DNA of 64,000 bases from an uncultured Acetatifactor sp. Lineage in GTDB: Bacteria; Bacillota; Clostridia; Lachnospirales; Lachnospiraceae. Both the position numbers and the translations under genes were made by a program. The DNA lies in assembly GCA_947627535.1 (NCBI GenBank), contig CANQWM010000004.1, forward strand, positions 1-64,000. Reading direction: 5' to 3'. Every line of letters starts with the position of its first letter. Position 1 is the first letter of the stretch. Below are positions 1 through 64,000 of this stretch, one piece after another. The notes beneath the pieces were generated by a model that saw nothing but the letters and a program-made list of their open reading frames with translations, was not told the origin of the DNA and did not search any database.

Positions 1-60
1 TTATTTTACACTGAGGTATTTTTTTCTCAACCTTCTTTCTTGGAATTCCCTATACTTGAA

Positions 61-222
61 TTATACAGGAAGCTCCTTTTGTAGAAATTTGGACGGAACA
101 CAGCCCCGGTTAAGACAGGTTCCGCCAAGTTCCTTCTTTTCAAACAGGACGACGGAAAGACCATGCTTTACTGCCTCAAACGATGCGGAATATCCGGCCG
201 GTCCTCCGCCAACTATTGCCAT
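61..222 (-). pseudogene. Dihydrolipoamide dehydrogenase N-terminal remnant
   Basis: This stretch is too short for the ORF track. Translated, it gives an FAD-binding start (IVGGGPAGYSA) and the redox-active disulfide motif GGTCLNRGCVPSK of dihydrolipoamide dehydrogenases, then stops after about 53 residues (FLQKELPV, TAA). A full enzyme has about 450-470 residues with NAD-binding and dimerisation domains; none of that is seen in the 60 bases left. The first ATG is at 222, but the AAGGAG upstream fits better with a start a few codons earlier (ATT, next to the stop of the upstream gene), so the start is uncertain. It follows a lipoyl-domain gene, the natural substrate of such an enzyme, so an intact lipoyl-reoxidising partner probably once stood here. 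Truncation by deletion or insertion at the end of the cassette is inferred. Confidence 0.7.
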
Positions 223-230
223 GTCATAAA

Positions 231-590
231 TTATAGCTTCTCCTTTAAAGAATCATATTCCTGCGCGCTCATAAGGCTGTCAGGAAGGCAGGCACAGCAT
301 GCTTTTATGAGCCATATTTCCGACGGCTTTTCCGATACCTTCTCAGGCTCGTCCAAAAGCATCTCATTAATCTCCGATACTTCACCGTCAACAGGGGAAA
401 TAAGGTCCGAAACAGTCTTAATGCTTTCGATGTCACCAAAACGCTCACCAACGGAAAGACTGTCTCCCACATCAGGAAGATTTAAAAATACTATACTGCC
501 GAGTTTTTCTATTGCATAGTCGGTAAGACCTATTTCGGCGTTTTCTCCTTCTGTTTTGATCCAGAGATGATTTTTTGAATAATATGTCAT
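231..590 (-). CDS. GcvH-like lipoyl-carrier protein
   Basis: This 119-residue protein has the whole glycine-cleavage H-protein fold: HLWIKTEG near the N-terminus, GLTDYAIEKLG in the middle and the lipoylation hairpin ESIKTVSDLISPVDGEV, where the Lys in ESIK matches the lipoylated residue. GcvH normally carries an aminomethyl group between the P and T proteins of the glycine cleavage system. No gcvP or gcvT is present here; instead the gene overlaps the acyl carrier protein gene by an ATGA junction and is followed by a dihydrolipoamide dehydrogenase remnant. The C-terminal helix holds an odd Cys-rich insert (IKACCACLP) where canonical proteins have an acidic segment. A role as lipoyl swinging arm in modifying a carrier-bound acyl group for the polysaccharide is inferred, not shown. 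Confidence 0.8.
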   Translation of the reverse strand: MTYYSKNHLWIKTEGENAEIGLTDYAIEKLGSIVFLNLPDVGDSLSVGERFGDIESIKTVSDLISPVDGEVSEINEMLLDEPEKVSEKPSEIWLIKACCACLPDSLMSAQEYDSLKEKL

Positions 591-838
591 CGTTTTTCAC
601 CCATATGCTTAATCAACGCGTCCATCAGTTTCCCTACATTTTTTGATTTGGAAACCTCAGCAAGCGTAAATTTGATTTCAAACGCATCCTCAATGTCGCT
701 TATCAGATTCAGATGAGAAAGGCTGTCCCATTCCTCAATGTCTGCGGCGGTGGTTTCTTCTTTTAGTTCCACCTCTGCGTTGTCAAATACATCCCTTGCA
801 ATTTCCGTGATCTTCTTCAATACTTCTTCTCTTTCCAT
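587..838 (-). CDS. Acyl carrier protein
   Basis: This 83-residue acidic, helical protein has the phosphopantetheine attachment motif EWDSLSHLNLI, with Ser of DSL as the attachment site, and the usual later helix DAFEIKFTLAEV. It is the size of a stand-alone acyl carrier protein. It starts one base after the stop of the FkbH-like gene and overlaps the GcvH-like gene by ATGA, so the three are translationally coupled. In families with an FkbH enzyme, the partner ACP carries a glyceryl or similar C3 unit made from a phosphorylated precursor. By context this ACP is probably the acceptor for the neighbouring FkbH-like enzyme rather than the fatty-acid synthesis ACP. Confidence 0.9.
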   Translation of the reverse strand: MEREEVLKKITEIARDVFDNAEVELKEETTAADIEEWDSLSHLNLISDIEDAFEIKFTLAEVSKSKNVGKLMDALIKHMGEKR

Positions 839-839
839 G

Positions 840-2564
840 TCATTCCATCTCCTTAATATAATTTTTATTTTCTTTGTATTTATCTACATCCATCACATAA
901 TTGTTTTCCGAAATTTCCTCAAATCCCATTTCCTTATAGATATCCTTGACCATACTGTTTTTCGCAGTTTGGATGTATTCACCATAAACCCGTTTATATC
1001 CAAGTTTTCTCGCTTCTCGTATCAGACAATTGACTATATATTCCTCCATTCCTCTCTTCAATACGCGGCAGCTCATCAGCCATGTGTCTATAAACAACTC
1101 GTCTCCGTTTTTCTTTTTCATTATAACCACGCCAACCAGGCCGTGATCACCGAACCTGTCTTTAAGCGTGTAATATAGGGTGACATAATCCGGGTCATGA
1201 GCTATAGACTGAATATCCGCTTCCGTGTAACGGACCGTCCGCAGGTTAAACTGATTGGAACGCTGGGTAAGCTGAGCAATTCTTGAATACTTTGATTCCT
1301 CAAACGGCTTTGCCGCACCTATCATCCCGAGACTTTCCAGATAGCCTTCAATAGTTTCAAAGGACACTTTTAACTTCGTTCTTTCAAATTCCGCCTGATA
1401 AAGCTTTGTACGATCGGATCCTGTGCCCGTAAAGGAAGCCGTTTCAAAATAATTCTGCTCCTGCAGGAAACCAAGATAAAGTGCCGGATCTTCCGGGAGC
1501 TCCGGCACTTCGATTTCTGGTATCATCTGTCGTACAAGATTTCGCTCAAACGGATTGTCGTCTATAAATACCATTGAGTCCATACCAATATTCAATGTCT
1601 TTTGTATCAATCGTATATTGGCTGCCTTATCATCCCAGTTAGCGACAAAGAGAGCGATATCCGAGAGCCGAAGAACCATCTCCCCATGTTGCTCAAACGG
1701 CTCTTTTGCAGTACTTTCATCGTTTTTGCTGCACACGCACAGAATGATCCCGCACTCCTTAAGTTCCTTTAGCCAACGCTGAAAGTCGGTAAAGACGTGG
1801 CCCCTGCCGAGTTCTCCGATCTCTATGTTGTCAACACCATCGTCACCTATTATTCCGCCCCACAACGTGTTGTCCAGATCTAAAACAACACATTTCTTTA
1901 TTCTTCCTGCCAGTGCTTTCAAAACATCCGTAACCGCTTTTGCAACAAAAGGGAGTGCATTCATAGAGACATTCATTTTTGCGTTGTAGTAAAGCGGCGC
2001 ATCATAAAACTTCCCATTTCCGAGTTGAATCTGAACGGAAAGAATGTCTAATGGATATACATTCCTACGGGTTGCCATCGACTCAGAGAGCATGAAATTA
2101 AGTTTTCTGATCTGATATGCGAATGTAGAGCCAACCTTACAGGAATAGTTGCCCAGCGCCTTGTCGTCAATCTCGGTAAAATTCATTTGCAAAATATTTG
2201 CCCCGCTGTGCTGCGATATCAGGTCCCAGTACATCATGATCTTTGACATCACCGATGCAGCAAATTCCGGGCGCACTTCCGGCGAAAGATCCAAAAACTC
2301 CTCATATAGCTTGTCCGTTGCAATCCACAGAAGGATGCAGTCCGGGCAGAAGCAATAAACCTCGGAATCAGGATCCAAGAGTTGAGGTTCCATCTGGTTG
2401 TAGTCAGCATCATAGACGGACAAAGGCAGTCCTTCCAGAAAAGCATACCCACGAATCGCCGTAGCCAAAAACTGAGTGGAAACATTTCCCAGCAGAGCAA
2501 GTTTCTTGATTTCCCCTTCTGCCTGATCTTTTGAATGTTTTCGTAATTCTTTAAATGAATACAT
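840..2564 (-). CDS. FkbH-like HAD-IIIC acyl-loading enzyme with GNAT-like C-terminus
   Basis: This 574-residue protein matches FkbH-type proteins: an N-terminal region of about 200 residues, a HAD core beginning VVLDLDNTLWGGIIGDDG near residue 225 (nucleophile Asp in DLDNT), a second HAD motif around FIDDNPFER, and a C-terminal acetyltransferase-like part (KDRFGDHGLVGVV, then YKEMGFEE). Characterised members take a phosphorylated C3 acid derivative, such as 1,3-bisphosphoglycerate, remove phosphate and load the acyl unit on an ACP. The ACP gene lies one base downstream, which supports that role. In a capsule locus the likely outcome is an acyl decoration, possibly glyceryl or lactyl, passed to sugars by the nearby hexapeptide acyltransferases. 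The substrate is inferred. Confidence 0.85.
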   Translation of the reverse strand: MYSFKELRKHSKDQAEGEIKKLALLGNVSTQFLATAIRGYAFLEGLPLSVYDADYNQMEPQLLDPDSEVYCFCPDCILLWIATDKLYEEFLDLSPEVRPEFAASVMSKIMMYWDLISQHSGANILQMNFTEIDDKALGNYSCKVGSTFAYQIRKLNFMLSESMATRRNVYPLDILSVQIQLGNGKFYDAPLYYNAKMNVSMNALPFVAKAVTDVLKALAGRIKKCVVLDLDNTLWGGIIGDDGVDNIEIGELGRGHVFTDFQRWLKELKECGIILCVCSKNDESTAKEPFEQHGEMVLRLSDIALFVANWDDKAANIRLIQKTLNIGMDSMVFIDDNPFERNLVRQMIPEIEVPELPEDPALYLGFLQEQNYFETASFTGTGSDRTKLYQAEFERTKLKVSFETIEGYLESLGMIGAAKPFEESKYSRIAQLTQRSNQFNLRTVRYTEADIQSIAHDPDYVTLYYTLKDRFGDHGLVGVVIMKKKNGDELFIDTWLMSCRVLKRGMEEYIVNCLIREARKLGYKRVYGEYIQTAKNSMVKDIYKEMGFEEISENNYVMDVDKYKENKNYIKEME

Positions 2565-2577
2565 ATTTACCTCTGTC

Positions 2578-3744
2578 TCAACGCCTTTTTATTACAGTCT
2601 TCACGGAGCTTTTTATGGTCTCCATTAACCTTTTTGACTTATTTGAACCCTTCATACTCCAAACTACTTTGCTGAACGGCTCGTCCTCAATCCTTTTGAA
2701 AAATTCTTCTCTTCCGGAATGAATCTTGACCCGTCCCTCAATCATGGGATTTCCTTTTATCGCTTCCCCAAGCGTTCGCTCTTCCATGACAAAATTGTCC
2801 GCACCATTTTTTAAAAGTTCCTCTCCCTTCCGAGAGTTTACCAATGCTACCGATACGCCATATTTTTCCTCTTCGGCCGTGTATTTTAACCCCCAGAAAT
2901 CTCCCATCGAAATATCCGCAATTCTCGGGAAAGACTTATACCGGCAATTTGCACAGGAACGCCTTATATGTATTCTCATGGAAACATACGAATTCACCCA
3001 CGGATCTGTTATTTTGTTGCCGTAATACTTCCTTCCGTTTTGAAATCTGACCATAGTGCCCAGATTTGGCCAACCCCTTGATTTATTTTTTAAATGTACC
3101 TCTGTTACCTCGGAATTGTACTTTTTCTCGAGTTCTTCTATAAACTTCCTGAATACCAGCGGGGAATTTATCCCAAGACAGATAAAATCCAAAGTATAAA
3201 GGTTCTCATACTCTTTTCCAACATATCCATACAGTGCGCTTACCTGACAGGGCGCTCCGCAAAATAAAACCTTTTTGCCGGAATCCAAAAGATTTTTTAC
3301 CTGCTTATAGATCCCTTCTGTGTCGCTCTGGAAATATTTTGTCCGCATTATCTTTTTCAGTCCATCGCAGGTGCTCGAAATCATATGATGTGCGCCCTTC
3401 CAATCGTCATCGTACACACATCCCACAATATAGCCGCCGTTTTTCAGGAACGCATCCGCCAGACCATAATAAAGAGCGCCTGAGGTACTGTTATATCGGA
3501 TTTCCTTATCCTTATGATAAACTTTATACACCTTTGGATCCCTGTAATTCTCCGAGGAAGCATAGTGGCATTCCAATACCGGACAGGTTGTGTCGCACAA
3601 CCCACAGCCCACACAGAGATCCTTTTTGATCTTCGGAAACCAAAAACCTTCTTTATCCGTATCATATGTTATCGCGCCAACAGGACATATATCCCCACAA
3701 GCCTTACAGCCCACACAATCCTGCCTTGAAATTTTATCTATCAT
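2578..3744 (-). CDS. Fe-S oxidoreductase, F420 hydrogenase/dehydrogenase beta-subunit family
   Basis: This protein of 388 residues starts with two 4Fe-4S ferredoxin motifs (CVGCKACGDICPV and CVGCGLCDTTCPV), followed by the FrhB-type N- and C-terminal domains (FCGAPCQVSAL, then TLDFICLG). Members use flavin and Fe-S clusters for hydride or electron transfer, and in Firmicutes capsule clusters they often accompany polysaccharide pyruvyl-transferase family genes, as here. Their sugar substrate is generally unknown. The ATG at 3744 overlaps the stop of the upstream acyltransferase by ATGA and is chosen here. A TTG at 3753, closer to a GGAGG, is an alternative. A reductive or oxidative step on a sugar or carrier-bound acyl group is inferred. 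Confidence 0.85.
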   Translation of the reverse strand: MIDKISRQDCVGCKACGDICPVGAITYDTDKEGFWFPKIKKDLCVGCGLCDTTCPVLECHYASSENYRDPKVYKVYHKDKEIRYNSTSGALYYGLADAFLKNGGYIVGCVYDDDWKGAHHMISSTCDGLKKIMRTKYFQSDTEGIYKQVKNLLDSGKKVLFCGAPCQVSALYGYVGKEYENLYTLDFICLGINSPLVFRKFIEELEKKYNSEVTEVHLKNKSRGWPNLGTMVRFQNGRKYYGNKITDPWVNSYVSMRIHIRRSCANCRYKSFPRIADISMGDFWGLKYTAEEEKYGVSVALVNSRKGEELLKNGADNFVMEERTLGEAIKGNPMIEGRVKIHSGREEFFKRIEDEPFSKVVWSMKGSNKSKRLMETIKSSVKTVIKRR

Positions 3745-4394
3745 GGTTTCCAATTTACCTCCATAACAGACTTCGCCGGGTTACCCACTGCCAATGTTCC
3801 CGGACGAACCTTACCCGCTACCAAAGACCCGGCGGAAACTACAGCGCCATCTTCTATCCTGCTTCCCCTGATGATCGTACATTTAAGTCCTATCCACACA
3901 TGATCGCCAATCTCAACAGGCCGCGGAGGATTGGTTTGATTCCCTTCGTCATCCAGAAGCGCGTGGTGGTCATAATCATAAATGTACACCTCCCGCGCGA
4001 TCAGAACGTCATTTCCAATTGTAATACGATTTGCCGCAAGGATAACAGAACTGGAATTAATATAGGCGGAACCGATGGAAACAATTGCATTTTTCTTTAG
4101 TTCAATTGTCGCACGATAACTTAACGCTGTATTTCCTGATATCTCCAATATTGCGCCTTCCATCATGCGGATATATGCCTCAGCCCTGGAATGCTCCGGC
4201 AGATTAGCGTTCACCTGGAAATTTCCATCATGAAGTATTATTTTTGAACCCTTTTTCATGTCAAAAACGGAATGTTTAAAAGGAATCAAAAGACCTTTTC
4301 CCATTCTCTTAACTTTTTTACTGAAAAAATTGTACCAGATAAACTTCGGCAAGCTAACTTTTACGAGTAGTCTCAGTTTGTTTCGTTTGTTCAT
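3741..4394 (-). CDS. Hexapeptide-repeat acyltransferase (copy 1)
   Basis: This 217-residue protein has left-handed beta-helix hexapeptide repeats (IGSAYINSSSVILAA, IGNDVLIAREVYI, IGDHVWIGLKCTI) and the catalytic-type histidine region YDYDHH found in CysE/LacA/NodL O-acetyltransferases. The usual donor is acetyl-CoA and the product an O- or N-acylated sugar in the cytoplasm before export. It is clearly paralogous to the next gene upstream: both share SLPKFIWYNF near the start, KIILHDGN and the VGNPA tail, and both are 217 residues long. The pair looks like a tandem duplication with later specialisation. Given the FkbH/ACP set downstream, an acyl-ACP donor cannot be excluded. Confidence 0.88.
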   Translation of the reverse strand: MNKRNKLRLLVKVSLPKFIWYNFFSKKVKRMGKGLLIPFKHSVFDMKKGSKIILHDGNFQVNANLPEHSRAEAYIRMMEGAILEISGNTALSYRATIELKKNAIVSIGSAYINSSSVILAANRITIGNDVLIAREVYIYDYDHHALLDDEGNQTNPPRPVEIGDHVWIGLKCTIIRGSRIEDGAVVSAGSLVAGKVRPGTLAVGNPAKSVMEVNWKP

Positions 4395-4426
4395 GATTAA
4401 CCTCTATCCATGTATTCCCCCATATA

Positions 4427-5080
4427 TCAAACTCTCCAATCCACATCAAGAACCGGCCTGGCAGGGTTTCCAACAGCCATACAACCCCCCCGAATTTTGC
4501 CGGTTACAACGGAGTTTGCAGAAATGACAGCTCCATCCCCGATTTTGCTTCCCTTCAAAATGGTGCATTTTGAAGCCAACCAGACATGATCGCCTATCAC
4601 AATCGGGCCCGGCGGGTTCGTATGAATACCTTGTTCATTTAAAATATCATGATGGTCATAATCCAACATTATTACTTCCGGAGCAATCAAAACATCATGT
4701 CCTATCGTAGTATTTTTTGCCGCGACAATTCGACTGAAACAATTGATGGCAGCCGAACCTATGTTTATTTTTGCATCTGGCTTTATTTCAAAAGTCGCGC
4801 TGAAATAAAGGGTTGCCTGACCATCAATTTCCAAAACAGCATTTTTGTCCAACCTGACGTATGCCTCCGATTTTGAATGCCTGGGGGCATAGTAGTTGAT
4901 CTTAACATTCCCGTCATGCAGTATAATCTTTGCTCCCTTCGCAAGATCAAATACAGAATATCGAAACGGAATCAGAAATCCCTTTCCCTGCCGCTCCACT
5001 TTCCCGCTGATAAAATTATACCAGATAAATTTAGGCAAGCTTACCCTTGATAATTGCATGATTTTATTTTTCAGTCCCAT
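4427..5080 (-). CDS. Hexapeptide-repeat acyltransferase (copy 2)
   Basis: This is the paralogue of copy 1. The ORF track begins at 5128, inside the end of the aldo/keto reductase, but the ATG at 5080 has a GAGGTG four bases upstream and gives 217 residues, exactly the length of copy 1, so that start is chosen. Hexapeptide turns are visible (INIGSAAINCF, IGHDVLIAPEVI, IGDHVWLASKCTI) along with the LDYDHH catalytic region. A G7 tract (C7 on the plus strand, 4485-4491) lies about 20 codons from the end, coding KIRGGC; a one-base slip would change the C-terminal tail. The two copies probably acylate different positions or sugars of the same repeat unit (inference). Confidence 0.88.
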   Translation of the reverse strand: MGLKNKIMQLSRVSLPKFIWYNFISGKVERQGKGFLIPFRYSVFDLAKGAKIILHDGNVKINYYAPRHSKSEAYVRLDKNAVLEIDGQATLYFSATFEIKPDAKINIGSAAINCFSRIVAAKNTTIGHDVLIAPEVIMLDYDHHDILNEQGIHTNPPGPIVIGDHVWLASKCTILKGSKIGDGAVISANSVVTGKIRGGCMAVGNPARPVLDVDWRV

Positions 5081-5093
5081 AAAACACCTCAAG

Positions 5094-6050
5094 TCAATAA
5101 TTATATATATAATTCGGATTATCGTCATAGCAGCCTGTAACCTTTAACAAAACCAGACCTCTATCCAATCCGTCTATCTCCCGCATCTCTGTTTCTGTCA
5201 GAGAGAAATCAAAGATATTTAAGTTTTCCTCCATATGCGCACGGCTGAATGTACTGACCACCGGTATAACGCCGTTCTGATAGTGCCATCGAAGAATCAC
5301 CTGGGTGGCACTTTTTCCGTATTTTTCTCCTAAAGCATTCAAGTATCCTCCCATTTTTCTATCCGGCTTGGCGCCTCTGGCTGTCGGGGTGTGAGCCATC
5401 AGCTGAATTCTGTGATTTCTGCAATATTCCCGCAGCTCAATCTGCGCATGAAAGGGATGCATTTCCGTCTGTATGATCATAGGCATCGGCAACCCGGCTT
5501 CTTCAATTTTATGTAAATGTTCAAGTTTCAGGTTACATGCGCCAAATGCACGGAATTTTCCCTTGCCGCAAAGTTCCACAAGCTGTCGATAATATTCCAG
5601 CCAATTGCCTTCCGGCCAATGAAAAAGATATACATCCACGCAGGATGCCCCCCCTAAGTTCCTCAATGAAAGATCAAGATTGCCTTCCACAGTATTGGGG
5701 GAACAACTCCTCTCCACATCCATTGAACTGCACTTTGTCACCAGCCGAACATCCGGCTTGTTAGCAACTGTCTCTCCAATATATTTTTCCGAATAACTAT
5801 AAATCCGGCCGGTATCAAACATTCTAAACCCAACATCATAAGCCTGATTCAGGTATTTTTTACAAAACAGATTCCCTTTCAGGTCTCTGTTAATTTTTAA
5901 ATGCTTTATTGACGACATAATTTTTCGAATATTATCTTTAAGAAACAACCTTTTATTTCTTGCATATCTCCAGATTACCCCCGTTCCATATGCTATCCAC
6001 GGAAGCGTTAATCCGCTGTCTAACACATACACCCGTTCTAACTTTTCCAC
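5094..6050 (-). CDS. Aldo/keto reductase
   Basis: This 318-residue NAD(P)H-dependent reductase has the family catalytic tetrad in place: Asp in FDTGR, Tyr in SYSEKYIG, Lys in LVTKCS and His in LFHWP, followed by the barrel strands IIQTEMHPF and LMAHTP. The start is GTG, supported by GGAGG seven bases upstream. Members reduce aldehydes or ketones of many kinds. In this locus it could reduce a keto-sugar, a sugar aldehyde to a polyol, or a C3 aldehyde feeding the acyl-carrier module; the sequence does not decide. The N-terminus carries an unusual extra basic segment (about residues 25-60) before the first catalytic motif. A G7 run (5648-5654) codes NLGGAS. Confidence 0.87.
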   Translation of the reverse strand: MEKLERVYVLDSGLTLPWIAYGTGVIWRYARNKRLFLKDNIRKIMSSIKHLKINRDLKGNLFCKKYLNQAYDVGFRMFDTGRIYSYSEKYIGETVANKPDVRLVTKCSSMDVERSCSPNTVEGNLDLSLRNLGGASCVDVYLFHWPEGNWLEYYRQLVELCGKGKFRAFGACNLKLEHLHKIEEAGLPMPMIIQTEMHPFHAQIELREYCRNHRIQLMAHTPTARGAKPDRKMGGYLNALGEKYGKSATQVILRWHYQNGVIPVVSTFSRAHMEENLNIFDFSLTETEMREIDGLDRGLVLLKVTGCYDDNPNYIYNY

Positions 6051-6071
6051 ATTTATACCTCCAGTCTTCGT

Positions 6072-6941
6072 TTATACAATTTTGCTGATGTCTTTCCATA
6101 CGTTTTGAGTAAAATATTTTCGTTTCTCCGGCGTCAGGAACAAACCGTTCGTATAAAAAGAATCATCATAATAGCGCTCATCATCTATATAATCAAGAAA
6201 AGGCATACCTTCCTTCACAATAGTCCGCAGATTATCATAGACAAATCTTTCTATAAATTCATCCGATATATGCTTACGAAGTCTCTTACTCATAGGCGGA
6301 ATCACAATGGCCGGCTTAAGCCCTTGCTCAATACAGTTATCGATGACTTTTTTTAAATCATTCTCCTTTTCCCTGAAGACATCCTGATAATATTCCGCCT
6401 GACCAGCATTTTTCAGATCGGTCAGGTATTTATTTTCAGATATCCAGTTTTCGATCAATCTCTCCATCGAATCCTGAGGATGAAAATTGCTTTGATCAAA
6501 CACTCTTTTCGTTCTGCGTTGCAATCCCTTTACAATTCTTAACACAAGATTTTTGCTTTTTAGCATTATCGGGAATCTTTTATAAAGCGAGTATTTCCAC
6601 TTCGGCAGATCCACATCGGAAGCCGGAAGAATTGACACATATTTTTCGGAAAAACTGTTTTTATATAAATAATCATTACTCCCAAACGAGAGCGGACATA
6701 CTACTACTACTACTACTACTCCGCCCCTTTTTATGTGACCGCCATAATGCTTTATAATTCTGGCATCATAGCGAAAATCTTCCGGTGCAACAGCCATGTT
6801 GAATCCGGATATTTCCGGTACAGCTGACCAGTCAAAATCATAATAGCTTGGTCCCGAACCGATATTCACGACATCCAACTCTTTCGGAATGGATGCAAAT
6901 CGATCTGACAACTCATTAAGATCTTTTTTCCTACTATACAC
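6072..6941 (-). CDS. Uncharacterised capsule-locus protein, possibly SGNH/DltD-like
   Basis: This 289-residue protein is not firmly recognised. It begins with GTG, seven bases after GGAGGAG. The N-terminal VVNIGSGPSYYDFDW resembles the first strand and nucleophile region of SGNH or DltD-like proteins. A seven-valine strand follows, and the C-terminal FLDYIDDERYYDDSFYTNGLFLTPEKR resembles the last block of such proteins, but with no clear Asp-x-x-His pair. It has no signal peptide or membrane segment. Its place between Wzx and the aldo/keto reductase suggests a step in substituent transfer to the polysaccharide. An acyl- or alanyl-transfer-related function is possible but unproven. Confidence 0.55.
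   Translation of the reverse strand: MYSRKKDLNELSDRFASIPKELDVVNIGSGPSYYDFDWSAVPEISGFNMAVAPEDFRYDARIIKHYGGHIKRGGVVVVVVVCPLSFGSNDYLYKNSFSEKYVSILPASDVDLPKWKYSLYKRFPIMLKSKNLVLRIVKGLQRRTKRVFDQSNFHPQDSMERLIENWISENKYLTDLKNAGQAEYYQDVFREKENDLKKVIDNCIEQGLKPAIVIPPMSKRLRKHISDEFIERFVYDNLRTIVKEGMPFLDYIDDERYYDDSFYTNGLFLTPEKRKYFTQNVWKDISKIV
6699..6719. repeat. Trinucleotide microsatellite (TAC)7
   Basis: Seven perfect TAC units read as GTA on the minus strand and encode seven consecutive valines in the uncharacterised protein. Unit gain or loss would keep the frame and only lengthen or shorten the strand. Confidence 0.95.
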
Positions 6942-6984
6942 CTATATGCTCCTCCTACTTATCGCCGCACAACATTTGGAAAAA

Positions 6985-8514
6985 TCACAACGCCATGTGC
7001 TTTGCGATCTTCTGCATAATATTCCTTATGTATCCTTTTTCCTGCGCATTAAGTGAAAATGCCCAAATTGAGACGACGAAAACTACAAAATATAAACATC
7101 CAAAAATAAATATTGAGCTATAGCAACTTTTTACCAAGCCAAAATAATTCAATGCTGCGCCGAACAAGAACGGCATCATCCATCCCGGCAACAGGCGCAC
7201 CATTTCCCGGTAATACGCGCGCATATCAATCTTAACAACCTTTTGATAATATAAGCTCTGTACAAAAATACAGATGATAACCTCGCAGGCAAAAGTTCCA
7301 AATGCACTGCCAATTGCACCATACCACCTTGCCAACGGGATGCTGATCAGTAAATTTAAAACACAAACCGCAATGTTGATCAAAATCTGAACTTTGTGCA
7401 TATTCTTTGCCCGTGCAATATCCTGACCCAGCCATTGGCTGGTTGCCACCATTATGGGAAACATAAGAAGGATACCGACATAGTAAGAATTTCTATATTC
7501 CGTTCCAGCCCAAAGGCTAATAAATGGTCTTCCAAAGATAATAAAGGAAGACATGATAAAGACAACTACTTGTGCAAGAATACGTGAAATCCGGACAAAC
7601 AGTGAAGAAAGTGCTACTTCTTCTTTATGTGCCACCAATCTGTTGATTTCAGTAATAAACACATTGCCGACCGCACCGGCAATTGTCATATAATATGAGT
7701 TAAACTGACTACCAACGGAATAGACCGCAACTTCATTCGCACCCTTAAACCGTGCCAGCAGCAATTTATCGACCTGCCAGTTTAACTGATCCATAATACC
7801 CTGCAAAGCTATGAACCCCGAAAACACCACAACGCTGCGTAAAAGATTTCTGTCAACGGTGGAAAATTCCGCACTAAAGCCTAATTTTTTTACTGCGTAA
7901 AAGGCGTTGAATACCAGCATTCCTATGGTAAAGGCCAGACTCGTCAATAGCACTACGATCGATCCGCCGCCTGCCAGCAGTAAAGGAATTGTAATCACGG
8001 GCACCATGATAGTATGCAGCAAGTCAACCAGTTTGCCAATTACGAACTTTTCATACGCAATAATGGTAGACGAAAAAAGTGCATTGAGTGATGTAAACAA
8101 AATTAAAAATGCCAGAACAACAAAAGATTTTTTCAGAATCACATATTCTTTCGGAAGAAGGCGAGCGCCAAACAGGGGCTCGGAAAAAACACTCAGCAGC
8201 AGCCCGCCAAACATTCCTATGACCCCCAGCACGGAAAAAATTTTTAGAAACATGCCATTAATTTTTTCCAAGTTGTCGCTTTTTTTCGCCTTTGCCTGTA
8301 CATAGAAGCGCACATAAGCAGCATTCATACCCGCATTGAAGATGGTCAAATACCCGGTAAAGGACACACAGAGCGAATAGATTCCGTATTCACTCTGTCC
8401 TAGAGATTTCAGTATTATAGGTGTATAAAGGATGCCGGAAAGGAATTTTGCCGCAATCGAAAAATAAGCGAAAAAGACTCCCAGCGTCATCTGTTTTTTA
8501 CGTTCATTCTCCAT
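6985..8514 (-). CDS. Wzx-type polysaccharide flippase
   Basis: This 509-residue protein is almost wholly hydrophobic, with about 12-14 predicted membrane segments and the MOP-superfamily start FFAYFSIAAKFLSGILYTPIILKS. It belongs to the RfbX/Wzx oligosaccharide flippases that move undecaprenyl-diphosphate-linked repeat units across the cytoplasmic membrane. Together with the Wzy-like gene, the phosphoglycosyl transferase and the CpsC-type regulator it marks the locus as Wzx/Wzy-dependent. No strong ribosome binding site is visible before the ATG at 8514. The 214-base gap upstream is A/T-rich and shows no gene. Confidence 0.9.
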   Translation of the reverse strand: MENERKKQMTLGVFFAYFSIAAKFLSGILYTPIILKSLGQSEYGIYSLCVSFTGYLTIFNAGMNAAYVRFYVQAKAKKSDNLEKINGMFLKIFSVLGVIGMFGGLLLSVFSEPLFGARLLPKEYVILKKSFVVLAFLILFTSLNALFSSTIIAYEKFVIGKLVDLLHTIMVPVITIPLLLAGGGSIVVLLTSLAFTIGMLVFNAFYAVKKLGFSAEFSTVDRNLLRSVVVFSGFIALQGIMDQLNWQVDKLLLARFKGANEVAVYSVGSQFNSYYMTIAGAVGNVFITEINRLVAHKEEVALSSLFVRISRILAQVVVFIMSSFIIFGRPFISLWAGTEYRNSYYVGILLMFPIMVATSQWLGQDIARAKNMHKVQILINIAVCVLNLLISIPLARWYGAIGSAFGTFACEVIICIFVQSLYYQKVVKIDMRAYYREMVRLLPGWMMPFLFGAALNYFGLVKSCYSSIFIFGCLYFVVFVVSIWAFSLNAQEKGYIRNIMQKIAKHMAL

Positions 8515-8728
8515 CGTGACGACTCCCAGTATTTAAAAGCAGCCCCGTAAAAACATACGGACTGCGCCAATAACCCCGACTAGGGATATAAAACAGTCTC
8601 TTAATCAGCTTTTCAATTAATATAACCTGTGTTAATTAACCGAACCTAATTTCAATTTATGATGTCCAAAAATACGGTGTTTTTATAGTCCAACTTATTT
8701 AAAAATACATTATCAACATAGACCATCC

Positions 8729-9925
8729 TCACTTTCCGGCGTTCTGTTTAAGCCATATTCTTGATTTATCACGCAGTTCCTCCAATTTTTCAAGCGAAAT
8801 ATCATAATCTATAGGTTGCAACATTTCTATGTATTGTAAAGTTTCCTTTTCCTTGGTATCGCAAAATCTCTGTGTTGCTTCACAAAGTTCAAGGATACTC
8901 TTAATGCGGGAGTTCATGCTCACAGCAATCGATCTGTCGAACACAAAAAATTGTGTCCTAAAAATTATTGAAAATACAACTGCATGAAAACTATCGGTAA
9001 AAACAGCATCTGCATACCGAATTAGAGAAAGAAAATCCTCAACGCTTACTTCAAACAGCCGCTCTTCATTTCTTCTGTTATTACGAAAATCCTCAAAAGG
9101 ATAATCTCGTGTTAAGTATGGCATCGTTAACAGTTTTAATCCTTTCCTGCATGCATATTCTCTCGCTAATTTTCGTGGGCGTTGTTCCCCACCCAAAAAA
9201 TAACAGAACACATATCTCTCTTTATATAGATTGGGTGAACAAAGATCATTCCATTGGTTCTCCTCAAGAAGCAAGGTCGGATCCACTACCCATTCAATCG
9301 GCTGTTCACACAAGTCACTTATGAGGTCAACATCCGATTTTTCCCTCACGGAAATAGCATCAAAATCTTTTAATGCCATCCTGAAAAAGACCTGTTCATT
9401 TCCATCCAGTGAATTCTTAGATATAGATGCAGCATACGATATTTTTTTCTTTCCCTTAGGAACAAATGTCAAAAAGTATGCTTCCTTTTCCGTCGTCCTC
9501 CATACCTGATCGCTCCCGGTAATAAATACTGAGTACTGAAAAATTTCTCTCGCATTTTCTGAATCTTGATTTAGTTTCAGGTTTCTGAAATCCTCATCGT
9601 TTAAAACTGTCCTATTGTGCGGTACAAATTTGCGGCCGAATTCCACCACAATTTTTCTCCTCCTTTTTACCCTTGCAAACTCCCTGCGTTTCCATGTCTT
9701 CTGGAGAACTTTCTTGATGAAGAAAGCCAGTTTGCTCTGAAATCCTTCATGTTCCTGTAAAGCCAGCCAGAAAGATCCCCCAGGCCGTTTATACGAAAGC
9801 TGCTCAGCGCAGATGACATTTTCATTCAAGTACCTTGTAAGTGCATAAGCCTGGAGATTGCCTCCATAGTTTGAACTGTCATAGTATTCTGTAATAATTG
9901 CAACTATTTTCCTTTTTTCAAGCAT
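8729..9925 (-). CDS. Polysaccharide pyruvyl transferase family protein
   Basis: This 398-residue protein has the family hallmarks: an N-terminal NYGGNLQAYAL strand, the central FITGSDQVWRTT and the C-terminal YADAVFTDSFHAVVFSIIF motif. Pyruvyl transferases of the CsaB/WcaK group use phosphoenolpyruvate to put a ketal on exported glycans. Many capsule-locus members are only inferred to do so and may act as glycosyltransferase-like GT-B proteins. Firmicutes loci frequently pair them with F420 hydrogenase beta-subunit genes, and one is present further downstream. RBS AGAGAGGAAAG precedes the ATG. Confidence 0.87.
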   Translation of the reverse strand: MLEKRKIVAIITEYYDSSNYGGNLQAYALTRYLNENVICAEQLSYKRPGGSFWLALQEHEGFQSKLAFFIKKVLQKTWKRREFARVKRRRKIVVEFGRKFVPHNRTVLNDEDFRNLKLNQDSENAREIFQYSVFITGSDQVWRTTEKEAYFLTFVPKGKKKISYAASISKNSLDGNEQVFFRMALKDFDAISVREKSDVDLISDLCEQPIEWVVDPTLLLEENQWNDLCSPNLYKERYVFCYFLGGEQRPRKLAREYACRKGLKLLTMPYLTRDYPFEDFRNNRRNEERLFEVSVEDFLSLIRYADAVFTDSFHAVVFSIIFRTQFFVFDRSIAVSMNSRIKSILELCEATQRFCDTKEKETLQYIEMLQPIDYDISLEKLEELRDKSRIWLKQNAGK

Positions 9926-9987
9926 TGAAACTTTCCTCTCTGGCGCTTTTGCAAATCTATCTGGACAATAATAGAATTATTTACCTA

Positions 9988-11250
9988 TCACCAATCCTCT
10001 TTACACGTCTCAAACACCCACGCGCACACCTCATATATTTTTTCAACATTCTTTTTTATGTCAAAATCAGCAAGTGCTTTTTTCCTTCCTTCTTCCGCGA
10101 TCGTGAGAATGTGTTGCCAATCGGACAGTTCTTCCAAATTGTTTCTCTCATATTTTTCATTTTCTACGTCATCGCAAGCCAAGCAGGATTTCTTTTTTGC
10201 TCTACACAAACTTTCGAAATAAGTGGATAAGTCGCTTTCATTTTCAAATAAACATCCATCTTTACCATGGTGTATGAGCTCACGTCCAACACCCTCTTGT
10301 TGAACCAACGTAAAAAGTGCAGCAGCCATGTATTCCACAGTTACTCGACCAAAGCCTTCTCCTTTGGACGGATTGACTCCGACATCGTAGTTATGTAAAA
10401 TTTCAGGAATCTTGTTAGTAAATCCCTTGAAATGTACATGATCTTCAATTTCAGCTTCTTTCACAATACCTTTCAAATAGTTCAAATATTCATCTGAACA
10501 GTTGCCATATATATCTAAATCAAAATTGTCATATTTGAGTTTCCCTAAAGCTCTGATCAATATTCCTTGCCCTTTTTCAGGAGTAATTTGCCCGACACAT
10601 ATTATCCGCAATATAAAATCATCAGGAGAAAACTGATCGCTTCTTTTCTCTATTTTTTGTATATCTGCTCCATCATAAATGACATGGATTTTGGATGAGT
10701 CAATTCCTCGTCTAACCCAATCCGTCATAACTGTTTTCGAGATTGCGATAAAATAATCAGTTATTTTATTCATATATGAAAACGGATGCAATCTGTTAAA
10801 GGCAAGTTCAAAATGGCCTTCTGTTTTTTCTCTTAAATGCCATACATGGGGAATGTGGTGCCGTCTCGCCAGTATGCCTCCGATATCATTTCGATTAACA
10901 TTGCTATATACCAAATCAAATTGAGTCATATCAAGTCTGCGTTCTATTGTTTTTAATGCCCTAATGTCTGTAAACCAATAACGTACTGCTCTCAATATGC
11001 GAAAAGCAATGTTTCTTTTTTTTCTGTTCACTGGAAGATTATAAGCAAATTGCCTGTGCCCGGCACAAAAATTTGCGATTTCTCTTTCAGCCAACTCCTT
11101 CGAAAGGGCGTTATTATATGCTGTAGCGACAGTTGCTTCTATTCTATATTTCTCCTTCATGCATACTATGAGTTCCAAAAGAGCATCAGCTGCCCCGCCA
11201 AAAGAATATTGGTCAGCTATAAAAAGAATTCTCAACGGTCTATTCAACAT
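9988..11250 (-). CDS. GT4-family glycosyltransferase
   Basis: This 420-residue GT-B enzyme starts RILFIADQYSFGGAADALLEL, has the donor-site segment CVGQITPEKGQGILIRAL and the C-terminal GEGFGRVTVEYMAA with the paired glutamates of GT4 retaining transferases. It would add one sugar of the repeat unit on the cytoplasmic face using a nucleotide-sugar donor; donor and linkage cannot be read from sequence. It lies between the pyruvyl-transferase family gene and the polymerase in an A/T-rich part of the cassette. The 255-base gap between it and the polymerase end holds no credible gene. Confidence 0.9.
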   Translation of the reverse strand: MLNRPLRILFIADQYSFGGAADALLELIVCMKEKYRIEATVATAYNNALSKELAEREIANFCAGHRQFAYNLPVNRKKRNIAFRILRAVRYWFTDIRALKTIERRLDMTQFDLVYSNVNRNDIGGILARRHHIPHVWHLREKTEGHFELAFNRLHPFSYMNKITDYFIAISKTVMTDWVRRGIDSSKIHVIYDGADIQKIEKRSDQFSPDDFILRIICVGQITPEKGQGILIRALGKLKYDNFDLDIYGNCSDEYLNYLKGIVKEAEIEDHVHFKGFTNKIPEILHNYDVGVNPSKGEGFGRVTVEYMAAALFTLVQQEGVGRELIHHGKDGCLFENESDLSTYFESLCRAKKKSCLACDDVENEKYERNNLEELSDWQHILTIAEEGRKKALADFDIKKNVEKIYEVCAWVFETCKEDW

Positions 11251-11505
11251 AAAATATTATCTCCGTAACTCTTACTTTTATATTGACAAATTTCACTGCC
11301 CAAAACAATTCAAGCAATAAATGCATTTTCTTTTTCATCAACCATATCTTAATCTTTGGTTTTCTTTGTTACTTCAACTACTGTCGATACACAAGCTCCC
11401 AGACTTCGAAATATGTTTGTACCGCATGGTTTTGACGCTTATTTCCAAAGTTTATATCATCATAAAGAGCTACAACAGCAATTTTTTTCATTTTCTGTTT
11501 ATCCT

Positions 11506-12819
11506 TTATTCATATAACACGACGTCTTGGTTGCCTATAACGACAAATGTAAGGCATGTCCACAGCATACTGACCGGTAAATCAAATATTGGCGTATACA
11601 TTGTAAGTCCCATCAAAATAAAAAAGCAAAGCAGCAATCTGGCAAAAGATTTTTTCCGCAACTTTATAAATCGATAGAAAAAATGTGTGTAAAATAAACA
11701 AACAGAAAGGTAAAACCATATTCCTCCCAGTGTTATCATGGTGCCAATGCTACTCATGCCAAAATGTACATAACCAAGATATTTTCCGTTTGCCTCTAAA
11801 GTAGCAGACGCACCCAGTCCCTTACCAAGCAGCCAACCATATTTGGATTTTAATGCATCTATCGCTATTGTGATCCGCTCTATAGAACCCCTGCCTCCAT
11901 TTTTACCTAAAGTTACAAATTTCATTCCAGCTTCTATTATGTAATCCTGAATATAAGAAGCTAATGTTGGAACTGCATTCAAAATAAAGATTGTTGCAAC
12001 TACAAGTAATATAACGCTTGGAATCAATTTGATAAGTTTATTAAGATTCTTTACAACCGTTTCATTTGTTGTTTGTATGATATAATACGACAAAAGATAA
12101 AACGGCATAATGATAAAAAGCGTTTTATTGTCGTTAAGGGTCGAAATGTACAACATCCACATATTTGTTACGAATATGTATATATACATACCTTTTTTTC
12201 GATAGCTTGAAGATATTTTTCTTGCAAAATCAAGATTATAGACCAACATGAAAACGGCAAAAAGGCTGAGTTTATGTGTTCCACATGATCCAAACAAACC
12301 GGAGCAATGGTCCGCATATAAACTGCTAGCGTTAAACCATTCTTGTTTTATCATAAACCCATTTCCGGAACACTGTATCGTTACTATGATCAAATTGGCG
12401 ATCCAAAAGAAGTTTAATAAATAAAAATACGATTTTAAAACTGAACGAAAATCATATTTTGTATTACTGTCTAAGACAATGATGCCAAACAAAATTAAAA
12501 AAACCTTTAACCACTTTTTAAGGTTGTAAGCCAGATATTGGTTGCCGGAACCCAATACTATACTCGCGCATCCTAGAATAAAAACAGTATAAAAGTAAGG
12601 ATTGAAAAAAAAGCTGTTTAAAAGTTCATGCCTATATTTTGATTTGTTTATCAGCAAAAGAATAATAAAGAAAAGAAATCCAATGAACCAAAAAATATCT
12701 CTACCAAAATATCCTGATAAAAGGCCAAATAATAACAAAAAAAACGCAAATAATGACTCAAGAATATAGTCTCTCTTTATTATCAATTTTATTTTACTGT
12801 CAGAATTCAACTTAAACAA
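11506..12819 (-). CDS. Wzy-like polysaccharide polymerase
   Basis: This 437-residue protein has about 10-12 hydrophobic segments and a larger hydrophilic loop (GKNGGRGSIERITIAID ... LLGKGLGASATL) typical of the periplasmic loop of O-antigen or capsule polymerases and O-antigen ligase-like proteins. It would join exported repeat units at the outer face of the membrane. The start is TTG, seven bases after GGAGG. It is among the most A/T-rich genes in the window, as is common for wzy genes, which are often recently exchanged. Family assignment rests on topology and locus context because wzy sequences diverge strongly. Confidence 0.8.
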   Translation of the reverse strand: MFKLNSDSKIKLIIKRDYILESLFAFFLLLFGLLSGYFGRDIFWFIGFLFFIILLLINKSKYRHELLNSFFFNPYFYTVFILGCASIVLGSGNQYLAYNLKKWLKVFLILFGIIVLDSNTKYDFRSVLKSYFYLLNFFWIANLIIVTIQCSGNGFMIKQEWFNASSLYADHCSGLFGSCGTHKLSLFAVFMLVYNLDFARKISSSYRKKGMYIYIFVTNMWMLYISTLNDNKTLFIIMPFYLLSYYIIQTTNETVVKNLNKLIKLIPSVILLVVATIFILNAVPTLASYIQDYIIEAGMKFVTLGKNGGRGSIERITIAIDALKSKYGWLLGKGLGASATLEANGKYLGYVHFGMSSIGTMITLGGIWFYLSVCLFYTHFFYRFIKLRKKSFARLLLCFFILMGLTMYTPIFDLPVSMLWTCLTFVVIGNQDVVLYE

Positions 12820-12880
12820 TTTATGCCTCCAAATGTATTTCCAACCGCCAAAGATTTGTTTTTAAATCTGCAATTATTTT

Positions 12881-12902
12881 TTATGCTATATATATAGCAT
12901 AA
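12881..12902. repeat. 22-bp perfect palindrome
   Basis: TTATGCTATAT is followed directly by its exact reverse complement, between the polymerase and the HAD gene. It is not followed by a T run in the transcribed direction, so a simple terminator is not evident. An RNA hairpin or protein site are both possible. Confidence 0.8.
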
Positions 12903-12974
12903 TCATATTGCTTGTTTATTTCTCCGTAATTTTCTTTATTTATTGTAGAGATTTTGTCTTAGTGTTTTGATTCT

Positions 12975-13001
12975 TTTCACCAATTCACATAATTGGTGAA
13001 A
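12975..13001. repeat. 11-bp inverted repeat with 5-base loop
   Basis: TTTCACCAATT pairs with AATTGGTGAAA across a CACAT loop. It stands in the same 269-base A/T-rich intergenic region as the 22-bp palindrome, upstream of wzy. It may attenuate or stabilise the transcript; no T-tract follows on the minus strand. Confidence 0.7.
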
Positions 13002-13088
13002 TGGCTTTATACTCCACATTCTCGGCAGTCTAAAGCTGTGCTTGAGCAGTATTCCTCTTTTCGATAGCAAATATGATTGCCATTCCTC

Positions 13089-14969
13089 TCATCTTCTGCT
13101 TGTCATCAACAACTTTATCTGCTTTACCTTTTCCCCTAATATAACTATATAATGGGGTGTTTTAATAAGAGGCAGTACTTGTTTAATAAATCCTTCTTTC
13201 CATCTTGCTGCTTTATAATCTCTAAACAAACATATGGGATGAAATAGATAATGCCAAAATGATTGGCTTGATGCAAGGTTAAATCTTTTCCCATCCTCAA
13301 ACGGAATATTGGCAAAAGTTTTTGCCTGAATAAGCGTCGGTTCAAATGCGAACTTGCAGAATGATTTTGTTGCTTCATCACATTTAATCTGTTGAATACT
13401 CAATCCACTCTCAATAAAGTCATCTACAAATGTCATTGCTCCTCTTTGTAATTGTCCTATCTGCTCAAAGTTCTGCATTTCACATGAAGCATGTAGTGGA
13501 AAAACTTTTTTGCCTTTTGAGACATATCCTGTTGTGGTGCCAGCCGATGGAAAAAGCATTACTTCCAAAATAAACGTCATTGATAAAAATGGTGATGCCA
13601 TAGATTCATCATCAAAACTGAACCAATAGCCATGTGTAGCCATCTCTCTATAATTGTTTCGCACCGTATTGCCAAAATACAATCCCAACAACGGCTTCCT
13701 AATTAAGTTCTCCAGCATATTCTGAATTGTTGCGTGCCAACCAATATCAATAATTGCAATCTTCTCATTTGCTGCCACTCCCATCTGCATCAAATATTCT
13801 TCTGTAAAATCCTTTCTAGAATTGAGTAAATCCATTATGACTTCATTTAATTTTGCAAATTCCTTACATAACACATTCTTGCGTGAGAGTTGAGCAGACA
13901 GGTCGATGTCCCCATCAAGTGTATAATCATCAATATCAAGTGCGTCCAAAACATCACCAATAGTATAATTTCTCCGTGTCATGGTATCAAAAACCGCTGC
14001 AATGTTGTTTTCTTTCTTTACATATGCCGCTCGAAGACTTTTTCTGGAGACTTCCAAATACTCTACATTTTTACTGCCATATAGCTTTCGATAAATTTCA
14101 ATTACCAGATACATATCCCGGGCAAGGAAAAAAACTTTATCAATGCCATTTTCGATGATCTGCTCATGCACCCACGTCGTAAAACCCAATAGCAATGGTC
14201 CCAAAGCCTCATAACCCCACCGAAACAGATCCGATTCTTTGTAGTATTTGAAAAGAGTATTATTCAAAAACGGGAAAAGTGTATTCCCCACCTGAAAAAC
14301 ATCCCTTTTGTTCAAAAAATTGGTGCTCAGATACTGCCTATCCACGTACAAGGTCTTTATTCCTTTAAGTCTGGGAATTAAATTATCGTTTCTTTTGCTG
14401 TCACCAATGTGAACTATTTTTTTAGCAGGTTCACCTAAATCCTGTATTAAATAATCAAACAGATTCCCTGTATGCTTCTTCAGACCAATTTCAGAAGAAA
14501 GATACAGTTTCTTGTAACCTTTATATCCACATTTGTCGAGAATTCGAACAATTATCTCGTGCGGTAAATACATATCTGATGTAATCACCACAATCTTCCC
14601 CTCCGCAAGACATTGGTCATAAATTTCTTTTAATATATAATTAGCCTGGCAATACTTTAGTTCAGTCTGCTCTTCCAGTTGCATCAACTCACTACGAATC
14701 TGCGATTTCAGATCCAACTGATCGTAAATCTGCTGAAACGTAATCTCCTCTTGACTACAAAGTTTTCTTGCCATCTGCTCTGCTCGAACTCGCTTCATAC
14801 GAAATCCCTGGATACCATCTACAGGATGTCGACAGTTGAACCCTTCTTCCACAATATCAAAGATTGCTTTTGGCTCTGACACATTTCGTTTAACTAATGT
14901 ATCAAAAATATCAAATGAGACAACTGGATACTTTTTTATTTTTTCATATATCCATAATGGATCAAACAT
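13089..14969 (-). CDS. HAD-like capsule biosynthesis protein
   Basis: This 626-residue protein opens with a HAD-type motif VSFDIFDTLVKRNVSEP and continues with VITSDMYLP and KIVHIGDSKRNDN, which fit HAD motifs II and III. The second half (from about residue 250, FFLARDMYLVIEIYRKLYG) is a separate domain seen in large capsule-locus HAD proteins, whose function is not established. No signal peptide or membrane span is seen. GAAGGGTGA at the end of the epimerase gene serves as ribosome binding site, so translation is coupled. It might dephosphorylate an intermediate or act with the LicD/cytidylyltransferase set on phosphorylated substituents (inference). Confidence 0.7.
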   Translation of the reverse strand: MFDPLWIYEKIKKYPVVSFDIFDTLVKRNVSEPKAIFDIVEEGFNCRHPVDGIQGFRMKRVRAEQMARKLCSQEEITFQQIYDQLDLKSQIRSELMQLEEQTELKYCQANYILKEIYDQCLAEGKIVVITSDMYLPHEIIVRILDKCGYKGYKKLYLSSEIGLKKHTGNLFDYLIQDLGEPAKKIVHIGDSKRNDNLIPRLKGIKTLYVDRQYLSTNFLNKRDVFQVGNTLFPFLNNTLFKYYKESDLFRWGYEALGPLLLGFTTWVHEQIIENGIDKVFFLARDMYLVIEIYRKLYGSKNVEYLEVSRKSLRAAYVKKENNIAAVFDTMTRRNYTIGDVLDALDIDDYTLDGDIDLSAQLSRKNVLCKEFAKLNEVIMDLLNSRKDFTEEYLMQMGVAANEKIAIIDIGWHATIQNMLENLIRKPLLGLYFGNTVRNNYREMATHGYWFSFDDESMASPFLSMTFILEVMLFPSAGTTTGYVSKGKKVFPLHASCEMQNFEQIGQLQRGAMTFVDDFIESGLSIQQIKCDEATKSFCKFAFEPTLIQAKTFANIPFEDGKRFNLASSQSFWHYLFHPICLFRDYKAARWKEGFIKQVLPLIKTPHYIVILGEKVKQIKLLMTSRR

Positions 14970-14978
14970 CTCCTATAT

Positions 14979-16034
14979 TCACCCTTCAATACGTTTTCTC
15001 ATGACATCGACCGTCCTTGCAATTCCAGTTTGAAGATCAAACTGCGGTTGCCACCCTAATGCCTCCAATTCTTCTGCAATAAGCACCGAATTTACCATTA
15101 GATTATAACCCTTTTTCTCTGTATCAGAGGGATTACAAAACTCAATACTCGTCTCTGCCTTGTGCGCCAACGCCTCTGCCACATCACAAATAGATACAAC
15201 GGAATCCTTATTCGAAATGTTATAGGCTTTTCCTTTTTCCCCGTTTATAAGCACAGTCAAGATTGCTGACGCGCAGTCCAGCGTGTAGCAATACGACCGA
15301 AGTTGATTGCCCGAACTTTTCATTACGATTGGTTCCCCCCGCAATGCATTGCGAGTAAACTGTGCAACTGCCCGATCATCTGAATCCGTCATGGTTGGTC
15401 CATAGATATGTCCTGGACGTACAATTACCGTGTCCACACCATATTCCTCCCCATATGCGATACATAATGTTTCACCCGCCCGTTTGGAGCTTGGATACGC
15501 CGCACGCAGATTCAAAATATCCACATATCCATAATCACTTTCATTAAATGGACAATTATTCTGTTTCTGTCCGTAAACCTCACTGGAAGAAATATACAAA
15601 AGCCGCTTTGTGTCATTGTGCATTGCCATATTTAGCAGACAATTTAGCCCAATTAAATTGCTTAACATGGTTTCCACCGGCTGAATTCTGTACATTTCAG
15701 GACTCGAATTGCTGGCCCCATGAATGATATAGTCAGCAGAAAATCCTAACTCTTTATCTTTGGTTGCGTCATATTGCAGAAAAAAATAGTCGGTGCCCTC
15801 TGAGAAAGGGTAAAACCGTTTTTCCATACGACCTTGGCTCCGACCTGCCAAAAAAATCCTAATACCGGCCTCACTTGTCCTGTTCAGGTGAAACAGCAGA
15901 TCCACCACTGCAGAACATATCATCCCTGTAGCGCCGGTAATCAATATGGACTTATGAAATAACTCTGAAACATGCGGAACATACCGTATTACCTTCTCAA
16001 CATCATCCCAATAAGTACCGTCATATTTGAACAT
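14979..16034 (-). CDS. NAD-dependent epimerase/dehydratase
   Basis: This 351-residue extended SDR protein has the dinucleotide-binding motif SILITGATGMICSAV near residue 30, the catalytic Ser region SSSEVYG, the YPSSK catalytic Tyr-Lys pair and RPGHIYGPTM. Such enzymes act on nucleotide-activated sugars as 4-epimerases, 4,6-dehydratases or reductases. The extra N-terminal 25 residues and the direct link to an IspD/TarI-like cytidylyltransferase gene upstream raise the possibility that its substrate is a CDP-linked compound, but the sequence does not fix this. A G6 run (15335-15340) codes RGEP. Confidence 0.85.
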   Translation of the reverse strand: MFKYDGTYWDDVEKVIRYVPHVSELFHKSILITGATGMICSAVVDLLFHLNRTSEAGIRIFLAGRSQGRMEKRFYPFSEGTDYFFLQYDATKDKELGFSADYIIHGASNSSPEMYRIQPVETMLSNLIGLNCLLNMAMHNDTKRLLYISSSEVYGQKQNNCPFNESDYGYVDILNLRAAYPSSKRAGETLCIAYGEEYGVDTVIVRPGHIYGPTMTDSDDRAVAQFTRNALRGEPIVMKSSGNQLRSYCYTLDCASAILTVLINGEKGKAYNISNKDSVVSICDVAEALAHKAETSIEFCNPSDTEKKGYNLMVNSVLIAEELEALGWQPQFDLQTGIARTVDVMRKRIEG

Positions 16035-16047
16035 ATCCAGTTCCCAT

Positions 16048-16770
16048 TCACCCTTTCAGCCAATCTGCTTTTTTACTCTGTAACATCGCTTTAAAAATCT
16101 CTATATCGTCTACTGTTGTCAGTTTTATATTTTTATCAGAACCTGCTGAAAAATAAAGCCGAACACCAAGCTCCACCATCATTGTATTTGTATAAGAAGT
16201 TCCGTAAATCCCGATATCTTTTTCAAACGCTTCATGGTATTTTCCATCCAGAAGATCAAAACGGTATGCTTGAGGGGTGACCACTCGGCGCAAGGTCTCT
16301 CGGGGGATGTACTGTAACGTAGAAACGCTGTCATCCACCACAAAAATCTGCTCATTATAGGGCATAGAGGATACCGCATTCCCATATTTCTGGCATTTTG
16401 CAATTGCATCGGAGAGCACGGCTGGATCAACCATCGGCCGGATCCCGTCATGAATAATCACTATGTCATCAGGCTTGCACTTATCCTCCAAATTGTATAC
16501 ACCATTTCGGATGGACTCTTGGCAAGTTGTCCCACCAGACACTATCCACTGCAGTTTTGAAATGCCAAATTGTTTGGCGTAGGCCCAAAGAACATCATGC
16601 CAACCGTCAATGCACACTACTTCAATGGCATCGATTTGTGGATGGCATTGAAATGCCTCTAACGTGTAAATCAAAATAGGCTTGTCCTTTATGTGGATAA
16701 ACTGCTTGGGAATATCCTGGTGCATCCGTGTGCCGGAACCTCCGGCAATAATCAAGGCTATGTTTTTCAT
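16048..16770 (-). CDS. IspD/TarI-like cytidylyltransferase
   Basis: This protein of 240 residues has the nucleotidyltransferase signature ALIIAGGSGTRM followed by the Lys-containing PKQF, the IIHDGIRP motif and VTPQAYRFDLL typical of the IspD family. IspD makes CDP-methylerythritol; TarI makes CDP-ribitol from ribitol 5-phosphate. The track ORF starts at 16809, but the ATG at 16770 has an appropriately spaced AGGTG and begins exactly at the family N-terminus. Placement beside LicD genes, whose family transfers phosphocholine or polyol phosphates from CDP donors, argues for a capsule role such as CDP-polyol synthesis rather than isoprenoid synthesis. Confidence 0.85.
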   Translation of the reverse strand: MKNIALIIAGGSGTRMHQDIPKQFIHIKDKPILIYTLEAFQCHPQIDAIEVVCIDGWHDVLWAYAKQFGISKLQWIVSGGTTCQESIRNGVYNLEDKCKPDDIVIIHDGIRPMVDPAVLSDAIAKCQKYGNAVSSMPYNEQIFVVDDSVSTLQYIPRETLRRVVTPQAYRFDLLDGKYHEAFEKDIGIYGTSYTNTMMVELGVRLYFSAGSDKNIKLTTVDDIEIFKAMLQSKKADWLKG

Positions 16771-16821
16771 AATCAACACACCTCGTATAATATTTTTTAA
16801 TATCAACAATTTGAGTATTCG

Positions 16822-17589
16822 TTAATCTCTTTTAAGCAAAACTCGTCTTAGCGCATGTACATCCTCTTCATTTGTTTTAACATACTTAGGTGTCATATAA
16901 TCCTCCCCATATGATGAAACTAGTATTTCATGATAATTGACCGAAATCATGATTTCTGTGTTTTCATATGAAACAATTTGATAAGACATCATGGTTTCTT
17001 TCGGCAAAATCAACCCTATCGCGGCATATTGATCCAACGCACGATGTATTTCTTATAAAAAAGTTTCTACAAAACCAATTCATCCACTTGAATCTTGATA
17101 CGGGCAAAAACAATGCGCCGAATCTCGAAATCGCATTATACACCCACCATTTCCATCCCTTATCTCCCAACGTTGCAAAAACATAATAAAGAAAGTAATT
17201 ATCGCTTGTTTTATCCTATAGCAAATCATATGTTCAGAAATGTAATCATAAATAAAAATATCCAACCATACCAATGGTTTGCCCTTTCGCTCCATGACCA
17301 ATCGCGGAATTCGGTCTGTATAATCATCGAAGTATGTCTCTTCATCTAATTTTGTTCCCTTGAGTATCCCTTCTATCTTTTCATACTCGCTCCGCAGCAT
17401 AGACACATCCACATCATCATCCCAGGGGATAAAGCCCTTCTCGCGAACTGCTCCCAAAAGAGAACCTCCATGTTATGAATATTAAATTCCTCTGTCCACA
17501 CATATTTTGTGGAACCTCGTCATCAATTCTAATAATTCCGCTTGAATATCCTCAATTGAGAAATTATGGTCAGACATAACACTGCTCAT
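16822..17589 (-). pseudogene. Broken LicD-family phosphotransferase gene
   Basis: Pieced together across three frames, this reads as a LicD protein like the intact neighbour. It starts at ATG 17589 (AGGAGG upstream), runs SIEDIQAELLELMTRFHKICVDRGI, meets TAA, continues YS, meets a second TAA, then [24 protein letters not shown] frameshift near 17165 ([13 protein letters not shown]) and another at a T6 run near 17053 lead to EIHRALDQYAAIGLILPKE and HEILVSSYGEDYMTPK. Two nonsense codons plus two frameshifts make sequencing error an unlikely full explanation. It was probably a second phosphotransferase adding a phosphate-linked substituent, now lost. Confidence 0.88.
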
Positions 17590-17688
17590 GCAACATTCCT
17601 CCTATCTTCATAAAGGAATGCTGCTCCACAACACATACTCAGGCTGATTCTTTTTGCCATACCAATATGTATTTCAAACTTCTGATAT

Positions 17689-18582
17689 TCAGAAAGATTT
17701 ATTACCCCCCGAATTTGTCCACCGAACTTGCGCTTTTTCTATGTGTTCCATATACTTCCGCTGTATATCTTTGTTCACCTCGCGTACAATACTTTCATGT
17801 GGTTCTCTTTCTTCAAGCGGTGGCGGCATCATATAATCCAAGCCATAGGAAGATACCAGAATTTCCTTATAATATTTGCTTGCCATAAACTGTGTGTCTT
17901 CAAAAGGCAATTCTATGTATTCCTCCATATACTCCTTTGGCAGGATGATCGGAACTGCACAAACTTGATCGAAGGGTCGATGGATTAATTTTTTTTTCCC
18001 TGTAAAAGCATTTCTTCCGAATCGATGATACATTTCCATTTTAAAATTATGCGGAAAAAGCCGTCCAAAATAATAAATCAGGTATAGTAAAACAATCTTG
18101 GCAACGCCATGTTTTTTTACTGTAGAATTCTTCACCGTATCTTTCGTCCTGCAAAGGGCAGACAGGAAAAAAAGCATATATATTTTTATTTTCTGCAATA
18201 ATCGGTTTTCTGAAATATAGTTATATTCTATGAAATCAAGCCATACCATCGGTTCGTCGCCATACTCTTTTCGAAAAAGCTTCGGACATTGGGTAATCTT
18301 ATCTGTGAGCCAATAATCGGGCATACTTGTCCGTACCACTTTTTTAAATTTATCAAATTCTTCCCTGGTCATCGTAATATCTACATCGTCGTCCCAAGGG
18401 ATGAATCCATGATGTCGGACAGCACCTAACAAAGTCCCCCCGTGAAGCGAATAATGAATACCGTGTTGCTTACAAACTCTGTCAAAATCTTTGAGCATTT
18501 TCAGCATACATTCATGTATTCTTTGTATTTCATCAACCTGTTCTTTTTTCATATTTGTCAAATTGATCTGTGTTTCTTCCAT
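17689..18582 (-). CDS. LicD-family phosphotransferase
   Basis: This 297-residue protein has the LicD/fukutin-type nucleotidyltransferase motif [25 protein letters not shown], with the paired Asp residues that bind metal, and the C-terminal ILVSSYGLDYMMPP. LicD proteins transfer phosphocholine or polyol phosphate from a CDP-activated donor to a glycan. The cytidylyltransferase gene nearby could supply that donor, and no choline kinase is seen, so a polyol phosphate is the simpler guess. Two G6 runs lie in the gene, one in the active-site HGG codons (18436-18441) and one seven codons from the end. It is paralogous to the broken gene next to it. Confidence 0.9.
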   Translation of the reverse strand: MEETQINLTNMKKEQVDEIQRIHECMLKMLKDFDRVCKQHGIHYSLHGGTLLGAVRHHGFIPWDDDVDITMTREEFDKFKKVVRTSMPDYWLTDKITQCPKLFRKEYGDEPMVWLDFIEYNYISENRLLQKIKIYMLFFLSALCRTKDTVKNSTVKKHGVAKIVLLYLIYYFGRLFPHNFKMEMYHRFGRNAFTGKKKLIHRPFDQVCAVPIILPKEYMEEYIELPFEDTQFMASKYYKEILVSSYGLDYMMPPPLEEREPHESIVREVNKDIQRKYMEHIEKAQVRWTNSGGNKSF

Positions 18583-18701
18583 GTTTCTTCACGCTTTCCT
18601 TATTTGAACTCCAAAAATCATCTTACTTGATACCACGCATGTAACTCTTCGACAAAGACGAGCCATATTCTTTTGTGGACGTTCTCAGCTTTATCTGAAA
18701 C

Positions 18702-20057
18702 TTATATTTTATTGCCCATTTCTATATGTCCAACCCATCCGTTGGCTGCCTTAAAGCGCTTGATCACATTCTGAGGAAGATTCCCTATGCTTGTCCCCTG
18801 ATTTTGGTTTAAAGAACAGACGATTTGATCATATGTAAAATCTACAAGTTTATATTTTTTACAATCGAAGGCCTTGCATACTGATGGGATCTTTTGATAA
18901 TCAAACCCCATAGCCCATGCCGCTACACAATCAACCGCTACAGGATTTGAGCCTGTCAACAAAAATCCGGCCTCAACTTTATCCGGCGCTAATGGACCGT
19001 TTCCCTCGCCTGCGAAGATTCCATCCACGATGGCGATATACTTTTTCCGATTGAACATATCATCTTCGCGTAAGCTGCCATCTTGATTTGCATAATACAT
19101 CACTTTATTCAAATCAATGATCGTTCTCCACAGTGTGTCATTACCATACCATCCACCGCTGCGAACCGATTTTCTGTTATCGCCCCATACTTTAATCGCT
19201 ATATTTTTCAGTGGAACCAGCAGAGGCGTCAAAAATTTACAGCAATGTACTATCTTTTTGGCATAGACAGTAACTGCACTTTCTAATTTTCGGCTTGCTT
19301 CACTGTTGTCAAATTGATCGCCGCCCTCGGCAGGTGTTCCCGTACTATGATGGGGCAATAAATTTTTATTTGTATTGATGCCAACAAGGTTTTTGAGACA
19401 ACAAGTCATACCTGCTTTCTTATGAGCCTTCAACTTTGGAACATTAATAAACACATCTGCAGATATTACTGTTTTTGAAACACTATACCAATTGTCCGAA
19501 CCATTATGAGCATTATTTGTTTCTTTTATATCGTAATCAGCGCCATAGAATCCCTGAGAACCTGTTTGTTTGCCCCAAAATTCGCTTGCTCCATCTTTAA
19601 GATTACACATTACCTTTCCCAATGGATCTCCGGGCAGTTTTTGACTTTTTAAAATAATTCCATTTGATGCGTTAAACCATTCTTCATCCCGCAGATCAAT
19701 AAGTTGAAAGGTGATGCCGCTCTCATTGCATAATGATCTCCAATCCTGTACCGGAAAATGTTGAATCAATGCATCGAATCTGGTAGGTGTCATTGGTGCA
19801 TCTGCGATAATAATTTCTCCGCTTCTTTGCAGTTTTTTACATACTGCCTTTATCACAGCGGTCATTACCACAGGATGAGTAATAACATAGTCCCAATCAT
19901 CGGAGTTGTCATGTTTTTCCTGAACAAAATTAGGCTTAATCACAACCTTTTGCCCGGGCGTAATAATATCAAGTACATGTGTTTCTTCAATGATCCCTTG
20001 AATTTGGGTCTCATCATACTCCATGTCCGTAAAGAGATATACTTGATTTTCAGCCAT
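18702..20057 (-). CDS. DUF362-family protein
   Basis: This 451-residue protein has the DUF362 hallmarks: GQKVVIKPNFVQ near residue 35, the central VFINVPKLKAHKKAGMTCCLKNLVGI and the later GSNPVAVDCVAAWAMGFD. The biochemical role of the family is not established; some members carry ferredoxin domains, but none is seen here. It lies between LicD and a GT4 gene and was probably gained with them. No signal peptide is present, so it would act in the cytoplasm. Its occurrence within a capsule locus is uncommon enough to note. Confidence 0.85.
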   Translation of the reverse strand: MAENQVYLFTDMEYDETQIQGIIEETHVLDIITPGQKVVIKPNFVQEKHDNSDDWDYVITHPVVMTAVIKAVCKKLQRSGEIIIADAPMTPTRFDALIQHFPVQDWRSLCNESGITFQLIDLRDEEWFNASNGIILKSQKLPGDPLGKVMCNLKDGASEFWGKQTGSQGFYGADYDIKETNNAHNGSDNWYSVSKTVISADVFINVPKLKAHKKAGMTCCLKNLVGINTNKNLLPHHSTGTPAEGGDQFDNSEASRKLESAVTVYAKKIVHCCKFLTPLLVPLKNIAIKVWGDNRKSVRSGGWYGNDTLWRTIIDLNKVMYYANQDGSLREDDMFNRKKYIAIVDGIFAGEGNGPLAPDKVEAGFLLTGSNPVAVDCVAAWAMGFDYQKIPSVCKAFDCKKYKLVDFTYDQIVCSLNQNQGTSIGNLPQNVIKRFKAANGWVGHIEMGNKI

Positions 20058-20085
20058 CTATTGATTCCTCTTTCTACTGATTGTT

Positions 20086-21294
20086 TTATAAACTCTCAAA
20101 AAATCTCGCATACCCCTCGATCAGCGCCTTGCTCGTATGCTCCCAACTTAGCTCATTCACAACGCGGCTGCGACCATATTCCCCCATTTGTCTGCGACGC
20201 TCCGGGTCTTCGAGCAACTCTACGATTTTATTCGCCATGTCCTCGGCATCGTTATTTTGGGCATATAGCGAAGCCTCCTGCGCTGAGTAGCGTCCCTCGG
20301 TTAAATCGAACTGTACAATAGGCTTTGCCAGCGCCATATACTCAAGAATCTTATTCATAGTGCTCTTATCGTTCATGCTGTTATATTTGTCGCAGTTAAC
20401 ACAGACATCCGCTGTATTGAGATATTTGAGCATCTTTTCATCTGGTACGCGCCCGATAAACTCGACACAATCGTCAAGCTGCATTTCATGAGCCTGCTTT
20501 TTAAGAGCTTCAAGATGCGGTCCACCTCCAACAACGCCCCAAAAAACACTGTATCCGCGCTGCTTAATGATCTTAGCCGCTTCCAGAAGATACTCGATGC
20601 CCTCCTGCTGACCAATAACGCCGAGATATCCTACCATATACTTGTGACCGCGCTTTATGCTCTCGGCAGGTGGCTGTATTTTCATGCGTTCCAGCTTTGG
20701 TCCGCTACGCAGAACAACTACCTTTTGCGGATCCATTTTGCCGCGTTCTATAGCGATTTTCTTATAACTTTCGTTGGTAACAAACGCAAAAGAGCAGTGT
20801 TTATATGTCTGTCTTTCAAAGAAAAGCTGGCTCCAGTACAAAGGCCCACTGGCATGCCCAAATTTTGCTTCAAACAACTCAGGACATATATCGTGGTGGT
20901 CAAACACGTATTTAACACCATATTTTTTAAACTTTTTTGCGACCATATAGATATCATCAGGCGGGTTACACCCTTGTATCACATCAAATCCGATTTCTTT
21001 GTATATTTTCCTTGCAAGCCGTATTTCCTCACGAAGTGCAGTATAATATTCTTTTAAATAACCGACAGCACCATTACCTTCGGTCGGAAGATAATGCCTG
21101 AAAATATGTACGCCGTCAAGGAATTCCTCTTCCTTTGTATATTCCTTCCCCTTGGGACAGATGACAGACACCGTGTACCCATTTCCCACTAAAGTAGTAG
21201 CCTCCTGCCATACTCGTGTATCGAACGGAACAGGAAGGTTTTCTACGATAATTAAAATTTTCTTACCATTCTGCGTTAGAGCCTGGCCTTTCAT
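20086..21294 (-). CDS. GT4-family glycosyltransferase, WbuB-like
   Basis: This 402-residue GT-B enzyme has the characteristic start LIIVENLPVPFDTRVWQEATTL found in WbuB/WcaI-like transferases, a donor site around GVIGQQEGIEYLLEAAKII and a C-terminal NKILEYMALAKPIV. The track ORF begins at a GTG at 21303, but ATG 21294 is better placed relative to AGGTGAAG. It probably adds a sugar early in repeat-unit assembly. It directly follows the CapK-like gene; CapK, this type of GT4 and heparinase II/III-like genes commonly occur together in exopolysaccharide loci, so they may work as one unit. Confidence 0.88.
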   Translation of the reverse strand: MKGQALTQNGKKILIIVENLPVPFDTRVWQEATTLVGNGYTVSVICPKGKEYTKEEEFLDGVHIFRHYLPTEGNGAVGYLKEYYTALREEIRLARKIYKEIGFDVIQGCNPPDDIYMVAKKFKKYGVKYVFDHHDICPELFEAKFGHASGPLYWSQLFFERQTYKHCSFAFVTNESYKKIAIERGKMDPQKVVVLRSGPKLERMKIQPPAESIKRGHKYMVGYLGVIGQQEGIEYLLEAAKIIKQRGYSVFWGVVGGGPHLEALKKQAHEMQLDDCVEFIGRVPDEKMLKYLNTADVCVNCDKYNSMNDKSTMNKILEYMALAKPIVQFDLTEGRYSAQEASLYAQNNDAEDMANKIVELLEDPERRRQMGEYGRSRVVNELSWEHTSKALIEGYARFFESL

Positions 21295-21304
21295 AAGCAA
21301 CACT

Positions 21305-22966
21305 TCACCTACTTTTAGTTATTTTGGCATTTTGAATTATCATCTGGTATTTACCCCGTTCGGTAAGCTGTAATGACTGAACAAACTTCACCTTACATTT
21401 GATACCTGGGGCAAGTTTACTGCTGACATTATTTTGGATTAGCCTCATAGTCGAAGCCGATTTGTATCTGTCAGGTAAGAGAACGTTAAGTACACATCGT
21501 CCGGGAACCGTTTGAACAAATTGATAGCCCTCCACAGCATCAAATGTTTTGTCGTGGAAATTGATAGCCGCAACCGACACCTGCTCCCCATTTGAACCAT
21601 AAAGGATATCTCGGTCACGATGTCCCCATATATGGTAAAATAATAGAGGTTTTACCCCCCCCGATTTTCTGACAACCATTTGGTATTTCCCTCTGGAAGT
21701 CATTTCAAGCTCTCCGACAATACAAACCTTGCACAAAATTGAAGAACCAAATTTTTGATGAACACTCTTTTCAATTTCTGCAATTTTTGTATCCGAAATA
21801 TCAGAAACCGTCGGAACGAGGTTGAGAATACACGAACCTGGCTCGTACTGAATAAATTGATACTTCTCTATTCCTTCAAAGGTTTTGTCGTGAAAATTGA
21901 TAGCTGCCGCTGAAATTTGCTCGCCATTTTTTCCCTCAAGGGTATCTGCATTCCAGTGTCCGTGTATCGTGCACCCGTTCTCAGATATCAGCTCCACACA
22001 ATCATCCACTTCATACCGAATCAGAGGGGTCTTCCCATTTATAAAACCTGTTACAATAGGCTTGCCATCTTCACTTATTTCAGTGATTCCATACAGCGAT
22101 TGAAACACATAACCTCTATCATATTTTTCAGCATAAACTGCCCTTTCTGAATGCCCGTAAAACATAGCAATCGGACATTCGAGAACAGCTCTTATTTCGT
22201 TTTCCTGAAAGTCATACAAATTTTCCGAGATCAGCAGCGCTGCTTTGAACCTGTGTCCAAGCTTTATTCCTGCCTCCTGAGCCAAGCGGCAAAGATTATA
22301 AACAGACGAGGGGTATCCGTAGATGAAATCAGCACCGTAGCGGTCTATCCTCTTGATATATTCTTTTATATTGTCACGGTTAAGTCTGAAAACATTCAGC
22401 CTTATCTCCTGGTACAAGGGATTGATCTCATAAAGCTTTCCATGAAGATCAACGCCGCGCAGAGTTGCCAATTTGCTTGTCCGATAATTATAGCCAAATT
22501 TACTCCAATAGTGATATGTAAAGGCCCATTCGCGATATATTGCGTCCTTTTCCATAAGAACGTGGGTAGGTTCCCCGGTAGTCCCGCCTGTTCTTACATC
22601 ATAAAAATTATCTATATCATCTGCTTTCAGCTTTTCGTAATTTTCTTTAAGAAGCTCTTTTGTAAGAACCGGCAACCTTTTTAAAGCTTCAGGAGAATTT
22701 ACAGACTCCGGCTTAAAGCCAATGCTGTCCATCAGTTCCCTATAATAAGCCGTGTGGCAGTACGCATGCGTAAGAGTCTCCTTCAGATTCTCCATTTGCA
22801 TTTCATTTATTTCCTGCTCAGTCATGCCGTCTGCCTGCTCAAGCACCTCATACTGTTTTAGAAAAACCTTATTTTCAATCAAGCGATTGCGGATTATATG
22901 GGCAAACGGCCTTTTCATCCAATATGGCATATTTTCATTTAGCTTCTTAATTGCAGCTATATTCAT
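21305..22966 (-). CDS. CapK/PaaK-like adenylate-forming ligase with duplicated C-terminal domain
   Basis: The first 440 residues match CapK-type relatives of phenylacetate-CoA ligase, including the nucleotide-binding motif VRTGGTTGEPTHV and FIYGYPSSVYNL. The family normally ends near residue 445. Here a second copy of the last 100 residues follows: the first has GEQISAAAINFHDKTFEGIEKYQF and ends RGKYQMVVRKSG, the second has GEQVSVAAINFHDKTFDAVEGYQF and ends RGKYQMIIQNA. Between them lies a G8 tract. CapK proteins are required for some capsules and may activate a carboxylate for transfer to sugar, but their exact reaction is unsettled. The start overlaps the heparinase-like gene by 20 bases, implying coupling. 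Confidence 0.85.
   Translation of the reverse strand: MNIAAIKKLNENMPYWMKRPFAHIIRNRLIENKVFLKQYEVLEQADGMTEQEINEMQMENLKETLTHAYCHTAYYRELMDSIGFKPESVNSPEALKRLPVLTKELLKENYEKLKADDIDNFYDVRTGGTTGEPTHVLMEKDAIYREWAFTYHYWSKFGYNYRTSKLATLRGVDLHGKLYEINPLYQEIRLNVFRLNRDNIKEYIKRIDRYGADFIYGYPSSVYNLCRLAQEAGIKLGHRFKAALLISENLYDFQENEIRAVLECPIAMFYGHSERAVYAEKYDRGYVFQSLYGITEISEDGKPIVTGFINGKTPLIRYEVDDCVELISENGCTIHGHWNADTLEGKNGEQISAAAINFHDKTFEGIEKYQFIQYEPGSCILNLVPTVSDISDTKIAEIEKSVHQKFGSSILCKVCIVGELEMTSRGKYQMVVRKSGGVKPLLFYHIWGHRDRDILYGSNGEQVSVAAINFHDKTFDAVEGYQFVQTVPGRCVLNVLLPDRYKSASTMRLIQNNVSSKLAPGIKCKVKFVQSLQLTERGKYQMIIQNAKITKSR
21655..21662 (-). repeat. G8 homopolymer at the CapK domain junction
   Basis: Eight Cs on the plus strand read TCG GGG GGG GTA in the gene. 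One G fewer gives TCG GGG GGG TAA, a stop just after the first C-terminal domain copy; one more gives a short out-of-frame tail. In an A/T-rich gene this is a candidate slippage site. Confidence 0.85.
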
Positions 22967-24845
22967 GAGTGCTCTCCCACACAGTTATTTTTGATATCAT
23001 CCCTATGCCATGAGATCTGACGCTTACTGCAGTTGTGCCATTTTGCACTCCATACCGTTCTGAATAAACGGTATGTCGCGTGGATACATCAAAATTTTCT
23101 CTACTTTCAAATTCTATTTTGCAGGTGCATACTCCTGCTGAAACAATGACCGAATTGTTCTCGATTTTTGCAGTCACATTCGGCAAAAGCATAAACGTCA
23201 ATGTATAATTGCAGGCTGCTGATAACTCATCCTTAATGCAAAGTTTCCTGTTTCCGTCAAATTCAAATGTTCTGCGATGAATGATAGGACGGTATCCATC
23301 ATGCTCTGCTACAAGAAGCGTTTTCTCCGTCATATTTTCATAGCTTATTAGCTTACACTCCGCTCGCCTGCCCCATAAAAAAGCGCCTAACATTTCTGAC
23401 TGATCTTTTCCGTCAACCGTGACTGTGTTGTGATTTTCGGTCTTTCTGAACGCGTTTCTTGAGTCCAGATTGCAGTGGTAAATATAAGTCCCGGGGTCGA
23501 CAAACATCGGCTCACCGTCGACAAACATCTGAAAGCTCAAAGCGTCTGCATGACCATGGGCGGCGATACTTCCAAACCCGAGTGCGGCATGATCGATGCC
23601 TATTAGGATTTTTCGGTCGTTGCTTCTAAGGATTGTATTCCCGCCATCCTTATAACAAGCACAAAATGGAGATCGATACAACGGCTTTTGTTGAGCAGCG
23701 CTCAGTTCTTCCTCGCTAAAAAGCCAGGTAAGATTTTCGCAGTTCAATTTGCTTAAGTCGGTATACTGCTTGTCCAGCATAACGCTGAGCAATCCAAGCA
23801 TATATTGATAGTGATTTTCTATGCCGCCCTGCAAATCAAGAATTTTGCCCTCATCATCATCACCAAAAACTATGCTCTCGCCATAATCACCCATGCAGTC
23901 TGCAACATATACGCACATCTTTTCAAGCATGGGGGACCATGTATCAGGAACGCTGTACTCGTTTTTGATAAGCAGCCGCATCATCAGCCCCATTGCCTCC
24001 ATATAAAAAGACTGATAATGCAAAGCCAGCTCTTTATTAACTCCATCTGAATAGTTTTGCAGAGGCAGCTCTCTGGTAAGAATATCGACCGCAAGCTTGA
24101 TCCACGGCTGATAAGCACACAGGATTCCCGTCTGACCTATAGCATACGATTCGACGATCAAATGATTGTTCGCAGACGAATACCGTGAATAATGCTTTGT
24201 TATGTAGTCGGTCATATTCAAAATGCCGGTTTGAAGTTTATCAAGCAATTCCTTTGGAGCGTCTGTCGATTTTAAGAAGCAATAGGAATAGCACCAATTA
24301 CTGCATCGAATAGCAACCTCCATTACACTTGTCCAGGATATTCCCCACAAAAAAGGGTTCTCTTCATTCCAATCCTCAAACAGCTCCGTAAACTCATCAA
24401 GATACTTTTTATCATGACTTGCCGCGTAATTTTTTGCCAATAATGCAAACTGAAAATGTCTGTTAAGTTCCCAGTTTGTCCGCGCATCGCCTATATCATC
24501 GCGCTGCTTATATTCAAGCGAATAGCTAAATTTTAAGAGCCAATCGTTCTTTGTCTGAAACCCAGCATACCACCGCTTTTTATAATCAGAATAATTGAAA
24601 TTCCCGAGCAAGGGTATGCTTAAAGCAGTCCTAAAATCCTCATTATCAGTGTTTAATTGCAGTTTTTTTTCATCAATAGTCAGTCCTTTTAATTGTGGGT
24701 TAAAAATCCCGCTTATGACGCTTGTTTTTGACTCGCAAAAAAACTTTTGTTCGTTTCTGCAAATTGCCCTTTGTTTCAGTCTCCAAACTACTTCAGGTAT
24801 GCTCATAGCCTTTAAGCGCCTTATTAACCATGACAAATCAGCCAA
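22947..24845 (-). CDS. Heparinase II/III-like protein
   Basis: This 632-residue protein has an N-terminal helical toroid region (WLIRRLKAMSIPEVVWRLKQ; NWELNRHFQFALLAKNY) and a C-terminal heparinase II/III domain beginning about residue 380 with AALGFGSIAAHGHADALSFQMFVDGEPMFVDPGTYIY, where His and Tyr residues of lyases of this fold are visible. It lacks a signal peptide. In exopolysaccharide loci such proteins are thought to trim or process uronic-acid-containing polymer rather than degrade host glycans. A nucleotide-sugar dehydrogenase immediately upstream would provide a uronic acid, which fits a lyase substrate. The start is TTG, seven bases after GGAGG. Confidence 0.85.
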   Translation of the reverse strand: MADLSWLIRRLKAMSIPEVVWRLKQRAICRNEQKFFCESKTSVISGIFNPQLKGLTIDEKKLQLNTDNEDFRTALSIPLLGNFNYSDYKKRWYAGFQTKNDWLLKFSYSLEYKQRDDIGDARTNWELNRHFQFALLAKNYAASHDKKYLDEFTELFEDWNEENPFLWGISWTSVMEVAIRCSNWCYSYCFLKSTDAPKELLDKLQTGILNMTDYITKHYSRYSSANNHLIVESYAIGQTGILCAYQPWIKLAVDILTRELPLQNYSDGVNKELALHYQSFYMEAMGLMMRLLIKNEYSVPDTWSPMLEKMCVYVADCMGDYGESIVFGDDDEGKILDLQGGIENHYQYMLGLLSVMLDKQYTDLSKLNCENLTWLFSEEELSAAQQKPLYRSPFCACYKDGGNTILRSNDRKILIGIDHAALGFGSIAAHGHADALSFQMFVDGEPMFVDPGTYIYHCNLDSRNAFRKTENHNTVTVDGKDQSEMLGAFLWGRRAECKLISYENMTEKTLLVAEHDGYRPIIHRRTFEFDGNRKLCIKDELSAACNYTLTFMLLPNVTAKIENNSVIVSAGVCTCKIEFESRENFDVSTRHTVYSERYGVQNGTTAVSVRSHGIGMISKITVWESTHEYSCN

Positions 24846-24917
24846 AGCAATACCTCCAAACCATGTACAAATTCAAACTAATTTCATCATTATTCGACTG
24901 CTTCCAATCTATATGTT

Positions 24918-26291
24918 TCAAAACTCCGTCTTAACCATCGTTCGCTCTATCTTATCATCCTGTGCAGGATTGGCATTTATATTTCCCCAGCTAATGCCCT
25001 CGTAATTTCCGTCATAATCAAGCTCCGTAAATTGGCGCACAAGGTCTACAATGCACTTATGCGGATATTTTTGGGGAACTTCCGCGAACTCTTTTTCCTT
25101 ATTTGTTATGACCAAAACATCGCTTTCTGCGCAAACTGTATCCAAATCATCGGAAATTATTTCATGCAAATGCGGAAGCTTTGCGGCTATAAAATCAGCG
25201 TTGGTGCCTGTCAACTGAGAAATACGCACATTCTTATCATAAATATGAATCTCATATCCTTTGCCCAAAAGCACCTCCGCAACGTCAACAATAGGACTGC
25301 ATCTTAAATCATCAGTACCGGACTTGAAACTGAGCCCGAGTATGCCGATTCTGCACTGTCCCTTGCTCTCGATAATGTCCACAGCGTTCTTTTTCTGCCG
25401 CTCGTTTGAGGGATTGATGGCATTTATGACCGGAACGTCAACATACAGATCATGCGCCAGAGTCCTAAGGGCCTTTGAATCCTTAGGCAAGCAGGAGCCG
25501 CCGTAAGCAAAGCCAGGTTTGAAGTAGTACGGCGAAATATTAAGCTGCTTGTCCTTGCAGAATATCTCCATGACCTTATGGCTGTCGATTCCGAGAGCCT
25601 TGCATATATTGCCAACCTCATTTGCAAAGACAATTTTAAGACCATGATACGTATTGTTCACATACTTCATAATCTCGGCAACTTCTATGTCAGTGGAAAC
25701 AAATTCGCCAGGGATATCTTTATAAAGCTCCCTAAATTTGCGCTCGGCATATTCGCTGTCGGTACCTATAAGAGTGAGCGGCGGGTTCATGTAATCATGA
25801 ACGGCAGTACCTTCACGCAAAAATTCAGGATTAGAAACCACAGTAAAATCTTTACCGCGAACTTTCCCAGAAACGTCTGCGATAATTTCACCAACTTTGG
25901 CATTTGTTCCAGGCAATACTGTACTTCGAATAGCAATAATGTGAAATTCATCCTTGTCTGCCAAAGCCTCGCCTATCTGACGCGCTACGCCGTAAATGTA
26001 ATTAAGGTTCAGATGACCCTCTTTGCTGCTCGGAGTACCGACAACTATGAATGAAATTTCTGATTTGTGTACGGCATAGCGGTAATCCATAGTTGCTTCA
26101 AGTAAGCCCCTATCATGCGCATCACGGACCAGATTCTCTATTTCCGCTTCAATAATGGTCGGCTTGCCTTGATTGATCAAATTAACCTTGTTCTCGGAAA
26201 TGTCGTTTCCTATCACATGGTGTCCAAGCTTGGCGCAGCAGGCTGCACCCACACAGCCGACATATCCGAGGCCAAAAATGCTGATATTCAT
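24918..26291 (-). CDS. Nucleotide-sugar 6-dehydrogenase, UDP-glucose/GDP-mannose dehydrogenase family
   Basis: This 457-residue enzyme has the N-terminal NAD-binding motif ISIFGLGYVGCVGAACCAKLGH, the central FANEVGNICKALGID and the catalytic Cys motif FAYGGSCLPKDSKAL. The AlgD-like features (GGSCLPKD, and the start GLGYVGCV) lean towards a GDP-mannose 6-dehydrogenase, giving GDP-mannuronate, but UDP-sugar members are not excluded. It is the first gene of the A/T-rich cassette after the LoaP leader, with GGAAGG nine bases before ATG. Its uronate product is a plausible building block for the polymer and target for the adjacent heparinase-like protein. Confidence 0.9.
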   Translation of the reverse strand: MNISIFGLGYVGCVGAACCAKLGHHVIGNDISENKVNLINQGKPTIIEAEIENLVRDAHDRGLLEATMDYRYAVHKSEISFIVVGTPSSKEGHLNLNYIYGVARQIGEALADKDEFHIIAIRSTVLPGTNAKVGEIIADVSGKVRGKDFTVVSNPEFLREGTAVHDYMNPPLTLIGTDSEYAERKFRELYKDIPGEFVSTDIEVAEIMKYVNNTYHGLKIVFANEVGNICKALGIDSHKVMEIFCKDKQLNISPYYFKPGFAYGGSCLPKDSKALRTLAHDLYVDVPVINAINPSNERQKKNAVDIIESKGQCRIGILGLSFKSGTDDLRCSPIVDVAEVLLGKGYEIHIYDKNVRISQLTGTNADFIAAKLPHLHEIISDDLDTVCAESDVLVITNKEKEFAEVPQKYPHKCIVDLVRQFTELDYDGNYEGISWGNINANPAQDDKIERTMVKTEF

Positions 26292-26380
26292 ATTATAATA
26301 CCTTCCTATCAGTAATTTATTATGTCATATATTTTTCCGATAAAAACCTTTGGTGTCTCTGTCTGCACTGCACTATCATA

Positions 26381-26445
26381 TTCCTGCCTTAAATTCAGCC
26401 ATTGAAATCCATACCGCCAGTTTCAAGGCAGGCTTCGCCATCCGC
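26381..26445 (-). promoter_or_regulatory. Structured leader element downstream of loaP
   Basis: In the transcribed sense this noncoding leader holds the 14-mer GCGGATGGCGAAGC, then a stem CCTGCCTT / AAGGCAGG enclosing 34 bases with an inner GAAA / TTTC pair. The same 14-mer followed by a hairpin and ending AAGG(G)CAGGAA occurs just before loaP. It stands between loaP and the first cassette gene, where LoaP/UpxY-type antiterminators are expected to act, so it is a candidate LoaP-responsive RNA. Confidence 0.5.
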
Positions 26446-26486
26446 ACATTTTACAGGTACGGATACATCCCTTCCCTACCTCTTCC

Positions 26487-26996
26487 CTACCTCTTCCCCA
26501 CCACTTCCAGCCCTACCTTCATCTTCACAATCCTGCCGAAAAACTCCACCTCCAGCACCGCCTGCCTGCCGTGCCGGTCGACATACACTACCTTTCCCGT
26601 CAGGTCCTTCAGCGGGCCTTCTGTGATAACCAGTTCCTTCCCGATATACTCTCCTACGCTGATCTCAAAGACCTTGTCCTGATTGATGTGCTTTCTCAGG
26701 AACTCCGTCTCTTCGTCGTACAGCGGGATCGGTCCCTCGTCATCCCCAAGAAGCTTCGTAAACTTCGGCACACTCTTAAGCGCCCGGTACAGTCTCTCGC
26801 TGTCCTCCGTCACAAAGAAGAGATATCCCGGAAACAGGACCATCTGCTTTTTGACCCACGCTCCGTTTTCCCTCCAGGGCTTTTCGTACTTGGGAAGGAA
26901 ACACTCCTCATAGACCTTCTGATCTCCCAGCCTTTTGTCACATATCGTTTTGACCTGTTCCTCCTGCCCGGTGGGGACCCATACCGCATACCACAT
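26487..26996 (-). CDS. loaP: LoaP-type NusG-paralogue antiterminator
   Basis: This 169-residue protein has a NusG N-terminal domain (MWYAVWVPTGQEEQVKTIC; QMVLFPGYLFFV) and a C-terminal KOW domain (ELVITEGPLKDLTGKVVYVDR). Length and position at the head of a long biosynthetic cluster fit LoaP/UpxY rather than housekeeping NusG. Such proteins ride with RNA polymerase through a specific operon and suppress termination. GTG 27005 is the track start, but ATG 26996 matches the family start and has AAGGTGA upstream. It follows the phosphoglycosyl transferase and precedes about 26 kb of same-strand genes, which it probably helps to transcribe. Confidence 0.88.
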   Translation of the reverse strand: MWYAVWVPTGQEEQVKTICDKRLGDQKVYEECFLPKYEKPWRENGAWVKKQMVLFPGYLFFVTEDSERLYRALKSVPKFTKLLGDDEGPIPLYDEETEFLRKHINQDKVFEISVGEYIGKELVITEGPLKDLTGKVVYVDRHGRQAVLEVEFFGRIVKMKVGLEVVGKR

Positions 26997-27009
26997 TTCA
27001 CTCACCTTT

Positions 27010-27050
27010 TTCCTGCCCTTCCGGACGGAAGGGCGCGCTTCGCCATCCGC
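27010..27050 (-). promoter_or_regulatory. Structured leader element upstream of loaP
   Basis: The transcript carries GCGGATGGCGAAGC followed by a perfect 8-bp hairpin GCCCTTCC-GTCC-GGAAGGGC just before the loaP ribosome binding site. The 14-mer is identical to one 605 bases downstream in the second leader. Possible roles are autoregulation of loaP or loading of LoaP on the elongation complex. Confidence 0.5.
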
Positions 27051-27170
27051 GCGGGATCCTGCGCAGCTTCCGATCCTCTATGCAGACATCCTCCGACAAT
27101 GTGCTCTGGGCAACAGTTACCTTCCTCTGTCCTTGTCTTGATCCAACACATTTCGTCATGGGGCTCATCA

Positions 27171-28622
27171 TTACATCGCCCCGCTCTTGGCCACAACCGC
27201 CTTCACGGTTTTTGCCAGGATCTTAAGATCCATTCCGAAGCTCCACTCGCTGATGTACTTCATGTCCAGCTTTACCACTTCCTCAAAGTCCGTGATCCCG
27301 CTGCGGCCGCTGACCTGCCATAAGCCCGTGATCCCCGGCTTTGCTGCGAGCCTTGCCATATGCCGGAACTCATACTTTTCCCATTCCGCCACGGTGGGCG
27401 GCCGGGTGCCTACCAGGCTCATATCCCCTTTTAGTACATTGATAAACTGCGGGAACTCATCCAGGCTCCAGTCGCGGATAAAATTTCCGATCCCTTTTTT
27501 ATAGGTTCCGTCCGGTAAAAGCCTGCTGCCGATGATCCTGGGATCTTCATCCAGCTTAAACATAAACCCGTCTTTTACCTTATTCTTGTCCATCAGCTCC
27601 GCTTTCCGCTCTTCTGCGTCCCGATACATGCTGCGGAACTTATACATTTTAAACCGCCTGCCGTTCTGGCCGACCCGTTCCTGAACAAAGAACAGCGGTC
27701 CCGGCGATTTCAGCTTTATAATAGGAGCAAGAAACAGCGCCAAAATCAGGGTAAACAGTGTACCGACCAGGCCGCCCGCGATATCAAGCATCCGTTTCAG
27801 GAACATCTGCCCGTTGGTGGCATAATTGATGCTGGTCGTCATCACCGTATAATTTCCGAAGCGCTCTACCAGCTGCCTGCGGTTCACCGTCCGGTCGCCG
27901 TCCAGAAGCTTTACATGGACGATCACGCCCATCTCTGAAAAATGCTCCAGCAGCTGCGTGGGCTGCTCCATCCCCTCTGGAATATCAAGGAATACCTCGT
28001 CCACACATTCCCTGCGGACATATTCCAGCACGGTCCCGCGGTCCGCCACAACCGGGATACCGGCGATCTTGCCCTCGGTACGGTTTTCATCCAAAAGAAC
28101 CACTCCAAGGATCCGCAGGTTTTCGTAAGTCTGGTTTCTGATATTGTCCAGTACAGCCGCCGCCAGGTCCTTCGTTGTCAGAACCAGCAGCGTGCGTTTT
28201 CCCTTTTCCCTCGCCTTTCGTTTCAGAAAGGTTTTCCAGAGGATCCGGGTAAAATAACCCAATATGCCGTAAAACAGACCCGTAAGGTACATAACGGTAC
28301 GGGAAAACGAGGAACCCTCCCGCACGGAAAAAAGATAAAAGGTTGCACAAAGCTCCACAAGGCATACTTGCTTCAGCGTCATGGCAGCCTCCACAAGATA
28401 TCCTCTTTTCAGGACATTCTTAAACATCTCTGAAAAGATCATCAGTACAACGGCAATCAGGGACAACACCACCGCCATGTTGCGGTAGGTGACATGCGCA
28501 TAAAGGACTCCGAATCCGTGCCGCATGACATATGCCATAAAGAGCGACAAATTCAGACATACCAGGTCCAACATGATAAAATCAAGATGCTTGGCCCAGC
28601 CCTGTGAACGTTTCCGATACAT
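27171..28622 (-). CDS. Undecaprenyl-phosphate sugar phosphotransferase (initiating)
   Basis: This protein of 483 residues has four to five N-terminal membrane segments, a CoA-binding-like central region, one further span (MLDIAGGLVGTLFTLILALFLAPII) and the catalytic phosphoglycosyl transferase domain (KLKSPGPLFFVQERVGQNGRRFKMYKFRSM; WSLDEFPQFINVLKGDMSLVGTRPP). It is of the WbaP/CpsE polyprenyl glycosylphosphotransferase class that puts the first sugar phosphate on undecaprenyl phosphate at the inner face of the membrane. The track ORF begins at 28718 within an RNA hairpin; ATG 28622 (MYRKRSQGW) is preferred because it removes that hairpin from the coding region, although its ribosome binding site is weak. 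Confidence 0.9.
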   Translation of the reverse strand: MYRKRSQGWAKHLDFIMLDLVCLNLSLFMAYVMRHGFGVLYAHVTYRNMAVVLSLIAVVLMIFSEMFKNVLKRGYLVEAAMTLKQVCLVELCATFYLFSVREGSSFSRTVMYLTGLFYGILGYFTRILWKTFLKRKAREKGKRTLLVLTTKDLAAAVLDNIRNQTYENLRILGVVLLDENRTEGKIAGIPVVADRGTVLEYVRRECVDEVFLDIPEGMEQPTQLLEHFSEMGVIVHVKLLDGDRTVNRRQLVERFGNYTVMTTSINYATNGQMFLKRMLDIAGGLVGTLFTLILALFLAPIIKLKSPGPLFFVQERVGQNGRRFKMYKFRSMYRDAEERKAELMDKNKVKDGFMFKLDEDPRIIGSRLLPDGTYKKGIGNFIRDWSLDEFPQFINVLKGDMSLVGTRPPTVAEWEKYEFRHMARLAAKPGITGLWQVSGRSGITDFEEVVKLDMKYISEWSFGMDLKILAKTVKAVVAKSGAM

Positions 28623-28676
28623 ACCTATCCGACCCCTGTACTTTCTTTTCCGGTCTGCGTAAATTTTTTTCTTACA

Positions 28677-28775
28677 CCCAATACCCCCCCGGAAAACGGA
28701 GGGGCATTGGGCAACCACATGCTGAAAGTTGGTTGACGGGTTCTACCCGCCCAATTAATTATGCATAATTAATTG
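28677..28775. promoter_or_regulatory. Cluster of hairpins and a 24-bp palindrome upstream of the initiating transferase
   Basis: Four inverted repeats stand in about 100 bases: CCCAAT...ATTGGG enclosing CCCC/GGGG (28677-28711), CAACC/GGTTG, CGGGT/ACCCG, and a perfect 24-bp A/T-rich palindrome centred on ATGCAT (28752-28775). The region separates the surface-anchoring genes from the biosynthetic genes. No U-tract follows the strong hairpin in the minus direction, so it may be a processing or attenuation site rather than a plain terminator. Confidence 0.6.
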
Positions 28776-28800
28776 TTTGAATTTTTGGAACAATAAAACC

Positions 28801-29529
28801 TTAGTTGTTAAGCTGTACCTTTTTTGCACACACAGCCGCGCCTGCCAGAAGGATCAGCGCTGCAAAGCCTGCTACAGGTACGCTCTCGCCGGTCTTGGGA
28901 GACACGGGCTCAGAAGCGGGCGCCTGCGTTGTTGTCGTGCCGCCGTTGTTGTTGCTATTGCTGTTGCTGTTGCTGTTGCCGCTTCCGTTGTTATTGTCGT
29001 CGTCGCTCGACGTATCTTCCGTTACCAGGAACAGTGCATAGTTGGAGAAACTGCTGCTGGTGAAGGTAATGCTGCCATCTGCATTCACAGAAGCGCCTTC
29101 AACCGGTACCCATCCGGTCGCAGTATAATGCATCAGAACATACTTCTGATTCGCTGCAGGTTGAGCAACCTGAAAAGGAATGGTCACGGTAATGGCTCCG
29201 CTTATGCTCGCAGTGGGCTTAATGTCCAGTACGAACACCAGACTCACATCTGAAGCTTTTGTAATACTGGCGGCTTGCACAATCTGCTGCGTCAGAGAAT
29301 TGCTGAGGTCTGCGACCGCATTGCTGACTGCGTTCACAGCTGCTTCGCCGCCGATCGCCTCAGTAGCTGTCATTTCCACTATCTGTCCATCACTGGTTGT
29401 TGCAGATGTGTCTTTCGCCTTGTCCTCCCACTTGTTCATAGTGTCGGAACTTACCTGGGCACAAACTGTCATGCCAAAGGTCAGCGCAAGCGCCATGGAC
29501 AAAGCAACAATTTTTGAAAACTTTTTCAT
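28801..29529 (-). CDS. SPKTG sortase-substrate surface protein
   Basis: This 242-residue exported protein has a signal peptide (MKKFSKIVALSMALALTFGMTVCAQ), a globular part with two repeat-like beta segments (residues about 90-170), a low-complexity Ser/Asn/Gly linker and a C-terminal sorting signal: SPKTGE, a hydrophobic stretch and a short tail with KK. The (S/P)PxTG motif is the class B sortase recognition type known from Clostridioides difficile, and a class B sortase gene lies two genes upstream, so the two are probably enzyme and substrate. The linker is encoded by CAA/CAG/TTG-like short repeats that could change in length. Its binding partner is unknown. Confidence 0.85.
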   Translation of the reverse strand: MKKFSKIVALSMALALTFGMTVCAQVSSDTMNKWEDKAKDTSATTSDGQIVEMTATEAIGGEAAVNAVSNAVADLSNSLTQQIVQAASITKASDVSLVFVLDIKPTASISGAITVTIPFQVAQPAANQKYVLMHYTATGWVPVEGASVNADGSITFTSSSFSNYALFLVTEDTSSDDDNNNGSGNSNSNSNSNNNGGTTTTQAPASEPVSPKTGESVPVAGFAALILLAGAAVCAKKVQLNN

Positions 29530-29601
29530 CGGATATTTCCTCCTTTCCTCATCGTCATGTGGTTATATCAAGCCTTACGGCAGGATACCTGATGAATGAT
29601 T

Positions 29602-30678
29602 TCACTGGCTCACCTTCTCATAGAAAACCTTCAGGATCAGCTCATACAAAGCCTTCTCGTCCGGATGAAACTGCTCCAGCAGATTGCCCTCCACAGTCTC
29701 CCCTTCCAGGGAGTAAAACCGCTCCGGGGAAAGGCTGTAATCCAGGACCTGGGTGGCCAGATAGCTCACCTCGTCCACGGAGATATCTGTTACCATATAT
29801 TTGCTCAGCGTGCCGTAGAGTTTCACCGGCAGGGTGATGTCTTCCTTCATGGCGTTGACAGCCGTCCGGGCGTATGCCGTCAGATACTGTTTCTGACGCT
29901 CCAGACGCCTTCCGGCGCTGTTAAAGCTTTTCGTATCCCGGTCATGGAGATAATGGTAAGCGGCGTCTCCCTTCAAAAGCACCGTCTCTCCTTCCCGGAA
30001 CTTCCATACGTCCTCCAGCGCTTCCACCTCAACGCCGCCCACGGCATCGTTGATCAGCGGGATGGCACCCATATTGATCGCGCAGTACCCGTGGATCGGC
30101 AGGTCGTAAAACAGGCGGGAAACCGCGTCCCTGCTCCGCTCACAGCTGATGACGCCCCCGTCCCCGTAAGCGTGTTGCAGGGTCAGCTGCGCTTTTTCCG
30201 TCCACAGGTAATGGCCGGTACTGCTATATACGTCGATATCCGCCATAGTGTCCCGGTTAATGCCGATAACGGACACCTGGCTGGTGTGAGGATTCAAAAC
30301 CAACAGGAAGATGGCGTCGGACTGGCCGCCGTCGATTCCCTCTTCCTTGACCTCCACCTCTCCCTTTTCATCAATCCCAAGGAACAAAAACGTCAAAATA
30401 TCCTTGTTGTAGCGGTAGATGCTCCCCTGGTAGCGGACATCCCCCTCCTGCCAGTCATCCTCGGCCTCCTCCGGCCCCGCGTAATCCTCCGGCGTCAGTC
30501 CTTCCACGACGCCTACGGCTCTGCTTAAGTCGGGCGCTTTTCCCTCGTACATGCCGTAAAGCCTGCTGCGGCCCGAGATCTGCAGGCCCAGAAATACCGC
30601 GACCCCAAGCAGTACAAGGATGATAAGGACGATCACTATTCTGATCAGTACCCTGAATATTTTTCTCTTAATTTTCAT
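29602..30678 (-). CDS. LytR-CpsA-Psr (LCP) family glycopolymer ligase
   Basis: This protein of 358 residues has an N-terminal basic stretch and one membrane anchor (VLIRIVIVLIILVLLGVAVFL), then an extracytoplasmic LCP domain with TFLFLGIDEKGE, SDAIFLLVLN, VIGINRDTMADID, the conserved Asn/Asp block NMGAIPLINDAVGGVEV and DRDTKSFNSAGRRLERQKQYL. LCP enzymes move undecaprenyl-linked glycopolymers onto peptidoglycan, so this one likely attaches the capsule. The ATG at 30678 overlaps the sortase stop; the track start at 30729 lies inside the sortase gene and is rejected. Co-location with a sortase suggests coordinated anchoring of polymer and protein. Confidence 0.9.
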   Translation of the reverse strand: MKIKRKIFRVLIRIVIVLIILVLLGVAVFLGLQISGRSRLYGMYEGKAPDLSRAVGVVEGLTPEDYAGPEEAEDDWQEGDVRYQGSIYRYNKDILTFLFLGIDEKGEVEVKEEGIDGGQSDAIFLLVLNPHTSQVSVIGINRDTMADIDVYSSTGHYLWTEKAQLTLQHAYGDGGVISCERSRDAVSRLFYDLPIHGYCAINMGAIPLINDAVGGVEVEALEDVWKFREGETVLLKGDAAYHYLHDRDTKSFNSAGRRLERQKQYLTAYARTAVNAMKEDITLPVKLYGTLSKYMVTDISVDEVSYLATQVLDYSLSPERFYSLEGETVEGNLLEQFHPDEKALYELILKVFYEKVSQ

Positions 30679-31645
30679 CCTGTTCCTCCGCGCCGCTGGA
30701 TAAAGCGTCCGCTTCATCGGCCGCCCCATCTACACGAAGCAATACACCCTGTACCAGCCACCGCTTGTCGGCCTTTCCGGAAACACAGGTGGACAGCGTG
30801 ATGATCCGGTCTTTTTCTGTTACCGTTACGTCAGGATTAAAATTGCTGTTCATGGAACGGACCGCCATGACATCGTCCAGGTAATCCCCGAATCCTTCCT
30901 CCGTTTCCGTCTCATATCCCGCAAGCAGATGGATATTGCTGAACTCATACGCGCCGAAGATCCGGTAGACGAATACCTCGTCGGGCGTGTAGACGTAAAT
31001 GTATGGATTTTCCGCGAAATAATCAGCGTCCTCAAATTTATGCAGTCCCGCGAACATGGTGCCGTTTCTCATGTTGTGTCCATAGAGAACCGTGTTATGG
31101 TCCGAGAAATCCTTCGCGTTGGTATTTTCCGTATAGATACAGCCCGGGCGTCCCTTGGAGCCGTCAATGTTGTAATTCAGGTAATAGCTGTTGTCCTCCG
31201 CGTGCTGGAGCACCGGGAAATCGATAGTGGAATCCGGTATGTAAAGCCAGGCGTAAATATCCGGATTGACCTGTTCCTGCAGATCCTCGAAATCAATCTC
31301 CTTTTCCGGGATCTGAATGCCAAAGGCCTCCTCCAGCTTCTGGTTCTTTTCCTCCAGGCTTAATTCCTTCCAGGTTTTCTCAGGCTCCGGCGTGTCCTGG
31401 GGCACGGCGGCTTCGCTTTCCTGTCCGGATGACCCGGAACCCTCCGGATCTTCATCGGTCATGGCGGCCAGGCTTTCCAGAATCGCCGCCTCTCTCCTGC
31501 TCTCCGCAGCGTCCCGGATCAGGATAACGATTGCGATAACGGCCCCTGCAAGGCAGAGTGCAAGCAGAATCTTCCAGACCAGATTTCCCCTCCCCGCGCT
31601 TCGTTCTGCACGGTTTCCGTTCCGATTATTTTTTCCTGCTCCCAT
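30668..31645 (-). CDS. srtB: Class B sortase
   Basis: This 325-residue membrane-anchored transpeptidase has an N-terminal transmembrane segment (ILLALCLAGAVIAIVILI), a Glu/Pro-rich stalk and a sortase B domain with catalytic His in LYGHNMRNGTMF, catalytic Cys in ITLSTCVSG and Arg in DKRWLVQG. Class B enzymes attach selected proteins to peptidoglycan. The downstream gene encodes a protein with SPKTG, the likely substrate. AAGGAGG precedes the ATG. The gene lies within the capsule regulatory block, between the tyrosine kinase and the LCP ligase, an arrangement that would co-express protein anchoring with capsule attachment. Confidence 0.92.
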   Translation of the reverse strand: MGAGKNNRNGNRAERSAGRGNLVWKILLALCLAGAVIAIVILIRDAAESRREAAILESLAAMTDEDPEGSGSSGQESEAAVPQDTPEPEKTWKELSLEEKNQKLEEAFGIQIPEKEIDFEDLQEQVNPDIYAWLYIPDSTIDFPVLQHAEDNSYYLNYNIDGSKGRPGCIYTENTNAKDFSDHNTVLYGHNMRNGTMFAGLHKFEDADYFAENPYIYVYTPDEVFVYRIFGAYEFSNIHLLAGYETETEEGFGDYLDDVMAVRSMNSNFNPDVTVTEKDRIITLSTCVSGKADKRWLVQGVLLRVDGAADEADALSSGAEEQDEN

Positions 31646-31759
31646 AAAGCCATCCTCCTTCCCGGCAACGGCCTGCGCGCCCTGTTTCCGGCGGCTTTTC
31701 CTGCGCCCGTACCCTTCCGACGGCTCCGGTTTTACTGGTCCGGCATCCGTCCCCGGCTT

Positions 31760-32467
31760 TTACTCTCCGTACCTGCCGTAATACTTCCCATAATATTTCC
31801 CGTAGTATTTTCCGTAATACTTCCCGTAATAACCCTTGCCGCCGAGATCCACCTTGTTCAGCACACATCCAAGAATCCGGCATCCGGCCACGTCCAGCTG
31901 CTCCTTGATCTTTTTGGCAAAGTGATAGCTGATCTCGCCGCAGGCAATGACGATAATGGCGCCGTCGCAGCATTTCGACACCACGGCGGTATCGATCACG
32001 CTGCCGAGAGGCGGCGTGTCAATGATGACCATGTCATAATCCCTTCTGGCGTCCTCCACCATCTTCTGGAATCTTTTATTTCCCAGAAGCTCGCTGGGAT
32101 TCGGCGGAACAGGGCCGCAGAAAACCATATACAGGTTTTTCACGTCCGTACTGCACAGCGTGTCCTGAAACTCGGACTTCCCCACCAGATAATTGACCAG
32201 TCCAAGCCGGACCTTACCTCTTTTATGCCGCTGGCGCATGACGCTTTTTCTCAGATCGGCGTCCACCAGCAGAACCTTTTTCCCCATCTGTGCATAGGAC
32301 TTGGCAAGCTCAAAGGAGATACTGCTCTTTCCCTCGTTTGGCGTACAGCTTGTAACACAGACCACCTTGACGTCCTCGCCGGAAAAATCTATGTTGGTCC
32401 GCAGCGTTTTAAACGCTTCCCGGCTTCTGAAGTCCAGCTCCTCCTGCTTCAGTTCGATGTCCTGCAT
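31760..32467 (-). CDS. CpsD/CapB-type bacterial tyrosine kinase
   Basis: This 235-residue BY-kinase has a Walker A motif (CTPNEGKSSISFELA), Walker A' (VLLVDADLRKS) and Walker B (MVIIDTPPLGS), then a C-terminal Tyr cluster. The tail is made of five tandem GKYY-like units, encoded by 12-base repeats, giving eleven Tyr in the last 24 residues. Autophosphorylation of this tail controls interaction with the CpsC partner and polymer length. The ATG overlaps the cpsC-like stop by one base. The phosphatase that resets the tail is encoded two genes upstream. Confidence 0.93.
   Translation of the reverse strand: MQDIELKQEELDFRSREAFKTLRTNIDFSGEDVKVVCVTSCTPNEGKSSISFELAKSYAQMGKKVLLVDADLRKSVMRQRHKRGKVRLGLVNYLVGKSEFQDTLCSTDVKNLYMVFCGPVPPNPSELLGNKRFQKMVEDARRDYDMVIIDTPPLGSVIDTAVVSKCCDGAIIVIACGEISYHFAKKIKEQLDVAGCRILGCVLNKVDLGGKGYYGKYYGKYYGKYYGKYYGRYGE
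31778..31831 (-). repeat. 12-base tandem repeats encoding the kinase Tyr tail
   Basis: Four to five units related to GTAATACTTCCC (plus strand) each encode Gly-Lys-Tyr-Tyr. Change in unit number would alter the number of phosphorylatable Tyr while keeping the frame. Confidence 0.85.
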
Positions 32468-33276
32468 TATTTTGCCTCCATTTCATCGGAAATATCTTCC
32501 AGTTCGTCACTTCCGTATTCATTCTGCGGCTGTCTTTCGGCGCCGTGCGCCCCCGTCCCGCCGTGGGTTCTCGTCCTGCCCTTGCCGGCGCTCTCCGCCA
32601 CAGGGATCATGGCCAGCGTACTTAAGCCCAGATACTTTTCCACGTCCTCCGAGCTTTTGATCGTATCGTCCAGCAGGAAGCGTACTGTCAGAACCGCCGC
32701 ACACAGAAGAAGACCGATCAGCATTGCCACCAGCGTCCAGGTTCTGACCTTGGGGCTGGAGGGATGCTCCGGCAGGTTCGCCGCGTCCACCAGATTAACC
32801 GCCTGTACATCCGTCACGCTGGTGATATGCTCCGCGGCAATCTCGCGGATCTCATCCGCCAGAAGCTTGGCCATGGTGGGATCCGGGTTGGTCACTGTGA
32901 TGTTGATGCTCCGGGTATTCGTCACCGTCTCCACATCCACCTGATTGGCAAACTGTTCATACGGCACATCCAGCTGGTAAGTTTCGATTGCCTGTTCCAG
33001 CACTGTCCTGCTCTTGATTAACAGCGCGTAATCCATGGTGAGCTGGCTTCCCAGCTGCAGGTCGCTGTAGGTCAGGTTGTTGCTGTTATCCTGCTTGCTC
33101 AGGATATAAATTGTGGTTGTGGACTGATAAAGCGGCGTCACGGCAAAACTGCTGATCAGGTATCCCGCCAGTCCCGCGGCAATGCCGCAGACTATAATCA
33201 ACCACAGCCAGTGCAGCAGAAATCCAAATAAATCCTTCAGGTCTATTTCTATTACGTCGTCATTTGCGCTCTGCAT
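32467..33276 (-). CDS. CpsC/YveK-type polysaccharide chain-length regulator
   Basis: This 269-residue Wzz-domain protein has a membrane segment near the N-terminus (WLWLIIVCGIAAGLAGYLISSF), an extracytoplasmic region with coiled-coil tendency and VTNPDPTMAKLLADEI, and a second membrane span (WTLVAMLIGLLLCAAVLTVRFLL) followed by a cytoplasmic tail that activates the separate kinase. In Gram-positive bacteria the Wzz part and the kinase are two proteins, as here. It sets chain length and links polymerisation to kinase state. The stop codon overlaps the kinase ATG. Confidence 0.92.
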   Translation of the reverse strand: MQSANDDVIEIDLKDLFGFLLHWLWLIIVCGIAAGLAGYLISSFAVTPLYQSTTTIYILSKQDNSNNLTYSDLQLGSQLTMDYALLIKSRTVLEQAIETYQLDVPYEQFANQVDVETVTNTRSINITVTNPDPTMAKLLADEIREIAAEHITSVTDVQAVNLVDAANLPEHPSSPKVRTWTLVAMLIGLLLCAAVLTVRFLLDDTIKSSEDVEKYLGLSTLAMIPVAESAGKGRTRTHGGTGAHGAERQPQNEYGSDELEDISDEMEAK

Positions 33277-33375
33277 GAATCTTCTCCTCGTCCTCTCCTC
33301 ATCTCACGCCTTCTCCATTCCTGCCCTCCGTCAGGTGGCCGCCGCGTCTTACGCCTTACAGCATCCCGCACATTC

Positions 33376-34104
33376 TCAGGTGGCCGCCCCGCCCTCCAGC
33401 AGATCCGACACCGCGTTTCCGAACAGAAGGGCGTCCGCGTATTCCGGGCTGTATTTTCTGTACAGATAAACGGCACATTTTTTCATGGCAGGGTTTCTTT
33501 TTCTCAGGTCATGGGCGTCCGTCCCCAGATAATCCGCCATCTGCCTGCGAAGCAGCTCTCTGACAAACCGGCCGGCGGGACGCCCGAAATCACCGACGAC
33601 GCTGCCGGCGTTGATCTGGATCCGGCATCCCATCTCCCGGATCTCCCGGACCCTTTCCGTATTTTTCAGAAGACAGCGGTATCTCTCCGCATGGGCCAGC
33701 ACAGGCCGATACCCCATTCCCAGCAGGCCGTCCAGAGAATTCCGGATGTAGGGATACTCTTCCAACGGCAGAAATTCCACCAGGACATATTCCGTACCGT
33801 TCATTGTCCAAAGCCCTCCCCTGTCCAGCTTTTCCTCCAGTCCGCCGCGGTAAAATATCTCCGTTCCGGGATGGAGCCGAACCGGGATCCCCTGCTCCAT
33901 GGCCGCATCCTGCAGCAGCTCCAGCTGCTCCAGAACCGCCTGCCGGCGTGCATGATACCTTCCCTGTTTGTAATGCGGCGTGGCAATGATATCAGAAATA
34001 CCTTCTTCCCAGGCCATGTCCAGCATCCCTAAAGCCTCGTCAAGATCGCGGGCGCCGTCATCCATACCGGGCAGAATATGTGAGTGAATATCCACAAATC
34101 CCAT
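33376..34104 (-). CDS. CpsB-type PHP-domain protein-tyrosine phosphatase
   Basis: This 242-residue manganese-dependent phosphatase of the PHP fold shows the metal ligands in DIHSHILPGMDDGA, IIATPHY and the later PVLAHAERY and GTDAHDL. CpsB/CapC/YwqE enzymes dephosphorylate the Tyr tail of the CpsD kinase. It is the first gene of the operon, with AGAAGG six bases before ATG, and its transcription would start from the promoter about 40 bases upstream. Confidence 0.93.
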   Translation of the reverse strand: MGFVDIHSHILPGMDDGARDLDEALGMLDMAWEEGISDIIATPHYKQGRYHARRQAVLEQLELLQDAAMEQGIPVRLHPGTEIFYRGGLEEKLDRGGLWTMNGTEYVLVEFLPLEEYPYIRNSLDGLLGMGYRPVLAHAERYRCLLKNTERVREIREMGCRIQINAGSVVGDFGRPAGRFVRELLRRQMADYLGTDAHDLRKRNPAMKKCAVYLYRKYSPEYADALLFGNAVSDLLEGGAAT

Positions 34105-34143
34105 AATTTACCTTCTTTTTTCCGCCGCCTTTTTACAGATGCC

Positions 34144-34173
34144 ATTATATAGTCTCTTTCATGACTACACCAA
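34144..34173 (-). promoter_or_regulatory. Candidate sigma-A promoter of the capsule operon
   Basis: On the minus strand TTGGTG, 18 bases, then TATAAT. The -10 is perfect and transcription would begin about 30 bases before the cpsB-type gene. Confidence 0.6.
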
Positions 34174-34198
34174 CTCATTATAGTCTCTTTAACGACCA
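34148..34198. promoter_or_regulatory. Direct repeats over the capsule promoter
   Basis: Two near-identical 20-base copies, TATAGTCTCTTTcatGACtA and TATAGTCTCTTTaacGACcA, start 31 bases apart, about three helical turns. One lies between the -35 and -10 boxes, the other just upstream. This is the pattern of an operator bound by a dimer pair. The small HTH protein encoded divergently is one candidate regulator. Confidence 0.55.
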
Positions 34199-34357
34199 TA
34201 GTCAAGTAAATAACTCTAAAATAAAATTTGTATAAGCAGAGTTTTTTTGGCAAAATTACACAAGCATATGCATACCAAAAAGCGGAAAGGAACGACAAAA
34301 GACATATGAAGAGGCAGTACATACCACATCAGAACAGAAAAAGAGAGAGGGATGGAA

Positions 34358-34576
34358 ATGATAGACTACACTCCGTTTTGGGAAACCTTGAGAAATTCGC
34401 AGGAAACAACCTATTCTTTGATTAACAGACACCATATCTCCAGCGCTACGCTAGACAAACTCCGCAAAAATAAACCCCTGAATACCACTACCATAAACGA
34501 TTTATGCCGCATTCTTCAATGCCGCATTCAGGATATCGCTGTCTATGTTCCTTCCGAGACAGACCAGCCTCTGTAA
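34358..34576 (+). CDS. Small XRE/Cro-type helix-turn-helix protein
   Basis: This 72-residue protein consists of one HTH domain: YSLINRHHISSATLDKLRKNKPLNT with LNTTTINDLCRILQCRIQDI as the recognition and following helices, typical of short Cro/CI-like regulators of Firmicutes. ATG 34358 is preferred over the track start 34352 because AGAGAGAGG lies seven bases before it. The gene is divergent from the capsule operon and shares its upstream region, including two 20-base direct repeats. Regulation of the capsule promoter by this protein is a reasonable but untested inference. Confidence 0.75.
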   Translation: MIDYTPFWETLRNSQETTYSLINRHHISSATLDKLRKNKPLNTTTINDLCRILQCRIQDIAVYVPSETDQPL

Positions 34577-34581
34577 ACAAA

Positions 34582-34629
34582 AACCCGGCTTTTCGGGACG
34601 GCACAGCATACCGCCTCAAAAACCGGGTT
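34582..34629. terminator. Possible terminator between HTH gene and ilvE
   Basis: AACCCGG pairs with CCGGGTT across a 34-base loop that itself holds GCGGTATGC-like pairing. It is followed by ATTTGTCTG, a poor T-tract. It stands between convergent genes and might serve both. Confidence 0.45.
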
Positions 34630-34697
34630 ATTTGTCTGCAGGATTTCATTCCTTATTTTAATATCTTAAAATTTTAATATCTTAAACGGAACCGCTT

Positions 34698-35723
34698 TTA
34701 TTCGATCACGTGGATCCATCCCTCAGGCGCCTCCAGACGTCCCATCTGAATGCCGGTCAGGGTGTCGTAAAGCTTCTGCGTCACAGGACCCATCTGGGTC
34801 ATGCCGCTGGGCAGGCAGATCTCTTTTCCGTGATCCACGATCTTTCCCACGGGAGAGATCACAGCCGCGGTGCCGCAGAGACCGCACTCCGCAAAATCCT
34901 TCACCTCGTCCAGATACACCTCGCGCTCCTCCACCTCAAGGCCCAGATACTCTCTGGCCACATGGACAAGGGATCTGCGCGTGATGGAGGGCAGGATGCT
35001 GTCGGACTTAGGCGTTACCACCTTGTTGTCCTTCGTCACAAACAGGAAGTTTGCGCCGCCTGTCTCTTCCACCTTTGTACGGGTTCCGGGATCCAGATAC
35101 ATATTCTCATCATAGCCTTCCGCATGGGCGGTTACAATGGCGTGCAGACTCATGGCATAATTCAGGCCCGCCTTGATATTTCCCGTTCCGTGAGGCGCCG
35201 CCCGGTCGAAGTCGCTGACGCGGATGGTCAGAGGCTTTACGCCGCCCTTAAAGTACGGGCCCACCGGCGTACAGAAAATGCGGAACTGATACTCCGCCGC
35301 GGGCTTTACGCCGATGACAGGGTTGCTTCCGAACATATAGGGACGGATATACAGCGTTGCGCCGCTGCCATAGGGCGGTACATAAGCCGCGTTCGCCGCC
35401 ACCACCTTCGTCACCGCGTCCACAAAGCGGTCCTTGGGGAAAACGGGCATCTCCAGCCTTGCGGCGCTGGCTTCCATACGCTCTGCATTCAGATCAGGGC
35501 GGAAGGTAACAATATGTCCGTCATCTGTGGTATAAGCCTTCAGGCCCTCAAAGACCGTCTGGGCATACTGAAGAACCCCGGCGCACTCGTTCAGGACAAT
35601 ATCGGAATCCTCTGTCAGGACACCGCCGTCCCAGGAGCCGTCCTTGTAGTTGGAGACATAGCGGTAATCCGTCTTGATATAGCCAAAGTCAAGATTGCCC
35701 CAGTCTATGTTTTTCTTTTCCAT
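34698..35723 (-). CDS. ilvE: Branched-chain amino acid aminotransferase
   Basis: This 341-residue fold-type IV PLP enzyme has the pyridoxal lysine in GTGNIKAGLNYAMSL, the phosphate-binding region EETGGANFLFV and substrate-site TLYIRPYMFGSNPVIG. It belongs to the longer, eukaryote-like BCAT subgroup (about 340-360 residues) common in Firmicutes. It makes Val, Leu and Ile from their 2-oxo acids with glutamate. It is monocistronic or read from folA; a possible promoter lies just upstream. Confidence 0.95.
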   Translation of the reverse strand: MEKKNIDWGNLDFGYIKTDYRYVSNYKDGSWDGGVLTEDSDIVLNECAGVLQYAQTVFEGLKAYTTDDGHIVTFRPDLNAERMEASAARLEMPVFPKDRFVDAVTKVVAANAAYVPPYGSGATLYIRPYMFGSNPVIGVKPAAEYQFRIFCTPVGPYFKGGVKPLTIRVSDFDRAAPHGTGNIKAGLNYAMSLHAIVTAHAEGYDENMYLDPGTRTKVEETGGANFLFVTKDNKVVTPKSDSILPSITRRSLVHVAREYLGLEVEEREVYLDEVKDFAECGLCGTAAVISPVGKIVDHGKEICLPSGMTQMGPVTQKLYDTLTGIQMGRLEAPEGWIHVIE

Positions 35724-35762
35724 GGATATTACCTTCTTTCCTTAAAAATTTCCTGATTTATT

Positions 35763-35788
35763 ATTATACTTTTCCCGTCAAAAGTCAA
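35763..35788 (-). promoter_or_regulatory. Possible ilvE promoter
   Basis: On the minus strand TTGACT and TATAAT are present but only 14 bases apart, shorter than optimal. Position 40 bases before the ilvE start is suitable. Confidence 0.35.
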
Positions 35789-36284
35789 GAGGCAATCCCT
35801 TTCTTTCATATTTTAAAAACCGGTACGGCACGTCAAAATAAGTCAGCTCATCGCTGTCTGCCGTGATCTCCCATTCCGGGTCCCTGTCCAGATCCGGAAA
35901 GTAGGCGTCAGCCGCATAGGTATGGTCTATTTTTGTCACGTGCGCCGTGTCGGCATAGGGAAGAAGCTGCCGGTAGACGCTCTCGCCGCCGACGACATAA
36001 ATCTCTTCCTTCCGATACCGGGCAAGCTCCCCGAAAAGCGCCTCCAGAGAATGCACCACCTTGGCGCCCTTTACGGCATACCCTGGATTTTCAGACAGGA
36101 TGATGTTCGTGCGGTCCTTCAGCGGAAGGCCCTGGGGAAAGGTCTGGAGCGTCCTGCGGCCCAGCACCACCACCTTGCCTGCAGTCTCCTCCCGGAAGTG
36201 CTTCTGGTCATTGGGAATACTCACAAGAAGCCGGTTTCCGTTGCCGATGGCCCAGTTGTTGTCTGCTGCTACGATCAGGTTCAC
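35778..36284 (-). CDS. folA: Dihydrofolate reductase
   Basis: This 168-residue enzyme has the family pattern: MNLIVAADNNWAIGNGNRLLVSIPNDQKHF, the NADPH-binding VVLGRRTLQTFP and EIYVVGGESVYRQLLPYAD. It reduces dihydrofolate to tetrahydrofolate. The residue in the usual substrate-binding acidic position is Asp in IPNDQKHF. Only 12 bases separate it from the beta-CASP gene upstream, so the two are probably co-transcribed. Confidence 0.95.
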   Translation of the reverse strand: MNLIVAADNNWAIGNGNRLLVSIPNDQKHFREETAGKVVVLGRRTLQTFPQGLPLKDRTNIILSENPGYAVKGAKVVHSLEALFGELARYRKEEIYVVGGESVYRQLLPYADTAHVTKIDHTYAADAYFPDLDRDPEWEITADSDELTYFDVPYRFLKYERKGLPLDF

Positions 36285-36296
36285 ACCGCAACCTCC

Positions 36297-37898
36297 TTAC
36301 TGCCACTTGTCGCAGACCGAATTGATCTGGTCCGCAAACTTTGCCATATCCTTGTTTGCCATTCCGTCGCTCTTCTGCACCAGCGCCAGCAGTCTCTGTG
36401 CAGCCGCCAGAAGCCGCGCGTAAACGCCGGATACGGCCGCGGGACGCGCCTTTTTCTTCACAGGCACAGGCTCCGCCTCATACAGGAGCTTTCCGGAAAG
36501 AAGGTCAAATTCCGTTCCGCTGTAAGGCGCGTATGTCCTCTGTCCATATTCCACTTTCAGACATTCGGCAAATTCCGTACACACGCTGTCCTCTCCGTGA
36601 ACCACAAATACCTTCTTCGGCTTCTCGCGAAATCCCGATATCCACTGGATCAGCCCTTCCTTATCCGCATGACCGCTCATACCCGCCAGCTGGCAGATCC
36701 GGGCCCTCACCTGAATCGGCTCTCCGAACAGCCGCACCTCGTCGGCCCCCTCGATGAGACTGCGGCCCAGCGTTCCCACCGCCTGATATCCCACGAAAAG
36801 GATCGTACACTCCGGCCTCCACAGATTATGCTTTAAATGATGCCGGATCCGCCCCGCCTCGCACATGCCCGACGCGGAGATGATCACCTTGGGCGTCTCG
36901 TTGAAATTGATCTCCTTTGATTCTTCACTGGTGATGGCAAGCTTCAGCCCCGCAAAGCCGATGGGGTTGATCTTCTCCCTCACCAGCTCCATGGCTTCCT
37001 CATCAAAGCACTCCCAGCGGTTTTCCTGAAAAATCTCCGTGGCCTCCACCGCAAGCGGGCTGTCCACATAGACCGGAAAATTCTCGTGCCCCTCCACCAG
37101 CCGGTCCACCTTGATCTTCCGCAGGAAATACAGCATCTCCTGCGTTCTTCCCACCGCAAAGGAAGGAATCACAACGTTTCCGCCCCTGTCGAAGGTTTCC
37201 TTCAGGATTTTCGCCAGCTCCTTTACGTAATCCGGCCGCTGCGTCCCGTGCAGCCTGTTGCCATAGGTGGACTCCATGATGACATAATCCGCTTCCTCCG
37301 TCAGCGTCGGGTCCTTCAGAAGCGGCTGGTTTTTGTTGCCGATATCCCCGGAGAACACCAGCTTTTTCGTCCGCCCGTCCTCCGTAAGCCACACCTCAAT
37401 GCTGGCGGAGCCCAGCAGATGCCCGATATCGGTAAAGCGGATCCTGACGCCGTCGCAGACCTGGATTTCCCGCCCATAATGGCAGGGCACGATCCGCCGG
37501 ATCACTCCCTCGGCATCCTCCATCTTATAGAGCGGCTCCGCGGCTTCCACCGACGCGCTCCGCTTTGCCTTTCTTCCCTTCCACTCCGCCTCCATCATCT
37601 GAATGTGGGCGCAGTCGCGAAGCATAATGCTGCACAGATCCGCCGTGGCGTCCGTGGCGTACACCTGTCCCCGGAAGCCTCTGGCATAGAGCAGCGGCAG
37701 AAGGCCCGAATGGTCTACATGGGCGTGGGTCAGAAAGACATAATCGATCCTGGCCTCGTCCACAGGCAGAGGGACATTCTCAAACACATTGATTCCCTGC
37801 TCCATGCCATAGTCAACCAAAATATGCTTTCCGGCCGCCTCCAGATAATGACAGCTTCCCGTCACCTCATGATCGGCCCCCACAAATACCAGCTTCAT
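36297..37898 (-). CDS. Beta-CASP metallo-beta-lactamase-fold RNA nuclease
   Basis: This 533-residue protein has the Zn-binding THAHVDHSGLLP, the beta-CASP domain start SFAVGRTQEMLYFL, later GMCEAGRIRHHLKHN and the C-terminal SGHADKEGLIQWI of the RNA-processing (YSH1/RNase J-like, MBL-fold exonuclease) group. It acts on RNA, with exact targets unknown. The track ORF extends to 38201 through the tRNA and its promoter; ATG 37898 with GGCGGGG before it is chosen and begins at the conserved MKLVFVGADHEVTGSCH. Confidence 0.92.
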   Translation of the reverse strand: MKLVFVGADHEVTGSCHYLEAAGKHILVDYGMEQGINVFENVPLPVDEARIDYVFLTHAHVDHSGLLPLLYARGFRGQVYATDATADLCSIMLRDCAHIQMMEAEWKGRKAKRSASVEAAEPLYKMEDAEGVIRRIVPCHYGREIQVCDGVRIRFTDIGHLLGSASIEVWLTEDGRTKKLVFSGDIGNKNQPLLKDPTLTEEADYVIMESTYGNRLHGTQRPDYVKELAKILKETFDRGGNVVIPSFAVGRTQEMLYFLRKIKVDRLVEGHENFPVYVDSPLAVEATEIFQENRWECFDEEAMELVREKINPIGFAGLKLAITSEESKEINFNETPKVIISASGMCEAGRIRHHLKHNLWRPECTILFVGYQAVGTLGRSLIEGADEVRLFGEPIQVRARICQLAGMSGHADKEGLIQWISGFREKPKKVFVVHGEDSVCTEFAECLKVEYGQRTYAPYSGTEFDLLSGKLLYEAEPVPVKKKARPAAVSGVYARLLAAAQRLLALVQKSDGMANKDMAKFADQINSVCDKWQ

Positions 37899-37990
37899 CT
37901 TTACCCCGCCTTTCTTCCTGCCTTCTCTTAATTCAGGATAACACAAAACATATGATTGCACAATTATAAAAATTTTTTTGAAATTAATGG

Positions 37991-38019
37991 TTGACAACAG
38001 AACACATATCATGTACAAT
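37991..38019 (+). promoter_or_regulatory. Sigma-A promoter for tRNA-Gly
   Basis: TTGACA, 17 bases, TACAAT, located 28 bases before the tRNA: consensus -35 and near-consensus -10 with ideal spacing. Confidence 0.85.
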
Positions 38020-38047
38020 ATCATTTGTCCGCAGCAATAAAATATGT

Positions 38048-38120
38048 GCGATAGTGGCTCAGTTGGTAGAGCGCCACCTTGCCAAGGTGGAAATCGCGGG
38101 TTCGAGTCCCGTCTATCGCT
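38048..38120 (+). tRNA. tRNA-Gly (anticodon GCC)
   Basis: A full cloverleaf folds: acceptor GCGATAG/CTATCGC, D-arm GCTC/GAGC, anticodon stem CCACC/GGTGG with loop TTGCCAA (anticodon GCC, read as Gly), and T-arm with TTCGAGT. The discriminator is T and CCA is not encoded. A strong promoter precedes it and a terminator follows within four bases, so it is a single-gene unit. Confidence 0.97.
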
Positions 38121-38123
38121 CTG

Positions 38124-38157
38124 AAAAAGACTGAAACCTTTCGGTTTCGGTCTTTTT
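38124..38157 (+). terminator. Rho-independent terminator after tRNA-Gly
   Basis: A 15-bp stem AAAAAGACTGAAACC / GGTTTCGGTCTTTTT with TTTC loop ends in a T-run. It follows the tRNA directly and would also work on the minus strand. Confidence 0.9.
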
Positions 38158-38231
38158 GCGTAAAGACTTTGTACTCGTCCTGCAAAATACAAAAACGCCA
38201 TGAGAAAATAGCTTTGAAAGAGGTGACAGAT

Positions 38232-40256
38232 ATGATCTGTAGAAAATGCGGAAAAATGCTTTCAGACACTGCCAATTTTTGCCCCTACTGCGGCGCTCCC
38301 GTAAAGGAACCCGAACAGGTAGAACCGGCACAGCCAGTTCCTTCCACGCCTGCGGAGTCCGCCGTGCCCCCGGAGGCCCACAGTGCCGACAGTGTCTCGG
38401 AGACCCACGACGTTTCGGAGTCCCAAGGCGTTTCGGAGTCCCAAGGCGTTTCGGAATCCATCGGCGCTTCGGAGTCCAACGGTGCTTCGGAGTCCATCAG
38501 CGTTTCGGAGTCCCAACCTGATTTGCCGGGTAAAACTGACGAAGCGCCCACTGTCCTGCCCGCGGATCCCGTTCCTGCACAGGACGGCGAAACCCCTCCG
38601 GAAACCGCGGCCGCGCCCGTTCCGGACATGGTGATCCGCAAAAAACGGATTTCCGTCTCTGACGGCAGACTGCTTGTGGACGGCACCTATTACCGGAAGA
38701 CCAAGCGCCGCTTTCAAAAGAAAAAGGGACAGATCAGCATTCCCCTGCCCTGCGTGAAAGAAGCCGCCGTCCGGCACACCCCCTGCACGGGGAGGATCCT
38801 GGCCATCCTTCTTCTGTTTCTGATCTTCGCGGCAGGCGCCGGGGTCAGCGGCTATTTTGGCCTGCATACCTGGGAGCTGATGCACACCCCCTACCGCGCG
38901 GAGGAGAAGAAGCAGTTTCAGAACGATCTGAAGCGGCTCGAGGATGGAAATACACAGCTTTCCATACTGGACGCGGATCTGGAGGAAGCGGCCGGACAAT
39001 ACGACACTCTGGAAAGCCAGCTTGCGCTGTACCGCACCCAGCGTCAGGAGGAGGTCGTCCGTTCCATTCTGGCCGACCCGGACTTTGACACACCGGCCCT
39101 GCTTTCCACTGACTATTTTGCCGACGCATACCGCCAGTATCTGTGTGACCTGCTGGACGTGTTTCTGAAGGATGAAAATATCCACGAATGGCTCTACCCG
39201 TACTATTCCTATTCTCTGGAACAGGGGAAGAACAGATACATCACGAACGAAATGCCGTTTTATTCCGCCTCCGGCGTAGACGGGATTTTTTCGGAAGAAA
39301 CCGCTTCTCCCGAAGCCTTCCTGCAGGACTGTTACAACTATGATCTCTATGAGCACATTTATTACACCGGCCGGATCTACATCACCGCCGCGGAATTTTT
39401 AAACCGGGTGCTCCATGTGCCGGACTATGCGGTAAACGGCGCGGTCTTTCTGAAAGCCTACGGCGGAACTCCCGACCCCGGCGCACTGAATGTTCCCGGG
39501 TGGAGGAAGGCGGATTACACGGCCTTCTGGCAGGATGCGGCCGACTATCTGGACGCTCCGGAGCCCTTCTGGACGTCTTACGACATAAGCGCAGAGGATT
39601 TTAACATTGACTGGAACAGCCTGGCAGACGAGCAGGCATACTATGACGCCTATCTGAAATTTATGGAGACGATTGCCCCGGGGCTGGGAGTCTTTGACAT
39701 GGTCACCTATTCCGCCGGAGACGACTCCTACGGGGGCATGTATTACGATATCACCGGCCGGGAAGCCTCCCTCACCGAAATTGTGGCTCTCTACATAGAA
39801 GAACATCCCGAATATCTGGAGGAAACCATACCGGATCTGGCGAAACGTCCCTCCTCGCTGGACGAACAGATCGAGACGGCGGAGACGGAGCTGAAGGAGC
39901 TGGAAGAAAAGGTGAGCGAACTGACCGAAAAACGGGAGGAACTGGCGGCCTTCATGGACAGAGAGGAAGCCATCCGCGCCGATTACAGCCGTCTGGAGCA
40001 GGATATCCAGGCGCAGCAGGAAAAGCTTACCCATAACCTAATGATCTTCGGAGGCATTTTCCTGTTCCTTGTGGTCATGGCGCTCATCAGCTTCATCGCC
40101 TTCATCTGTCTGTTGAAAAAACCGAAACACCTGATGATCCTCAAACTGGAAGACGGCACTGAGGCCGCCTTCAGCTTAAGATTCTGTTCCAGGGGAAAAA
40201 CCGCGGCGCTGCTTGCCCTGCTGCCTACTCAGAAGCAAGACGATCCGCATACTTGA
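38232..40256 (+). CDS. Membrane zinc-ribbon protein of unknown function
   Basis: This 674-residue protein starts with a zinc ribbon (MICRKCGKMLSDTANFCPYCGAPV). Next come a Ser/Glu-rich repeat linker (VSESQG units), a membrane span near residue 200 (ILAILLLFLIFAAGAGVSGYF), a large extracytoplasmic region with Tyr/Asp-rich segments, a coiled coil (ETAETELKELEEKVSELTEKREELAAF) and a second C-terminal span (MIFGGIFLFLVVMALISFIAFI) before a short tail. The track start 38079 lies in the tRNA; ATG 38232 with GAGGTGA upstream begins at the ribbon. Such zinc-ribbon membrane proteins are common in Clostridia and uncharacterised. The 3' end overlaps the convergent GH3 gene by 32 bases. Confidence 0.8.
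   Translation: MICRKCGKMLSDTANFCPYCGAPVKEPEQVEPAQPVPSTPAESAVPPEAHSADSVSETHDVSESQGVSESQGVSESIGASESNGASESISVSESQPDLPGKTDEAPTVLPADPVPAQDGETPPETAAAPVPDMVIRKKRISVSDGRLLVDGTYYRKTKRRFQKKKGQISIPLPCVKEAAVRHTPCTGRILAILLLFLIFAAGAGVSGYFGLHTWELMHTPYRAEEKKQFQNDLKRLEDGNTQLSILDADLEEAAGQYDTLESQLALYRTQRQEEVVRSILADPDFDTPALLSTDYFADAYRQYLCDLLDVFLKDENIHEWLYPYYSYSLEQGKNRYITNEMPFYSASGVDGIFSEETASPEAFLQDCYNYDLYEHIYYTGRIYITAAEFLNRVLHVPDYAVNGAVFLKAYGGTPDPGALNVPGWRKADYTAFWQDAADYLDAPEPFWTSYDISAEDFNIDWNSLADEQAYYDAYLKFMETIAPGLGVFDMVTYSAGDDSYGGMYYDITGREASLTEIVALYIEEHPEYLEETIPDLAKRPSSLDEQIETAETELKELEEKVSELTEKREELAAFMDREEAIRADYSRLEQDIQAQQEKLTHNLMIFGGIFLFLVVMALISFIAFICLLKKPKHLMILKLEDGTEAAFSLRFCSRGKTAALLALLPTQKQDDPHT
38412..38519 (+). 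repeat. Six 18-base tandem repeats
   Basis: Units related to GTTTCGGAGTCCCAAGGC encode six-residue VSESQG-like repeats in the zinc-ribbon protein linker. The first two are identical and later ones diverge, suggesting recent unit duplication. Confidence 0.9.
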
Positions 40257-41559
40257 TCCGGTAGATCCTCCGAAGAGAGTCATTGATCCTTTCTTCGGAG
40301 ATATACCCTTCGTTTACGGCATTGAGAATACCCTGATAGGCTGCCTCCAGGTCCTCCGGCATCAGCAGCATGTCGCAGCCCGCCTGGAGCGCCATAATGG
40401 CCGCTTCCTCGGAGCCGTAATAATCCGAAATGGCACCCATATTCAGAGCGTCCGTGATGATCACGCCGTCAAATCCCAGCTCCTTGCGGAGAATATCCGT
40501 GACAACCACTTCCGACAGGGAACAGGGATCATTGCTGCCGGTGAGTCCGGGCGCCGCCATATGGCTGACCATGACCATGTCCGCACCCGCCTCAATGCCC
40601 GCGCGGAAAACTTCAAATTCCTCCGCCCGGAACTGCTCCGCCGTTCTGTCAGTGGTCGCGATTCCGGTGTGGGGGTCCTGTGTGGTCGCGCCGTTGCCTG
40701 GGAAATGTTTCAGGCAGGACGCGATCTTCTGTTCCTTCAGCCCCTGTATCATGGAAACCACAAAGGGCGACGCCGTCTGGGCGTCCGAACCGTAAACCCG
40801 GTCGCCCATATAGCTGTTCTCCACGCTGGCAATATCCGCCACGGGAGCAAAATCCAGGTTAAACCCGAACCGGCTCAGAGCGGTTCCTATGGTGACGCCC
40901 GCCTGATAGGCGTTGCCGGGATCCCCCGTCTGGCCGATCTTCCCGGCGCTGTCCACCTTGTCCGCAAGCCCTGCGGCTTCAAGCCGCGCCACGCTTCCGC
41001 CCTCCTCGTCGATTGCGAGGAACAGCGGCGCCCTGGCATAAAGGACCGTATTATGCAGCATCTCCTCCAGCTGTTCGGCGGACTGTATATTCTGGGCGAA
41101 ATAGACAAGTCCTCCCACCGGCCATTCCGAGAGCGCATCCTTGGTGCCGTCCCCCGCCTTCACTGCCTTTGACACGCCCGTGATGGCCTCGGGGGTCACA
41201 ATAAAGAGACCTGCCACCTTATCCTCCAGAGGCATAACGTCGATGACCGCGTTTACGACCTCATCCAGCTTTTCCTCCGGAGTCTGCTCCACTACAGGCT
41301 CCTCGGTCTGCACCGGCGCAGGGGTGGGAATGTCTTCTCCGCCCAGCAGCTCGTCAATCGCGTCATCCACCGATCCCTGCTGTTCCTCCTGCTGCCTGTT
41401 GTGCGCTGCCTGTGTGATATATTTTACCGCGGCCACGATTCCCGCCGCGGCCGCCGCCAGAAATACAATCATCACGATATACGCAAGAATCTGATTCCGG
41501 ATCCTGCGCCTTCTTCTGGCCTCCCGCATTTCCGCCTGTTTTTGCTGCTTCTCGTCCAT
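40225..41559 (-). CDS. GH3 beta-N-acetylhexosaminidase, NagZ-like
   Basis: This 444-residue protein has an N-terminal signal anchor (ILAYIVMIVFLAAAAAGIVAAV), an acidic/Pro linker and a GH3 catalytic domain with AIDEEGGSVARL, KHFPGNGATTQDPHTG (Asp-His dyad region) and the nucleophile Asp in VIITDALNMGAI. NagZ-type enzymes remove terminal GlcNAc from peptidoglycan fragments. The usual KHFPGHG is KHFPGNG here, a His to Asn change in the conserved substrate-binding motif; activity is not excluded. Membrane anchoring outside the cell fits Gram-positive NagZ relatives. It lies at the end of the lysC direction with a 568-base gap upstream. Confidence 0.88.
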   Translation of the reverse strand: MDEKQQKQAEMREARRRRRIRNQILAYIVMIVFLAAAAAGIVAAVKYITQAAHNRQQEEQQGSVDDAIDELLGGEDIPTPAPVQTEEPVVEQTPEEKLDEVVNAVIDVMPLEDKVAGLFIVTPEAITGVSKAVKAGDGTKDALSEWPVGGLVYFAQNIQSAEQLEEMLHNTVLYARAPLFLAIDEEGGSVARLEAAGLADKVDSAGKIGQTGDPGNAYQAGVTIGTALSRFGFNLDFAPVADIASVENSYMGDRVYGSDAQTASPFVVSMIQGLKEQKIASCLKHFPGNGATTQDPHTGIATTDRTAEQFRAEEFEVFRAGIEAGADMVMVSHMAAPGLTGSNDPCSLSEVVVTDILRKELGFDGVIITDALNMGAISDYYGSEEAAIMALQAGCDMLLMPEDLEAAYQGILNAVNEGYISEERINDSLRRIYRIKYADRLASE

Positions 41560-42127
41560 CTCTATCTCCCAATCTTTTCTGCCCGGCCAGCGCCCGTCTC
41601 AGCGCTTGGACCGTCTCTAACCATCTTACCCTATTTTTCCCCCTTTTTCTACAGTAAATCTTCCCATTTTCCATTTTTTCGTTCTTTTTACAAAAAATTA
41701 AGAATATGCCATGCAGGATCCGACACGCAAATTGAGAGAGCGTATTGATCTGATCGTCACAATCAATACGCTCTCTCAGGCTGTCTCGTCCAATGGAATA
41801 TACCTCTCTTTCCTCTTGGTCCCCCTATTCAGTTGTGTCTTCCATTTCATCCTGTGTGCTTTCCCACTTTTTCCCTTGTATAAGGTGCCGTAACGCACTG
41901 TATCTTATATTCTTCAGTGACTCGTTACCTTTTCCTCTGTGTACTCGCACATTATCCTATGATCTTATCGTCATTGGTTCCTCATGGAAGAAAGTCTGTT
42001 TCTTTTTCTTTGTTGTCTTTATTATATGCCACGGTTTTTGTTTTGTCAACACATTTTTCAAAAAAATTTTAAATTTTTACAATTTTTTCCATTTCCCGCC
42101 AAATTAAGTGTCAAAACTCCGCCCCGC
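41560..42127. other. 568-base intergenic region with a long inverted repeat
   Basis: No convincing gene is present. It holds one 17-bp perfect inverted repeat (listed separately) and a T-rich block near 42000-42110 next to the lysC end. A GTG-started 41-codon minus-strand ORF (41825-41950, KGNESLKNIRYSALRHL) looks faintly protein-like but has only a weak ribosome binding site. Promoter signals for the GH3 gene are not obvious. Confidence 0.6.
41733..41778. repeat. 17-bp perfect inverted repeat, 12-base loop
   Basis: TGAGAGAGCGTATTGAT is followed after 12 bases by its exact reverse complement. There is no T-tract on either side, so a standard intrinsic terminator is unlikely. A stable RNA hairpin or a remnant of a small mobile element are possible. 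Confidence 0.85.
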
Positions 42128-43450
42128 TTAAACAGCCGTCAGGACAAAAATATCATAGATGGCGCGGATTGCAGTCTCAAAGTCCCCATTGTTCACGCCG
42201 ATGATAATATTCAGCTCCGAGGAGCCCTGATCGATCATCTTTACGTTTACATTGTTGTGGGCCAGCGCGGAAAAGATCCTGCCGGCGGTTCCCCGCGTGG
42301 ACTTCATTCCACGTCCCACCACGGCGATCAGCGCCAGATCCGACTCAATCTCTATGGCGTCGGGCTTCACCATCCTGTGGATTCCCGCTACCACCTTCTG
42401 TTCCTTGTCGATAAATTCATCCTGATGTACAAAGACCGTCAGGGTATCAATGCCGGAGGGCATGTGCTCGAAGGAGATTCCCTGCTCTTCAAAAGCGCTT
42501 AAAACCCTTCTTCCGAATCCGATCTCGGAGTTCATCATATCCTTTTCCACGCTGACGGAACAGAAGCCCTTCTTGCCCGCGATCCCGGTAATGACATACT
42601 TCGACTTCTGGCATGTGCTCCCCACGATCCAGGTGCCCTCGTCCTCCGGCGCGTTGGTGTTGCGGATGTTGATCGGGATTCCCTCCTGACGCACCGGGAA
42701 GATAGCGTCCTCGTGCAGGACCCCCGCCCCCATGTAGGACAGCTCCCGAAGCTCCCGGTATGTGATCACGTCGATTCCCTTTGGATTGTCAATGATCCTG
42801 GGATCCGCGATCAGAAAACCGGAGACGTCCGTCCAGTTCTCATACACGTCCACTCCCGCCGCCTGGGCGACGATGGAGCCCGTGATATCGGAGCCGCCCC
42901 GGGAAAAGGTCTTGATCCTTCCGTCCGGCAGCGAGCCATAAAATCCGGGGATCACAGCCTTTTCGCAGCTCTTGAGCCGCTCGGACAAAACCGCCCGGGT
43001 CTTCTCCCCGTCCCAGGTCCCCGTCTCATCCGCAAAAAAGATCACTTCCGCCGCGTCAATAAACGCAAAGCCGATATAAGCGGCCAGGATGATCCCGTTT
43101 AAATATTCCCCCCGGGAAGCCGCATAGTCGCGCCCCGTCTTCTCCTGAAAATTTTTCTCGATGACAGCGAACTCCCCGTCCAGGGACAGATCCAGCTCCA
43201 GGCCGTCGATAATATCCTGATATCTCGCTTTGATCTCCTTCAGGGCAGGTTTAAAATCCTTGCCCGTCTCAGCCAAGGCATAGCACGCATAGAGCATATC
43301 CGTAACCTTTGTGTCTTTCCCGAACCGTTTCCCCGGCGCGGAAGGCACAACATACCTTCTGTTTTCGTCGGCCTGGATGATCGCCGCCACCTTCTTAAAC
43401 TGTTCCGCGCTGGCCAGAGAACTCCCGCCGAACTTAACAACCTTAGACAT
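42128..43450 (-). CDS. lysC: Aspartate kinase
   Basis: This protein of 440 residues has the amino-acid kinase start VVKFGGSSLASAEQFKKV, the catalytic block FSRGGSDITGSIVAQA and a C-terminal pair of ACT regulatory domains (GKKGFCSVSVEKDMM; LALIAVVGRGMKSTRGTAGRIF). It phosphorylates aspartate in the first step to Lys, Met and Thr and is probably feedback-regulated through the ACT domains. ATG 43450, preceded by GAGGAAG, is chosen over the track start at 43465. It is the last gene of the glyA-hom group, separated from the apgM-like gene by a tandem-repeat region. Confidence 0.95.
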   Translation of the reverse strand: MSKVVKFGGSSLASAEQFKKVAAIIQADENRRYVVPSAPGKRFGKDTKVTDMLYACYALAETGKDFKPALKEIKARYQDIIDGLELDLSLDGEFAVIEKNFQEKTGRDYAASRGEYLNGIILAAYIGFAFIDAAEVIFFADETGTWDGEKTRAVLSERLKSCEKAVIPGFYGSLPDGRIKTFSRGGSDITGSIVAQAAGVDVYENWTDVSGFLIADPRIIDNPKGIDVITYRELRELSYMGAGVLHEDAIFPVRQEGIPINIRNTNAPEDEGTWIVGSTCQKSKYVITGIAGKKGFCSVSVEKDMMNSEIGFGRRVLSAFEEQGISFEHMPSGIDTLTVFVHQDEFIDKEQKVVAGIHRMVKPDAIEIESDLALIAVVGRGMKSTRGTAGRIFSALAHNNVNVKMIDQGSSELNIIIGVNNGDFETAIRAIYDIFVLTAV

Positions 43451-43530
43451 TTTCTTCTTCCTCACATTCCGCCGTTTTACGCGGCTTGCTCTATCCCGTC
43501 CGCGATCCGCGGCCTGTTCCCAAACTCAAA

Positions 43531-43732
43531 TTTCCCGGCGCCGCTTTTTCCGAACTCCGGTCATTTCCGGTCTCGTCTTTCCAGATCTCAATCATTCCCG
43601 GTTCCGTCTTTTCCGAACTCCGGTCATTTCCGATCCCGTCTTTCCAGATCTCAATCATTCCCGGTCCCGCTTTTTCCGAACTCCGGTCATTTCCGGTCCC
43701 GTCTTTCCAGATCTCAATCATTCCCGGCGCCG
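43531..43732. repeat. 63-bp tandem repeat (about three units)
   Basis: Three units of exactly 63 bases start at 43550, 43613 and 43676, each beginning CCGAACTCCGGTCATTTCC, with only a few substitutions; the array is bounded on both sides by TTCCCGGCGCCG. Since 63 is divisible by three, several frames stay open; the minus frame reads 21-residue units MIEIWKDG.GNDRSSEK. No good ribosome binding site or family match is seen, so coding is doubtful. It lies between apgM-like and lysC genes. Confidence 0.92.
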
Positions 43733-43735
43733 CCC

Positions 43736-44944
43736 TTACGGCTCCAGCTCCAGAAATTTGTCGATCAGCTTATGCCCCTGGGCCACAAAATTTCCGGACG
43801 CACGCCCCTGGGCCTCGCTGTAGCTCCAGTCGTGGGACTTTGGATTCCTGCTGTCATAGAGCAGGTAAGGCACGCTGTCGCTGGTATGCGTTCTCACCCG
43901 GATAGGCGTGGGATGATCCGGCAGGACAAGCAGCCGGAAATCCTCTCCCGATGCGGCGAGCTTTTCCACCGCGGGCCCGATGACCCTTTCGTCCAGATTC
44001 CGGATGGCCTGGACCTTCTTCTCCACGCTCCCCTGATGCCCCATCTCGTCGGGCGCCTCCACATGGATATAGGCAAAATCGTACCCGTCCCGCAAAAGCG
44101 CGTTCACGGCCGCGTCCACCTTTCCCTCATAATTGGTGTCAAGGCCGCCGTTCGCGCCCTCCACCAGCGCCACGCCCATGCCCGCACCCACGGCGATCCC
44201 CTTCAACAGATCCACCGCCGAGACCATCATCCCCTTCTTCCCCGTCTTTTCCTGAAAGGAAGAAAGCCTGGGCTTCGTTCCCGCGCCCCAGAACCAGCAG
44301 CAGTTTGCGGGGTTCAGCCCCTGCTTTTTCCGCTCCAGATTGATGGGATGATTCACCAGTATGTCATAGCTTTTTTTCATCATCTCCCGCAGCTTCCCGT
44401 CTTCCGGGAGATACGCTCCGATGGTCTGGCCCAGCACGTCATGGGGCGGCGTAAGCTCCACAACCTTTCCCCCGCTCCAGATCAGACAGTGCCGGTAGCT
44501 GGTGCCCACATAAAATTGATAGGTCTCGTCGGCAAGCGCGTCCGATACCGCCTTTAAGAGAACGGCGCAGTCCTTCGTGCTGATCTCCGAGGAGCTGTGG
44601 TCCAGGATCGTCCTCTCCTCAAAAGGGACATCCTCCTCGGAGAGCGTGACGATATTGCACCGGATGGCGATATCATCGTCCTTCATGGGGACGCCGATGC
44701 TGAGCGCCTCCAGCGGAGAACGGCCGGAATAATATCTGCCGGGATCATATCCCAGCACCGAAAGGTTCGCCGTGTCGGATCCCGGCTTCATTCCCTCCGG
44801 GATGGTGTGTACCGCGCCTATCTCACTGAGTCTGGCAAGACGGTCCAGATTGGGCGTCTGGGCATATTCCAAGGGCGTCTTTCCGCCGAGGGCCTCGATG
44901 GGTTCATCGGCCATGCCGTCACCTAAAACAACCAGATATTTCAT
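43736..44944 (-). CDS. ApgM-like phosphoglycerate mutase family protein, possible homoserine kinase
   Basis: This protein of 402 residues has the alkaline-phosphatase-superfamily start MKYLVVLGDGMADEP, the nucleophile region GSDTANLSVLGYDP (Ser in GSDTANLS), VEAPDEMGHQGSVEKKV and LVLPDHPTPI for metal binding. It belongs to the archaeal-type cofactor-independent phosphoglycerate mutase family. Some bacterial members of this family are known to serve as homoserine kinase, and its place between hom and lysC, with no classical thrB in the window, makes that the better guess. The track ORF begins at 45109 inside hom; ATG 44944 is chosen because it matches the family start. Confidence 0.85.
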   Translation of the reverse strand: MKYLVVLGDGMADEPIEALGGKTPLEYAQTPNLDRLARLSEIGAVHTIPEGMKPGSDTANLSVLGYDPGRYYSGRSPLEALSIGVPMKDDDIAIRCNIVTLSEEDVPFEERTILDHSSSEISTKDCAVLLKAVSDALADETYQFYVGTSYRHCLIWSGGKVVELTPPHDVLGQTIGAYLPEDGKLREMMKKSYDILVNHPINLERKKQGLNPANCCWFWGAGTKPRLSSFQEKTGKKGMMVSAVDLLKGIAVGAGMGVALVEGANGGLDTNYEGKVDAAVNALLRDGYDFAYIHVEAPDEMGHQGSVEKKVQAIRNLDERVIGPAVEKLAASGEDFRLLVLPDHPTPIRVRTHTSDSVPYLLYDSRNPKSHDWSYSEAQGRASGNFVAQGHKLIDKFLELEP

Positions 44945-45056
44945 ATCAATTCCATGCCTTTCTGTTTTTTTCGCTCTCCGCGCTCTTCTGCCGCTTTCCT
45001 GCCGCTTCCCCGCCGCCTTCCTGCGCTGCAGGCGGCAGCTGCCGCGCCGCTTCCCT

Positions 45057-46274
45057 TTACGCTTCCAGCCTGAGCCTGCGCCCCACGCACAGGCCGTCCA
45101 GCTTCCCATAGCTTTCCGCGAAATCCGCCTCCGTCATCACGGGGGTGATCAGACCGCATTCCTCCGGCACGCCCGGAAGTGTGACCTTCTCCGTACCCGC
45201 TCCGAACAGCGCCCTTGCCCTGTCCGCCCCTTCCGTCTTCACCCGGAGGAAGAACCGCCTGCTTGCCTGATCGATGACTGCCAGCTCCGCTTCCTGCGCG
45301 TCCCAGAAGCACATGATTACCTTGCCGATATGCCTTGCGCAGTCAATCACATCGGAGACCACAGCGCTGGCCGTGGGCAGCTTTCCCGCGCCGCGCCCGT
45401 AATACATGGAGTCGCCCAGCATGTTGCCCCTGACGAAAACCGCGTTGAACACGCCGTTTACCATGTGAAGGGGATGTCCGGCGTCGATCAGGAAGGGAGA
45501 AACCATGGCAAGGGTCTTCCCCTTTTCCTCCCTGCTGATGGCAAGCAGCTTGATGGACATGCCCATCTGTTTCGCATACGCGAAATCCCTGGGCTGTATC
45601 CCTGTGATTCCCTCGGTATAGATCCTGCGGTAGTCCACATTCTTTCCCGTCATCAGCGAGGAAAGGATCGCGATCTTGCGGCAGGCGTCGTGTCCCTCCA
45701 CGTCCGCCTCCGGGTTTCTCTCCGCGTACCCCTTCTCCTGGGCCTCCTTTAAAACCGTTTCGTAGTCCGCTCCCTCATATTCCATCTTGGATAAAATATA
45801 GTTGGTGGTGCCGTTTAAAATACCTGTAATCGCTTCGATCCGCTCCGCCGTCAGGGAATAATTCAACGGCCGTATGATGGGAATCCCGCCGCCCACGCTG
45901 GCTTCAAACAGATAGTTGCAGTTATTCGACTTTGCCAGCGCAAGAAGCTCCGGGCCGTGGGCCGCCACCAGCTCCTTGTTGGAGGTGCACACGCTCTTTC
46001 CCGCCTGCAGCGCCAGCTTTGTAAACTCGTATGCCTTTCCCACACCGCCCATGGTCTCGCAGATAATCCTGATCTCGTCGTCCGCCAGGATCGTCCCGAA
46101 GTCATGGATCACCCTGTCCCCATAAGGGTCGTCGGGAAAATCCAGCAGATCCAGAATATACTTGACCTCCAGCTCCTCTCCCGCCTTTTTATTGACCATT
46201 TCCTTATTTTTTTCGATCACCTCCACGACGCCGCTTCCCACGGTGCCGTAGCCCAGCACTGCTATCTTGATCAT
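45057..46274 (-). CDS. hom: Homoserine dehydrogenase
   Basis: This 405-residue enzyme has the NAD(P)-binding IAVLGYGTVGSGVVEVI, the catalytic-domain motifs SVGGGIPIIRPLNYSL, GILNGTTNYILSKM and DVEGHDACRKIAIL, and a C-terminal ACT domain (FFLRVKTEGADRARALFG). It reduces aspartate semialdehyde to homoserine. Between the GGDEF gene and the apgM-like gene it forms part of a threonine-direction unit with lysC. Confidence 0.95.
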   Translation of the reverse strand: MIKIAVLGYGTVGSGVVEVIEKNKEMVNKKAGEELEVKYILDLLDFPDDPYGDRVIHDFGTILADDEIRIICETMGGVGKAYEFTKLALQAGKSVCTSNKELVAAHGPELLALAKSNNCNYLFEASVGGGIPIIRPLNYSLTAERIEAITGILNGTTNYILSKMEYEGADYETVLKEAQEKGYAERNPEADVEGHDACRKIAILSSLMTGKNVDYRRIYTEGITGIQPRDFAYAKQMGMSIKLLAISREEKGKTLAMVSPFLIDAGHPLHMVNGVFNAVFVRGNMLGDSMYYGRGAGKLPTASAVVSDVIDCARHIGKVIMCFWDAQEAELAVIDQASRRFFLRVKTEGADRARALFGAGTEKVTLPGVPEECGLITPVMTEADFAESYGKLDGLCVGRRLRLEA

Positions 46275-46324
46275 CTTTTCTCCATTTCCGCGCTTATCTT
46301 ACGCGCATAGCGAGTCCGTTATTT

Positions 46325-47383
46325 TCAGTCCGAATCCACCACTTTGTTCTTTCCGGATTTCTTTCCCCGGTAAAGCCTTGCGTCCGCCACATTGATCCAT
46401 TCGTCCACGGTCTGGCCCTCCCGGTATCGTGTGGTGCCGATGGTGACGGTCATGTTGACGGTGGTGTTCCCATCGTACACAAAATCCTTGATCGCCACAT
46501 CCCGGCGGATATTGTCCAAAAGGACGCTCTCCAGGCGCCGGCCCTTCTCATCTTTGCCGCTGTCATCGCCCACGATTACAAATTCCTCGCCGCCCCAGCG
46601 GCATACCGTCCGGTCGCCGCAGTTTTTCTTAATGATCTCGGCCAGGGATCTCAGCACGAAATCACCGCACAGATGCCCGTATCTGTCATTGATCTTCTTA
46701 AAGTCGTCGATATCCAGAATGGCGATCCAGTAGTTCGCCATTTTCCGCTCCGCGTTGATAGCGTCCAGCTGGTCCACCAGATAATGTCTGTTGACCATCC
46801 CGGTCAGCTTGTCGTGGGTGGCCTGCCGCCCCAGCTCCTCCTCATAGTAGGCCGCCATCTTTGTCAGCAGCCCGAACAGCACGGTGATAAACGCGAAAAC
46901 GGCCACGGAGTTCAGCACCATTCCCACAAACTTCATCGTCTCCACCACATCGTACAGACTGCCCGCGAACTTCGTGATCAGAAGGCTTGTCAGGTACAGG
47001 GCGGCGCTGGCGATACAGTAGCCGATGCTCTTGATATGAGACTGTCCCAGTCTCGCGGAAAAGTAGTCCACATAGAACACAATCGCCATACAGCCGACAA
47101 AGTGGAGCTGAAATCCCATCTCCCATCCCGTGCTGATCACGGCCAGGAACATGTGGATCAGGATCTCGCAGAAGGTGGTGCGGATATAAACCGCAGTCTT
47201 TTTGCGTTTCAGCAGGTAAAAGCCCGACGCATAATACAGCACGCTGCCCACATTGACAATGGCCATCAGATACACCTCGATGACCGCAAACAAAATAAGC
47301 AGCCCGGTGTGTGAGACCAGCAGGAAGAGATTCAACATATTCAGATAATTGATCGCCGACTTACGGCTGCTGCCAAAATTCAT
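46325..47383 (-). CDS. Membrane diguanylate cyclase (GGDEF)
   Basis: This protein of 352 residues has six predicted membrane segments (residues about 15-180) and a C-terminal GGDEF domain with LTGMVNRHYL, LDIDDFKKINDRYGH and the active-site GGEEF in CRWGGEEFVIV. It makes cyclic di-GMP from two GTP. The residues before GGEEF (NCGDRTVCRW) do not form the RxxD inhibitory site, so product feedback may be absent. ATG 47383, with AAGGGGA upstream, is chosen over the track start. It is inserted between glyA and hom, an unusual neighbour for amino-acid genes. Confidence 0.92.
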   Translation of the reverse strand: MNFGSSRKSAINYLNMLNLFLLVSHTGLLILFAVIEVYLMAIVNVGSVLYYASGFYLLKRKKTAVYIRTTFCEILIHMFLAVISTGWEMGFQLHFVGCMAIVFYVDYFSARLGQSHIKSIGYCIASAALYLTSLLITKFAGSLYDVVETMKFVGMVLNSVAVFAFITVLFGLLTKMAAYYEEELGRQATHDKLTGMVNRHYLVDQLDAINAERKMANYWIAILDIDDFKKINDRYGHLCGDFVLRSLAEIIKKNCGDRTVCRWGGEEFVIVGDDSGKDEKGRRLESVLLDNIRRDVAIKDFVYDGNTTVNMTVTIGTTRYREGQTVDEWINVADARLYRGKKSGKNKVVDSD

Positions 47384-47489
47384 CTTTCCCCTTTTCTTTC
47401 TGTGCTGTCCGGCATTTGCGCCTTGCTTGCATCTGCGTCTTGCTGTGTCGGGCATTCTCATCTTTTCGTTTCCCTGCCGGGAGTCATTC

Positions 47490-48728
47490 CTAGATCAGCG
47501 GATATTTGTCGGTCAGCGTCTTTACGATAGCCTTCGCTTCCGGAACGCTCTCCTCGCCGCCTTTTATCACCATCGCGATGGCCTCCGCGATCCTGTCCAT
47601 ATCCTCCGTGTTCATGCCCCTGGAGGTGACGGCGGGCGTTCCCAGACGGATTCCGCTGGTCACAAAGGGAGACTGGGGATCGTTGGGAATGGTATTCTTG
47701 TTGCAGGTGATGAAAGCCGCGTCCAGCAGCTTCTCCACCGCTTTTCCCGTGAGTCCAAAATTGGTCAGGTCCACCAGCATCAGGTGGTTGTCCGTGCCGC
47801 CGGAAACGATCTTTACGCCCCTCTCCTGAAGACCCTTGCAGAGGGCCTGGGCGTTGTCGATGATATTCCTCTGATAGGTCTTAAACTCCTCGCTGAGGGC
47901 CTCCTTGAAGCAGACGGCCTTGGCGGCGATCACATGCATCAGGGGGCCGCCCTGAATGCCGGGGAAAATCGCCTTGTTGAAATTATATTTTTCGTTCACC
48001 GCATTGCTGGAAAGAATCATGCCGCCTCTGGGCCCCCGCAGGGTCTTATGGGTCGTGGTGGTCGTCACGTCCGCGTAAGGGATAGGGCTTGGATGCAGCC
48101 CCGCGGCCACAAGGCCCGCGATATGCGCCATATCCACCATGAGCACGGCGCCCACCTCGTCGGCGACCTCCCGGAATTTCTTAAAGTCAATGGTGCGGGC
48201 GTAAGCGGAAGCGCCGGCAATGATCATCTTCGGCTTTGCCTCCTTCGCGATCTCCCGCAGCCTGTCATAGTCGATAAACCCGTCGTCATTTACGCCGTAA
48301 GGCACAATATGGAAATATTTTCCGGACATATTCACCGGGCTTCCGTGGGTCAGGTGTCCGCCGTGGTCCAGATTCATACCCATGATGGTGTCACCGGGTT
48401 TGCAGACGGCGAACTGCACCGCCATGTTGGCCTGGGCGCCGGAATGGGGCTGTACATTCGCATACTCACAGCCGAACAGCTTCTTTGCGCGCTCGATGGC
48501 CAGGTTCTCCACCACGTCCACACACTGACAGCCGCCATAATACCTCTTTCCGGGATATCCTTCCGCGTATTTGTTTGTCAGGGGACTCCCCATGGCCGCC
48601 ATCACGGCCTTACTCACCCAGTTTTCCGAAGCGATCAGCTCGATATGGCTGTTCTGCCGCTCCTGCTCGTCCACAATGGCCTGGGCTGTCTCGGGGTCAA
48701 CCTTTTTTACTTCGTCCAGCGAATACAT
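47490..48728 (-). CDS. glyA: Serine hydroxymethyltransferase
   Basis: This 412-residue PLP enzyme has the substrate block [38 protein letters not shown], the pyridoxal lysine in [18 protein letters not shown] and [12 protein letters not shown]. It interconverts serine and glycine with tetrahydrofolate. It has a good promoter 48 bases upstream and is probably the first gene of a transcript that continues through the GGDEF, hom, apgM-like and lysC genes. Confidence 0.96.
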
Positions 48729-48775
48729 TTCTTTCTTCCTCCTGTCTCTGCGGGATCATGCAACACTCGCGTATG

Positions 48776-48803
48776 ATTATAGCACAGTTTTCGTCACTTG
48801 CAA
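48776..48803 (-). promoter_or_regulatory. glyA promoter
   Basis: On the minus strand TTGCAA, 16 bases, TATAAT, with TGC before the -10 giving an extended-like box. It is 48 bases before the glyA start. Confidence 0.75.
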
Positions 48804-48844
48804 AGAGAAAACCTCTGAAGCGTCCCTTTGCCGTTTGGTCAGGG

Positions 48845-48878
48845 CAATATAATCCATGACAAAACAATATAATCTATG
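48845..48878. repeat. Two 14-base direct repeats in the glyA/GH9 intergenic region
   Basis: CAATATAATCCATG and CAATATAATCTATG lie 20 bases apart, two helical turns, in the divergent promoter region. Either may supply a -10 for the GH9 gene or an operator. Confidence 0.55.
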
Positions 48879-48948
48879 GAGTTTCGTCCGACAATTTGCC
48901 ATAATAATAGTAAATTTCGGAACCATTCCAGCAAAGGACGGATCTCTT

Positions 48949-50547
48949 ATGTACAAAACCATTTTTGTGGATCAGTGCGGCTATCTGCCGGGAATGACAA
49001 AACAGGCCACCTTCCGCGCCGACGCTCCCGTTTCGTTCCATGTGGTCACTTCGGACGGGCGCAGGGTCTTTCGCGGAAACGCCGGCCTGCGGCGCGAGAA
49101 CGTCTCCGCCGGGGAGACGGATTATATCGGCGATTTCTCCGCCGTCACAGCGCCCGGCCGCTACCGCATCGTGACGGAAGACTTCAGCGAGTCAGACACC
49201 TTTGAGATCGGGGAGGACGTCTATACCGACGTGTTTCAGAAAGCGTTCGCCTTCTTTTATCTGCAGCGCTGCGGCCACACCCTGCCGGAGCGCGCCGCTG
49301 GGAGCTTCGCCCATCTGGCCTGCCATACGAAGATCGCCTCTGTCTACGGCACCGGCAAAAGAATGGACGTCTCCGGAGGCTGGCACGACGCGGGGGACTA
49401 TGGACGGTATGTGGTGCCCGGCGCCATGGCCGTGGCACAGCTTCTCTATGCCTGCGACGTAAATCCCCTGCTCTCTGCCCTGTACCGGGCGCCGGAGAAA
49501 ACCGATTCCCCTCTGCCGCCCTGCCTGGAAGAGATCAAATACGAACTGGACTGGATGATGAAGCTGCAAAGAGAGGACGGCCAGGTTTACCACAAGGCCT
49601 CCTGCCGCCGCTTCTGCGGCTTTATCATGCCCGACCAGGAGACGGAGGAAATCGTGGTCAGCCCCGTCTCCGTCACGGCTACCGCCGATCTCGCCGCCGT
49701 GACGGCATTGGCCTCCCGCTTCTACCGGGAATACGATCCCGCTTACGCGGACAGGCTCGCCCTTTCCTCCCGGAGGGCCTATGACGCCCTCTCCGGGATG
49801 GAGCTTCCGGGCGGATTCAAAAATCCGCCGGAGATCACCACCGGCGGTTACGGGGACCCGAACGACGCCGACGAGCGCTGCTGGGCCGCGGCGGAGCTGT
49901 ACAAAACCTTCGGAGAGCCCCGCTTCCGGGAAGACTTTGAGCGCCTCGCCAGCCAGCAGATCTATCACGGCTACGGCTGGGGAAACATGGGGACTTACGC
50001 AAACCTCGCTTACCTCACCACGGCTTTTCCCACCGACGAGTCCTTAAAAGAAAAAATCGCGGAGGAAATGACGGCGCTGGGAGAAGAAAAGCTCCGCCTT
50101 TCCGCCGCGGACGGCTACGGCACCGCCCTGGCGCCGAAGCAGTACCACTGGGGCAGCAACCTGGGGGCGGCAAACAGCGGCCTTCATCTCTATGACGCCT
50201 ACCGCCTTACGGGGCGCAGGGAATTTCTCGACGCCGCCGCGGACCAGCTCCACTATCTTCTGGGCCGCAATCCCCTTGGGCTGTGCTACTTAACCGGCTG
50301 CGGCACGGACGCTGTAAAACATCCCCACCACAGGCCCTCCGCCTTCCTTGGGAAAGCCATGCCCGGTATGCTCTCCGGCGGGCCCTGCGGCTACCGGGCG
50401 GATCCTGCGGCGAAGGGCGTCCTGTCCGAGGACATTCCCCCCGCCAGGGCGCTGCTGGATATGTACGGCAGCTACTCTACCAACGAAGTGGCGATCTACT
50501 GGAACTCCGCCTTTGTCCAGCTTCTGGCAAGCGTATCCAGGGGCTGA
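48949..50547 (+). CDS. GH9 glycoside hydrolase (intracellular)
   Basis: This protein of 532 residues has an N-terminal Ig-like cellulase domain (FVDQCGYLPGMTKQATF) and a GH9 catalytic domain with VSGGWHDAGDYGRYVVPGAM (catalytic Asp), YLLGRNPLGLCYLTGCG...HHRPS and the acid Glu in YSTNEVAIYWNSAF. There is no signal peptide, so it acts inside the cell on imported beta-glucans or related oligosaccharides, possibly as an exo-acting beta-glucosidase or glucosaminidase. ATG 48949 with AAAGGAC upstream is chosen; the track start at 48856 lies in the promoter region. It is convergent with the GH43 gene. Confidence 0.9.
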   Translation: MYKTIFVDQCGYLPGMTKQATFRADAPVSFHVVTSDGRRVFRGNAGLRRENVSAGETDYIGDFSAVTAPGRYRIVTEDFSESDTFEIGEDVYTDVFQKAFAFFYLQRCGHTLPERAAGSFAHLACHTKIASVYGTGKRMDVSGGWHDAGDYGRYVVPGAMAVAQLLYACDVNPLLSALYRAPEKTDSPLPPCLEEIKYELDWMMKLQREDGQVYHKASCRRFCGFIMPDQETEEIVVSPVSVTATADLAAVTALASRFYREYDPAYADRLALSSRRAYDALSGMELPGGFKNPPEITTGGYGDPNDADERCWAAAELYKTFGEPRFREDFERLASQQIYHGYGWGNMGTYANLAYLTTAFPTDESLKEKIAEEMTALGEEKLRLSAADGYGTALAPKQYHWGSNLGAANSGLHLYDAYRLTGRREFLDAAADQLHYLLGRNPLGLCYLTGCGTDAVKHPHHRPSAFLGKAMPGMLSGGPCGYRADPAAKGVLSEDIPPARALLDMYGSYSTNEVAIYWNSAFVQLLASVSRG

Positions 50548-50570
50548 GACAAAGGCCGCCCCTCTCTTCC

Positions 50571-52175
50571 TTACAGCGGCTGATAGGAAAGGCGCCGGAA
50601 GCAGGCCGCCCCTTCCCTGCCCTCAGTGTCGGCCACGGCATACAGTCCCACCGTACATCCCACAAAGCCTCCTGCCACCTCTGTGGAAAGGTCTCTGATA
50701 TCAAGATCCCTGCAAAGCAGCGCCTTCTCGGCGCCCTGCGTCTGTCCGTCCTGGGGGGCCCACAACTCCAGCGAAGCGGACAGTCCCTCCACCGTCAGGA
50801 CAAGCTGCACCTCCTCCAGGGAAAGGGCAGGCTGCGGGATATCGTCGCTTCCGATGACGACGCTGCAGACTGTGGTATCGCTGCCGCCCCTGCAGAAAAT
50901 GACCTCCGCCTTCAGCTGCTCCCCCATCCGGCAAAGCTCCGTCCGAAGGTGATAGTCGTTGCTCTGCATCAGCGCCAGGCCCGCTCTCCTTCCCTCCGTC
51001 AGATGATCCGTAAGCAGGTCCGCCTGGGCCCGGAAGCTGTGATGCTGCTGGCGCAGCGCCACATAGGAGGGGCTTTTCTTTTCCTTCAGCGTAACGGCGC
51101 CAAACGAAAGCTCCAGACCCTCCCCGGTCAGACGGTACATGTCCTTTCCGGGATTGCGCAGGGTTAAAAATTCCGGCGGAAGCTCCTTCATCCCCCCGAA
51201 CGCATAAGTCCTGCTGCCGAAGGGATCCTCCTTTGTCAGGGAAACATCCGGAAGATTGATCTCTACCTCCTTCGTCAGCATCCCCACGCCGGGATTGACC
51301 ACCGGCCAGTCATTCTCCCAGATCACCTTTGCCAGGAAGGTCTCCCGGCCCATGGTGGTATAGCCCTCCAGCGGGCGCACCGCCAGCATGACCATATACC
51401 ATTCTCCGTTTACGGTCTCTACCAGATCCCCGTGCCCCACATACCGGATGGGATACTCCTTCCCCAGATGCCTGTGGGTGAGAATGGGATTACAGAAATT
51501 GTTCTCGTAAGGCCCCAGCAGATTCCGGCTGCGGCAGATCGTCACCGCGTGCTCCGGGCCGGTGCCGCCCTCGGCGTTCATAATATAATACCATCCGTCT
51601 TTTTTGTACAGATGGGGTCCCTCGGGCCAGACAATATTCTTCATGGCGCCGTTCCAGACATTCCAGGTCTCTCCCACCAGCTTCATCTGTTCCAGATCAA
51701 GCTCCCGGATCCAGATATAATAATCCCCGTTGTACTTACAGCCCTCGGGGTTGGGATGGGTTCCGATATAATAACACTTCCCGTCGTCGTCAAAAAACAG
51801 GCTGGGATCGATGCCGTCCGCGCCCTCCAGATAATGCGGCTCCGACCAGGGCCCCGCGGGATCCTTCGCCGTCACAACATAATTTCCGCCGTGGGACACA
51901 TTGGTGCAGATCACATAGAAGGTCCCCTCATGATACCGGATGGTAGGCGCGAAAAGCCCCTGGGAATGGCCGCTGTCTTTCAGCGGAAGCTGGCTTGCCC
52001 TCTCCATCACGTTTCCGATCTGCTCCCAGTGGGCCAGGTCCCTGCTGTGCAGCACGGGCAGCCCCGGGAAATAGGAAAACGTAGAATTTACAATATAGAA
52101 ATCCTCTCCCACCGCGCAAATGGACGGATCCGGATAAAAACCCGGAAGGATGGGATTAACTGCGGTTACTGACAT
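50571..52175 (-). CDS. GH43 beta-xylosidase / alpha-L-arabinofuranosidase (intracellular)
   Basis: This 534-residue protein has a five-bladed propeller GH43 domain with the catalytic base Asp in GFYPDPSIC, the pKa-modulating Asp in DGIDPSLFFD and the acid Glu in WPEGPHLYKKDGW, and a C-terminal beta-sandwich from about residue 325. It lacks a signal peptide. It would release xylose or arabinose from imported xylo-oligosaccharides. GGAGGAAAAAC precedes the ATG. It lies 38 bases after the GH10 xylanase gene, so the two form an operon: extracellular cutting, then intracellular trimming. Confidence 0.93.
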   Translation of the reverse strand: MSVTAVNPILPGFYPDPSICAVGEDFYIVNSTFSYFPGLPVLHSRDLAHWEQIGNVMERASQLPLKDSGHSQGLFAPTIRYHEGTFYVICTNVSHGGNYVVTAKDPAGPWSEPHYLEGADGIDPSLFFDDDGKCYYIGTHPNPEGCKYNGDYYIWIRELDLEQMKLVGETWNVWNGAMKNIVWPEGPHLYKKDGWYYIMNAEGGTGPEHAVTICRSRNLLGPYENNFCNPILTHRHLGKEYPIRYVGHGDLVETVNGEWYMVMLAVRPLEGYTTMGRETFLAKVIWENDWPVVNPGVGMLTKEVEINLPDVSLTKEDPFGSRTYAFGGMKELPPEFLTLRNPGKDMYRLTGEGLELSFGAVTLKEKKSPSYVALRQQHHSFRAQADLLTDHLTEGRRAGLALMQSNDYHLRTELCRMGEQLKAEVIFCRGGSDTTVCSVVIGSDDIPQPALSLEEVQLVLTVEGLSASLELWAPQDGQTQGAEKALLCRDLDIRDLSTEVAGGFVGCTVGLYAVADTEGREGAACFRRLSYQPL

Positions 52176-52213
52176 GTTTTTCCTCCTTCTGCTGCCCTGG
52201 GCAGCCCTTGCCT

Positions 52214-53587
52214 TTACTGCAGGAACTTATCGTACGCCGGCTTCGGCTGATAGTTTTCGTCAAAGAGCAGCGGACATTCCGGAAGATCCTCCGTATTTCC
52301 CCCGCCCACGTCGGAACGGGACTGCAGCCAGGAATAGTGGTCCACCGTTCCCCAGAAGGTAAGGCCCGTCACGTTGACTCCCTCCTTCTGATTGACGTTT
52401 TTCAGTGCCCAGTAGATGGTGCCGTAACGGTTCGCCTGCTTTTCAAACTCTTCCGCTTTCGCCTCGTCGCTCCCGTCATAGCCGTCGCTGGCCTTCATGT
52501 CGAACTCCGTGATCTGGACATTCCCGACCACCGCCGCATACCGCTCCACAGCGGTGGAAATATCGCTCATGGCAGGCGACGACATGTTGTAATGTCCCTG
52601 CATACCCATGGCGTCGATACGGGTGCCCTCCCCGGGCGCTCCCTCCTGCTCCTTTACCGCCCGCAGCAGCTCCAGAATCCCCTGCTGCTTTTTGAAGACG
52701 CATTCATTGTAGTCGTTATAGTACAGCTCCAGATCCGCCGGCGCGTACTTGTTTGCATACCGAAAGGCGTTCAGAATATATTCATTGCTTTGATACACAT
52801 GCCACCAGCTGGAATTGCTTCCATGGGTATCGTTGCTCAGCGGCTCGTCCGGGTTCTCCTGATCCGTCCGGTAGGTGCCCGATCCGTCGCTCACGGCTTC
52901 GTTCACCACGTCCCAGCCGTAAAACATTCCCCGATACCTGCTGTCCTCCCCGGTAAAATGGGTGAGCATGGTCCGGATATACCATTCCAGCCTTTTGTTC
53001 ATGGTCTCTTTATCCACGTAATCCTTGTTTTTGTCGTAATCCACATGGAAGAACCATTCCGGCGTCTGGGAATGCCATACCAGCACATGCCCCCGGACCT
53101 TGATGGGATCGTCGGGGTGTTCCTGGTTCCACTCCAGCACCTTGTCAAGGATCGCCTCCGCCCGGGAATAATCCATTTTCGGGACAAGTATGGTCTCGCC
53201 GTTTAATTCGGCTTCCTCCGTCCCGGGACATTTCCCGTTGCTGTAGCCGAACATGGCATCCGGCTTCAGCTCGTTTCCCAGCGTCACCGCGTTAAAATAG
53301 GTAGTGATAATGTCCCACACCTTCTCATCCTGGATCTCTCCCAGGGTCACGGCCGCTCCCACGCGGCAGCCGAGATTTTTCATGACCGCTTCCTTTAGGA
53401 CTGGTGAGGCTTCCCCCTCCGGCGCGCTCTCGTCCTCCCGGGAGGCTTCCTGTCCCTGCCCGCTGCCGGAAAGCTGTCCGCTCTCCTCCGACGCAGGATC
53501 CTTCGCGCCTTCCTTCCCGGCGCACCCCGTCAGTCCGGAAACCAGAAGCGTCATCACCGCCAGCCCGGCCAAAATTCTTTTTCTCAT
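52214..53587 (-). CDS. GH10 endo-1,4-beta-xylanase lipoprotein
   Basis: This 457-residue protein begins with a lipoprotein signal (MRKRILAGLAVMTLLVSGLTGCAG, lipobox LTGC), an acidic Ser/Gly linker, then a GH10 barrel: acid/base Glu in GWDVVNEAVSDG and nucleophile Glu in VQITEFDMKASD, with HVLVWHSQTPEWFF in the substrate cleft. It would be anchored outside the cell and cut xylan to short oligosaccharides. The AraC-type gene is divergent 71 bases upstream and likely controls it. Confidence 0.95.
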   Translation of the reverse strand: MRKRILAGLAVMTLLVSGLTGCAGKEGAKDPASEESGQLSGSGQGQEASREDESAPEGEASPVLKEAVMKNLGCRVGAAVTLGEIQDEKVWDIITTYFNAVTLGNELKPDAMFGYSNGKCPGTEEAELNGETILVPKMDYSRAEAILDKVLEWNQEHPDDPIKVRGHVLVWHSQTPEWFFHVDYDKNKDYVDKETMNKRLEWYIRTMLTHFTGEDSRYRGMFYGWDVVNEAVSDGSGTYRTDQENPDEPLSNDTHGSNSSWWHVYQSNEYILNAFRYANKYAPADLELYYNDYNECVFKKQQGILELLRAVKEQEGAPGEGTRIDAMGMQGHYNMSSPAMSDISTAVERYAAVVGNVQITEFDMKASDGYDGSDEAKAEEFEKQANRYGTIYWALKNVNQKEGVNVTGLTFWGTVDHYSWLQSRSDVGGGNTEDLPECPLLFDENYQPKPAYDKFLQ

Positions 53588-53658
53588 TTTCTCACTCCAT
53601 TCTTATAGTTTACTTTTTCTTTCCTCAGTGATAAAATCAGGATAGAGGTGAACCTATC

Positions 53659-54582
53659 ATGACAGATGAAACCATCAATTTCAACAGTGTCAACAGTGAT
53701 TTCCCCGGAAACAGGACCATACAGCCGGGCAGCCAGGAGGTGGTGTCCTACCACCTAAGCTCCGCCGTCCGGATCTGGTGCAACGAACAGGATGTGGATT
53801 TTGACGCCCACTGGCACACCGCTCTGGAGATCATCGTCCCCGTGGAAAACTGGTACGACGCCGTCATAGCCGAAACCACCTATCACCTCATGCCCGGAGA
53901 TATCCTCATCATCCCGTCGGGCGAGCTCCATTCCCTGAAAGCGCCCCGGACAGGCACTCGTTACGTCTTCCTGCTGGACATTTCCTCCGTCGCAAAGCTC
54001 CACGGATTTGCAAGCCTTCAGTCCATAATGGACGGTCCCCTGTACATCACCCGGACCACCTATCCCCATATCTATGACGATATCTACCACATTCTGCTTC
54101 AGATGCGAAACGAATATTACAGCAGAAACGAATTTGCGGAGCTGGCCATTTTCTCTCTTCTTCTGAACCTTTTCGTGAAGCTGGGAAACGACCGCGTAAA
54201 CTGCAGAACCCTTTTCCCCAGCACAAGACCCTATAAACAGAAGGAATATGTCAGCAAATTCAACGACGTTATGGAATACATAGACGCCCATTATATGGAA
54301 AACTTCACCCTCGAAGACGTAGCATACGCCACCGGCTTCAGCAAATATCATTTTTCCCGGCTGTTCAAGCAGTACACGGGCTACAGCTTCTGTTCCTACA
54401 TCTGCCGCAGACGGATCAAGGTCGCGGAGGACCTTCTGGAACAGCCGGATCTGTCTATCACGGAGATCGCCATGCAGTCCGGCTTTCCCAGCATTTCCAC
54501 CTTCAACCGCGTGTTCCGCCAGCAGAAGAACTGTTCTCCTTCGGAGTACCGGGAGAAAAACAGCCGCGCCATCGTTTCCTGA
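53659..54582 (+). CDS. AraC-family transcriptional regulator
   Basis: This 307-residue regulator has an N-terminal cupin sensor (DFDAHWHTALEIIVPVENWY; GDILIIPSGELHSLKAP) and a C-terminal double HTH domain (FTLEDVAYATGFSKYHFSRLFKQYTGYSF; LSITEIAMQSGFPSISTFNRVFRQQKNCSPSEYR). It is divergent from the GH10-GH43 operon, and cupin-AraC regulators beside glycosidase genes usually respond to a released sugar. Xylose, arabinose or an oligosaccharide is the likely signal, though this is inferred. It is convergent with the ABC transporter operon with only seven bases between. Confidence 0.93.
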   Translation: MTDETINFNSVNSDFPGNRTIQPGSQEVVSYHLSSAVRIWCNEQDVDFDAHWHTALEIIVPVENWYDAVIAETTYHLMPGDILIIPSGELHSLKAPRTGTRYVFLLDISSVAKLHGFASLQSIMDGPLYITRTTYPHIYDDIYHILLQMRNEYYSRNEFAELAIFSLLLNLFVKLGNDRVNCRTLFPSTRPYKQKEYVSKFNDVMEYIDAHYMENFTLEDVAYATGFSKYHFSRLFKQYTGYSFCSYICRRRIKVAEDLLEQPDLSITEIAMQSGFPSISTFNRVFRQQKNCSPSEYREKNSRAIVS

Positions 54583-54589
54583 AAGCGTC

Positions 54590-55477
54590 TTACTTCTGAT
54601 CCGGTCCGCTGATGACCACCTTCCCGTCCTGGAGCGCGATCTTTACCTTGTTTCCGGACAGCCCCATGGACTCCAGCAGGTCGGAAGGAATCTGAACCCG
54701 TCCCGCCTTGTCCATAATGGCGTATTCCTCCTGGGTATCCTCCTTGCGCCAGTCGATGGAAGTCTCCTTTAACCGCTCCGCATACGCCTCCTTCAGCACA
54801 CGCTCGCTGCTGATCTTGCCGTCCCGGATCGCCACAACGCGCCGTACCTTCTTCGACAGCGCCACATCGTGGGTAACGATCAGGATCGTCTGGCCCGACT
54901 TGTTCAGCTCCGTAAAGATATCGAAGATATAGTTTGCCGTCTTTACGTCCACACTTCCTGTAGGTTCGTCCGCCAGCAGAAGCTTTGGAGAATTGGCAAG
55001 GGCGATGGCAATGGCTACCCTCTGCTGCTCACCGCCGGAAAGCATGTTCATCCGGCTGGATTTTTTATTGGCCATCCCCACCATCTCAAGAAGCTGAAGC
55101 GCCTTCTCCTTTCGCTTCGGGGTGCCGGAAATGCTCATAGGCATCATCACGTTCTCAAGGACGGTGAGAAAAGGGACAAGGTTGCGCCCGTTGTTCTGCC
55201 ATACAAAACCGACAGTATCCCTCTTATACAGCACAAGCTTTTTTTCCGTCATGGTAAAGAGGTTTTTCCCGCCCACGATCAGGGAACCCGCGCTGGGCCG
55301 ATCCAGTCCGCCGATCATATTTAAGAAGGTGGACTTGCCGCTGCCGCTGTTGCCGATAATGGCGGTCAGCTCCCCTTCCTCCACCGTCAGATCCAGCCCC
55401 TGCAAGGCCAGAACCTCCGTCTCCTTTGACTTATAGATCTTCACCAGGCCTTCCGCCTGTATCATATTCTCAGGCAT
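54590..55477 (-). CDS. ABC transporter ATPase with C-terminal AbrB-like domain
   Basis: This 295-residue protein has a MacB/LolD-type ATPase: Walker [16 protein letters not shown], signature [14 protein letters not shown], Walker [13 protein letters not shown]. After residue about 245 the sequence [42 protein letters not shown] follows, which has the swapped-hairpin AbrB/SpoVT pattern (GRVQIP...LL..MGL...V.I). MacB-type ATPases normally end near residue 230, so this is an added domain. It could dimerise the ATPase or bind DNA. It is last in the adaptor-permease-ATPase operon, four bases after the second ATPase gene. Confidence 0.88.
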
Positions 55478-55480
55478 CGC

Positions 55481-56185
55481 TTACTCCTTTTCCCCGTCCC
55501 CATGGACCTGCTGGCCGGCCTCCAGTTCTATAATCATATCCCCGGCGTCCATCAGGCCCACGTCATGGGTCGTCATCAGAATGGTGATTCCCTCTTTTCT
55601 TGTCATCTCCTGAAACAGCATGGTCACCTGGGCTCCCATGGCGCTGTCAAGCTCCGCCGTGGGCTCATCCGCCAGGATCAGGCGGGGTCTGTGGGCGATG
55701 GCTCTGGCGATGGCGATCCGCTGCTGTTCGCCGCCCGACATCTCCGCCGGCATGTGGCGGGCGCGGTTTCCCAGCCCCACCATGCTCAGGCACTCCTCCA
55801 CTCTCTTATCCCTCTCCCGGCCGGGGCGGATCCCCGCCAGCCGCATGGAAAACTCCACATTCTGGAAGGCGTTCATGGTAGGGATCAGGGATACCGCCTG
55901 AAACACAAATCCCATCTCCCTGCGCCGTAAGTCCTCCCGCTGCCGGTCGGACATTTTTGCCAGCGGGCGCCCATTGATGCTTACCGTGCCGGAAGTGGGC
56001 TCATCCAGGGCGCCGATAATATTCATCAGCGTCGTCTTTCCCGAGCCGGAACGCCCCTTCAGGATCGCCAGATACCCCTGGGGGACAGCCGTGTTAATAT
56101 CCTTCAGCGCCTGAAATTCGCCCCCGGGAACAGGAAAGATCCGGTTCACCCCTTTTACTTCGATCACATAATTCTTCTCGCTCAT
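55481..56185 (-). CDS. ABC transporter ATPase, MacB/LolD-type
   Basis: This 234-residue protein has all ATPase motifs: LKGRSGSGKTTLMNIIGAL (Walker A), MSGGEQQRIAIARAIAHRP (signature), LILADEPTAELDSAM (Walker B). It is a plain single-domain member of the family that works with FtsX-like permeases to export peptides, lipoproteins or drugs, or to drive signalling. Together with the following ATPase gene it may form a heterodimer, since the operon has only one permease gene. Confidence 0.93.
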   Translation of the reverse strand: MSEKNYVIEVKGVNRIFPVPGGEFQALKDINTAVPQGYLAILKGRSGSGKTTLMNIIGALDEPTSGTVSINGRPLAKMSDRQREDLRRREMGFVFQAVSLIPTMNAFQNVEFSMRLAGIRPGRERDKRVEECLSMVGLGNRARHMPAEMSGGEQQRIAIARAIAHRPRLILADEPTAELDSAMGAQVTMLFQEMTRKEGITILMTTHDVGLMDAGDMIIELEAGQQVHGDGEKE

Positions 56186-56199
56186 ACCGTTCCTCCGGT

Positions 56200-59010
56200 C
56201 TATTCCTCACCCAGTTTCAACGCCTTGGTCACATTCAGCTTAAACAACAGCAGGATCAGCACAACAAAGCAGACGATCATCACGCCGGCGATCACAAGAT
56301 ACAGCCGCATCATATCCGAGGTCTCTGTGATCAGCTTCATGGGAAGCACCTGGTTTGTGGCCGCGTACGCCTGCTGCAGCATGGGAACGAACATCTTCGA
56401 GGCCAGCTTCCCGATCCCGATTCCGGCAAGAACCGTAAACACGCCGGAAAAGATCTGTTCGTTCAGCAGCATATGGATCAGCTCTCCCTTGTGCATACCG
56501 CAGGCGCGGAGCACACCGAAGATCATCTCCCGGGCCCGGATGGACATAATCCAGTAGATCAGATAGCCCACCGCACACAGCAGGATGGTCACCATAAAGC
56601 CCATGGTCAGCACACCGTTGGTCCCCTGCAGCAGCGGGTCCTCCAGCGCCGCCCTCATATCGTCCCCGCGGTTGATATACTTCGCGACGCGGGCGTCGCT
56701 GGACTGGATCCAGTCATACACATACTGGGAATCATATCCCTCCTTCATGCTGATCCATACCTCATAGGGCCGCAGACCCCATTGGTCAAACAGAAGGCTG
56801 TAGTGCGTCACCACCGTATAATTTTCGATGACGGAAGAGGTGCCGTCGGGATTCAGCTCCGTTTTTGTCTTGGCGTAACCCGGCCAGTAATCAAAGAAAT
56901 CCACGATCTTTCCGGTGACGGAACCCGCTCCGTCGACCTGGACCGTGATGGAGTCTCCCTGCTTGTATCCCAGTATGGTCTGAAAATTCCTGGAGACCAG
57001 AAAGCCCTGCTGTTCCACCGCAAGCTCGTTGAGGAATTCATAGTAATGTTTCTGGTTCAGCTCTCCCTCAACCCATGTGAGCCCGCCGAACTCCTTTGTA
57101 TGGATCCCCATCACCGTCGCGCTGTACCGGCCGACAGCGTCACCTTCCTTCTTCTCAAAATACGCCCCCGTCTCATTGACCACCTTCGTATAGGACGCCG
57201 CACCTTCCATGGAAGCGTACTTGGAGAAATCCGGCTCGATGTACTCTCCCAGACTGTTTCCGTGCTCGTCTTTCTTTTGTACCCAGACCTCCTTCAGGAT
57301 CACATCCGCCCCGTCCAGATATTCCGTATTGTCGGCGGCGTTTCTCAGGATCGTCCGCGCCACCGTGGCGTGGTACATGCCCAGCGCCACCGTCATAATC
57401 AGGAAAAGCATGATAAACTGCTGTTTTCTGCCGTTCTTGGCGTTTTCCATAAAGGAAGCGTAGCTGGCCGGCTTCCAGAACCTTTTGCCGACGGTATAGA
57501 TCAACTGTACAAGGTAGGGCTGCAGTCTCAAGAACAGAAGGCCCATTCCCAGGATAAAGAGGGAGGAGCTTATGTACAAAAGCGGATCCAGCGACTCGCC
57601 CCGGAGCACGGCGCTCCCCAGATCGCCGGAATTTTTCCGGAAATTATAATATCCGTAGAGAGACACACCGATCAGGATCACATCCAGAAACAGCTTCTCC
57701 CAGAGTCTCTTTTTCTTCAGCGCTTTCTGCTGCTTCAGATGCACAATGGTAACGCGGCTGTAGCGGATGGCCGGAATCGCAATGGCAAGCAGCGTGACAA
57801 GCATGGCCGCCGCCGCATAAAGCCAGGTCTGGGGCGTATAGGTCACCTCCAGCGTCCGGTTTCCGTCAAACTCCAGGAAATTGCTGGCAGAACCAAGGAT
57901 TCTGCTGAACACGGCCCCCAGCGGGATTCCCACCGCTCCGCCCACAATCGTCAGAAACAGGCTCTGGTAGAGATAAAGCCTTAAAATCTGACCGCCGGAG
58001 CTGCCGCGGCTCTTGATCACGGAAATCTCATTCCGCTCCATCTCGTACATCTGGCCGGAGATCATAAACAGAAACGCCCCCAGCAGAATCAGCACGGGCA
58101 CCTGCAGGATCATAAGCGTGGCCCGGATTCTGTCCTGCTTTCTCACATAGGTCTCCAGAATCTGCCGGTAGTCCGGCTCTTTGAAAATCTTGCGGTAGGA
58201 GCTCTCTCCCGTCAGATAATCCGTCCTTTTTATCAGCCGGTCCACCTGGGAAGCCTTGATATCGCTGTACTCGAACAGCAGGCAGTATCTGCAGGTGATC
58301 GTGTAGTTTCCGGCATTCTCCCCGGTAAACATCTGCCTGAACAGCGACTCGTTCATCAGACAGACATTGGTCATTTCCTCCGGCGTCTCCTGCCAGTAGT
58401 CGTCGAGCCGCTCCTTCTGTCCGAACACGCCCTTGATCAGGATACGGATCTCCTCACCGTTCACGTCCCGCCTGTCCTTAAAGACCAGCGTCTCCCCCAC
58501 AAGAAGGTTCATCTCCACCAGCGCCGATTCGCTGACCACTACCTCGATGCTTCCGTCCTCCGCCAGTCCGGTATCAGAATACATTTCTCCGCTCAGGATT
58601 TCCGCGTGTTCAGGCAGATTGGAACGCATTCCCAGCTGGACCGACGTCCCCTCCACGGCGTCCCTGCCCATGGCGGAGGAGACTGCCGCAGGATCCAGAA
58701 GATAATAATAGATGATCTCCTTCTGGGTCACGCCCAGGTCCGCGCACATATTGGAGAACAGATTTTCCGCCCGCGTGATGGCGCCGCCCCCCACGTCCCT
58801 TTGGGACGAATGCAGCAGGGAAGCCATCGTGGGCCATTTCCCCTCCGTCGAAATATACTTTCTGAATTCGTCCTGAAGCATCCTGTCGTAAGCGGCCGTC
58901 TGGTACAGGGGGAAGCTGACCACAGTGGCGATCAGCAGAATGCTCCCCAGAAGCAGACAGCAGTTCATCCATTTTTTATGCCTCAGTTTCTGCAGCATTA
59001 ATCTAAGCAT
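56200..59010 (-). CDS. FtsX-family ABC transporter permease
   Basis: This 936-residue protein has an N-terminal membrane segment (CCLLLGSILLIATVVSF), a large extracytoplasmic domain, a first FtsX core of three spans around residues 300-420, a further domain after residue 500 and a last FtsX core (VLTMGFMVTILLCAVGYLIYWIM ... VIAGVMIVCFVVLILLLF). Two FtsX units in one chain fit a permease able to work without a partner. It overlaps the adaptor gene upstream by 13 bases. The substrate is unknown. Confidence 0.92.
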   Translation of the reverse strand: MLRLMLQKLRHKKWMNCCLLLGSILLIATVVSFPLYQTAAYDRMLQDEFRKYISTEGKWPTMASLLHSSQRDVGGGAITRAENLFSNMCADLGVTQKEIIYYYLLDPAAVSSAMGRDAVEGTSVQLGMRSNLPEHAEILSGEMYSDTGLAEDGSIEVVVSESALVEMNLLVGETLVFKDRRDVNGEEIRILIKGVFGQKERLDDYWQETPEEMTNVCLMNESLFRQMFTGENAGNYTITCRYCLLFEYSDIKASQVDRLIKRTDYLTGESSYRKIFKEPDYRQILETYVRKQDRIRATLMILQVPVLILLGAFLFMISGQMYEMERNEISVIKSRGSSGGQILRLYLYQSLFLTIVGGAVGIPLGAVFSRILGSASNFLEFDGNRTLEVTYTPQTWLYAAAAMLVTLLAIAIPAIRYSRVTIVHLKQQKALKKKRLWEKLFLDVILIGVSLYGYYNFRKNSGDLGSAVLRGESLDPLLYISSSLFILGMGLLFLRLQPYLVQLIYTVGKRFWKPASYASFMENAKNGRKQQFIMLFLIMTVALGMYHATVARTILRNAADNTEYLDGADVILKEVWVQKKDEHGNSLGEYIEPDFSKYASMEGAASYTKVVNETGAYFEKKEGDAVGRYSATVMGIHTKEFGGLTWVEGELNQKHYYEFLNELAVEQQGFLVSRNFQTILGYKQGDSITVQVDGAGSVTGKIVDFFDYWPGYAKTKTELNPDGTSSVIENYTVVTHYSLLFDQWGLRPYEVWISMKEGYDSQYVYDWIQSSDARVAKYINRGDDMRAALEDPLLQGTNGVLTMGFMVTILLCAVGYLIYWIMSIRAREMIFGVLRACGMHKGELIHMLLNEQIFSGVFTVLAGIGIGKLASKMFVPMLQQAYAATNQVLPMKLITETSDMMRLYLVIAGVMIVCFVVLILLLFKLNVTKALKLGEE

Positions 59011-61238
59011 AATTCCATTCCTTCCGTAAGACCATCCAGCACCCAGTAGTTTTCTGCGTCCGCGCCTCCGGACAGAAAGCTCTGATACCGGATCCCGCCC
59101 GTCTCCAGCTTCACCTTCACATAGCAGTTATTTCCCACCGCCGTCACGGCTGCCCTCGGCACCAGGAGCACATCCTCCATCACGCGCACCTCGGCGCTTA
59201 CCTTAAAGCTGGTATCCGGGATATAGACATAACTCACCCTGTCCTCGGACACCTCCGCCATGGCGGCAAGATCCTCCTGAGGAAGCTTTACCAGAACCTC
59301 TCCCCCGTACATGTCTCCCGTCAGGGACATTCCCCCGGCGGTCACGACCTGTCCCTGGGCCTCGTGCTGTGCCTGGTCTGCGCCCTTGTACTTCACCGTC
59401 ACAGTATTTCCATAGGCGAGCTGATCGTCCGTGTTTGTCACCCGCAGGAACATCACCTTCTGGTCCGCGATGTGGTACAGCCAATCCCCCGGCGATATAA
59501 GCGAATTCTCCTCATAGGGATACAGGCTTCTGACAATGCCGTCTCTTGGCGCGACGATCTGCGTCGTCGCCGCGTCGGCCTTCATGTCCGCCAGCAGCTC
59601 CTCCAGATCCCGGATGGTCTCCTGCCTTGCCTCGATGGCGTCCTTGTTCTTCTCCTCGTCGTCCTCGTCGATCAGATCCTGCAGTCTCTCCCTCTCCCTC
59701 GCAAGCTGCATCTCCTTTCGGTCCATCTCGGCCTGATCCGGCACCACCCGGATCTCGGCCAGCACGTCTCCCTTCTTCACGGCCTGCTGGGCATGGACCA
59801 GATTTTTCATATAATAACAGGTTCCGTATTCGATGGGATTATCCACCCATTCCGAATCGGGGTAGCAGAGGACACCTGTGGTCTCATACTTTGTGCACAG
59901 CCTGCCCCGCGTCACCTTCACGGTTTTCTCCCCCGCCGTCACGTTCTGCTCCGTGCGCACCGGGTCTCCCTCCTTCAGTCCGGAGACGATCTCTGTGTAC
60001 ACGCCGTCGCTGATACCCACGTCCACCTTGGTGTAGACATAGGAATCCCCATCCAGCACATAGACATAAGAGCTGTTCCCTTCCCTCACCAGCGAGTCGT
60101 TGGGGACCGTGAGCACATCCTTGCGCGTCTTGTTCTCCACAACGATCACGGCATACTCTCCCACCGTCAGATCCTGCGTATCCCCCTGGGGATAGAAAAC
60201 GCCATAGACCGTGCCGCCGTTTTCCTTCTTTTTCCGCTCATATTCCTCTGTCGACTCGATGGGGGAATACTCCACCTCGTAACGCTTTCCCCCCGCAATG
60301 GCGTAGACAGCCTCCGCGTTCTGGTAGGCGTTCTTTGTCAGGTACTGGCTGCGGATCTCCAGTCTTTGGGGGTCGCACACCGCCACCAGAGGAATGCCGC
60401 TGGGCGCCGTATCGCCCGAAAACAGCATGTTGGAGTTATAGTAATAATCACTTCCGCTGTTCAATCCGGCTACATAGCCGTCCATGCCGGCAATTAACGA
60501 TCCCAGCTTCTTATCTTCCCTGATCCGTTCCAGACACAGCAGCTTATAGGCGCGGTCCAGCTCATACAGCTCTTTTTGCTCCTTCAGGGCCTGGTCCATC
60601 TCAAGGAGCGTCTGATTCGCCCGGCGGTATCCGTTTTCACAGGCGTCATACCCCCATGTTCGGTCATTGTAATTCGCCAGCCACGCCTCATAGGCCGGGT
60701 TCTTCTTCTGCTCCCCCGTCGTCTCGTCTGTCACGTATTCCTCCGGGCCGTTCTTATAATTTTCCAGAGCCTGCCCGTATACGCGCTGATCCTCCAGGGG
60801 CTGTTCCCTGTTTTCCCTGTCCTCGTCCAGGAACTCCTGATACGCCTTATCCATCTCGGCGATCTCTTCTTCCATGGCCTCGATCTGCTCGTCGATCTCC
60901 TCAAAATCCGCGTGAAGCAGCACGTCGCCCTTTTTTACCGGATCCCCGGGAAGCGCCCCGTAGGAATCAAACGTAAAAACCCCGTCCAGCTGGTACTCTT
61001 CTACATAAGGACAGACCTGCCCGTAATAGGTCTTTACGTCATACAGATTTCTTCTGGCCACAGTCTCATAGACCGCCGCCACGCCTGCAGGCTCCAGAAG
61101 CTCCACGTCCTCCGGCCGCCACTGCTTTGCCGCCTGCTTCTGTCCGCAGCCCGTCTGGGCCAGAACCACACAGGCCAGCGCAAGACACAGCCCTTTTTTT
61201 GCGCCGGTTGGGCGCCGTCCTTCTCTCCTTGCCGTCAT
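58998..61238 (-). CDS. Large MacA/HlyD-type lipoprotein adaptor
   Basis: This 746-residue exported lipoprotein has the lipobox LAQTGC near residue 30. It then shows adaptor features twice: a lipoyl-like half near GDPVKKGDVLLHADFEEIDEQIEAMEEEIAEM, a long coiled coil, barrel-like VGEYAVIVVENKTRKDVLTVPNDSLVREG, and a second lipoyl half near AVKKGDVLAEIRVVPDQAEMDRKEMQLARERERLQDLI with APRDGIVRSLYPYE. Most MacA/HlyD adaptors have one such unit in 350-400 residues, so this looks like an internal duplication or fusion. Its start overlaps the stop of the smaller adaptor gene by ATGA. Confidence 0.85.
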   Translation of the reverse strand: MTARREGRRPTGAKKGLCLALACVVLAQTGCGQKQAAKQWRPEDVELLEPAGVAAVYETVARRNLYDVKTYYGQVCPYVEEYQLDGVFTFDSYGALPGDPVKKGDVLLHADFEEIDEQIEAMEEEIAEMDKAYQEFLDEDRENREQPLEDQRVYGQALENYKNGPEEYVTDETTGEQKKNPAYEAWLANYNDRTWGYDACENGYRRANQTLLEMDQALKEQKELYELDRAYKLLCLERIREDKKLGSLIAGMDGYVAGLNSGSDYYYNSNMLFSGDTAPSGIPLVAVCDPQRLEIRSQYLTKNAYQNAEAVYAIAGGKRYEVEYSPIESTEEYERKKKENGGTVYGVFYPQGDTQDLTVGEYAVIVVENKTRKDVLTVPNDSLVREGNSSYVYVLDGDSYVYTKVDVGISDGVYTEIVSGLKEGDPVRTEQNVTAGEKTVKVTRGRLCTKYETTGVLCYPDSEWVDNPIEYGTCYYMKNLVHAQQAVKKGDVLAEIRVVPDQAEMDRKEMQLARERERLQDLIDEDDEEKNKDAIEARQETIRDLEELLADMKADAATTQIVAPRDGIVRSLYPYEENSLISPGDWLYHIADQKVMFLRVTNTDDQLAYGNTVTVKYKGADQAQHEAQGQVVTAGGMSLTGDMYGGEVLVKLPQEDLAAMAEVSEDRVSYVYIPDTSFKVSAEVRVMEDVLLVPRAAVTAVGNNCYVKVKLETGGIRYQSFLSGGADAENYWVLDGLTEGMELCLD

Positions 61239-62338
61239 TTCAAGATAACCTTTTCCCCTTCCGTCAGACCGCTTTTGATCTCCACGAGACTGTCACCGAA
61301 CAACCCGGTTTCCACCCATCTTGCCTCCCGTATGCCTCCTTCGCCCAGCACATACACATAATATCTGTCGTCGGAAGCGCTTTTCACCGCGTTAAGGGAC
61401 ACCGTCAGCACATTCTGCCTGCTGTCCGAGACCACCGTTATCGCCCCCGAGGTTCCCACCTTCGTGGCGCCGTTCTCCGGGCCCTCGTAAACCTCGAAGA
61501 GCTGGGTATCGCCCCACTCGTCCATTCTGCAGGGAAGAAGCAGGTAATCACCGGCGCCGTCTCCGAAGCTGATCGTCATGGGAACCGTCTCGCCCTCGTG
61601 GAAAAATTTCGCCGCCTCCGGGTCGCTGGCCTCGAACAGACTCTCGGAGGTATCCATCACCGACATGACTCTCTCCCCCAGCTGGGAGGTGGAACCCACA
61701 AGAAAGTCCTTCATGTCATATACGGTGCCGTCCATCGTCGCATAGATCCGGCTGGACTGATAATCCTTCTTCACCAGCGCAAGCTCCTCCCGGTCCGCCG
61801 TAAGCGCGTCGCTGTAGTCCTCCCGCTGATAGCGGTAGCTGCGTCTTACGCCGTCGATCCTGTCGTCCAGATCCTCCCTGCTTCCCCCTGTGGCGAGATA
61901 GCTGACCCAGAGCGAGGAAATCTCATTGTTTTCCTCGTCGTCCAGATATCCCAGAAGCAGCTCATTCCTCGCGATCCGGTATTCCAGATCCTCGATCTTT
62001 CGCTGCAGGTCCTTGCTGGACAGCTCCACGAGAAGCTGGCCCTTTTTTACGGTGTCTCCCTCCTCCACGTAAACGCGGTCCACGACCCTTCCGCCCAGCG
62101 GGAACGTCACCTCCTGCTCCTGGATCTGTCTGTATTTACAATTGACCTTCTGCGTCTTTACCACATCGGCATACGCCGCCTCTTCCAATACATAAGAGAC
62201 CCCGCTGCCGTCGTCCTGCTCCACCACGACCACATCGTCCTCCGGCGTTTCCTGCCGGCCGCAGCCGCAAAGCAGAAAAGCCAGGACGCCCCAGGCGCCG
62301 ATTCCCTTCAGCCAGATGCTCTTTCCCCGCATCCTCAT
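61235..62338 (-). CDS. MacA/HlyD-type lipoprotein adaptor
   Basis: This 367-residue protein has a lipoprotein signal (lipobox LLCGC), a lipoyl domain with YVEEGDTVKKGQLLVELSSKDLQRKIEDLE leading into a helical hairpin, then the second lipoyl half YATMDGTVYDMKDFLVG, a barrel domain and a membrane-proximal end. Adaptors in bacteria with one membrane, such as YknX in Bacillus, link an ABC permease to the outer face. It is the first gene of the export operon. AGGAGGAG lies eight bases before the ATG and an imperfect TTACA...TGTAA repeat lies upstream. Confidence 0.9.
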   Translation of the reverse strand: MRMRGKSIWLKGIGAWGVLAFLLCGCGRQETPEDDVVVVEQDDGSGVSYVLEEAAYADVVKTQKVNCKYRQIQEQEVTFPLGGRVVDRVYVEEGDTVKKGQLLVELSSKDLQRKIEDLEYRIARNELLLGYLDDEENNEISSLWVSYLATGGSREDLDDRIDGVRRSYRYQREDYSDALTADREELALVKKDYQSSRIYATMDGTVYDMKDFLVGSTSQLGERVMSVMDTSESLFEASDPEAAKFFHEGETVPMTISFGDGAGDYLLLPCRMDEWGDTQLFEVYEGPENGATKVGTSGAITVVSDSRQNVLTVSLNAVKSASDDRYYVYVLGEGGIREARWVETGLFGDSLVEIKSGLTEGEKVILK

Positions 62339-62443
62339 GATAGCCGCTCCTCCTCCATGTTACACAATCTGATAATATTGTAAGCCGTATTTTCGTTTTT
62401 TGCTCGCTAATCCTTGTGGTTTTTTCCCCAATCCTTGCTTTCT

Positions 62444-63349
62444 TTACCGGGGTCTGGGCGCCTGCCCGTACTGCTTTAAAAGCTCGCCCACCCTTCTGCG
62501 GATAAAATCCCTCTGGTCCTCCTTGACGAGGAAGTACAGATAAGCGTCAAACACATAGCTCTGAGGCATCCCCCGGCCCGCGATCTTGAAATTCACGAAC
62601 CCTCTGTCAATATAGCTTCCGATCTCCTCGTTGGAGATGAACGCGGGACGCTTCATGCATTCGGCAAAATCCTTCTGCTGGTTGGAATTGGGACAGTGGA
62701 AAAGATTGCCTACATCGAACTCCAGCTGGGCCCTGGACTGCTGTGCATAATGCTCCGCCCGCAGGGGACAGCCCGGAGAACAGACCTCGTTCACAAGGAT
62801 CTCCACCCGGTCCGCCTCCGGTTCAATGGCCGCAAGGGTCTTCTCATCATGGTTTAAGTCGTAGTCCAGCACGACGAGAAAATAATCCTTCTCCAGCTCC
62901 TTAAGTACCCCCCCTGTTTCGTTGATCCGCTTCGTGGTGGAGGAGATCAGCTTATAGCCCGGATATTCCCTGCGGATATACGATTCCAGCACCGGAACGT
63001 TTACCAGAACCTGATTCATCCCGTTGTCCGCCAGACGCATGATCAGATTGCAGTAGGTATCGTAGACATGCTTTTCCTCCAGAACGGAGTTTGTCCATGT
63101 GAACCGCACGGGGACGCCCCTGCTGTTATACAGCTTTAAGGTGGCCTCGATCTCCCTTTTCCCGGCGAGTCCCATCACCGCTCTTCCGCCGTTCCAGATG
63201 GCGCCCGGAAACGTGCCGTAGACCGAACCGATCCTGTATCCTGGCCGGAAGCAGTTTTGGTATTCCTTCATCAGCGTGATCATCGCCAGATTCAGCTGTC
63301 TGAAGTAACAGAATCCCGGCAGATGCCAGTACACGGTTTTCTGTGCCAT
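62444..63349 (-). CDS. U32-peptidase-like protein (uncharacterised)
   Basis: This 301-residue protein resembles U32-type barrel proteins in its C-terminal block (GFVNFKIAGRG...YVFDAYLYFLV, compare the K-I/L-x-G-R plus YV pattern of U32) and in the repeated strand pattern before it. A conserved CSPGCPLRAEHY would suit metal or Fe-S binding. It has no signal peptide. It is paralogous to the next gene upstream. U32 proteins include peptidases and RNA or cofactor hydroxylases, so the reaction is open. The link to the export operon downstream is probably only by position. Confidence 0.55.
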   Translation of the reverse strand: MAQKTVYWHLPGFCYFRQLNLAMITLMKEYQNCFRPGYRIGSVYGTFPGAIWNGGRAVMGLAGKREIEATLKLYNSRGVPVRFTWTNSVLEEKHVYDTYCNLIMRLADNGMNQVLVNVPVLESYIRREYPGYKLISSTTKRINETGGVLKELEKDYFLVVLDYDLNHDEKTLAAIEPEADRVEILVNEVCSPGCPLRAEHYAQQSRAQLEFDVGNLFHCPNSNQQKDFAECMKRPAFISNEEIGSYIDRGFVNFKIAGRGMPQSYVFDAYLYFLVKEDQRDFIRRRVGELLKQYGQAPRPR

Positions 63350-63364
63350 AATGTCTCTCCTTTC

Positions 63365-64000
63365 TCAGGGCCATACACCCGGTCTCGGCTTCATGAGCCT
63401 GAGCACATGACTGCTCTCCAGACTGTTTAACAGCGTTGTGGCGGCGTCCACCCTGTACTCCGGCCGGATCAGATAGTGCATGTAGAGCTCCAGGACATAG
63501 AAGAAGTTGGCCGTCCTTCCCTCCAGCTTGAAATTGCGAAATCCCATGGGAACATACTTTTCCCAGATATCCTCCGGCGACACATAGGTGGAATACCCTT
63601 GAATCGTATGGAACTCGTTATGTTCTCCGTACTCGCATTGCCAGGGCTCCAGGGGCGCCTGCCTGTTCGGGGGAAGCTTCCGGTTGTTCAGCATGATGCG
63701 CTGGTTCTTCGCCACATTCTCGTAATGCTTTCCTCTCCTTGGACAGTTGGGTGTACAGATGGCGTTCACCAGGATCTCGCAGCGTCCCTTATCCTCGATC
63801 TTTTCCAGCGCCTCAAAATCATTGTTGAAATTGTAGTCCAGCACAACAAGGTTATAATCCCGCCGCAGCTCCTCATTCACGGCGTCGATATCCCTGATCT
63901 CCTTGCAGGTAGAGCTGTTGATCTTAAAGCCGGGATAATTTTTCCGCACATATTCCTCCAGAAGGGGCGACACCACAAGAACCTCATTCATCCCGTTGTC
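63365..64000 (-). CDS. U32-peptidase-like protein, partial (window edge)
   Basis: The reading frame is open to the window end, so the true start lies beyond 64000; the ATG at 63991 is internal, matching residue about 110 of the paralogue (DNGMNEVLV against DNGMNQVLV). The visible part has the same CTPNCPRRGKHYE motif and GFRNFKLEGRT...FYVLELYMHYL block. The two genes are 15 bases apart and form a tandem pair. Confidence 0.6.
   Translation of the reverse strand, partial: DNGMNEVLVVSPLLEEYVRKNYPGFKINSSTCKEIRDIDAVNEELRRDYNLVVLDYNFNNDFEALEKIEDKGRCEILVNAICTPNCPRRGKHYENVAKNQRIMLNNRKLPPNRQAPLEPWQCEYGEHNEFHTIQGYSTYVSPEDIWEKYVPMGFRNFKLEGRTANFFYVLELYMHYLIRPEYRVDAATTLLNSLESSHVLRLMKPRPGVWP

Follow-up and report, generated by a model that had tools for sequence, protein, structure and literature searches.

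A capK-like gene in an uncultured Acetatifactor sp. raises the question if a single run of eight G residues, lying between two copies of one C-terminal domain, could decide where the encoded protein ends. A sequence-only reading of the 64,000-nucleotide stretch analysed here (the window) had proposed just such a switch between a one-domain and a two-domain enzyme. The features needed for an answer are the following, in window coordinates and in the direction of transcription; L021 and L022 are loci of related genomes introduced below.

22947-24845, minus strand: preceding gene, heparinase II/III-like, which shares 20 bases with the start of capK; syntenic in L021 and L022
21305-22966, minus strand: capK-like gene for a PaaK-type adenylate-forming enzyme of 553 aa when the tract has eight G; PaaK-like NCBIfam matches below cut-off, match to PDB 4r1l
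21992-22966, minus strand: N-terminal part, residues 1-325, 83-85% identical to the syntenic relatives (L021, L022)
22001-22036, minus strand: A7-like motif GKTPLIRYEVDD, residues 311-322, with a sharp drop in homology to the relatives right behind it
21668-21967, minus strand: C-terminal domain copy 1, residues 334-433, GHW replacing the GHR of close relatives, RGKY kept
21649-21664, minus strand: 16-mer TCGGGGGGGGTAAAAC, which the sister orthologue (L021:5327-5342) has unchanged and in the same frame
21655-21662, minus strand: G8 tract, the sole such run in the genome (C8 on the plus strand)
21652-21654, minus strand: TAA, read as a stop codon once one G is lost
21332-21631, minus strand: second copy of the C-terminal domain, residues 446-545, in which GHRDRDILYG and RGKY are preserved; probably the stub of another C-domain
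20086-21303, minus strand: next gene, a family-4 glycosyltransferase, starting immediately after the copy-2 stop

ORF calling in the window confirmed the open frame of 553 aa. The protein matches NCBIfam model NF045666 (E 4e-20) and PaaK models (E 1e-12) and misses the curated cut-offs (72 bits vs 300, 47 vs 646), so that it is a relative of those equivalogs and not a member. Its best solved relative is the phenylacetate-CoA ligase PDB 4r1l (E 9e-12), with homology in the N-terminal part; a Pfam search returned zero matches. To judge by its sequence, it is a remote PaaK/CapK-type adenylate-forming enzyme. In terms of the usual motifs (A7, A8 and the C-terminal lysine motif), A7 reads RYEVDD, A8 has its regular form (GHR) in copy 2 but departs from it in copy 1 (GHW), and RGKY occurs in both copies. 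The protein thus shares with the PaaK/CapK family its N-terminal homology and RGKY at the C-terminal lysine site, whereas the scores below cut-off, the second C-terminal domain and the capsule-type operon set it apart.

The gene sits in an exopolysaccharide (capsule-type) locus, where a UDP-sugar dehydrogenase-like gene, the heparinase-like gene, capK and the glycosyltransferase are accompanied by further genes, among them those for a flippase, a pyruvyl transferase and LicD. An apparently truncated LicD-family ORF of 125 aa (17080-17457) adjoins a full-length LicD-like gene. Elsewhere in the window, a sevenfold TAC repeat (6699-6720; GTA on the coding strand) encodes a poly-valine stretch near the start of ORF 6072-6797.

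The two tandem terminal domains of about 100 residues claimed by the sequence-only reading are borne out: copies 1 and 2 align without gaps over 100 residues, of which 48% are identical (E=8e-35). Copy 2 opens with PLLFYH, which corresponds to PLIRYE of the A7 motif, and is then about 15 residues short ahead of GHRDRD. From an alignment of four rows, AlphaFold built a model of low quality (pLDDT 49), in which both copies show the same strand-strand-helix-strand pattern. A codon-position comparison of copy 2 with relatives is compatible with past as well as with present constraint. We found no other two-domain CapK in the genus, family and order (about 590 genomes), the remaining matched open frames having at most 473 codons, and no relative in viral contigs. 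Being present in one genome only, the two-domain form may be recent and functionless.

The G8 tract does encode part of the linker between the two copies, being read TCG GGG GGG GTA AAA in the 553-aa frame. Loss of one G (G7) leads to an immediate stop and a protein of 437 aa ending in ...VVRKSGG*; since single-domain relatives have 445-465 aa, this is an ordinary CapK length, as had been proposed. A gained G (G9) adds the predicted short tail, with a stop 13 residues later (450 aa). According to the computed frames, the gene has one feature of a C-terminal phase-variable gene: a homopolymer late in the coding sequence, on the length of which the C-terminus depends.

Among runs of at least eight G or C, this G8 is the only one in the window and in the entire 2.85-Mb genome, none being longer; exact G7 runs number 47 genome-wide. 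Dinucleotide-preserving shuffles of the window alone predict about five G8 runs, which indicates that such runs are strongly depleted and that the survivor is unusual. Within the polysaccharide locus (840-33276, boundaries chosen post hoc) there are four runs of at least seven G vs 0.55 expected (P ~0.002). A G7 at 28684-28690 lies just upstream of an undecaprenyl-phosphate sugar transferase-like gene (27171-28718), or inside its alternative start.

For comparison with relatives, one genome per species was used. L021 belongs to a metagenome-assembled genome (MAG) of an uncultured Acetatifactor (G013), a sister species in the same genus, and L022 to a Lachnospiraceae MAG (G556). Both share the order dehydrogenase, heparinase-like gene, capK, and both encode a single-domain CapK (465 and 447 aa, respectively). 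In the L021 orthologue, TCGGGGGGGGTAAAAC is identical over all 16 bases and directly follows the single C-domain, with both flanks diverged. The L021 protein ends in ...CKEGPKIF-SGGVK-HSGKTIAGCTFCEREVAA*, and its stop overlaps a TTG that is probably the start codon of another capK. Loss of one G leads to an immediate stop in the window species as well as in L021. By a rough estimate, the chance that the only G8 of the window genome coincides with one of about seven in the sister is near 1e-5 to 1e-4. That the sister has G8 and the following TAA in the corresponding position suggests an element of some importance or, at the least, of some age; on the aligned sequences, it appears either to predate the two-domain form or to be kept by selection.

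In L021, the element governs only a 20-residue tail, so the one- or two-domain reading would apply at most to the genome of the window. The L021 element also decides if translation ends at the start of the next gene, and the effect shared by L021 and the window would be whether translation stops at the start of the neighbouring gene. The proposed switch is partly supported: its frame logic is correct, and G8-TAA is conserved in the sister. A repertoire of long poly-G tracts is absent from the genome. The capK of L022 has no G tract, though its genome is rich in poly-G.

A common recombination site was considered as an explanation for the 16-mer and rejected, as the viral contigs lack it and it occurs in 3 of 138 genus genomes. 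A third copy of TCGGGGGGGGTAAAAC (L102, G503) lies at codon 7, close to the start of a GDSL-lipase-like gene with licD adjoining, and may be there by chance; a match in G549 (L106), on the opposite strand of radical-SAM-like genes, was taken as chance.

The sister genome contains seven G8 runs, three of which interrupt genes, splitting those for DUF6044, DUF6056 and an ABC substrate-binding protein (ABC_sub_bind) into two frames (L107, L109 and L117). Such breaks are expected from phase-off alleles or from assembly errors. The genome of L022 holds about 68 poly-G runs, nearly all of exactly nine G (loci L119-L138). Some lie in promoter-like spacers between -35-like and -10-like boxes (TTGCAA-G9-TATAAT; L125, L126, L128), others near the starts of glycosyltransferases (L135, L136) and a DNA methylase (L124), or behind the lipobox of a lipoprotein (L138). 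The set resembles a contingency system that extends over the whole genome of a Lachnospiraceae species, although it may be an assembly artefact. Within the same taxonomic order, G8 matches, counted with overlaps, reach 509 in the genome of G053 and 182 in that of G040, far above other relatives.

How, then, did the gene acquire two C-terminal domains? DNA identity to L022 falls steeply right after the A7-like motif and recovers at the glycosyltransferase start, and the C-domains of L021 and L022 are only 45-46% identical to copy 1 and 47-54% to copy 2, against 83-85% for the N-terminal part. Since distant paralogues have no such contrast (N-terminal part about 41%, C-terminal part about 36%), the C-domain has more likely been exchanged than evolved fast. 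In a C-domain tree, copy 2 stands beside the L021 and L022 domains, followed by copy 1, both copies on long branches. The gene order is capK-A, G8 and a complete capK-B in L021, and capK-A, G8 and a C-domain in the window, which suggests that the second domain is the stub of a second capK. However, copy 2 is closer to A-type C-domains (49-53%) than to capK-B of L021 (36%), which leaves the fusion history unsettled. Alternatively, copy 1 may have been inserted ahead of a resident C-domain; both histories fit the present sequences. The second domain in the window genome has the appearance of a stub that became fused when a domain was replaced or genes were joined.

The best explanation, which we would place midway between doubt and belief, combines these elements. 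Recombination would have exchanged the C-terminal domain of a PaaK/CapK-type enzyme whose gene already carried G8-TAA, the older element, at its 3' end; a further C-terminal domain, most probably left over from a second capK, would then have been joined in frame behind it, and the tract would act as a C-terminal phase switch. The G-run probably slips at replication. With G8, translation would pass through copy 2 up to the next gene (553 aa); with G7 and G9 it would end at 437 and 450 aa, respectively. The switch would thereby add or remove a C-domain and move the stop either next to, or about 350 nt from, the glycosyltransferase start. What the data show directly is the sequence with its frames, the conserved element, the homology of the domains and the synteny; that the tract slips, how the fusion came about and whether enzyme or polysaccharide is affected are inferred.

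The identical in-frame 16-mer of the orthologue amid diverged flanks speaks for a switch, as do the G tracts of relatives at places where genes break and the enrichment of G runs in the polysaccharide locus, with its post hoc boundaries. Against it count the shortness of G8 for a contingency tract in a genome without longer ones, the L022 capK without a tract, and the restriction of the two-domain form to one genome. More specifically, the G7 enzyme would carry copy 1 with its altered A8, and G8 would add a C-domain with an intact A8; that the switch serves to change the domain number in this manner is a rather doubtful proposition.

A fusion that has simply become fixed is unlikely on balance, yet the most serious competitor to a phase switch. 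Here, replacement or deletion would have left an in-frame stub of a second C-domain behind a stable G8, with a protein of 553 aa and a neutral or harmless copy 2, in line with the uniqueness of the two-domain form, the sharp mosaic edges and the single G8 in the genome. Against it, copy 2 is still open over about 118 codons and retains the two core motifs (GHR..D and RGKY), and G8-TAA is conserved in a sister that has no stub.

It is improbable that the true majority state is G7, with the eighth G due to an assembly or sequencing indel or to slippage during library preparation; the gene would then encode an ordinary CapK of 437 aa and copy 2 would be an untranslated remnant. The normal length of the G7 product fits this, and three of seven G8 runs at broken genes in the sister assembly make G8 lengths in such assemblies unsafe; but G8 occurs in the same frame in two independent assemblies, and copy 2 is free of stops when read in the frame set by G8. 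Gly-tRNA or RNA polymerase can slip on GGG GGG G, and a conserved G8 with TAA in the +1 frame would suit transcriptional or ribosomal slippage, which would yield both forms in every cell at a set ratio and leave the DNA unchanged, but slippage on G8 in this Acetatifactor host is a presumption and we consider this the least probable account.

A phase switch of this type has known precedents. In Helicobacter canadensis, C-terminal phase variation occurs via poly-G tracts located late (3') in the gene, as in capK, and a change in tract length gives a different or longer C-terminus; in one case, HCAN_0660, the product is merged with that of the following CDS, comparable to the run-on of capK in the G8 state (PMC2823697). 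In that species, the tracts are G10-14 with length ranges in reads, and most tails differ by a few residues, whereas capK has a G8 and the part added is a whole second homologous domain (PMC2823697). In Neisseria gonorrhoeae, (G)8 runs of lgtC, hpuA and hsdS are reported to vary, C-terminal phase-variable genes include a G8 case (ispH), and in one frame the product is fused to that of the coding sequence behind it (NGK_1211/1212), as in capK; the species belongs to another phylum, and the available part of the paper describes no domain duplication (PMC5320596). In Bifidobacterium breve, like the capK host a gut commensal, G10 or G11 decides on the joint translation of two ORFs of a sortase-pilus locus; there, unlike in capK, the tract is part of the first pilin gene and turns the production of pili on or off, and its variation was measured by maximum depth sequencing (PMC9187656).

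By the H. canadensis and gonococcal precedents, the mechanism is already of a known kind. As far as the available parts of these papers go, adding a second homologous catalytic-type domain by a switch was not found described and would be a new variant. Our literature search found no C-terminal phase variation or poly-G tail switching in the Lachnospiraceae; the capK switch, if true, would be the first C-terminal phase variation found described in this family. The capsule chemistry of a major gut family could then vary clonally by one base. A wider lead comes from some relatives in which promoter-like sites and surface genes contain poly-G runs by the tens.
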